Positions 1 to 38,548 of a DNA stretch of 38,548 nucleotides are shown here, piece by piece. The stretch is taken from positions 1 to 38,548 of the forward strand of contig JANLID010000376.1 in the NCBI GenBank assembly GCA_024654105.1. Reading direction: 5' to 3'. Below the pieces are notes generated by a model. That model ran no database searches. It saw nothing but the letters and a program-made list of their open reading frames with translations, and was not told the origin of the DNA. A program made the position numbers and the translations under genes. Position 1 is the stretch's first letter. Each line of letters begins with the position of its first letter. The stretch is from Gallionella sp. GTDB taxonomy: Bacteria; Pseudomonadota; Gammaproteobacteria; Burkholderiales; Gallionellaceae.

Positions 1-275
1 CATGCCTTCACGTCCGTTTCCGAGCCTTCCACCATCATTGCAATGGGAAGATTAGGAAAGGGCGTAAAGCCGCCCGGTGCGGAGTCCGTAGCCAACGTCA
101 ACTCCAGCGCCTTGGGAAATTTGCCGAATTTGAGCCTTTTAAAGTCCACCAGATTGTCGTTGTCGCTAACCGTCGACGAGATGAATTCCTTGGATTTTTT
201 TTCTTCGAATCGGATCGCCGATTCAATCTCGGCGAGCGTAAACGCGCCGCTTATCTTTAAGGTTATGTTTGGCAT
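1..275 (-). CDS. hypothetical protein, partial (runs off the left edge)
   Basis: Open minus-strand frame from ATG (cat at 273-275): MPNITLKISGAFTLAEIESAIRFEEKKSKEFISSTVSDNDNLVDFKRLKFGKFPKALELTLATDSAPGG...; begins 2 nt after the stop of the upstream ORF (278..1291), so probably the same operon. Confidence 0.6.
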   Translation of the reverse strand, partial: MPNITLKISGAFTLAEIESAIRFEEKKSKEFISSTVSDNDNLVDFKRLKFGKFPKALELTLATDSAPGGFTPFPNLPIAMMVEGSETDVKA

Positions 276-277
276 GT

Positions 278-1291
278 CTAAGACTCCTTTTCGGTGATTT
301 CAGTGGCTTTAAGACCGAGGGCTCTTGCCCATTTCGGCGTGTCGTTAGGCGTGATCTTATCGACTTCATCTATGAGGGCGTTTTTTGCTTCTTCGAATTT
401 ATCAAAGTCAAATTTTGGCGCGCCAACTTCTTTCAGAACATTATTGATTTCGGCAAGTTTCGTATGATCCTCCGTGAGCGCCGCAACCCTAGAAGTGATC
501 TTTTCCATAGTGATGATTTGGATTCCAGTAGCGGGCTGCAGACTCCGAATTGTGATGCCCCCCGTTTTAGGATCTCGGGTAGGTTGTGTGCTTGCCAGAG
601 TGGCATCGAGCAGATTTCTGACTGTGCTGTACGTGCACGTATCGGCGTGCAATTCGATCCGATTATAGGCTTGGGTGAAGGTAAGTCTCTTTGCATCCCG
701 GCGCAGAGTTATTTCAGACTGCTGCAGCATATCAAGTACCCGTGACTTGATTTTCGCAGTCGTCGGCCCTGCGAGAATAGCTTCATTGAAGTTCTCGGCG
801 ATGCCGCTGTAAGCCGTATTCGCCGCGCCATAGCCTGTCACCCAGTTGGGTATTGCCTTGCCGATTCCGAGAAATGCGGTTCCCAGCTGCCTAATTACGT
901 TGAAATCTTTCTCCTGTAAGTCCAGTCTTCGCTGGACCTCATCGAGCCTCTGAAACCATCGGAGACAATATGCGCTAGTGAGGCCGATGCCTTTATCGAC
1001 GAAGTCGGAAATCTCGTCTGTACCCTTTGGTTTGTCTTTCGCTATATCCAACGCCGCATAGTATTGGGTGATCGGAATTTGCCCCGCTACAACGGCACCG
1101 CTCTTCTCATCGGTGGATGCGTGGATTCCAGGAGGGTTAAACAGGCTTTGCCGGTCAGCGCTGGAAGTCAGCGCACAGCCAGATAACGTGCCAACCATTG
1201 CCAGCGCGAATAATCCTCTTGTGCAGTAAATGGTGATAGACCACGATTCATCGTGTCCGCGTAATGAAAATTTGGTGAGATTTGAGGTCAT
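278..1291 (-). CDS. putative lipoprotein, hypothetical
   Basis: 337-aa ORF; N-terminal hydrophobic stretch ending in the lipobox LSGC (LFALAMVGTLSGCALTSS); start codon uncertain. Confidence 0.7.
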   Translation of the reverse strand: MTSNLTKFSLRGHDESWSITIYCTRGLFALAMVGTLSGCALTSSADRQSLFNPPGIHASTDEKSGAVVAGQIPITQYYAALDIAKDKPKGTDEISDFVDKGIGLTSAYCLRWFQRLDEVQRRLDLQEKDFNVIRQLGTAFLGIGKAIPNWVTGYGAANTAYSGIAENFNEAILAGPTTAKIKSRVLDMLQQSEITLRRDAKRLTFTQAYNRIELHADTCTYSTVRNLLDATLASTQPTRDPKTGGITIRSLQPATGIQIITMEKITSRVAALTEDHTKLAEINNVLKEVGAPKFDFDKFEEAKNALIDEVDKITPNDTPKWARALGLKATEITEKES

Positions 1292-1417
1292 GTGATTCCC
1301 CTTTTAGAGCAAGTTGTGTTGATGGCGAAACCATAGGGCCAGCATCATTTCATTTTACTGGAATAAAAACATTGTGATGCCGGCTCCATTTGAGCGCCAA
1401 GGTATTTCAATAACCCG

Positions 1418-4288
1418 CTAGAACCCAACCAGATCGTCGACCGGCAATACGAGTGGTGCGCCGGTAATCCGCTCCAGTGTCTTGCTGATGACTTCGACAT
1501 CGTTGTCGAAGCCACCGTGTGTTGCGCTTGCGGTCTTCTCTTGCACATCCGCACCGTTGCCGCGCCGGGTCAGTATTTTCTCCTCATGGTGGACTGTCAG
1601 GCGATCCTTCAGCTTGCTGATTTCCGCGGCATTGCGCCAGTTGGTGAGGGTTTCGGCGGTGTTGGGCGAACCATCCCAGCCGGAATACTGCGGATTGTAG
1701 ACATTCTCCAGGCCGAGGATGGGCATGCGCAAATCGGCCTCGAGCGCGTTGGACACGAAATAGAGCAGGGACTTCTGGTAGACATAGGCCACGTTGTCAT
1801 CCTGCTCGCGTTGATCCGCCAGGATGTCCAGGTACAGCCTGTTCATGATCTCGGCTTGTGATGCGTAATGCCGGTTGGCAAAGGCGACCGTGCAGGCCGG
1901 GGCATACAAATGGACGGACTTGACGCTGTCGGCCAGGTCTTTTTGTTTCAGGTTGCCGAGCAATCTGCCCAGGGCGATGGATCCGGCGGAATGGCCCATC
2001 AGGTGCAGTTCGAATTGGTCGCCCCAACTGCCGGCCAGCGAGCGCAGCGCTTCGGTCAGCAGGTCGCCGCCGCGTCCGCTTTCCGCCGCGAGTTCGGCGT
2101 TTTCCTTCATCTCAGTCCATAAGGGACGGGCGAGCGGGCGTCCGATGGTTTTTTCGACGACGGGATCGCTGATCTTGTCGGTCAGCCAGCCGCCGATGCC
2201 CCCGGCCATGCCCGCCGCGCCGGGGCTGACTTTCTCCGCCAGAATGTTGCCCAGCGATTCGAGCAGGCCGCTCTTCCACACCAGGAACAGCGGGTAGCAG
2301 CCGTTGCCGAGGAAATAGCGCCCCATTGCCTGGGCGCGCTGGATCGCATCTTTTTCACTGTTGAGGCCACCGTGCGCGTAGATCACCAGGCGTTTTTTCT
2401 CGTGCGGGTTCTGCCGGAACCAGGCATCCGGGAGAACGCACGCCTGATTCTGCAGTGTGCGAGTGACGCCATCCAGCTTGTCGAAGCGGCTGACGTGGCC
2501 GTTGTTGCCCAGCACGATGCTGTGCCGGTAGGCGGTTCCCTCGTCCCACCAGTTGGTATGGGCAGCGACGGCGGATGCAGCGCCCGCAACTTCTTTGCCG
2601 CCCGACGCGAGGCGACCCGAGACGACCCCCGGCACGCCCATCGCGGCGACCCAGACATCCATCGCATGCGCCAGCCAATCCGTATAGCTGATCACGGCGA
2701 AACCGCCGGCGCCCCATTTATCGCCCCAGGAATTCTGGATCACGAAGCCGACGCGGTTGAAGCCGACCAGCGCGAAGGCGTGGCCACCGCTGCGCGAGGG
2801 TTTGCCGTCGTAGGCTATCACCGGGAGGGTGGCATGGGATGCCGGCGGCCTGGCGCTGGTTTTGACCGTATCCCAGCCTTTATGGGTATAGGACGAAGCG
2901 TATATCGCGCCGACTTCCTGAATCGCCGCCTGCAGGTCGGTGATGGCCTGAGTGTCGATGCGGTAATACACTCCGAGCGTCCGTTCCACGGCGTCGCTGT
3001 CCCAGCCGGATATGGGCAGGACATTGTCCCCTCCCGCGTAAGACCACATGGATTCAAGGCAGACACCGTTGTGATACCAGCCCTTGAGCGCGCCCCGGCA
3101 GCTTGAGCCGTCGTAGTTCTCGCCCTCGTATTCATCGAAACGCCGGGCGAATTTGTACAACATGCGCGGACTGACCGACTCGAATTTTTTCGGCATTTCG
3201 GCAGATCGCCAACGCAGGTAGTTGACGACGCAGGCCAGGCCGAACCCGGTGCATGCCCCTTCCTGCCCCTGATCCAGAATGAGTCCGGCCTGGGTATAGG
3301 TGCCCATGAAATGCTTGATGTCTTCATCCGGCGGAAATATCTGCGGCAGCGAGTGCGGCGGCGGCAGGTACTGCCGGTCGCGCAGATCCGCCGGGTCACG
3401 CGTTACATTGAGGGATGCCCGGCGCGCCGCGATCGGGGCTGCAGCCCTGGCCAGCGCCCCGACCAGCGGTTTCGCGGCCCACGCTTTCTGCGCCATGCGG
3501 AAAGTGTCGGTAAACCGCTCCAGGCCGTGGCTGCCGCCATTGACTACCTTGCGCGCCGCCTTCAGGTCATCCCTGGCCAGCGCCTTGATCAGCTTGTCTT
3601 TGTTGGCATCGAGATAGGCCGCCAGCAGGCACGCGGCGACTTCCGGCGCGCAGGCGCTATCCGGATTGTCGGCCAGTGCAATGTCGAGCACCTTGCCGAA
3701 TTTTTCGTAGTTGTCGCGCCCGGTCAATTGCACAAAGCCCCGCCCGCGGTAGCGCGCGCCGTCGCCCGGATGCTTGTTGCCCAGTTTGTATTCGTAGGCG
3801 CTGAAGGCGGCCTGGCCGGGCAGCGTATTGAAATGGGATGGCAATTCGGCGATCGGCACGAAACCCTCGGTCTCGGCGCGTATCGTGCCCAGCGCGGTGC
3901 TGATCATGTTTGCGCCGGTCAGGCCGAAGGCTGCCAGTGCCGTGGTCACATACGGCAGATTTTTGGCGATGCTGGATGTCTTGGTGTAAGGAAACAACTT
4001 GCTCACCAATGAGGTGTCCACGCCGACGGCCAATTCTGCGGGCGGCGCAATCCCCAGGGCGGACAGAGTGCGCGGCCCGGCGATGCCGTCCGCCACCAAG
4101 CCCACGCCGGACTGCCAGGCGCGCAGGGCAGTCTCGGTGTCGGCGTCGAATTCATTGCCGGCGGCCAGACCGGGATAAGCCGCAGCGCCGTCGCCCAAGG
4201 CCTTGCGCAAGGCTTTCTTCAGCGTAGCGACCTGTTTGCCGGTGTTGCCCCGCATCAGCAGTAACATTTTGATGTTCGCGCTTTCCAT
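1418..4288 (-). CDS. multidomain hydrolase: peptidoglycan-binding domain + GH19-like lysozyme/chitinase + C1 papain-like peptidase + alpha/beta-hydrolase (lipase-like)
   Basis: 956-aa ORF; PG_binding-like N-terminus (GNTGKQVATLKKALRKAL...FDADTETALRAWQSGVGLVADGIAGPRTLSALG); GH19-like stretch (RAETEGFVPIAE...GDGARYRGRGFVQLTGRDNYEKFG); papain-like triad motifs (QEGACTGFGLACVVNYL, GGHAFALVGFN, IQNSWGDKWGAGGF); hydrolase motifs (YAHGGLNSE, LHLMGHSAGSIALG, late THGGFDND). Confidence 0.85.
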   Translation of the reverse strand: MESANIKMLLLMRGNTGKQVATLKKALRKALGDGAAAYPGLAAGNEFDADTETALRAWQSGVGLVADGIAGPRTLSALGIAPPAELAVGVDTSLVSKLFPYTKTSSIAKNLPYVTTALAAFGLTGANMISTALGTIRAETEGFVPIAELPSHFNTLPGQAAFSAYEYKLGNKHPGDGARYRGRGFVQLTGRDNYEKFGKVLDIALADNPDSACAPEVAACLLAAYLDANKDKLIKALARDDLKAARKVVNGGSHGLERFTDTFRMAQKAWAAKPLVGALARAAAPIAARRASLNVTRDPADLRDRQYLPPPHSLPQIFPPDEDIKHFMGTYTQAGLILDQGQEGACTGFGLACVVNYLRWRSAEMPKKFESVSPRMLYKFARRFDEYEGENYDGSSCRGALKGWYHNGVCLESMWSYAGGDNVLPISGWDSDAVERTLGVYYRIDTQAITDLQAAIQEVGAIYASSYTHKGWDTVKTSARPPASHATLPVIAYDGKPSRSGGHAFALVGFNRVGFVIQNSWGDKWGAGGFAVISYTDWLAHAMDVWVAAMGVPGVVSGRLASGGKEVAGAASAVAAHTNWWDEGTAYRHSIVLGNNGHVSRFDKLDGVTRTLQNQACVLPDAWFRQNPHEKKRLVIYAHGGLNSEKDAIQRAQAMGRYFLGNGCYPLFLVWKSGLLESLGNILAEKVSPGAAGMAGGIGGWLTDKISDPVVEKTIGRPLARPLWTEMKENAELAAESGRGGDLLTEALRSLAGSWGDQFELHLMGHSAGSIALGRLLGNLKQKDLADSVKSVHLYAPACTVAFANRHYASQAEIMNRLYLDILADQREQDDNVAYVYQKSLLYFVSNALEADLRMPILGLENVYNPQYSGWDGSPNTAETLTNWRNAAEISKLKDRLTVHHEEKILTRRGNGADVQEKTASATHGGFDNDVEVISKTLERITGAPLVLPVDDLVGF

Positions 4289-4333
4289 TTTATTCGCCTC
4301 CCTCGCGGTGGTTGAACAACGAAAAACAATATT

Positions 4334-4359
4334 GTTAACTACCCGGCAGGGTGGTTAAC
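4334..4359. repeat. inverted repeat GTTAACTACCC-GGCA-GGGTGGTTAAC upstream of the 956-aa CDS
   Basis: Arms match 10/11; about 45 bp upstream of the ATG at 4288. Confidence 0.5.
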
Positions 4360-4405
4360 GGAAGTCTGGTTGCCGGCATTCTGGACAATTGATTTGCTTT
4401 ATACA

Positions 4406-4437
4406 ATAGGCCGAAATGCCTATGTATTTCGGCCTAT
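4406..4437. repeat. perfect 12-bp inverted repeat, ATAGGCCGAAAT / ATTTCGGCCTAT, 8-nt loop
   Basis: Read directly from sequence; intergenic. Confidence 0.6.
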
Positions 4438-4568
4438 ATATTCCGGCCTGGAGAGGCGCGTTTTCTGTTTGGACGAGGGGGTTCGGGCCGCCTGTTCCGG
4501 GAAACCCGCTGCGCACCGGGTTTTGCCGTGCGGGGAGGGCGGCTGCGGCGGCGCGGTATAATGCGCGC

Positions 4569-4603
4569 CCTGGTTGTGGTTCGACAAGCTCACCACAAAC
4601 GGC
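4569..4603. repeat. REP-like dispersed element (GGTTGTGGTTCGACAAGCTCACCACAAACGG)
   Basis: Carries the common 'TTCGACAAGCTCACCAC-AACGG' proteobacterial intergenic repeat core (minus-strand translation ...RPFVVSLSNH...); forms an imperfect GTGGT/ACCAC hairpin. Confidence 0.55.
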
Positions 4604-4627
4604 CTAATAATTTTCCTTGGAGTTGCC

Positions 4628-4975
4628 TTGTTCAAGCTTATCGGTTTCATTGCGGGTTATTACTTTTTCGGATTCTTCGGGGCGTTGCTCGGCCTGTTCG
4701 CCGGGTCGGTCATTGATCGCATGCGGGCGCTTGGCGCCGGCGCGCTGAACCCGCTGAAGAATGCGCTTCGTCAGGCGGTGTTCCTCGAGACGGTGTTCAT
4801 CTCGATGGGCAAGCTGGCCAAGGCCGACGGGCAGGTCTCGCAGGTCGAGATCGACCATGTCGAGCAGTTCATGTAGAAACTCGGCATGGCAGAGGGGCAT
4901 CGCCAGCAGGCGATTAAATTGTTCAAGCAGGGAGCCGATCCGGCGTTTGACATCGAGCCGACCTATCATAGATTA
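4628..4975 (+). pseudogene. DjlA-like (TerB/DnaJ-type membrane co-chaperone) N-terminal remnant
   Basis: TTG start: LFKLIGFIAGYYFFGFFGALLGLFAGSVIDRMRALG...QAVFLETVFISMGKLAKADGQVSQVEIDHVEQFM*KLGMAEGHRQQAIKLFKQGADPAFDIEPTYHRLK; DjlA-like similarity continues in frame across TAG (4874-4876) and then ends; no J domain. Confidence 0.6.
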
Positions 4976-5006
4976 AAGGGGCCGTGGTCGAATTCAAAGT
5001 CGAGAC

Positions 5007-5234
5007 CTACTTCTTGAGGAATATTTCCGGCTCTATGCCGACCTGTCTAAGGATGGCGCGGAGCGTGCCTTCCGGCATGTCGCCTGGATGATTGGGAAGA
5101 GTGGGATAGCGGCGGTGCTTCTCCGGGTTGAACCAGATTTCATGGGAGCCTGCCGCCCGGCGGTCGAATTCGAAGCCCAGTTGCTTCAATCGCCTGATGA
5201 TCACCCGATAGCTGAAGCCGGTCAGCCGCCCCAT
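5007..5234 (-). CDS. hicA: HicA-like type II toxin (YcfA family)
   Basis: 75 aa: MGRLTGFSYRVIIRRLKQLGFEFDRRAAGSHEIWFNPEKHRRYPTLPNHPGDMPEGTLRAILRQVGIEPEIFLKK; GSHEIW motif, C-terminal LRAILRQVGI; overlaps the upstream hicB-like ORF. Confidence 0.85.
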   Translation of the reverse strand: MGRLTGFSYRVIIRRLKQLGFEFDRRAAGSHEIWFNPEKHRRYPTLPNHPGDMPEGTLRAILRQVGIEPEIFLKK

Positions 5235-5467
5235 CAGGCATTCACGATCATCGGGTAATCGAAGGATTCCGCCGCCTGTGGCAGCAGTCGTTCGACATGG
5301 CGCGCCTCCTGAGCCTCGATCAGCCGCTTTGCCACATCCTGTGCGATCTCGATCGTCTCCTGAATCGTGCGCCCTTGTGCGATCAGCCCCTGCCCCTCAT
5401 CGGAGGTCGCCAGATAGAGCCCTTCCGGCAACCTCTCGATATGCAAATTCACAATACGTTCCATCAT
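5234..5467 (-). CDS. hicB: HicB-like antitoxin (short form)
   Basis: 77 aa: LHIERLPEGLYLATSDEGQGLIAQGRTIQETIEIAQDVAKRLIEAQ; immediately upstream of hicA with 1-nt overlap. Confidence 0.75.
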   Translation of the reverse strand: MMERIVNLHIERLPEGLYLATSDEGQGLIAQGRTIQETIEIAQDVAKRLIEAQEARHVERLLPQAAESFDYPMIVNA

Positions 5468-5543
5468 TTATCCTTCACGATAGCGGCTGTTAGTAGCCCG
5501 CGCAGGGCGCAATTATATTATTGCGCCTAATGTCTTTCACATT

Positions 5544-6632
5544 TCACCGCAACTTCTGCGTCCCACACACCACATCCGCATTCTGCCCGCGATGGCGCAG
5601 CGCATGGTCGATCAGCACCAATGCCAGCATCGCTTCGGCGATCGGTGTGGCGCGAATTCCTACACACGGATCGTGGCGGCCTTCGGTGGAGACCATCACG
5701 GCTTCGCCCGCCTTGTTGATCGAGCGGCGCGGGATGCGGATGCTGGAGGTCGGTTTGACCGCGTAGTGCGCGACGATGTCCTGCCCGGTGGAGATGCCGC
5801 CGAGGATGCCGCCCGCGTTGTTGGACAGAAATCCCTGCGGCGTGAGTTCGTCGCCGTGTTCGCTGCCTTTCTGCGCGACGCAGCCGAAGCCAGCGCCGAT
5901 CTCGACGCCCTTCACCGCATTGATGCCCGTCAAGGCGTAGGCGATTTCGGCATCGAGACGGTCGAACACCGGCTCGCCCCAGCCGACCGGGACGTTGTGC
6001 GCCACCACGGCGAGTTTCGCGCCGATGGAATCGCCGGACTTGCGCAGCGCATCCATGTAGTCTTCCAGCGATTGCACCACGCCGGCATCCGGCGCGAAGA
6101 ACGGGTTGTTGTTCACGTCTTCCCAGCTCTTGAATGGAATGATTATCTCGCCGAGTTGCGCGAGGTAGCCGCGCACCGTCACGCCGTATCTTTCATTCAG
6201 CCATTTCTTCGCGATCGCGCCCGCCGCGACGCGCCCTGCGGTTTCGCGCGCCGATGCGCGTCCGCCGCCGCGATGGTCGCGGATGCCGTATTTCTGCCAG
6301 TATGTGTAGTCGGCGTGGCCGGGACGGAAGGTCTCGGCGATGTTGCCGTAGTCCTTGCTGCGCTGGTCTTCGTTGCGGATCAAGAGCGCGATCGGCGTGC
6401 CGGTGGTCTTGCCGTCGAACACGCCAGAGAGGATTTCCACGGTGTCCGATTCGCGCCGCTGTGTGACATGGCGCGAGGTACCGGGCTTGCGCCGGTCGAG
6501 GTCGGGCTGTATGTCGGCCTCGCATAATGCCAGCCCTGGTGGGCAACCATCCACTATGCAGCCGATCGCCGCGCCGTGCGATTCGCCGAACGAAGTCACC
6601 GTGAACAAGGTGCCGAAGGTGTTTCCAGACAT
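5544..6632 (-). CDS. aroC: chorismate synthase
   Basis: 362 aa; [62 protein letters not shown]. Confidence 0.97.
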
Positions 6633-6703
6633 GGCCGCATCTCGCTAAATTGACATAGTAAGTCTAACATATACGCACCTTTGTACTCACGCTGTGAAAT
6701 TCC

Positions 6704-7705
6704 ATGAGAGCCATTCTGATGACCGCTCCCGGCAACCCGGACGTGCTGCAGCTGCGCGATATTCCCAAGCCGGAGCTCCCCTCACCGCATCATCTGCGCG
6801 TAAAACTCGCTGCCGCCGGGATCAATCCGGTGGACACCAAGCTGCGCGCCAAACCCACCTACTATCCCGACAAACTGCCCGCGATACTCGGCTGTGACGG
6901 TGCGGGCATTGTCGAAAAAACCGGCCATGCGGTATCGCGCTTCAAAGTGGGCGACGCAGTATTTTTCTGCAACGGCGGCATTGGCGACGAGCCGGGCAAT
7001 TATGCCGAGTACACCACGCTGCACGAGGATTACTGCGCGGCCAAACCCGCCAATCTGTCGCTGCAAGACAGCGCCGCGCTGCCGCTGGTATTGCTTGCCG
7101 CGTGGGAAGCGCTGATCGAGCGTGCCAATCTGCAAGCCGGACAAACCATTCTGATCCATGCCGCTGCCGGAGGTGTGGGGCATGTCGCCGTGCAGCTCGC
7201 GCATCACTTTGGTGCGCGCATCGCGGTAACGGTAGGCGACAATAAAAAAGCCGGGCTGGTGCACGGGCTGGGCGCGGAGAAAATCATCAACTACCGCGCG
7301 CAGGATTTCGTGCAGGAGACATTGAACTGGACGGAAGGCAAGGGCGCGGACGTGGTATTCGACACCGTAGGCGGTGAGACTTTTTTGCGTTCGCTGAATG
7401 CGGTGCGCATTGGTGGCGAAGTGGTCAGTCTGCTCGCCACGCCGCTCGCTGCTGCGGACGTGCAACTGGCGCGGTTGCGCAATCTGTCGCTGGGCTTCGA
7501 GCTGATGCTCACGCCGCAGGTGCTGATCCGGCACGGCGAACGGGTGCGCCAGCGCAGGATTCTGGAGCAGGGCGCGCAACTGGTCGAAGCGGGCAAGCTC
7601 GGTGTGCTGGTATCGCACAAACTGCCGCTGGAAGAGGCGGCGGAGGCGCACCGTTTGATCGAGCAGGGCGGTATGCTGGGCAAAATTATTTTGCTGATGG
7701 GCTGA
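6704..7705 (+). CDS. zinc-binding dehydrogenase / quinone oxidoreductase family (MDR)
   Basis: 333 aa; GINPVDTKLRAKP, LGCDGAGIVEKTG, AAAGGVGHVAVQLAHHFGARIAVT. Confidence 0.9.
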   Translation: MRAILMTAPGNPDVLQLRDIPKPELPSPHHLRVKLAAAGINPVDTKLRAKPTYYPDKLPAILGCDGAGIVEKTGHAVSRFKVGDAVFFCNGGIGDEPGNYAEYTTLHEDYCAAKPANLSLQDSAALPLVLLAAWEALIERANLQAGQTILIHAAAGGVGHVAVQLAHHFGARIAVTVGDNKKAGLVHGLGAEKIINYRAQDFVQETLNWTEGKGADVVFDTVGGETFLRSLNAVRIGGEVVSLLATPLAAADVQLARLRNLSLGFELMLTPQVLIRHGERVRQRRILEQGAQLVEAGKLGVLVSHKLPLEEAAEAHRLIEQGGMLGKIILLMG

Positions 7706-7742
7706 TTTCCGTTTTCGCGGCGTGCGCGAATCACGCACCAGC

Positions 7743-8693
7743 CTACTTTAACCATCCCTTGCGATGGAAAAACCAGAATGGCAGCACTATGGAAGCTGCC
7801 ATCAGCGACAAGGCAAACGGGTAGCCGTTGATCCATTCCAGTTCCGGGATATGCCTGAAATTCATCCCATAAATGGAGGCGATCAGCGTGGGCGGCAGCA
7901 GCGCCACCGCAGCCACCGAAAACAGGCGCACGATCTTGTTCTGGTTGATGTTGATGAAGCCGACCGTGGCATTCATCAGAAAGTTGATTTTGTCGAACAG
8001 GAAGGCGGTGTGCCCGTCCAGCGAATCGATGTCCTGCATGATCTGGCGCGCTTCTTCCATCTGCCCCGGCGCAAGCAGCTTGCTGCGCATCAGGAACGAG
8101 ACCGCGCGGCGCGTATCCATCAGGTTGCGGCGGATGCGCCCGTTCAGGTGTTCCGCGTGGGCGATGCTGGACAGCACCGCGCTGGCCTGTTTGTCGCTGA
8201 GCGTGTTGTTCAGCACTGTGCCGCTGATTTCACCGAGATCGGCATAAGTCTCTTCCAGCGCATCGGCAGAAAATTCCACATCCGATCCGTACAGATCGAC
8301 CAGTACATCGAGACTATCCGCGATAGGATCGGGCTGCCCATGAGAGTGCAAGCGGAAACGCTGGAAGACCGGCGTGTCTTCGTCATGCACGCTGAACAGC
8401 ATGTTACCGGACAGCACGAAGGCGGCGATGACGCTGCGCGAATCGCTTTCCTTGCCGAGCAGGAAATCCGAGCGCAAATGCAGTTCATCGTTTTCTTCAT
8501 AGAAGCGCGCGCTTGCTTCGATGTCGCGCAAATGTTCCGCTTGCGGCAGGATGACCGAAAAAGCCTTGGCCACCCATTCGCGCTCGTCTTCGCCGGGCGC
8601 GATGGCATCCACCCAGATCGGCTTGCGCGTGGCAACCTCATCCGGCTGGATGCTGGCCAGTCGTCCGTTGTTCAGCGTGAAGAGGTTGAGCAT
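7743..8693 (-). CDS. corA: CorA family magnesium/cobalt transporter
   Basis: 316 aa; C-terminal IYGMNFRHIPELEWINGYPFAL...FHRKGWLK (GMN motif). Confidence 0.93.
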   Translation of the reverse strand: MLNLFTLNNGRLASIQPDEVATRKPIWVDAIAPGEDEREWVAKAFSVILPQAEHLRDIEASARFYEENDELHLRSDFLLGKESDSRSVIAAFVLSGNMLFSVHDEDTPVFQRFRLHSHGQPDPIADSLDVLVDLYGSDVEFSADALEETYADLGEISGTVLNNTLSDKQASAVLSSIAHAEHLNGRIRRNLMDTRRAVSFLMRSKLLAPGQMEEARQIMQDIDSLDGHTAFLFDKINFLMNATVGFININQNKIVRLFSVAAVALLPPTLIASIYGMNFRHIPELEWINGYPFALSLMAASIVLPFWFFHRKGWLK

Positions 8694-8723
8694 GCCTGCG
8701 TTCCTGTTGTTTGACTTGGGGAA

Positions 8724-9329
8724 TTATCCGCCACCCGCGCGCAAAGGGAAACGTGCCAGCACCCGGTAATCCCTCAATCCGTCGCCGGGTACGGACTGTA
8801 CCAGCGCGAAATTTTTGATTTTCCAGCATACCGGCTGCATCGCGGGCAGCGGCGGTATCAATTCCGCCCGGCCGGAGGCTGGTTGCGGATGGTCTGCCTT
8901 TGGCACATCGCTCCAGCGCGCATTGCGCAATAGCGTGACATGCGGCTGGTATTCGCGCCGGTCGAATGCGAAGCGATGCGCGGCCAGGCGCTCCCCCAGC
9001 GCATCGGCCAGTTGCAGCAGTTGCGGCGGCACATGGCGCGGTGCGGCATACACGATGTGGTTATGCCCCCAGTAGCGCGCTTCGTCGAAACACAACTCGA
9101 AGCTTTCCCCGCTGACCTCCTGCGCCGCCCGTTGCAATACTGCCAAACCATGGAGTGCCACGTTGCCGATGAATGCCAGCGTGGTGTGCAATGTTTCGCC
9201 GCGCATCGCGCGTCCGCCGCACAGGTGTTTCAGCGGCGCTCGCCACGCGGCCAATTGTGCGCGCCCGGTAGCCGTTGGCCATAGCGCAAAAAATACCCGC
9301 GCCGTTGCGCGGTCGAGTGAATGCTTCAT
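8724..9329 (-). CDS. thpR: RNA 2',3'-cyclic phosphodiesterase (2'-5' RNA ligase family)
   Basis: 201 aa; two HxT motifs: HTTLAFIG and HVTLLRNA. Confidence 0.88.
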   Translation of the reverse strand: MKHSLDRATARVFFALWPTATGRAQLAAWRAPLKHLCGGRAMRGETLHTTLAFIGNVALHGLAVLQRAAQEVSGESFELCFDEARYWGHNHIVYAAPRHVPPQLLQLADALGERLAAHRFAFDRREYQPHVTLLRNARWSDVPKADHPQPASGRAELIPPLPAMQPVCWKIKNFALVQSVPGDGLRDYRVLARFPLRAGGG

Positions 9330-9410
9330 CCTTGAGACGGCAACCAGATTACGAAGAACACGAAGGATAAGAGGCAGCGCGCAGGATGGCTCTGGAAACG
9401 CACGCTATCC

Positions 9411-11975
9411 CTACGCAGCTTTCTTCGCCGCCTTTGCCCTGGTTGTTGCGGTCTTGGTCGCAGTCGTCTTCGCCGCCGTTTTGGGTTTAGCGGTTTTCGC
9501 CTTGGCAGCAGGTTTTTTCGTCGTTTTGGCCTTCCCTTTCCCACCTTTCGCTGCCTTGGCGGCGATCAATTCCAGCGCCTCTTCCAGCGTGATGGTATCC
9601 GGTGAGACATCCTTGGGTAAGGTGGCGTTGATTTTGCCGTGGCGTGCATAAGGGCCGTAGCGTCCGCTGCAAATCTCCACGCTGGCCTTGTCGTCCGGGT
9701 GGTCTCCCAGCACGCGCAATACGGTGTTGCCTTCCCTCGCCTGCGCCAGCAGTTCCACCGCGCGCTCCAGCCCGATGTCGAAGATGCTGTCACTGCGCGG
9801 GATGGATTTGAACTTGCCATCGTGACCGATGTAGGGACCGAAACGGCCGATATTGACGATGACTTTCTTGCCGGTTTCGGGGTGCGCGCCGAGTTCGCGC
9901 GGCAGCGCCAGCAACTCTAGCGCGCCGGCTAAATCGGCTTGTTCGAGGGGCATTTCTTTCGGCCAGGAGACGCGCTTGGGCTTGGCTTTTTCGCCTTTTA
10001 CCGCTTCGCCGAGCTGCACGTAATGACCATAGGGACCGCGCAATAGCAATACAGGCTGCTGGGTATCCGGATGTGTGCCCAGTTCCACTCTTGCCGAGGC
10101 ATCGTCCTGCGTTTCGCCGCTCAGGCTGCGTTTGTATTTGCACTCCGGGTAGTTGGTGCAACTGATGAAGCTGCCGTAGCGGCTGAGTTTTTTGGCGAGC
10201 GGTTTGCCGCATTCCGGGCAGGTTTCGTCGAGCAGCTCAACCGGCCGGTCGATGTCGGCTTTCTGTTTGATCAGGCTGGAAAAACCCTTCCAGAATTCGC
10301 CCATCACGGCGATCCAGTCGCGCTTGCCTTCGGATACTTCGTCCAGCTCATTTTCAAGATTCGCGGTGAAGCCGTAATCCACATAGCGCGTGAAATGTTC
10401 GGTCAGGAATTTGGTGACCACGCGCCCGACATCGGTGGGCATGAAACGCTTCTTGTCCAGAATGGCGTACTCACGGGCCTGCAGCGTGGAAATGATGGTG
10501 GCGTAAGTGGAAGGGCGGCCGATGCCGTGCTCTTCCAGCGTCTTGACCAGGCTGGCTTCGGTGAAGCGCGGCGGCGGTTGGGTGAAGTGTTGTTCGCCGT
10601 AGAGCTTGTCGAGCGGCAACAGGTCGCCTTCGACCAGCGGCGGCAGCTTGCCGCCATCCTCTTCTTCGGCATCGTCCACGTCTTCCATGTATACGCTGAT
10701 AAAGCCGGGGAACACCAGCGTTTGCCCGGAGGCGCGGAACAGGGTGTCATCGCTGCTCAAGCGTATGTCCACGCTGACGGTGTCGAAGCGCGCTGGCGCC
10801 ATCTGGCACGCCAGCGTGCGCTTCCAGATCATTTCATACAGGCGCAATTGATCGACGTTCAGATGCTCGCGTACCTGGTCCGGCGTGCGCAGGATCGAGG
10901 TCGGGCGGATCGCCTCGTGCGCTTCCTGTGCATTTTTGGATTTACTCTTGTACGCTGGCTGTTTGGCCGGCAGGTAGTCGGTAGCGAAGTTATCCTTGAT
11001 GTAATCGCGTATCTCGGCGACCGCTTCGTTGGCCAGATTCACCGAGTCGGTACGCATGTAGGAAATCAGACCGACCGTCTGGCCGCCGATGTCCACGCCC
11101 TCATACAGCGCTTGCGCGGTACGCATGGTGCGCTCTGAAGTCATGCCGAGTTTACGCACCGCTTCCTGCTGCAGCGTGGAAGTGGTGAACGGCGCGGCGG
11201 CATAACGCTGCTTGGCCTTTTTTTCGACGCGCACTACCTTGGGCGGCAGCTTGGCGTCATTCAACCTGGCGATGATGGTGTCGTATTCGGCCTGGTTGCC
11301 GATGCTGAGCTGCTCCAGCTTCTTTCCCTGATACTGGAACAGCCTGGCGCTGAACGGCTGGTGATCTTTGTGGCTGTCCAAGTGCACGGTCCAATATTCC
11401 TGGCTCCTGAACGCCTCGATCTCCAGTTCGCGCTCGACGATCAATCGTAGCGCCGGACTCTGCACACGGCCGGCGGAAAGTCCGGTGCGGATCTTGCGCC
11501 ATAGCAGCGGCGACAGATTGAATCCGACCAGGTAGTCCAGCGCGCGCCGCGCTTGTTGCGCATTCACCAGCGGCATTGAGATTTCGCGAGGGTGAGCGAC
11601 CGCTTCGCGCACTGCCGATTGGGTGATTTCGTAAAACACCACGCGCTGCATGTTCTTGCCCTTGAGTGCGCGTTTGCTTTTCAGCAGCTCGGAAATATGC
11701 CAGGCAATGGCTTCCCCTTCGCGGTCAGGGTCGGGTGCGAGCAGGATGTTGTCGGCGTCGGCGGCAGCCTTGGCAATGGCATCGACATGCTTGCTGTTGC
11801 GCGCGATGGTTTCATACTGCATGGCAAAGCCGTTGTCGGGGTCGACCGCGCCGGTCTTGGGGACCAGATCGCGCACATGGCCATACGATGCGAGCACTTC
11901 AAAATCCTTGCCCAGATATTTCTTGAGCGTTTTGGCCTTGGCCGGAGATTCGACGATGAGAAGATTGGTTGCCAT
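9411..11975 (-). CDS. topA: DNA topoisomerase I
   Basis: MATNLLIVESPAKAKTLKKYLGKDFEVLASYGHVRDL..., LAPDPDREGEAIAWH, SYMRTDS; Cys4 motif and Lys/Ala-rich tail. ORF open to 12050 but start at 11975 preferred. Confidence 0.95.
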   Translation of the reverse strand: MATNLLIVESPAKAKTLKKYLGKDFEVLASYGHVRDLVPKTGAVDPDNGFAMQYETIARNSKHVDAIAKAAADADNILLAPDPDREGEAIAWHISELLKSKRALKGKNMQRVVFYEITQSAVREAVAHPREISMPLVNAQQARRALDYLVGFNLSPLLWRKIRTGLSAGRVQSPALRLIVERELEIEAFRSQEYWTVHLDSHKDHQPFSARLFQYQGKKLEQLSIGNQAEYDTIIARLNDAKLPPKVVRVEKKAKQRYAAAPFTTSTLQQEAVRKLGMTSERTMRTAQALYEGVDIGGQTVGLISYMRTDSVNLANEAVAEIRDYIKDNFATDYLPAKQPAYKSKSKNAQEAHEAIRPTSILRTPDQVREHLNVDQLRLYEMIWKRTLACQMAPARFDTVSVDIRLSSDDTLFRASGQTLVFPGFISVYMEDVDDAEEEDGGKLPPLVEGDLLPLDKLYGEQHFTQPPPRFTEASLVKTLEEHGIGRPSTYATIISTLQAREYAILDKKRFMPTDVGRVVTKFLTEHFTRYVDYGFTANLENELDEVSEGKRDWIAVMGEFWKGFSSLIKQKADIDRPVELLDETCPECGKPLAKKLSRYGSFISCTNYPECKYKRSLSGETQDDASARVELGTHPDTQQPVLLLRGPYGHYVQLGEAVKGEKAKPKRVSWPKEMPLEQADLAGALELLALPRELGAHPETGKKVIVNIGRFGPYIGHDGKFKSIPRSDSIFDIGLERAVELLAQAREGNTVLRVLGDHPDDKASVEICSGRYGPYARHGKINATLPKDVSPDTITLEEALELIAAKAAKGGKGKAKTTKKPAAKAKTAKPKTAAKTTATKTATTRAKAAKKAA

Positions 11976-11982
11976 GCGTGAG

Positions 11983-12438
11983 TTAATGTAGTTGCGTGGA
12001 ATGTGCCGGGACAAGAAGCTCCTCAACCAGCAGCGGATCGATGTGCTCATGGCGATTCCACAACACCATCAGCATGATCAGCTTGAGCTTGTCCAGACCA
12101 AGGTTCTCCTGTTGCAGCGCCACGGCGCGGTCAAGGATCATCTCGCGCTCGACGGCGGAGATGATCTGCTGCTGCTCGGCAAACACCAGAAACTGGCGCG
12201 CCTCGATGCCGATGCGCAGGCATTCCAGTTCGGCGAAATGGCGGACGCCGGCGTGCTGCAGATCGGCGGGATAATTGCCGGAATTCTGCTGCTGCAGCGC
12301 CGACAGCCAGGTCAGCGCATCGCTGATTTCTTCTTCTTCGAAGCCGACCGCGGAGAGCTTGCGCGACAATTTGTCCGGCTCGGGATAACTGCCCGCATCG
12401 AAATAACTTTCAAATAAATACATCAGAATTTCGAACAT
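11983..12438 (-). CDS. smg: Smg family protein (DUF494)
   Basis: 151 aa; MFEILMYLFESYF... typical Smg N-terminus; located between dprA and topA. Confidence 0.9.
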   Translation of the reverse strand: MFEILMYLFESYFDAGSYPEPDKLSRKLSAVGFEEEEISDALTWLSALQQQNSGNYPADLQHAGVRHFAELECLRIGIEARQFLVFAEQQQIISAVEREMILDRAVALQQENLGLDKLKLIMLMVLWNRHEHIDPLLVEELLVPAHSTQLH

Positions 12439-12453
12439 GATTTTATGTGTGAT

Positions 12454-13533
12454 TCAATGAATTCGTTGGTATAAGCCGCCGGGTAACGCGCTGACGCGCC
12501 CCTCCAGTTCGAGCACCAACAGCATGGCGGATAGCTCGGCCATCGTCAAGCTGCAACGCGTACAGAGCGTATCCAGGTCGACCGGATCGAAGCCGAGCTG
12601 CCCCAGCAGCGCAGAGTCTGCGCCTTGTGCGGCAGGGCTGGACGCGGGCAGCGCGGGCAGGCAACTTCCCAATTCCTCGAGAATATCTTGCGCGGTTTCG
12701 ACCAGTTTGGCGCCTTGTTTGAGCAGTGCGTGGCAGCCCTTGCTTTGCGGTGCGTGGATCGAGCCGGGAATGGCAAACACGTCCCTGCCCTGCTCCAGCG
12801 CCAGCCGCGCGGTAATCAGCGAGCCGCTTTGCAGCGATGCTTCCACCACCAGGCAACCGGCGCTCATGCCGCTGATGAGACGGTTACGGCGCGGAAAGTT
12901 GGTGGCCAGCGGCGGGGTGCCGAGTGGAAATTCCGAGATCAGCGTGCCCTGGCTGGCGAGCGCGTGCGCCAGATCGCGATTGGCGGCGGGGTAGACCTTG
13001 TCCAGACCGGTACCGATCACGCCGATGCTGCTGCCACGGCCTTGCAATGCGCCGCGATGCGCGGCGGCGTCGATACCGTGCGCCATGCCGCTGATGATGC
13101 ATAACCCGGCATCGCTCAATGATTTGGCGAATGCTTCTGCGTTGTTGATGCCTTGCTGCGTGGCATTGCGGCTGCCGACCACGGCCAGCGCGGGTTGGTT
13201 GAGCAGGTCAAGCCGTCCCTTCACATACAACAGCAGCGGCGGGTCGGTAATGTTCAGCAGGGCTTGCGGGTAGTCGCTTTCGGCGAGAGTGACGATGCGG
13301 TTGTTGCTGTCTTCCAGCCAGGCCAGTACCGGAGCGAGCAAGTCGTCATCGATGCCTTTGCCGATCTCGGCGGCGATATCCGCCTTGACGATGGCTTTGA
13401 GAGAACCGGCGGAGGCGGCAAAAACCGCTTCCGGCGAGCCGAATTCCTTCAGCAGGCAGCGTGCGCCTTCGCCGCCCAGACCGCGCGTCAGGCTGAGCGC
13501 CAGCCAAGCATTAAGTGAAGCATCGGGAATCAC
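12454..13533 (-). CDS. dprA: DNA-processing protein DprA
   Basis: 359 aa; AVVGSRNATQQG, SGMAHGIDAAAHRGAL, TGLDKVYPAANRDLA, FPRRNRLISG. Confidence 0.95.
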   Translation of the reverse strand: MIPDASLNAWLALSLTRGLGGEGARCLLKEFGSPEAVFAASAGSLKAIVKADIAAEIGKGIDDDLLAPVLAWLEDSNNRIVTLAESDYPQALLNITDPPLLLYVKGRLDLLNQPALAVVGSRNATQQGINNAEAFAKSLSDAGLCIISGMAHGIDAAAHRGALQGRGSSIGVIGTGLDKVYPAANRDLAHALASQGTLISEFPLGTPPLATNFPRRNRLISGMSAGCLVVEASLQSGSLITARLALEQGRDVFAIPGSIHAPQSKGCHALLKQGAKLVETAQDILEELGSCLPALPASSPAAQGADSALLGQLGFDPVDLDTLCTRCSLTMAELSAMLLVLELEGRVSALPGGLYQRIH

Positions 13534-13558
13534 GCTCGCTGTGTTCTGCGGGGGTGTC

Positions 13559-14581
13559 TTAAGGAGTCTGGGCGCGATCCAGCAACTGCACCGGCAAACG
13601 GGTTTGCATCACCAGCGCGTAGGACACTTTTTCAAACACGCGGAAAACGAAGATCAACCCGTAGCGTTCATCTGGCAAGGTGAAGTGCTTGCCCTCGCTG
13701 TTCACCATTTCTCCCTTGTGGTACAGAGCCAGCACATGGCCGTTTTCCAAGCCATCCCGCTTGCCTTTGCTCAGTGTGATGATAGTGTTTTGTCCGCCCT
13801 GCGAAACGCCGCCGTAAATGGAAATCACGCTTGCGGAAATGTTGCTGTCAGGCGACCGTGGCAGGTAATTGCTGGTCATTTCCACGGAAGGCGCAACCAA
13901 TCGGTCGCCATTATAAATTTCCTGTACGGATTGTGTGATGATGACGGTGCTGACGTCCGCAAATTTGGTTACTTCGGCGTTGCCCAGATAGGTGGCCTCC
14001 ACGCCCAATGGCTCATTGGTATCCGGGTCAACAAATGTTTTGCCCGTACGATAAACCTGCCACTTATTGCCCTTGTCCGAGGATAGTCCCTCCACAAAGC
14101 CGGTATCGTGGGCGCCAAGTATGACGCGTCCTTCGCGTGCGCCGATCAGCGTCGGCGCATCCTGTAATGCGCCCTCTTCGATGACCAGCGGATGACTCAG
14201 GAACGGCGCGATGGCACTGGCGGGAATGCTCTGGATGGCATCGTGATCACTATGATCTGCGCGTACCTTGGGCGAAAGTTTGACCACTCTGCTGTCACCG
14301 GCTTGACCGATGCGCAGTGTGCCGTTGGCACGATCAAGAATGATCACATCGCCCGGATAAATCCAGTGCGGATCCTTGATGGTGTCCTTGTTCATGCCCC
14401 AGATATACGGCCATTTCCATGGGTCGGTGAAGAATTTTCCGGAGATGTCCCACAACGTGTCGCCCTTGACGACTACGTGTCGATCCGGCGCGTCGCTGCG
14501 CAGTTGCGGATGGGCATCGGGTGGGGCAGCAAAGGCCAGGGCAGGCAACAGAAAGCAAATCAGCGATATAATCTTGCGCAT
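13559..14581 (-). CDS. LysM domain protein, secreted
   Basis: [28 protein letters not shown] signal peptide; Lys[47 protein letters not shown]; start MRKII preferred over the upstream ORF start at 14614. Confidence 0.88.
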
Positions 14582-14683
14582 GGAAAACTCCGGCAGAATC
14601 AATATAAAAGGCACGCGATGCTGCTGCGTTGCGTTAAATTCTGCATCCAGTCCTATAAATTAGCAAGCATTTATGGAGCGAGT

Positions 14684-15187
14684 ATGGCAATACTGAAGAT
14701 TTTGCAGTATCCCGATAAACGGCTGCACAAAGTGGCGCGGAAGGTTGAGCAGGTCAAGGAAGCCACCCGCGAACTGGTGTGCGACATGGCGGAGACCATG
14801 TATGCCGCACCCGGTGTCGGCCTGGCGGCAACGCAGGTGGACGTGCATGAGCAGATCATCGTGTTGGACATTTCCGAAGCGCACAATCAGTTAAGGGTGT
14901 TCATTAATCCGGAAGTTATCGCCAGCAGCGGCGAGGAGGAAGGCGAGGAGGGCTGTTTGTCGGTGCCGGGCATTTATGAAAACGTGCGTCGCGCGGAAAA
15001 AGTCACGGTGCGCGCGCTCAACGAAAAAGGCGACTCATTTACGCTGGAGGCGGATGGCTTTCTGGCGGTATGCATTCAGCACGAGATAGATCACTTGCGC
15101 GGCAAGGTGTTTGTCGAACATTTGTCGCAACTCAAACAAATCCGGATTCGCGCCAAGCTGAAGAAACGCCTTCGTGAAACCTTGTAA
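14684..15187 (+). CDS. def: peptide deformylase
   Basis: [63 protein letters not shown] (HEIDH metal-binding motif). Confidence 0.97.
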
Positions 15188-15375
15188 AAACCCATACACA
15201 ACCACCGTGCTCGCTAATGCCACATTGACTAACCAAGGTTAAACAACAATATCCAAGATTCAGGAAGCGTTTGGCACGAAGCACGCGGTCAAGACGGCCT
15301 TTCACAAATAATGAAACACGAGCCCTGCTGGTTTAGTGATTGACGTACGGACATTAATGACCGACTATACGACCT

Positions 15376-15594
15376 ATGAAAGGCAGCGAATTTCTGAAAA
15401 AGCTCAAGGTTTTTGCAGAGCGTAAAGGCTGTCATTATGAGTGGCGGCCCGACGAAGGCAAGGGCAGCCACGGCGCTCTTTATGTGAACGGACAGAAAAC
15501 CATCGTGCGCAATTTGAAAGATGAATTAAAAACTGGAACCTTTCATGCCATGCTCAAACAACTGGGCATAAAAGAAAGCGACCTGCACAAATAG
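15376..15594 (+). CDS. hicA: HicA-like type II toxin
   Basis: 72 aa; MKGSEFLKKLKVFAERKGCHYEWRPDEGKGSHGALYVNGQKTIVRNLKDELKTGTFHAMLKQLGIKESDL; GKGSH core. Confidence 0.9.
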   Translation: MKGSEFLKKLKVFAERKGCHYEWRPDEGKGSHGALYVNGQKTIVRNLKDELKTGTFHAMLKQLGIKESDLHK

Positions 15595-15603
15595 AGGGAC
15601 ACC

Positions 15604-16026
15604 ATGAAAACTTACGACTACGCATTCCGGTTCACCAAAGAAGACGACGGCTGGGTTATCACTTGTCGCGACCTTCCTGAAGCCATTTCTCAGGCCGAAG
15701 CGAACGAGGATCGAATTGACGTCGCGGAAGGTTGTTTGCAAGCCGCGCTTGAGTCTCGCATTCGCGACAACGAGCCATTACCTGTTGTCAGCAAGCCGCG
15801 TCGGGGTGAGGTGATGGTTTCTCCGCCTGCCGCCACCGCTGCAAAGGCCGCGCTTTATGACGCGATGCGCGAAGCGGGTATTTCCAAAATGGAGCTTGCC
15901 CGCAAGCTGGGAATTGACGAAAAAGAAGTCCGCAGGATGCTGGATGCCGGACATGGTACAAAGCTCCCGCGCATTGCCGAGGCGGTAGAAGCCTTGGGGC
16001 GGCATTTGCATATTGCGCTGGTTTGA
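15604..16026 (+). CDS. hicB: HicB-like antitoxin with HTH domain
   Basis: 140 aa; YAFRFTKEDDGWVITCRDLPEAISQAE + C-terminal HTH (ARKLGIDEKEVRRMLDAGHGTKLPRIAEAVEAL). Confidence 0.9.
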   Translation: MKTYDYAFRFTKEDDGWVITCRDLPEAISQAEANEDRIDVAEGCLQAALESRIRDNEPLPVVSKPRRGEVMVSPPAATAAKAALYDAMREAGISKMELARKLGIDEKEVRRMLDAGHGTKLPRIAEAVEALGRHLHIALV

Positions 16027-16141
16027 TCGGTGACAATAAAAGCAGTTTGGATTTCGGGTGTCGGCACTTTCCTCAAGTAGAATGCGCTGGTGTCCCGATG
16101 TTCTATTCTCAGCCTAATGCTGTTCACCTGAAGGAGCCATC

Positions 16142-16573
16142 ATGCCTGATCTCGCAACTATTGGTGCCGCACTCAGCAGTCTTAAAACAGCTTCTGAAAT
16201 TGTCAAATTTCTCCGCGAATCTGACCTGTCATTGGAGCGTGCAGAGCTAAAATTGAAGCTTGCTGACTTGGTGAGCGCCTTGGCAGACGCGAGGATTGAC
16301 CTAGTTGAGGTGCAAGAATCTCTGGCAGCCAAAGATAAAAAAATCGCAGAACTTGAGGAGGCATTCGATTGTAAGGACGCGATGGTGCGTCGCTACGATG
16401 CTTATTATGTAGCCGATCCAGACGGGCAGCCTACGGGTATTCCATTTTGCCTTCGCTGTTGGGAAACAGACCACAAGAAACGTCAGTTGGTTCTTTCGTC
16501 GAAAGATCGCCACATGCGTGTTTGCACATCATGCGGGCACCAGTATGGTAACAGTCGGGTGGAAGACCTTTAA
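16142..16573 (+). CDS. hypothetical protein, coiled-coil plus C-terminal zinc ribbon
   Basis: 143 aa; KKIAELEEAF coiled-coil; paired CLRC...CTSC cysteines. Confidence 0.7.
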   Translation: MPDLATIGAALSSLKTASEIVKFLRESDLSLERAELKLKLADLVSALADARIDLVEVQESLAAKDKKIAELEEAFDCKDAMVRRYDAYYVADPDGQPTGIPFCLRCWETDHKKRQLVLSSKDRHMRVCTSCGHQYGNSRVEDL

Positions 16574-16632
16574 CCACCGAGTAGGTGAAAAAACCGACCC
16601 TTTTGTTTCCTTTATGTTAGCCGGAACCATCT

Positions 16633-17295
16633 ATGCGCCGCGAAGAGTTTGAGCAGCATTTCTTCGACTATCGTAAGTACTTGCGCGAGGAGATTCATCG
16701 CTTCCGCGACTGCGTAGCGGTCTATCGGCAAATTCAAGAATGCAAGGAGGATAGGTTGGAAGCCATTAATCAAGCCCCAGCCTTTTTCGGCGTTGTCGAA
16801 GGCGCACTCTTCACGAGCATAGTCCTGTGGGGCGATAAGCTGTTCGACGAAAAAGGAGAACGCGGCTTGTTCAACTTCCTTACGTTTGTTGAACAGAATA
16901 AGAAGTGGCTAACCACTGCCGAGTTGCAGCACCGCAAAGGATATCCCGACGGTCATTGGATGCTCGAAGGCAGAATTCCGATAACTGCTGAGTCAATTGA
17001 GCAAGACCGTCAGAAAATTCGCTCCTTGGAAGCTTTTAAGAGCTTTCGGATTCGCCGGGACAAGTTTCACGGTCACTTTGACAAGGAGTACTTTTTCGAC
17101 CGCCAGAAGCTTCACTCGGATGCTCCAATCAGATGGGGCGCCCTTGAAGAAGCGGGGAATATTATGGGGGCTATGCTCAACAACTACTCTACGGATTTCG
17201 ATGGAGCCCTTTTCGCTTGGGATACATTGAATATTGACGACCTCGACGTGCTTCTCCGAAACGCAAGGTATGGCACTCAAACGAATGCTGATTAA
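16633..17295 (+). CDS. hypothetical protein, AbiU2/HEPN-like
   Basis: 220 aa helical protein; RIRRDKFHGHFDKEYF resembles the Rx4-6H HEPN motif and the RDKxxxH region of AbiU2-like proteins. Confidence 0.55.
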   Translation: MRREEFEQHFFDYRKYLREEIHRFRDCVAVYRQIQECKEDRLEAINQAPAFFGVVEGALFTSIVLWGDKLFDEKGERGLFNFLTFVEQNKKWLTTAELQHRKGYPDGHWMLEGRIPITAESIEQDRQKIRSLEAFKSFRIRRDKFHGHFDKEYFFDRQKLHSDAPIRWGALEEAGNIMGAMLNNYSTDFDGALFAWDTLNIDDLDVLLRNARYGTQTNAD

Positions 17296-17358
17296 CTCGT
17301 TATTCCAACAGACCTTGCAGAGACAATTTTTACGTTGAAAAAGCTCCCACAATGACCG

Positions 17359-17802
17359 ATGCCGATGCAACTAGACTTTCAGGAGGCAACTCCGACGCGA
17401 CACGACTTGTCGGTGAACCCTATCGTATGCGACTTGCGCCCGGCGTTGCAGCAGCAACCGACAACAAGACACGTATTGCTCAGGAAGGTTATCTCTGGCG
17501 TCATTGGCTTTCAGCCTCTCAGCGATGAACAACTCGCGAAAATCCTCGACCAAATTATCGCGGAGAAGTCGCGCATGTTTGAGGCTGAGAAGGGCCTGAG
17601 AATTAAAGTCGATCAGCTTGCCAGAAAAGCATTGCTCGACCGTGGATACAGCCCAGACCTGGGCGCGCGCCCGCTGGAGCGCGCAGTAGATGAAATGATT
17701 GTTCAGCCATTGGTTGATGCGTGGTTTGGCAATCGGCTAAGGACTGGCACGGTGCAATTCTCAGCTTCGGGTGAGAATACGATCACTTTTTCGCAAGACT
17801 AA
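17359..17802 (+). pseudogene. orphan ClpB/Hsp100-like C-terminal (D2-small) domain fragment
   Basis: IGFQPLSDEQLAKILDQIIAEKSRMFEAEKGLRIKVDQLARKALLDRGYSPDLGARPLERAVDEMIVQPLVDAW matches the ClpB C-terminal D2 region; no Walker motifs upstream; homologous part begins near 17494. Confidence 0.65.
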
Positions 17803-17820
17803 CAAACAGGAATTCGCAAG

Positions 17821-18198
17821 ATGGAGCAGACATTGACGTTGACCTTTATGAGCGGATCGCGCGACGGCGAGGTGGTGCACCTTACACCCACTGGCTCACC
17901 GTCGTCGGTGTCTATTGGGCGAACTGCGCCTTGCGAGTTGGTGTTATCCGATGATCCCGATATGTCGCGCCGCCATGCGCGAATCTTCTGGAGTGGGTCA
18001 TCTTGGATGCTTGAAGACATGGGCAGTAGTAATGGAACCTTCGTCGGAGAGTTTCAAAACGAACGGAAACTGGCTGCACCTGCCACGATAAAGGAAGGCG
18101 AGATTTTTCGTGTTGGGCTGACGCGCTTACGTTCGGGCGGCGCGAAGGACGAACGTGTTGCGGTTGCTGGGGCGGCTGCGGTGGCGAAGGGGAAATGA
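17821..18198 (+). CDS. FHA domain protein
   Basis: 125 aa; VSIGRTAPCELVLSDDPDMSRRHARIFWSGSSWMLEDMGSSNGTFVGEFQ: GR, SRRHA and SSNGT FHA motifs. Confidence 0.9.
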   Translation: MEQTLTLTFMSGSRDGEVVHLTPTGSPSSVSIGRTAPCELVLSDDPDMSRRHARIFWSGSSWMLEDMGSSNGTFVGEFQNERKLAAPATIKEGEIFRVGLTRLRSGGAKDERVAVAGAAAVAKGK

Positions 18199-18322
18199 TC
18201 TTGCCACTAGACATTGAATGTAATTGGGAATCTTGTCCGTTCATGCCGATTGCACCATTTTTTGCCTTGCCTCGGCTTCACTCGTTACGTTGCGCAGAGG
18301 TTTTTATCGGATCAAATTTTTT

Positions 18323-19246
18323 ATGAAAATCATTTTTGCCGGCACGCCACAGTTTGCGGCCAGCGCGTTGGCTGCGCTGCTCAGGGAGCATCGGGTCGTT
18401 GCGGTGCTGACCCAGCCGGACCGCCCCGCCGGACGTGGTATGCAGCTTACTGCCAGCCCGGTGAAGCAGCTTGCGCTGCAACACGGTTTGCCGGTATTGC
18501 AACCAGATACATTGAAAAACGCGGAGGCGCAGCGCGCGATTGCCGCGCTGGAGGCCGACGTGATGGTGGTGGCCGCTTACGGGCTGATTTTGCCGCAGGC
18601 CGTGCTGCAACTGCCGCCTTATGGCTGCCTCAACATTCACGCCTCGCTGTTGCCGCGCTGGCGCGGCGCGGCACCGATCCAGCGCGCAATCATGGCGGGC
18701 GATGCCGAGACCGGCATCACCATCATGCAGATGGACGCGGGGCTGGATACGGGCGCCATGCTGTTGCGCCGGGCTTGCCCGATCGCGCCGGAGGATAACG
18801 CGCAGACCTTGCACGACAAGCTGGCTGAGCTGGGGGCAGGCAGCATTCTCGAGGCGTTGCGGCTGTTGCAGGAACAACAACTCACGCCGGTCAAGCAGGA
18901 CGATGCGGTGGCGACCTATGCTGCCAAGTTGCTCAAGAGCGAGGGCAAGATCGACTGGCGGCAGGGCGCGCGACAGCTCGAACGCGCGGTGCGCGCCTTC
19001 AATCCCTTTCCGGTGTGTCATGCCGAGTTTAACGGCGCGCCGATAAAAATCTGGCAGGCTGCGCTGCAGGAAGGCACACAGGGCGAAGCAGGCAGGGTGC
19101 TGGCGGTGGACAAGCACGGCATCACCGTGGCTTGCGGCAACGATGCGCTGCTCCTGGAGATGTTGCAACGCCCCGGCGGCAAGGCGCAACCGGCCGCGCA
19201 GTTCTTGCAGGCAATGCCGGTCAAACCAGGCGACTGTTTTTCATAG
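18323..19246 (+). CDS. fmt: methionyl-tRNA formyltransferase
   Basis: MKIIFAGTPQFAASALAALL, LTQPDRPAGRGMQL, CLNIHASLLPRWRGAAPIQRAI. Confidence 0.97.
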   Translation: MKIIFAGTPQFAASALAALLREHRVVAVLTQPDRPAGRGMQLTASPVKQLALQHGLPVLQPDTLKNAEAQRAIAALEADVMVVAAYGLILPQAVLQLPPYGCLNIHASLLPRWRGAAPIQRAIMAGDAETGITIMQMDAGLDTGAMLLRRACPIAPEDNAQTLHDKLAELGAGSILEALRLLQEQQLTPVKQDDAVATYAAKLLKSEGKIDWRQGARQLERAVRAFNPFPVCHAEFNGAPIKIWQAALQEGTQGEAGRVLAVDKHGITVACGNDALLLEMLQRPGGKAQPAAQFLQAMPVKPGDCFS

Positions 19247-20539
19247 ATGCACAACATACAACTTGCCGCCGGCCAAATCGTTCAGCAGGTGCTGGCGGAC
19301 GGGCGCAACCTCAATCAGGTGCTGGAGGAGTCGCTGCGCAGAAAAGCGGTATGGACTCCGGCGCAGCGCGCCGCTTTGCAGGATTTAAGCTATGGTACGC
19401 TGCGTTTTTACGGCCAATTGCGCGCGCTGTTAGGTTTGTTGCTGTATAAGCCGATGCTGGATCAGCGTATCTATTATGTGCTGCTGGTGGCACTGTACCA
19501 ATTGCAATACAGCAAAGCCGCGCAGCATGCGGTGGTCGATCATGCGGTGCGCGCCGCGCAATTGCTGAATGCGAAAGTGAGCGGTCTGGTCAACGCGATC
19601 CTGCGCAATTTCTTGCGCAGCCGGGACACATTGCTGGAACAGGCCGCGCAGCATGAGGAAGGAAAATACAGCTATCCGCAATGGTGGGTCGATGAGCTGC
19701 AAACGCAGTATGGAGAACACAGTACCGCGATTCTCGAAGCGGGCAATCTGCATCCGCCGATGACGTTGCGCGTCAACCGGCGGCGCGGCACGACCGCGGA
19801 TTATCTGGCGCAATTAACCGCACTGGATTTGTCTGCTCAAGTAATCGAGCCAGACGCGCTGCAACTGGGCAAACCCGTGGCGGTGGACAAGCTGCCGGGA
19901 TTTTTTGATGGCATGGTCTCGGTGCAGGATGCCGGCGCGCAATACGCCGCGCACTTGCTGGACGCGCATGACGGGATGCGTGTGCTGGATGCCTGCGCCG
20001 CACCGGGCGGCAAGACTGCGCATATTCTGGAATGTGCGCAAGTAGAAATGGTTGCCGTAGACAAAGACGAGAAGCGTTTGCAGCGCGTTGCCGGGAACCT
20101 GAAACGGCTGAAACTGGATGCGCAACTGTTGGCCGGTGATGCTGCGCAGCCGGAGAAGTGGTGGGATGGCAGGCCGTTTCAGCGCATCCTCGCCGACGTG
20201 CCCTGCTCCGCCAGCGGCGTAGTGCGCCGTCATCCCGACATCAAGTGGCTGCGCCGCCGCACCGATATTGCCGGCTTTGCCGCACAACAGCTCGATATTC
20301 TGCGTGCGTTGTGGCGGCTGCTGGCGCAAGATGGTAAATTGCTCTACGCCACCTGCTCGGTTTTCCAGCAGGAGAATGAACAGGTGATCGCGGCGTTCCT
20401 GGCGCAACAGCCGGATGCGCGCCGGTTGTCAGTGGTCCTGCCGGAGCATAGCGAAGGACAGTTGTTACCCAATGACCAGCACGACGGATTTTTTTATGCA
20501 TTGCTGCACAACAGAGGACAGAAGACAGATGGCAGATGA
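19247..20539 (+). CDS. rsmB: 16S rRNA (cytosine(967)-C(5))-methyltransferase
   Basis: 430 aa; NusB-like N-terminus, VLDACAAPGGKTAHILE, DVPCSASGVVRRHPDIKW, LLYATCSVFQQENE. Confidence 0.95.
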   Translation: MHNIQLAAGQIVQQVLADGRNLNQVLEESLRRKAVWTPAQRAALQDLSYGTLRFYGQLRALLGLLLYKPMLDQRIYYVLLVALYQLQYSKAAQHAVVDHAVRAAQLLNAKVSGLVNAILRNFLRSRDTLLEQAAQHEEGKYSYPQWWVDELQTQYGEHSTAILEAGNLHPPMTLRVNRRRGTTADYLAQLTALDLSAQVIEPDALQLGKPVAVDKLPGFFDGMVSVQDAGAQYAAHLLDAHDGMRVLDACAAPGGKTAHILECAQVEMVAVDKDEKRLQRVAGNLKRLKLDAQLLAGDAAQPEKWWDGRPFQRILADVPCSASGVVRRHPDIKWLRRRTDIAGFAAQQLDILRALWRLLAQDGKLLYATCSVFQQENEQVIAAFLAQQPDARRLSVVLPEHSEGQLLPNDQHDGFFYALLHNRGQKTDGR

Positions 20540-20710
20540 CAGAAAGTCTTCTGACCTGTTTCTGCGCCCTGATGAATCTCTACGATTCTGCATGGCATGT
20601 TTCAAGCGCGGCATCCTTGCCGTTGTCTGTCTTCTGATGAAACTACTGGCCATTCCACTTGGCAATCCCCCAACAATTGCTAAGTGGCTGGTTATGTCCT
20701 TTGTCCTCTG
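20512..20710. repeat. composite inverted-repeat element (CAGAGGACAGAAGACA ... TGTCCTTTGTCCTCTG, inner hairpin 20655-20687)
   Basis: Outer arms 14/16 complementary; inner CCACTTGGCAAT/ATTGCTAAGTGG 11/12; short GACAGA-type tandem units. Confidence 0.55.
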
Positions 20711-21245
20711 CCCTATGCTGGCGTCAGCCGAGGGTATTTCCGTCAACAAGGCAGAGGCGCGTCTGAGCGAGGACGGCTATCAACTCTCCGCCAGTTATAA
20801 CGTCAACCTGACTTTTGCGGCACAGCAGGCACTGGAACGCGGGGTCCCGCTTTATTTCGTGGGTGAATTTTTACTGACGCGCCCACGCTGGTATTGGCTG
20901 GATGAGGAAATTTTTCAGAGTGAGCATACCGTCAAGCTTTCCTACAATGTGCTGACGCGGCAATACCGCATTTCGCGCGGCGCGCTGTTTCAGAATTTTG
21001 CCAGCCTTGAAGATGCGCTGAATATTTTGGCCAGGCAGAGTTCAACAGTGATTCCGGCAGAGGTGGTCAGCAAGGATGGTAGCTATATTGCGGCAGCGCG
21101 CTTGCGTCTGGATGTGGCGCAATTGCCCAAACTGTTGCAGGTCAATGCGCTGACCGGCAAGGATTGGACGCTTAATTCCGACTGGTATCGCTGGGTGATC
21201 AATACGGCAGAAATGACGGTAAACAGCGAAGGCAAGACGGAGTGA
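20592..21245 (+). CDS. DUF4390-like exported protein
   Basis: ISVNKAEARLSEDGYQLSASYNVNLTFAAQQALERGVPLYFVGEFLLTRPRWYWLDE...; between rsmB and the ntrY-like gene; start ambiguous (20592, 20637 or 20694). Confidence 0.75.
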   Translation: MACFKRGILAVVCLLMKLLAIPLGNPPTIAKWLVMSFVLCPMLASAEGISVNKAEARLSEDGYQLSASYNVNLTFAAQQALERGVPLYFVGEFLLTRPRWYWLDEEIFQSEHTVKLSYNVLTRQYRISRGALFQNFASLEDALNILARQSSTVIPAEVVSKDGSYIAAARLRLDVAQLPKLLQVNALTGKDWTLNSDWYRWVINTAEMTVNSEGKTE

Positions 21246-21252
21246 TGGGGCG

Positions 21253-23373
21253 ATGAGGAATCTGATTTTCGTCAGTATCGTCATCGGCGGTGTGTTGCTG
21301 TCTCTGCTGTCCAGCAGCAGCGCGAATACCGAAGTATTTTCGCTCAATTATTACATTCTGCTCGGCCTGACCGGCGCGCTGGCGCTTTGTCTGATGGGGC
21401 TGGTGGGCTATCAATTGTGGCGGCTGCGCAATAAGCTGAAGAACCGGGTCTTTGGCGCCAAGCTGACTACGCGGCTGGTGCTGTTTTTCACGCTGATCGC
21501 GGTGCTGCCAGGCATTTTTGTTTATGTGGTGTCGGTGCAATTTCTGGGCAAGAGCATCGAATCGTGGTTTGACGTGCGCGTCGAGAAAGCGCTGGAAGGC
21601 GGCCTCAATCTTGGCAGAAGCGGGCTCGACAACAGCCTGAAGGAGCTGACCAAGAAAACCCAGTTCATCGCGCTGTTGTTGGCAGAGAAAAAGCCGGAGC
21701 AGTATCAGCGCGCGCTGGAGCAATTGGTGGATGAAGCCGTAACGCAGGAAGCCGCCTTATTTTCCACCAAGGGAAATGTGGTTGCGTTTTCTTCCAGCGG
21801 CAGCGCGCGACTGCCGGATTTACCCGACAGTGATGTGTTGCGCCTGGCGCTGGACAAAGGCGAATATGCGGTAATCGATGCCATACCGGAAAAAGGGTTG
21901 ACGCTGCGCGTCATGGTGACGGTGAATTCCAATATAAACCGGGGCGGGCGGTATGTGCTGCAATTTACCCAGCCGGTGCCGAAGCAGGTCGAGGCGGATG
22001 CGGAAATGGTGCAGGCGGTATACCGCGATTATCAGGAATTGACGCTTTCGCGTCTCGGCCTGAAGCGGCTGTATGCAATTACCTTGACGCTGTCGCTGCT
22101 GGTGGTGCTGCTGACTGCGGTGTCGGCGGCATTTTTTATCAGCGGGCGGCTGGGCGCTTCGCTGGAGGCGTTGGCGGAAGGCACGCGCGCGGTGGCGCAA
22201 GGCGATTTCACCGGGCAGCATCCGATACAAAGCAGCGATGAACTGGGTGCGTTGACCGGCCTGTTCAACCAGATGACGCGCCAGCTGTTCGAGGCAAAGC
22301 AAGCCAGCGAGCAGCAGCAGCGCGAGGTGGAAGGCGCCAAAATTTACCTGGAAAGCGTGCTGACCCACTTGTCTTCCGGTGTGCTGGCGCTGGATGAGGA
22401 GTTGCGCCTGCGTTCGGTGAACACCAGCGCGGCGCAAATTCTCGGCGCGCCTTTGCAGGAAATGCAGCGCATGTCATTAGGCCAGATTGCAGAAAAATAT
22501 AGTTTACTTAAATTGTTTTGTCAGACCGTCACAGAGGCTTTTGGCGAAATAACCAACGGCGAATGGCAGCGGCAGATAGAACGCATGAGCAGAAATGGCA
22601 ACCAGATTCTGCTGATCCGCGGAACGCGCCTGCCGCAGGGCGGCGAGGCCGGTTATGTCGTGGTATTCGACGACATCAGCCATCTGTTGCAGGCGGAGCG
22701 GCAGGCGGCGTGGGGCGAGGTGGCGCGCCGTCTTGCGCATGAAATCAAGAACCCGCTCACGCCGATCCAGCTTTCGGCAGAACGCCTGCAACACAAACTC
22801 GGCAGCAAGCTGGAGGCAGGCGATGCGCAATTGTTGCAGCGCGCCACGCAAACGATTGTCAGTCAGGTTGCTGCGATGAAGAATATGGTGAGCGACTTCG
22901 CCAATTATGCGCGCGGCCCGGCATTGAAGCTGTCGCATCTGGACATGCACAAACTGATTCGGGAAGTGCTCGGCCTGTACGAAGCTAACGCCATTCCCAT
23001 TGTGCTGCAACTGGAAGCGCCGCACAGCGTGGTCAATGGCGATGCGACCCGCCTGCGGCAGGTTCTTCATAATTTGTTGCAGAATGCGCAGGACGCGTTG
23101 CAGGGTGTGGCGCAGCCGCAAATAACGCTGGGCACCAGAATGCAGGATGGAAAAATTCATCTGCATGTTGAAGATAATGGTGCGGGCTTTCCCGGGAGTG
23201 TGCTGGCACGCGCCTTTGAGCCGTACATGACCACCAAGACCAAGGGAACCGGGCTGGGTCTGGCCATCGTAAAAAAAATCGTCGAGGAGCATGGCGGCCG
23301 TATCAGTATTGAAAACAACGTGGATGGCGGAGCGCGCATCAATATCAATCTGCCGCTGATTGAGGAGGTATAA
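21253..23373 (+). CDS. NtrY-like sensor histidine kinase (TM, HAMP, PAS, HisKA, HATPase)
   Basis: 706 aa; RRLAHEIKNPLTPIQLSAERLQHKL H-box, VLHNLLQNAQDAL N-box, TKTKGTGLGLAIVKKIVEEHGG G-box. Confidence 0.93.
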   Translation: MRNLIFVSIVIGGVLLSLLSSSSANTEVFSLNYYILLGLTGALALCLMGLVGYQLWRLRNKLKNRVFGAKLTTRLVLFFTLIAVLPGIFVYVVSVQFLGKSIESWFDVRVEKALEGGLNLGRSGLDNSLKELTKKTQFIALLLAEKKPEQYQRALEQLVDEAVTQEAALFSTKGNVVAFSSSGSARLPDLPDSDVLRLALDKGEYAVIDAIPEKGLTLRVMVTVNSNINRGGRYVLQFTQPVPKQVEADAEMVQAVYRDYQELTLSRLGLKRLYAITLTLSLLVVLLTAVSAAFFISGRLGASLEALAEGTRAVAQGDFTGQHPIQSSDELGALTGLFNQMTRQLFEAKQASEQQQREVEGAKIYLESVLTHLSSGVLALDEELRLRSVNTSAAQILGAPLQEMQRMSLGQIAEKYSLLKLFCQTVTEAFGEITNGEWQRQIERMSRNGNQILLIRGTRLPQGGEAGYVVVFDDISHLLQAERQAAWGEVARRLAHEIKNPLTPIQLSAERLQHKLGSKLEAGDAQLLQRATQTIVSQVAAMKNMVSDFANYARGPALKLSHLDMHKLIREVLGLYEANAIPIVLQLEAPHSVVNGDATRLRQVLHNLLQNAQDALQGVAQPQITLGTRMQDGKIHLHVEDNGAGFPGSVLARAFEPYMTTKTKGTGLGLAIVKKIVEEHGGRISIENNVDGGARININLPLIEEV

Positions 23374-24023
23374 TGGCAAGCAAGGAAATTTTGGTGGTGG
23401 ATGATGAAATCGGCATCCGCGAATTGCTCTCGGAAATTCTGTTTGACGAGGGCTATCAGGTGTATCTGGCAGAAAATGCCGAGCAGGCGCGTGTTTGCCG
23501 GCTCGAGCGCGAACCCGATCTGGTGCTGCTCGATATCTGGATGCCGGATACCGACGGTGTAACCTTGCTCAAGGAATGGGTCGAGCAGGATTTGCTGACC
23601 ATGCCGGTAGTGATGATGTCCGGCCACGGCACGATAGAAACGGCAGTCGAGGCAACGCGCATCGGTGCGGTGGATTTTCTGGAAAAACCCATTGCCCTGC
23701 AAAAATTGTTAAGCACTATCGCCAAGGCAATCCGGGAAGACACGCTTAAGCCGCAGACTCAGGCGGTCGAGGCGCAAAGCCAGAAAATTACCCTGAATAT
23801 CGACGGCCAGGCACAACAATTTTTCCTGCCGCTTGATTTGCCACTGCGCGAAGCGCGCGAGCATTTTGACGCGCTTTATTTTGATTACCACTTGCAGAGA
23901 GAAGTCGGCAATGTTTCACGGGTAGCCGAAAAAGTTGGCCTGGAACGCACCCATCTTTACCGCAAGCTCAAGCAACTGGGCATTAAATTTGCCAAAAAGG
24001 GCAGCGGAGACGAATCGCAGTAG
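23373..24023 (+). CDS. response regulator: receiver + Fis-type HTH, no AAA+ domain (NtrX-like, short)
   Basis: 216 aa; ILVVDDEIGIRELLSEIL, PDLVLLDIWMPDTDGVTLL, Fis HTH VSRVAEKVGLERTHLYRKLKQLGI; overlaps the kinase stop (TAATG). Confidence 0.9.
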   Translation: MASKEILVVDDEIGIRELLSEILFDEGYQVYLAENAEQARVCRLEREPDLVLLDIWMPDTDGVTLLKEWVEQDLLTMPVVMMSGHGTIETAVEATRIGAVDFLEKPIALQKLLSTIAKAIREDTLKPQTQAVEAQSQKITLNIDGQAQQFFLPLDLPLREAREHFDALYFDYHLQREVGNVSRVAEKVGLERTHLYRKLKQLGIKFAKKGSGDESQ

Positions 24024-24218
24024 GAAGCGATATCGGTGCTGCGGTATAATGGCAAGCCTAAACGGCTTACAGGTGGCTTCTAATTACGATTCGTCACGCT
24101 GCCCGGCATAACCAGCGGCCTGCAAGCTTGTTTGGTCGATTGGCAGCCCCATACTAATGACGAAATGTGAATTTTCGAAGCTTCTTAACCTAAGCCGGAC
24201 AAGCCGGAACCAAAAAAT

Positions 24219-24304
24219 GTAGGGCGGATAAAGCGCGTAGCGCGTATCCACCAATCCGCCGAGACAATCCATTGGTGGAAACGCTACGCTTTTTCCGCCC
24301 TACA
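24219..24304. repeat. palindromic 'TGTAGGGCGGATAA...TTTTTCCGCCCTACA' element
   Basis: Terminal TGTAGGGCGGA / TCCGCCCTACA perfect inverted repeat; inner AGCGCGTAGCG / CGCTACGCT arms. Confidence 0.75.
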
Positions 24305-24440
24305 TTAACCTGATTCAAATTTACTTGGAAAGCCGCGCCAGTGTTTGATTTACGATACATTCTTGTCACAAATCGCGATGATTTAACCGATATAGTGACT
24401 AACCAACCCAACCCACAGAACATCCCGGAGGCAACAGGAA

Positions 24441-26459
24441 ATGGCTGCGACACGCAACATCACCCCACCCAAGTTTAATGACATAACCAGTGCGATTCGC
24501 ATGCTGGCAGTGGATGCCGTGCAAAAGGCGAACTCCGGCCACCCCGGCGCGCCGATGGGTATGGCGGAAATCGCCGAGGTATTGTGGAATCACCACTTGC
24601 GCCACAACCCGGCCAACCCGAAGTGGGCTGATCGCGACCGTTTTGTGTTGTCCAATGGCCACGGCTCGATGCTGGTTTATGCGCTGCTGCACCTGTCCGG
24701 TTATGACCTGCCGATGGATGAGTTGAAGCGCTTCCGCCAGATGCATTCCAAGACCCCCGGCCATCCTGAATACGGTTACACGCCAGGTGTGGAAACCACC
24801 GGCGGGCCGCTCGGCCAGGGCATTACCAATGCAGTTGGCATGGCGATGGCGGAAAAGCTGCTGGCGGCGGAATTCAACAAACCGGGCCACGAAATCGTCA
24901 ATCACCACACCTATGTGTTCATGGGCGACGGTTGCATGATGGAAGGTATCTCGCATGAAGCATGCGCATTGGCCGGTACCTGGGGGCTGGGCAAGCTGAT
25001 CGCCTTTTGGGATGACAACAACATCTCGATTGACGGCCATGTGGATGGCTGGTTTACCGACGATACTGCCAAGCGTTTTGAAGCATACGGCTGGCACGTG
25101 ATTGCCGATGTGCAAGGGCATGATTCCGAAGCAGTCGATGCCGCGATCAAGGCAGGCAAGGCCGTTACCGACAAACCCACGCTGATCTGCTGCAAGACCA
25201 TCATCGGTGCGGGCTCGCCGAACAAGGCCGACACCCACGACGTGCATGGCGCAGCGCTGGGCAATGATGAAGTGGCCGCGACGCGCGAACACATCGGCTG
25301 GAAATATCCGCCGTTCGAAATCCCTGCCCATGTGTACCAGGCATGGGACGCGCGCATCAAGGGCGAAGGCCTGGAGAAATTGTGGAATAACAAGCTCGCC
25401 GAATACAAGGCTGCTTTCCCGAAAGAAGCGGCTGAATTTATGCGCCGCATCAAGGGTGAATTACCGGCCAACTGGGCGGCGCATGCTGCCGACGTGATTG
25501 CCAAGACCAACGAAAAGGCTGAAACCATCGCGACCCGCAAGGCGTCGCAGAACGCCATCAATGCACTGGTTCCGGCACTGCCTGAATTCCTCGGCGGTTC
25601 CGCCGACCTGACCGGTTCCAACCTGACCAACTGGACCGGTTGCAAGCACATTCGCGGCAAGAGCACCGGTAACTACATCAGCTATGGCGTGCGCGAATTC
25701 GGCATGTCGCACATCATGAACGGCATGGCTTTGCACGGTGGTTTCCTGCCGTTCGGCGGCACTTTCCTGATGTTCTCCGAATATGCGCGCAATGCGTTGC
25801 GCATGTCGGCGCTGATGAAGCAGCGCGTGATCTATGTATTCACCCACGACTCCATCGGCCTGGGCGAAGACGGGCCGACCCACCAGCCGGTCGAGCAGAC
25901 CGCTACGCTGCGCTTAATGCCCAACATGGAAGTATGGCGCCCGTGCGACACCGTCGAATCCATTGCCGCGTGGGTGGCCGCGGTCGAGCGCCGGGATGGC
26001 CCATCCAGCCTGGTGTTCAGCCGCCAGAACCTGGCGTTCCAGAAGCGCGATGCGGCGCAGATCGCCAACATCCGCAAGGGTGCCTATGTGCTGTCCGAAG
26101 CGGCAGGCGGCAAGCCACAGGCAGTGATTATCGCCACCGGTTCTGAGGTGTCATTGGCGCTGGAAGCGCAAAAAGCGCTGGCAGCAGAGGGCACCAATGT
26201 GCGCGTGGTGTCGATGCCGTCCACCAACGTGTTCGACAAACAGAATCAAGCCTATCGTGACAGCGTGTTGCCCAAGGGGGTGAAGCGCGTCGCGGTCGAG
26301 GCGGGCGTGACCGGCGGCTGGTACAAATACGTGGGGCTGGATGGCGCGGTGGTCGGCATGGATTGCTTCGGCGAATCCGCACCGGCGCCAGAGTTGTTCA
26401 AGCACTTCGGTTTTACCGCCGCCAACGTGGCGGCGACGGTGAAGAAAGTTATTGGCTGA
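24441..26459 (+). CDS. tkt: transketolase
   Basis: 672 aa; [67 protein letters not shown]. Confidence 0.97.
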
Positions 26460-26502
26460 GGATTTATTGGCAACTACATTGCAGCCAAAGAGTTTTTAAT
26501 GA

Positions 26503-27522
<1,020 letters not shown>

Positions 27523-27523
27523 T

Positions 27524-27620
27524 AGGGAGTGGGGAGTAGGAAGTAGGAAGTGGGTTTCACGCTTCCCACTGAGGCACGAAGTGCCGTTCCACTCCCCACT
27601 CACCACTTCCCGCTTTTCAT
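27524..27620. repeat. purine/pyrimidine-biased inverted-repeat element (GGGAGTGGGGAGTAGGAAG... / ...CACTCCCCACTCACCACTTCC)
   Basis: Related to the element at 35936-36019. Confidence 0.65.
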
Positions 27621-27629
27621 GGAGTAAAA

Positions 27630-28847
27630 ATGTCCGCAATTAAAATGACCAATATGGCTCTTTTTGGCAAGCGCGTCCTGATCCGTTCGGATCTCAATGT
27701 GCCCGTCAAGGATGGCAAAGTCACCTCCGATGCGCGCATCACCGCGTCGATGGCGACGATCGAGTTTGCCATGAAGGCCGGCGCATGCGTCATGGTGACC
27801 TCGCATCTGGGGCGTCCGGAAGAAGGCGTTTATTCCGAAGAAAACTCGCTCAAGCCGGTGGCGCATGTCATCGCCAACAAGCTGGGCAAGCCGGTGCGCC
27901 TGATCAAGGATTGGGCGGATGGCGGCTTCGATGTCGCCCCGGGCGAACTGGTGCTGCTGGAGAACTGCCGCTTCAACAAGGGCGAGAAAAAGAACGCCGA
28001 AGAAACGGCGAGGAAATACGCAGCCCTGTGCGACGTATTCGTGATGGACGCTTTCGGTACCGCACACCGCGCGGAAGCGTCGACCCACGGCGTGGCGAAG
28101 TATGCGCCGACTGCGGCGGCCGGCATCCTGCTGACCGAGGAACTGGATGCGCTGTCCAAGGCGCTGCTCAACCCGGCGCGCCCGATGGTGGCCATCGTCG
28201 GCGGCAGCAAGGTTTCGACCAAGCTGACCGTGCTGGAATCGCTGTCCGACAAGTGTGAGCAACTGGTGGTCGGCGGCGGCATCGCCAACACCTTCCTCAA
28301 GGCGGCAGGCAAGAACGTTGGCAAGTCGCTGTGCGAGGACGATCTGGTGCCGACCGCACAGAGCCTGATGCAGAAGATGCAGGCGCGTGGTGCTTCGATC
28401 CCCATTGCGGTTGACGTGGTGGTCGGCAAGAAGTTCGACGCAAACGAACCGGCCGTGCTGAAAGGTGCGGACGAGGTGGCAGACGATGACATGATTTTCG
28501 ACATCGGCCCGCAATCCGCGCAGGAAATCGCCGACATCATTATGAAGGCGGGCACGGTGGTGTGGAACGGGCCGGTCGGGGTGTTCGAGTTTGACCAGTT
28601 CGGCGAAGGCACCAAGAAGATCGCCACGGCGATCGCGGAAACCCAGGCGTTCACGCTGGCGGGCGGCGGCGATACCATCGCCGCGATCCAGAAATACGGT
28701 ATCTACGACAAGGTTTCTTACATCTCCACGGCGGGCGGCGCATTTCTGGAATTCCTCGAAGGCAAGAAATTGCCGGCAGTCGAGATTCTGGAACAACGTG
28801 CGCAGAAAGACATGGAGGGTTGCGGCAGCGGTTGCAGTTGCAAATAA
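27630..28847 (+). CDS. pgk: phosphoglycerate kinase
   Basis: 405 aa; [54 protein letters not shown]; Cys-rich C-terminus GCGSGCSCK. Confidence 0.96.
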
Positions 28848-28856
28848 CCAATCATC

Positions 28857-30296
28857 ATGCTGCGTAGAACCAAAATCGTCGCAACCCTGGGGCCCGCTTC
28901 CAGCGACCAGAAAGTCATCGAGCGGATGATTCGCGCCGGGGTCGACCTGGTGCGGATGAATTTCTCGCACGGCTCGGTGCGGGATCATGTGCAGCGCGCC
29001 GAGACGGTGCGCGCGGCAGCGGCAGTCGTCGGGCGCACCGTGGGCATCCTGGCCGACCTGCAAGGTCCGAAAATCCGCGTGCGCAAATTCGAGAACGACA
29101 AAATCATCCTGAACAAGGGCGACACCTTCATCCTCGATGCCGCGCTGGACGGATTGGGCAACCAGCAGCGCGTCGGGCTGGATTACAAGGACTTGCCCAA
29201 GGATGTCAGCAAAGGCACGGTGCTGTTGCTCAACGATGGCATGCTGGAGTTTGATGTTGTCGAAGTTAAGGGTGCTGAGATCATTTGCCGGGTAATGCGC
29301 GGCGGCGTGCTGTCCAACAACAAGGGCATCAACCGCAAGGGCGGCGGACTGACCGCGCCGGCGCTGACCGGCAAGGACAAGGAAGATATCAAGACTGCCG
29401 CGCTGATCAAGGCGGACTATCTGGCGGTATCGTTTCCGCGCAGCGGTGACGACATGCGCCTGGCGCGCGAGCTGATGCACGCGGCGGGCGGCAAGAGTAT
29501 GCTGATGGCCAAGATCGAGCGCGCCGAGGCGATCCCGGCGCTGGGCGACATTATCGATGCGTCCGACGCCATCATGGTGGCGCGCGGCGACCTGAGCGTG
29601 GAAGTCGGCGATGCGGCCGTGCCCGGCCTGCAAAAGCGCATGATCAAAATGGCGCGCTCTAAAAATCGCTTGGTGATTACCGCCACGCAAATGATGGAGT
29701 CGATGATCAGTAACCCGATCCCGACCCGCGCGGAAGTGTCCGACGTGGCGAATGCCGTGCTGGACGGCACGGATGCGGTGATGCTGTCGGCGGAAACAGC
29801 GGTAGGCGATTACCCGGTGGAAACCATCGAAGCCATGGCGCGCATCTGCCTCAAGGCCGAGCAAGAGGTGGAAGAGAGTGTGTTCGACCGCCGCATTGTG
29901 CAACAAAAATTTGCGCGCATCGACCAGTCGATCGCGATGTCCGCGCTGTTTGCCGCGTCGCATTTCAAGGTCAAGGCCATCATCGCGTTGACCCAGTCCG
30001 GCTCGACGCCGTTGTGGATGTCGCGCTTGAATGCGGGCGTGCCGATTTTCGCGCTGACCCCGCTGCCGGAAACCTTGAGCAAGGTGACTCTGTTCAGCGG
30101 CGTGCATCCCATCGCTTTCCATTCCAAAGCCAGGGGGCAGCTGGAAGAATGGCACCAGATCGAGGCAACTCTCGTGGAACGGGGCTTGGTAAAGGACGGC
30201 GATATGGTGGTAATGACCATCGGTGAAGCGATGGGAAAATCGGGACATACCAACACGATGAAGATTATGCGTGTCGGCGATCATCGCAAAACATAA
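28857..30296 (+). CDS. pyk: pyruvate kinase
   Basis: 479 aa; [46 protein letters not shown]. Confidence 0.96.
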
Positions 30297-30299
30297 AGC

Positions 30300-30323
30300 A
30301 GGGGCACGGCGCGCCGTGCCCCT
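30300..30323. repeat. 24-bp perfect palindrome AGGGGCACGGCGCGCCGTGCCCCT
   Basis: Fully self-complementary; in the pyk-fba spacer; no T-tract directly after it. Confidence 0.75.
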
Positions 30324-30358
30324 ACCCCCCTGTAATTTATTTAATCAGGAGAAAACAC

Positions 30359-31423
30359 ATGGCACTCGTCTCTTTACGTCAACTACTCGACCATGCGGCG
30401 GAACACAGCTACGGCCTGCCCGCCTTCAACGTGAACAATCTGGAGCAGGTCAAGGCGATCATGGAAGCGGCCGACGAAACCAGCAGCCCGGTCATCATGC
30501 AAGGCTCCGCCGGTGCGCGCAAATATGCCGGCGAGGCATTCCTGCGCCACCTGATCGAAGCCGCGGTGGAAGCCTATCCGCACATTCCGGTGGTGATGCA
30601 TCAGGATCACGGCGCGTCACCGGCGATCTGTATCCAGGCGATCAAGTCCGGCTTCTCCAGCGTGATGATGGACGGCTCGCTGAAAGAAGATGCGAAAACG
30701 CCTTCCTCGTTCGAATACAACGTGGATGTCACACGTCGCGTGGTGGAGATGTCGCACGCGGTGGGCGTATCGGTGGAAGGCGAACTGGGCTGCCTCGGCT
30801 CGCTGGAAAGCGGCATGGGCGAAAAGGAAGATGGCCACGGCGCGGAAGGCGCGCTGAGCCAGGACCAGTTGCTGACCGACCCGAATGAAGCGGCCGAATT
30901 CGTCAAGTTGACCCAGGTGGATGCCTTGGCCATCGCCATCGGCACCTCGCACGGCGCCTACAAATTTACCCGCCCCCCAACCGGCGCGGTGCTGCGCATC
31001 GACCGCATCAAGGAAATCCATGCGCGCATTCCCAATACACATCTGGTGATGCACGGCTCGTCGAGCGTGCCGCAGGAATGGCTGAAGGTGATCAACTCTT
31101 TCGGCGGCACCATGGGCGAAACCTATGGCGTGCCGGTCGAGGAAATCGTCGAGGGCATCAAGAATGGCGTGCGCAAGGTGAACATTGACACCGACCTGCG
31201 CATGGCCTCCACCGGCGCGGTGCGCCGCCATCTGGTGGAAGACACCAGGAACTTCGATCCGCGCAAGTTCCTCGCCGCCGCCACCAAGGCGATGAAGGAA
31301 ATTTGCAAGGCGCGCTATGAGGCCTTCGGTGCGGCAGGCCAGGCGTCCAAAATCAAGCCGGTCTCGCTGGACGCGATGGCCAACCGCTATGCCAAGGGCG
31401 AGCTGAACGCGATCATTAAGTAA
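30359..31423 (+). CDS. fba: class II fructose-bisphosphate aldolase
   Basis: 354 aa; [50 protein letters not shown]. Confidence 0.96.
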
Positions 31424-31469
31424 CTGGAGAATTGATTCCCTCGTACCGGCTGAGCCGCGCGACCATATC

Positions 31470-31901
31470 ATGATCGAATACATCTTCTTTGAAGCGCCGT
31501 TGCGCAATGCTTTCGTTGAATACGCCGAAGGCTTGGGGATCACATGCGCCTTGCATGACGATCCGATGGGCCTCGTCGTTGCGATACCGGAGGACATCGC
31601 CGAAAATCTCGAAGACGCGCTGGAAGAACGTTACGACGAATTGCAGGACGAGCAGGCACAATTGCTGTCAGAAAAGGAAGGCGGACTCAAGCGACTGGCC
31701 GGCTTCCGCTTCGACCTGCCCGATGGGCAATCGCGCATGGTCCCCCTGCAGCCGGACTTGGCAAAGCGTCTGCTGGCCGGATTCAGCCTCGAGGAAATAC
31801 GGGCATTATTTGAAGCGGTCGCGCGCAGCGCGGTGAGCGCCGAAGAGAATTGCCTGCGCAAAGCGCTGGTGGAAGAGCAGACAGTACGCGAGGTAAAGTA
31901 G
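31470..31901 (+). CDS. conserved hypothetical protein
   Basis: 143-aa ORF with protein-like composition, co-directional after fba. Confidence 0.65.
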   Translation: MIEYIFFEAPLRNAFVEYAEGLGITCALHDDPMGLVVAIPEDIAENLEDALEERYDELQDEQAQLLSEKEGGLKRLAGFRFDLPDGQSRMVPLQPDLAKRLLAGFSLEEIRALFEAVARSAVSAEENCLRKALVEEQTVREVK

Positions 31902-32008
31902 CCGCGGCCGCAAGCGCGCGGATTTGATTGCAGATTCCCGGTCGCGCGAATCGGTATAAACTGTCCACAGCATTCCCAGGTAGTTCAATCCACTCGCAGG
32001 AGGCTCTC

Positions 32009-32605
32009 ATGTCACGCACTTCATTAGACCAGGCTGCACTCGACCAGCTCTTTTTCGACGCACATACCCACAACGCCTGGCAAAAGAGGCCGGTGCCGGA
32101 CGAACTGCTGCGCCGTCTTTACGACACCTTCCGCATGGGGCCGACCTCGGCCAATAGTTGTCCGGCGCGCATCGTGTTCGTCAAATCCAGGGAAGCGAAA
32201 GAGATGCTTGATCCGGCTTTGCAGGAAGGCAATCGCGCCAAAAGCATGGCCGCTCCGGTCACCGCCATCATTGGCTACGATCTGCATTTCTATGAAAGGA
32301 TGGGCAAGCTATACCCCAATGCGCCGGATGCGCGCAGCTGGTTCGACAAGGACGAGCAAACCGCCTTCACCAACGCCTTTCGCAACGGCACGCTGCAAGG
32401 CGCCTACCTCATCATCGCGGCACGCGCGCTCGGTCTCGATTGCGGTCCGATGTCCGGCTTCGACAATGCTCTGGTAGATCAACTGTTCTTCGCGGGAACC
32501 TCAGTGAAATCCAACTTCCTGTGCAACCTCGGCTATGGCGACCCGAAGGGTGTCTATCCGCGCAACCCGAGACTGGAGTTTGATGAAGCGTGCAGGATTG
32601 CCTGA
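32009..32605 (+). CDS. nitroreductase family protein, RutE/HadB-like malonic semialdehyde reductase
   Basis: [66 protein letters not shown]; start 32009 preferred. Confidence 0.85.
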
Positions 32606-32737
32606 ATAGGCTTGAAACCGCCACAATTATTGCCCAGCTAAGTTGTTGCTGCGATTCCCTGTGCGGATTCGAACAGTCTGGAAACGCCATGAAAATCTGC
32701 TACCCTGTTCCGCGGATAATCATGCCGGGAAAACGCA

Positions 32738-33559
32738 ATGGCAATTTATGCGATAGGTGATATACAGGGATGCTACGCCGAGCTTCAGCAGTTGCTGGAA
32801 CAGGTACGCTTCGATCCGGCGCAGGACAAACTGTGGCTGGTCGGCGACTTGGTAAACCGCGGGCCGGGTTCATTGGAGGTATTGCGGCTGGTCAAATCGT
32901 TGGGCGGCAGCGCGGTCACCGTGCTCGGCAACCATGACTTGCACCTGCTCGCCGTCGCGGAAGGCGTGGCGGAACTGCATCGCACCGATACGCTGGATGA
33001 GATTCTCCACGCGCCGGATCGCGACGAATTGTTGCACTGGCTGCGCAACCAGTGCCTGCTGCACGCGCAGGACGGCTATGTGCTGGTTCACGCCGGGCTG
33101 CTGCCGCAATGGAGCGTGGCGCAGGCCGAAAACCTGGCGCGCGAAGCCGAAGCCGCGCTGCGCGGCGGCGATTACGCCACTTTCCTTTCGCGCATGTATG
33201 GCAATTCCCCGCACAACTGGGACGACGGCTTTTCCGGCTACAAACGCCTGCGCGTCATCATCAACGCCTTTACGCGCATGCGCATCTGCACCAAAGAAGG
33301 CGAGATGGAATTCAAGTTCAAGGGAGAAGTAAAGAACATCCCGCTCGGTTATCTGCCGTGGTTCGACGTGCCCAAGCGCGCCAGTGCCGATTCAACAATA
33401 ATCTTCGGCCACTGGTCCGCACTCGGCCTGCTGCTCAGGAAAGACGCCATCGCACTCGACACCGGCTGTCTGTGGGGCGGCCCGATGAGCGCCGTCCGGC
33501 TGGATGACCGCCAGTTGTTCCAGGCGGCCTGCAACAACCCGGTGGCGAAGCATTGGTGA
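32738..33559 (+). CDS. apaH: bis(5'-nucleosyl)-tetraphosphatase, symmetrical
   Basis: [53 protein letters not shown]. Confidence 0.96.
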
Positions 33560-33562
33560 TGG
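33536..33562. repeat. 27-bp direct repeat, copy 1 (3' end of apaH)
   Basis: AACCCGGTGGCGAAGCATTGGTGATGG, identical to 34297-34323. Confidence 0.9.
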
Positions 33563-33592
33563 GGTACATCAAAATTGACCGTTGGCTTCAAG

Positions 33593-33616
33593 ATGTATAG
33601 ACTTGCGTTTATACAT
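33593..33616. promoter_or_regulatory. putative mazEF operator: ATGTATA-N10-TATACAT
   Basis: Perfect 7-bp arms overlapping a possible promoter (TTGACC at about 33575; TAGACT/TATAGA downstream), 20 bp before the antitoxin ATG. Confidence 0.5.
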
Positions 33617-33635
33617 TTTTGCAAGGAGCGAAGTC

Positions 33636-33890
33636 ATGGCCGAAGCTGTTCTGGATATCAAGCAGTGGGGCAACAATCTGGGTGTCCGCCTGCCGGCTGC
33701 GGTAGCGCGGGAAGCACACCTGCATGTTGATCAGCGCGTGCGCGTATCGGTCGAAGGCGATCAGGTCATCATCAAGCCCGTCAATGATACCCGGCTTACC
33801 CTGGAGCAGCGCCTGGCCGCCTATGATCCGCAGCGCCACGGCGTTGAGCAGATGACCACGATACAAATGCCGGGAGCCGAGCGTTGGTAG
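33636..33890 (+). CDS. mazE: MazE-like antitoxin (AbrB/SpoVT fold)
   Basis: MAEAVLDIKQWGNNLGVRLPAAVAREAHLHVDQRVRVSVEGDQVIIKP; SD AAGGAG. Confidence 0.9.
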   Translation: MAEAVLDIKQWGNNLGVRLPAAVAREAHLHVDQRVRVSVEGDQVIIKPVNDTRLTLEQRLAAYDPQRHGVEQMTTIQMPGAERW

Positions 33891-34294
33891 CTGCCAACAA
33901 AGCAGCTCCGGATAAACAAAAGCCAAAACGCAAGTCTTGGGTGCCTGATCGGCAGGATATCATCTGGATTGATTGCAATCCGCAGGTCGGGCGTGAAATG
34001 CGCGATACCCACCCGTTTCTGGTGCTCTCGCCGCGCATCTTCAACGAGAAAACCTCGTTGGTTATCGGTCTACCCATGACTACAGCGGAATACAACTCGG
34101 ATAATCCATTTGCGGTTGTGGCTGGGAAAGCAAAAGGACGAAAGACCGGGCAAACCAGCTATGTGCTTTGCCACCAGCCCCAGTCGTTTGACTGGCGCTT
34201 GCGCAAGGCCAAGGCACACCCGCTCGGCGCATTGCCCAACGCCTTGTTTGCGCAGGTTTGCGAACGGCTCAACCAGATCATTCAGGTGGGCTGA
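33884..34294 (+). CDS. mazF: MazF-like mRNA interferase toxin
   Basis: WVPDRQDIIWIDCNPQVGREMRDTHPFLVLSPRIFNEKTSLVIGLPMTT; TTG start overlapping the mazE end. Confidence 0.9.
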   Translation: MVAANKAAPDKQKPKRKSWVPDRQDIIWIDCNPQVGREMRDTHPFLVLSPRIFNEKTSLVIGLPMTTAEYNSDNPFAVVAGKAKGRKTGQTSYVLCHQPQSFDWRLRKAKAHPLGALPNALFAQVCERLNQIIQVG

Positions 34295-34296
34295 AG

Positions 34297-34323
34297 AACC
34301 CGGTGGCGAAGCATTGGTGATGG
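34297..34323. repeat. 27-bp direct repeat, copy 2 (after mazF)
   Basis: Identical to 33536-33562; flanking bases differ. Confidence 0.9.
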
Positions 34324-34377
34324 CTTAGTTTGCACAGCAGGAAGAGAAGCAGCGCCGTTCTTCAAGGAGATGTCGCC

Positions 34378-34560
34378 ATGTTTGCATTTGAACAGGATTG
34401 CAAAATTAAACCGCCAATTCTTAATCGCCATGGCAAGTTAATTAAGACCATCGAGCTTGATTACACAAAAAATGTAATGGCTGACATGAAGTGGACAAAT
34501 GAATGGCTTAGAGATGCAGATGAGCCGAATCGTGAATTCATTTTTTTGGTTGATAAATAA
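34378..34560 (+). CDS. small hypothetical protein
   Basis: 60 aa from ATG with upstream AAGGAG: MFAFEQDCKIKPPILNRHGKLIKTIELDYTKNVMADMKWTNEWLRDADEPNREFIFLVDK. Confidence 0.5.
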   Translation: MFAFEQDCKIKPPILNRHGKLIKTIELDYTKNVMADMKWTNEWLRDADEPNREFIFLVDK

Positions 34561-34686
34561 GCGTAACTCATTTTTCCACCTATCTTGCCCCCCGGTTTTC
34601 TGAAAAACCACTGCATTATCGGCTTGCCCGATCAGCATGGTAAAATCCGCACCTTTCCCGCTTTCATTATTTCAGGAATTAACGCC

Positions 34687-35934
34687 ATGTTCTCCAGAAA
34701 AAACACCATTGCCACTGTCGATCCGGAACTGTGGGCCGCGATCCAGGACGAAAACCGCCGCCAGGAAGATCATATCGAGCTGATCGCCTCGGAAAACTAC
34801 ACCAGCCCGGCGGTGATGGAGGCGCAGGGCAGCCAGTTGACCAATAAGTACGCCGAGGGTTATCCGGGCAAGCGTTATTACGGCGGCTGCGAGTATGTGG
34901 ACATCGCCGAGCAGTTGGCCATCGACCGCGTGAAGGCGCTGTTCGGCGCGGAATACGCCAACGTGCAGCCGAATTCCGGTTCGCAGGCGAACCAGGGGGT
35001 GTACATGTCGGTGCTCAAGCCCGGCGATACGATTTTGGGAATGAGCTTGGCGCATGGCGGGCATCTGACGCACGGCGCGTCGGTCAATGCCAGCGGCAAG
35101 CTGTATAACGCCATCCAGTACGGCCTGGATAAGAACGAGGAAATCGATTACGACCAGGTGCAGGCATTGGCCACGGCGCACAAGCCGAAGATGATCGTGG
35201 CGGGCGCATCGGCCTACGCTTTGGTGATCGACTGGAAGCGCTTCCGCGCGATCGCCGACAGCGTCGGCGCGTACCTGTTCGTGGACATGGCGCATTACGC
35301 CGGACTGATCGCTGCGGGCGTGTACCCCAGTCCGGTCGGCATCGCGGATTTCGTCACCACCACCACCCACAAGACCCTGCGCGGCCCGCGCGGCGGCGTG
35401 ATCCTCGCCAAGGCGGAATATGAGAAGGTGCTGAACTCGGCGATCTTCCCCGGCATCCAGGGCGGCCCGCTGATGCACGTGATCGCCGCCAAAGCGGTGG
35501 CGTTCAAGGAAGCGGCCAGCAAGGAATTCAAGGTTTACCAGAAACAGGTGGTGGACAATGCGCGGGTGATGGCGATGGTGTTGCATGAGCGCGGCCTGCG
35601 CATCGTGTCGGGGCGCACCGACAGCCATTTGTTCCTGGTGGACTTGCAGGCCAAAAACATTACCGGCAAGGATGCTGAAACTGCGCTGGGGCGTGCGCAC
35701 ATTACGGTGAACAAGAATGCAATCCCCAATGACCCGCAAAAACCGTTCGTGACCAGCGGCATCCGCATCGGCAGCCCGGCAATGACCACGCGCGGCTTCA
35801 AGGAACTGGAGGCGGAACAACTCGCGCACCTGATTGCCGACGTGCTGGATGCGCCGGATGACAACGCGGTAATCGCGCGCGTGGCGGGCGAGGTGAAGCG
35901 GTTGTGCGTGAAGTTCCCGGTGTATGGCAATTAA
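34687..35934 (+). CDS. glyA: serine hydroxymethyltransferase
   Basis: [83 protein letters not shown]; start 34687 preferred. Confidence 0.97.
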
Positions 35935-35935
35935 A

Positions 35936-36019
35936 ACTGGGGAGTGGAAAGTGGGGAGTAGGAAATTCACCCCTTCTCGGCCCCACTCCCCACTCCCTAC
36001 TCCCTACTTTCCATTTCCC
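35936..36019. repeat. purine/pyrimidine-biased inverted-repeat element (ACTGGGGAGTGGAAAGTGGGGAGTAGG... / ...CCACTCCCCACTCCCTACTCCCTACTTTCC)
   Basis: Second copy of the 27524-27620 family. Confidence 0.65.
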
Positions 36020-36020
36020 T

Positions 36021-36506
36021 ATGAAATGTCCCTTCTGTAAAGGCGAAGACACCCAGGTGGTGGATACCCGCGAAAGCGAGGAAGGCGATAGCATTCGCCG
36101 CCGCCGCCGCTGCCTGTCGTGCGACAGGCGCTTCACCACTTATGAAATAGTGGAGTTGCGTATGCCGCAGGTGGTCAAGCAGAACGGCATGCGCAGCGAG
36201 TTCGACGATGAAAAGCTGCGCACCAGTTTCAGCCGCGCGCTGCACAAGCGCCCGGTGCCGACCGAACTGGTGGATGCGGCAATCGATCAGGTGACGCAAA
36301 AAGTTTTCGCCTTGGGCGAGCGCGAAGTCGCCTCGCGCCAGATCGGCGAAATGGTGATGAAGGAATTGCTGAAACTCGACAAGGTTGCCTATATCCGCTT
36401 TGCTTCGGTGTACAAAAGCTTTCAGGATGTTGGTGATTTCACCGAAGCGGTTGAGGCGGTGCGCAAATCGCCGGTGCGCAGAACTTCCGGCCGCGTCAAG
36501 AAATAA
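36021..36506 (+). CDS. nrdR: transcriptional repressor NrdR
   Basis: [42 protein letters not shown]. Confidence 0.97.
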
Positions 36507-36507
36507 T

Positions 36508-37602
36508 ATGAACACCGCGCAAGACAGTCGCTGGATGGCGCGGGCTCTCAGGCTGGCTGAGCGCGGCCTGTATACCACCAGCCCCAATCCGCGCGTCGGC
36601 TGTGTGCTGGTGCGGGGCGATGAGGTCGCCGGCGAGGGTTGGCATCAGCGCGCTGGTGAGCCGCATGCCGAAGTGCATGCACTGCGCGCGGCGGGCGAAG
36701 TGGCACGCGGTGCGACGGCGTATGTTACGCTGGAACCGTGCAGCCATCATGGCCGCACGCCGCCTTGCGCTGAGGCTTTGATCGAGGCGGGTGTGGCGCG
36801 CGTGGTAGTGGCGGTGCAAGACCCGAACCCCGAGGTGGCTGGTGCAGGCATCGCGCGGTTGCGCGCGGCAGGAATTACGGTGGATTGCGGTTTGATGGAG
36901 GCTGCGGCGCATGACCTGAACATCGGTTTCTTTGCGCGCATGACGCGCGGCACACCGTGGCTGCGCAGCAAGATTGCCATGAGCCTGGATGGGCGCACCG
37001 CGTTGAGCAATGGACGCAGCCAATGGATTACCGGCGAGGCGGCAAGGCAGGATGTGCAGCGCTGGCGGGCGCGCTCCTGCGCGGTGCTGACGGGTATCGA
37101 TACGGTGCTGGCAGACGATGCGCGGTTGAACGTGCGCAGTGCGGATATGGAACGCCAGCCGTTGCGCGTGGTGCTGGATAGCCAGTTGCGCGTGCCGCTC
37201 GATGCACGTGTACTGTACGGCGGCGGAAGCGCATTGATTTATACCGCGTCGAAAAATGGCGCGAAGAGCGCCGTGCTGCGCGACCTCGGCGTGGAGGTCG
37301 TCGTGCTGCCGGATGCGGCGGGAAGGGTGGATTTGGCGGCGATGGCGCACGATCTGGCGCGGCGCGGCTGTAATGAGTTGCTGGTGGAGGCCGGCAGCAC
37401 CCTGAACGGAGGGCTGTTGCAGGCAGGGCTGGTGGATGAGTTGGTGCTGTATGTCGCGCCGCAGTTGCTGGGTAATGCGGCACGCGGTGTGGCGCAACTG
37501 GGGGAGCTGACCGAACTGGAGCAGCGTGTTAATTTCGAGTGGCAAGATGTGCGGCAGGTCGGCAAAGATCTGCGCATTTTGGCAAAGATGAAAAAGGGGT
37601 AA
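36508..37602 (+). CDS. ribD: bifunctional riboflavin deaminase/reductase RibD
   Basis: MNTAQDSRWMARALRLAERGLYTTSPNPRVGCVLV; PHAEVHALRAAG, TLEPCSHHGRTPPCAEAL. Confidence 0.96.
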   Translation: MNTAQDSRWMARALRLAERGLYTTSPNPRVGCVLVRGDEVAGEGWHQRAGEPHAEVHALRAAGEVARGATAYVTLEPCSHHGRTPPCAEALIEAGVARVVVAVQDPNPEVAGAGIARLRAAGITVDCGLMEAAAHDLNIGFFARMTRGTPWLRSKIAMSLDGRTALSNGRSQWITGEAARQDVQRWRARSCAVLTGIDTVLADDARLNVRSADMERQPLRVVLDSQLRVPLDARVLYGGGSALIYTASKNGAKSAVLRDLGVEVVVLPDAAGRVDLAAMAHDLARRGCNELLVEAGSTLNGGLLQAGLVDELVLYVAPQLLGNAARGVAQLGELTELEQRVNFEWQDVRQVGKDLRILAKMKKG

Positions 37603-37609
37603 GTTAAGT

Positions 37610-38209
37610 ATGTTCAGTGGAATTATTGCCGATGTCGGCCTGATCAATCGTGCGGAAGATCGCGACGGCGGTCTGCGCTTGAGTGTGGCGGCCGAATCGC
37701 TCGGTATGGATGATGTGCAGATCGGCGACAGCATCGCGGTAAACGGCGTGTGTCTCACTGTGGTGGCGCTGGCAGGCAACGAATTTACCGTCGATGTGTC
37801 GCGCGAGACGCTGAAGTGCACCGTCGGGCTGGAGCGGCAGGGTGGTCATGTCAATCTGGAAAAGGCGCTACGCTTGTCGGACCGGCTGGGCGGACATCTG
37901 GTCAGTGGCCATGTGGACGGCGTTGGCGAAGTGGTGGCACTCACCGACATCGGCGAAAGCTGGCAGTTGGCGGTACGCGCGCCGCAGAAGCTGGCGAAAT
38001 ACATCGCGGTGAAGGGCTCCATCACTATCAACGGCGTGAGCCTGACGGTAAACCATGTCGCGGGCCCGGAGTTCGAGGTAAACCTGATCCCGCATACGCT
38101 GGAGGTGACCACGCTGAATGAATTGAAAGCGGGCGCAAAGGTGAATCTGGAGATTGACCTGATTGCGCGCTATGTCGAGCGCATGATGCGGGCGGAGAAA
38201 GAACAGTAA
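37610..38209 (+). CDS. ribE: riboflavin synthase, alpha subunit
   Basis: [65 protein letters not shown]. Confidence 0.95.
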
Positions 38210-38548
38210 TGCCCAACATAACACCGATACAGGAAATCATCGCGGAGATACGCGCCGGGCGCATGGTCGTGCTGGTAGACGAAGAAGACCGCGAGAACGA
38301 AGGCGATTTGCTGTTCGCCGCCGAATTCACCACGCCAGAGAAAATCAACTTCATGGCCAAGCATGGCCGCGGCTTGATCTGCCTGACGCTGACAGAGGCG
38401 CATTGCAAGCAGCTTGATTTGCCGCTGATGGTGCGCGATAACGGCTTGCAATTGGCGACCAATTTCACTTTGTCGATTGAGGCAGCGAGTGGTGTGACTA
38501 CCGGGATTTCGGCGGCAGACCGTGCGCGCACCATTCAGGCGGCGGCGG
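38209..38548 (+). CDS. ribB: 3,4-dihydroxy-2-butanone-4-phosphate synthase (RibB or RibBA), partial at right edge
   Basis: [62 protein letters not shown]...[22 protein letters not shown] overlap with ribE. Confidence 0.92.

Follow-up and report, generated by a model that had tools for sequence, protein, structure and literature searches.

In this study, we characterized a 956-aa protein of Gallionella sp. in which four domains are joined in one chain, namely PG_binding_1, an SPN1S-type GH19 lysozyme, a C1 peptidase and an alpha/beta hydrolase (ABH), in this order from the N-terminus. Considering its domains, its relatives and its gene context, we tentatively favor the idea that the protein is a multi-hydrolase stored in the cytosol, which, like an endolysin, would act after the inner membrane has been breached. 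The features concerned are given below, with positions counted along the whole stretch of DNA that was analysed (38,548 nucleotides; hereafter, the window).

1418..4288, minus strand: PGB-GH19-C1-ABH gene (956 aa, four domains; stop codon counted in)
4043..4264, minus strand: PG_binding_1 domain, residues 9-82 (PF01471)
3473..4033, minus strand: GH19-type lysozyme domain, residues 86-272 (PHROG 181, PDB 4ok7 and 7r6s, Foldseek 9ms7)
3872-3874 and 3845-3847, minus strand: codons of the putative catalytic residues E139 and E148 of the GH19 domain
2639..3415, minus strand: C1 papain/xylellain-type cysteine peptidase domain, residues 292-550 (PF00112, PDB 3ois)
3251-3253, 2780-2782 and 2732-2734, minus strand: codons of C346, H503 and N519, which together with Q340 make up the C1 residue set
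1421..2563, minus strand: ABH domain, residues 576-956 (AlphaFold2 model, Foldseek, sub-threshold DUF900)
1988-1990, 1796-1798 and 1517-1519, minus strand: codons of S767 (in the GHSAG motif), D831 and H924 of the ABH domain, whose HGG motif occupies residues 639-641
278..1291, minus strand: lipoprotein-like gene (337 aa, LSGC lipobox-like motif), judged to lie outside the system

The gene is read from window position 4288 to 1418 on the minus strand as a single uninterrupted frame of 956 codons with no internal stop; the plus strand of the same interval contains five stops. An earlier note on this DNA had proposed one 956-aa frame with four domains, and this was borne out, the frame lying on the minus strand. 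The four activities of the protein are those that we infer from its sequence. Chance or misassembly could be dismissed as the origin of the fusion, because a scan of the genome collection showed that the whole architecture recurs, essentially end to end, at no fewer than 80 loci in at least 79 genomes. No description of the fusion was found in the literature searched, which covered only some subscription papers; the fusion is new to that literature and may have been described elsewhere.

The first three domains had direct sequence support, whereas the fourth was remote from Pfam families. PG_binding_1 was matched across residues 16-78 (PF01471, E 6e-9), with AlphaFold2 pLDDT values of 84-92 across residues 11-80. 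For the second domain, the PHROG 181 endolysin matched residues 89-273 (E 1.6e-29), PDB searches recovered 7r6s (E 2e-13) and 4ok7 (E 1e-12, or more exactly 1.1e-12), and Foldseek aligned it to endolysin 9ms7 with a TM-score (target) of 0.85; the Pfam GH19 score alone was under its cut-off (17.1 versus 25.5 bits). Two glutamates nine residues apart, E139 and E148, which we take from knowledge of the family to be the catalytic pair, aligned with their equivalents in 4ok7 and were invariant in 79 of 79 proteins among the matches listed. By sequence and fold similarity, this domain is predicted to be an endolysin-type lysozyme.

The Peptidase_C1 match (PF00112, residues 337-534) was marginal by itself (22.0 bits versus a cut-off of 20.7). 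The domain also matched PDB 3ois (E 2e-9), which we take to be the xylellain entry, a papain fold was seen in the model by Foldseek, and Q340, C346, H503 and N519 were invariant in all 89 proteins listed (79 with four domains and 10 with two). Its likeness to xylellain-type C1A peptidases comprises this catalytic motif set and an N-terminal DxxDxRD segment, but xylellain itself consists of one domain only. Complex multidomain C1A peptidases have been described as numerous in prokaryotes, in a work that left them unanalysed (PMC10380794). Between C1 and ABH, a linker at residues 550-578 was variable and modelled with low confidence. The ABH domain of the window protein had no Pfam match of its own, not even to DUF900, which was touched by 52 of 71 homologous ABH domains below the gathering threshold (best E 6.7e-5). 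An AlphaFold2 model based on 71 sequences (pLDDT 86.5, pTM 0.87) contained a strand-GHSAG-helix nucleophile elbow followed by the conserved D831 and H924 in this order, and it gave weak Foldseek matches to cutinases and lipases. S767, D831 and H924 were invariant in 79 of 79 four-domain and 10 of 10 two-domain proteins listed. According to the model, the domain is a putative lipase/esterase-like alpha/beta hydrolase fold. When the whole protein was modelled, both SPN1S-type endolysins and papain were recovered by Foldseek. The domains proposed in the earlier note were therefore supported, and their active sites were not degenerate across the 79 homologues.

PG_binding_1 starts eight residues past the start methionine, too close for a signal peptide to fit in between. 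At the N-terminus, Kyte-Doolittle hydropathy averaged over 11 aa reaches 0.89 at most, compared with 2.04 in the adjacent lipoprotein, in agreement with the earlier remark that no signal peptide is obvious. Low N-terminal hydropathy was also seen in nearly all relatives, the few outliers reflecting, in our reading, uncertain starts.

The carriers of the fusion comprise Gallionella relatives, Variovorax, Aquabacterium, Rhizobacter, Polaromonas, Pseudomonas, Dyella, Luteibacter, Buttiauxella, Desulfopila and Desulfobulbaceae, and thus represent Beta- and Gammaproteobacteria as well as Desulfobulbaceae/Desulfocapsaceae, that is, at least two phyla. Candidatus Ferrigenium altingense has the nearest relative among the matches listed (91%). 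The four-domain proteins formed one side of a fully supported branch of the core tree. Horizontal transfer is indicated by the copies of Desulfobulbaceae and Buttiauxella, which were nested among the betaproteobacterial ones. Comparison with four relatives gave dN/dS values of 0.06-0.25 for every domain, pointing to purifying selection on each of them. The distribution of the fusion was patchy: the four-domain form was present, whole or in pieces, in ∼17 of 150 relatives, and any strong match in 16 of 399 genomes sampled from the phylum. Broken copies were present in three genomes (G048, split; G032; and G020, with a stop), suggesting that the gene is dispensable. It was also observed that the fusion is split or partly duplicated at L107:9992-12803, L105:14670-15158 and L146, and that the gene decays in some lineages; the break in G048 lies near residue 632, and G029 has an additional fragment of residues 798-956. 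Long N-terminal extensions of four homologues (L218, L219, L220 and L243) were rejected as artefacts, in which upstream sequence had been read out of frame.

The commonest relatives were two-domain C1-ABH proteins, annotated as 'C1 family peptidase'. Fused ahead of C1-ABH, we found another GH19 (L175) and a PF11860 N-acetylmuramidase (L176, E 2.5e-61). Four further genomes (L177, L221, L222 and L223) encoded Amidase_2-ABH-caspase proteins, in which a caspase (PF00656) behind the ABH replaces C1; Amidase_2 was recognized by Pfam in three of the four and in L221 by similarity to L177 (6e-55). In an ABH tree of 74 sequences, the four architectures with a peptidoglycan hydrolase branched at four distinct positions among C1-ABH proteins, and a minimum of four changes was required for the five architectural states; the tree is unrooted with quick-search support, and two of the four gains are single sequences each. 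The ABH core thus appears to have gained peptidoglycan hydrolases at least four independent times (PGB-GH19; another GH19; the PF11860 muramidase; and Amidase_2 with caspase in place of C1), a count that should be regarded as provisional.

Similar enzymes were encoded next to some relatives. A GH108 muramidase gene and a 3TM holin-like gene lay directly upstream of C1-ABH in G057 (L063); the holin-like neighbor was seen only this once, beside a two-domain relative, and its Pfam score was below the cut-off (20.8 versus 24.8). GH19, tail sheath and tail tube genes were directly downstream of C1-ABH in G088 (L064), a PG_binding_1 protein gene was directly upstream of it in L057, and a GDSL-caspase-M15 protein adjoined it in L178. 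A caspase gene directly preceded a window-type fusion (L225), and a free PGB-GH19 protein was found beside a lipoprotein and a Tle1-like lipase (L184). The holin neighbor and the caspase neighbor or partner (L225, L177 and L221-L223) fit a lysis or cell-death setting. It should be noted that most C1-ABH and window-type genes had no lysis or phage gene nearby.

Some of these loci have further features. In G088, L064:5256-9745 (contig C94, minus strand) carries C1-ABH, GH19, tail sheath (PF17482) and T4-gp19 tail tube (PF06841). Further tail genes were not recognized in the surroundings, and this group of four genes is possibly a minimal contractile module. The Amidase_2-ABH-caspase proteins (L177:7707-10574, L221:5835-8816, L222:4658-7594 and L223:5599-8580) are 955-993 aa long; at least in L221 and L222, the next gene lies no more than about 10 bp downstream and encodes a protein of ∼620-640 aa with no Pfam match. 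The GDSL lipase-caspase-M15 peptidase at L178:3808-7194 (1128 aa) combines the same three types of activity in an unrelated chain.

The lipoprotein beside the fusion had been suggested, with reserve, as an immunity or partner protein. It was found in only 2 of 150 relatives, compared with ∼17 for the fusion. In G048, one of these relatives, the lipoprotein precedes the same small protein as in the window and then a patatin phospholipase (PF01734, 6e-15), and two opposite-strand genes separate this operon from the split fusion; the lipoprotein therefore seems to belong with the patatin operon and not with the fusion gene. Since the window contig ends just past the small protein, patatin is probably the next gene, off its edge. 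On the basis of its rarity and of this gene order, a role of the lipoprotein as immunity partner is unlikely.

Other genes of the window were noted in passing. A TerB-DnaJ (DjlA-like) remnant at 4574-4999 (plus strand) retains the first 142 of 275 residues with an internal stop; in several genomes of the Gallionella group, the fusion adjoins an intact DjlA-like relative. Abutting the remnant, a HicA toxin gene (PF07927) is preceded by a HicB-like small gene with no Pfam match (5007-5234 and 5237-5467, minus strand). A short gene at 17359-17802 (plus strand) with only the ClpB D2-small C-terminal domain, probably a Clp remnant, is followed by an FHA-domain gene (17821-18198), and a PemK/MazF-type toxin gene (PF02452) is located at 33884-34294 (plus strand).

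Our endolysin-like reading is based on the intact active sites, the purifying selection, the lack of a signal peptide, the solitary gene and the recurrent linkage of the ABH core with peptidoglycan hydrolases and cysteine peptidases. The protein would be stored in the cytoplasm, as a phage endolysin is, and we propose that it would do no harm there, being separated from its substrates by the inner membrane. Once this membrane was breached by a holin, phage, membrane toxin or damage, the PGB-GH19 part would bind and cut glycan strands, the C1 peptidase would degrade proteins and the ABH would attack lipid or ester bonds, and the cell would be lysed and digested in one step. The lysis might be altruistic, set cell contents free or allow the remains of neighbors to be digested, and those to profit might be kin, a population threatened by phage or the producer itself, as a scavenger. 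An attack on the glycan, protein and lipid or ester bonds of the envelope was also envisaged in the earlier note, and this part of it is strengthened by the linkage of C1-ABH to many peptidoglycan hydrolases.

Alternatively, although we consider it unlikely, the protein might be a digestive enzyme that is set free when part of the population lyses, as in T10SS-type systems, with other cells or biomass as food. The hosts include chemolithoautotrophs, namely the Gallionella group, which would have little obvious use for such an enzyme. A set of hydrolases without a signal would suit this role, as would the GH108 and holin-like genes beside C1-ABH in G057 and the gene islands with patatin, class 3 lipase and phospholipase A1 that adjoin the fusion in L038 and L040. 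There is also established precedent: signal-less exoproteins and cell-wall hydrolases leave the cell by means of holin/endolysin cassettes or type 10 secretion system-dependent lysis of specialized cells (PMC10847048, PMC9527704). However, a lysis cassette was absent beside the window gene and at most loci, and the fusion has no conserved holin/spanin cassette, a single holin-like neighbor aside.

Injection into rivals as an antibacterial effector, in which PGB-GH19 would open the wall and C1 and ABH would kill by proteolysis and lipolysis, appears to be rather improbable. The type VI secretion system (T6SS) effector TseP (8xcl), a dual-function wall-attacking effector with a GH19-like lysozyme, was a structural match, Tle1-like lipases (PF09994) adjoin some relatives, although the window ABH belongs to a different family, and contractile tail genes accompany C1-ABH in G088. 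This reading is weakened by the missing delivery systems. The T6SS component VipB/TssC (PF05943) was found in none of 28 carrier genomes, a contractile sheath gene was present in only 9 of the 28 and was not found in the protein's own genome (97% complete), and the 956-aa protein had no VgrG/PAAR/Rhs-type part by Pfam. When every ORF up to 10 kb from the 80 loci was clustered, no conserved partner emerged and no conserved secretion or immunity gene, the largest neighbor clusters being generic (ABC ATPases and Bug-type receptors) or reflecting synteny of close relatives. The dedicated delivery route suggested in the earlier note thus found no support, and neither a T6SS effector nor the cargo of an extracellular contractile injection system, for which sheath and tube genes adjoin just the one relative, was retained as a candidate. 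Type IV secretion was also set aside, as the pilin-type TrbC occurred in 3 of 17 cases, only two of them above the cut-off, with no link to the fusion. The protein may be exported by some unrecognized route. A defence role, which the earlier note had also raised, was not backed by location in defence islands: the gene had no PADLOC match, and PADLOC matches were equally frequent near and far (59 versus 51 families, nearly all with single members).

It is more improbable still that the protein is a self-processing toxin, in which C1 would cut its own chain and thereby release the C-terminal ABH, the actual effector. Papain-like releasing peptidases act so in polymorphic toxins (PMC3482391), and C1 directly precedes ABH in all C1-ABH proteins, with the variable, low-confidence linker between them; however, the peptidase is C-terminal to ABH in the Amidase_2-ABH-caspase form, the active sites are kept in all peptidoglycan hydrolase parts, and the C-terminus lacks toxin diversification. 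Finally, it is very improbable that the protein is a prophage lysis enzyme that was domesticated and serves no special role, since the closeness of its GH19 part to phage endolysins is outweighed by non-phage neighbors, conservation of the gene across at least two phyla and the lack of any full-length or C1-ABH relative in 50,697 phage records (isolated GH19 or C1 domains only) or IMG/VR contigs (C1-domain matches only). A phage endolysin as the whole system was rejected as well, as no phage among these records and contigs carried the fusion and one two-domain relative alone had a holin-like neighbor.

With regard to known systems, the endolysin-like reading has parallels. GH19 phage endolysins (SPN1S, 4ok7; PWe2, 9ms7) share with the fusion the lysozyme fold, two glutamates nine apart at the equivalent place, the lack of a signal peptide and, often, a peptidoglycan-binding domain; they are lysozyme-only, whereas the window protein adds a cysteine peptidase and an ABH and its gene is chromosomal. 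To our knowledge, the nearest functional analogue is LysA together with LysB. In mycobacteriophages, this pair combines peptidoglycan hydrolase modules, including GH19, with a lipolytic alpha/beta-fold enzyme against several envelope layers (PMC3314691, PMC6116114). The multi-layer attack at lysis resembles that proposed here, but LysA and LysB are two separate phage proteins directed at a mycolic-acid envelope, whereas the fusion occurs in Gram-negative hosts and has a papain-type peptidase in the chain.

Whereas the lysins and effectors known so far mostly have one or two activities, the fusion unites three hydrolase types and a wall anchor in one soluble protein, which is maintained with intact active sites in Pseudomonadota and Desulfobacterota-type bacteria (at least 79 genomes). 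That the same functional set was apparently rebuilt at least four times around one ABH core suggests that the three activities are useful together. It is possible, albeit doubtful, that enzymes kept in the cytosol for self-digestion have arisen convergently in bacteria as a class, each joining, from unrelated sources, a peptidoglycan hydrolase, a papain- or caspase-type cysteine peptidase and a lipase/esterase. Such enzymes would take the whole cell apart in a programmed or lysis-coupled way, and the window protein would be their most widespread version. The endolysin-like reading makes a testable prediction, namely that storage in the cytosol would be safe and breach of the membrane lethal. 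The fusion would then be a ready-made multi-activity lysin, and this reading would explain proteins that are now labelled in public records only as 'C1 family peptidase'.
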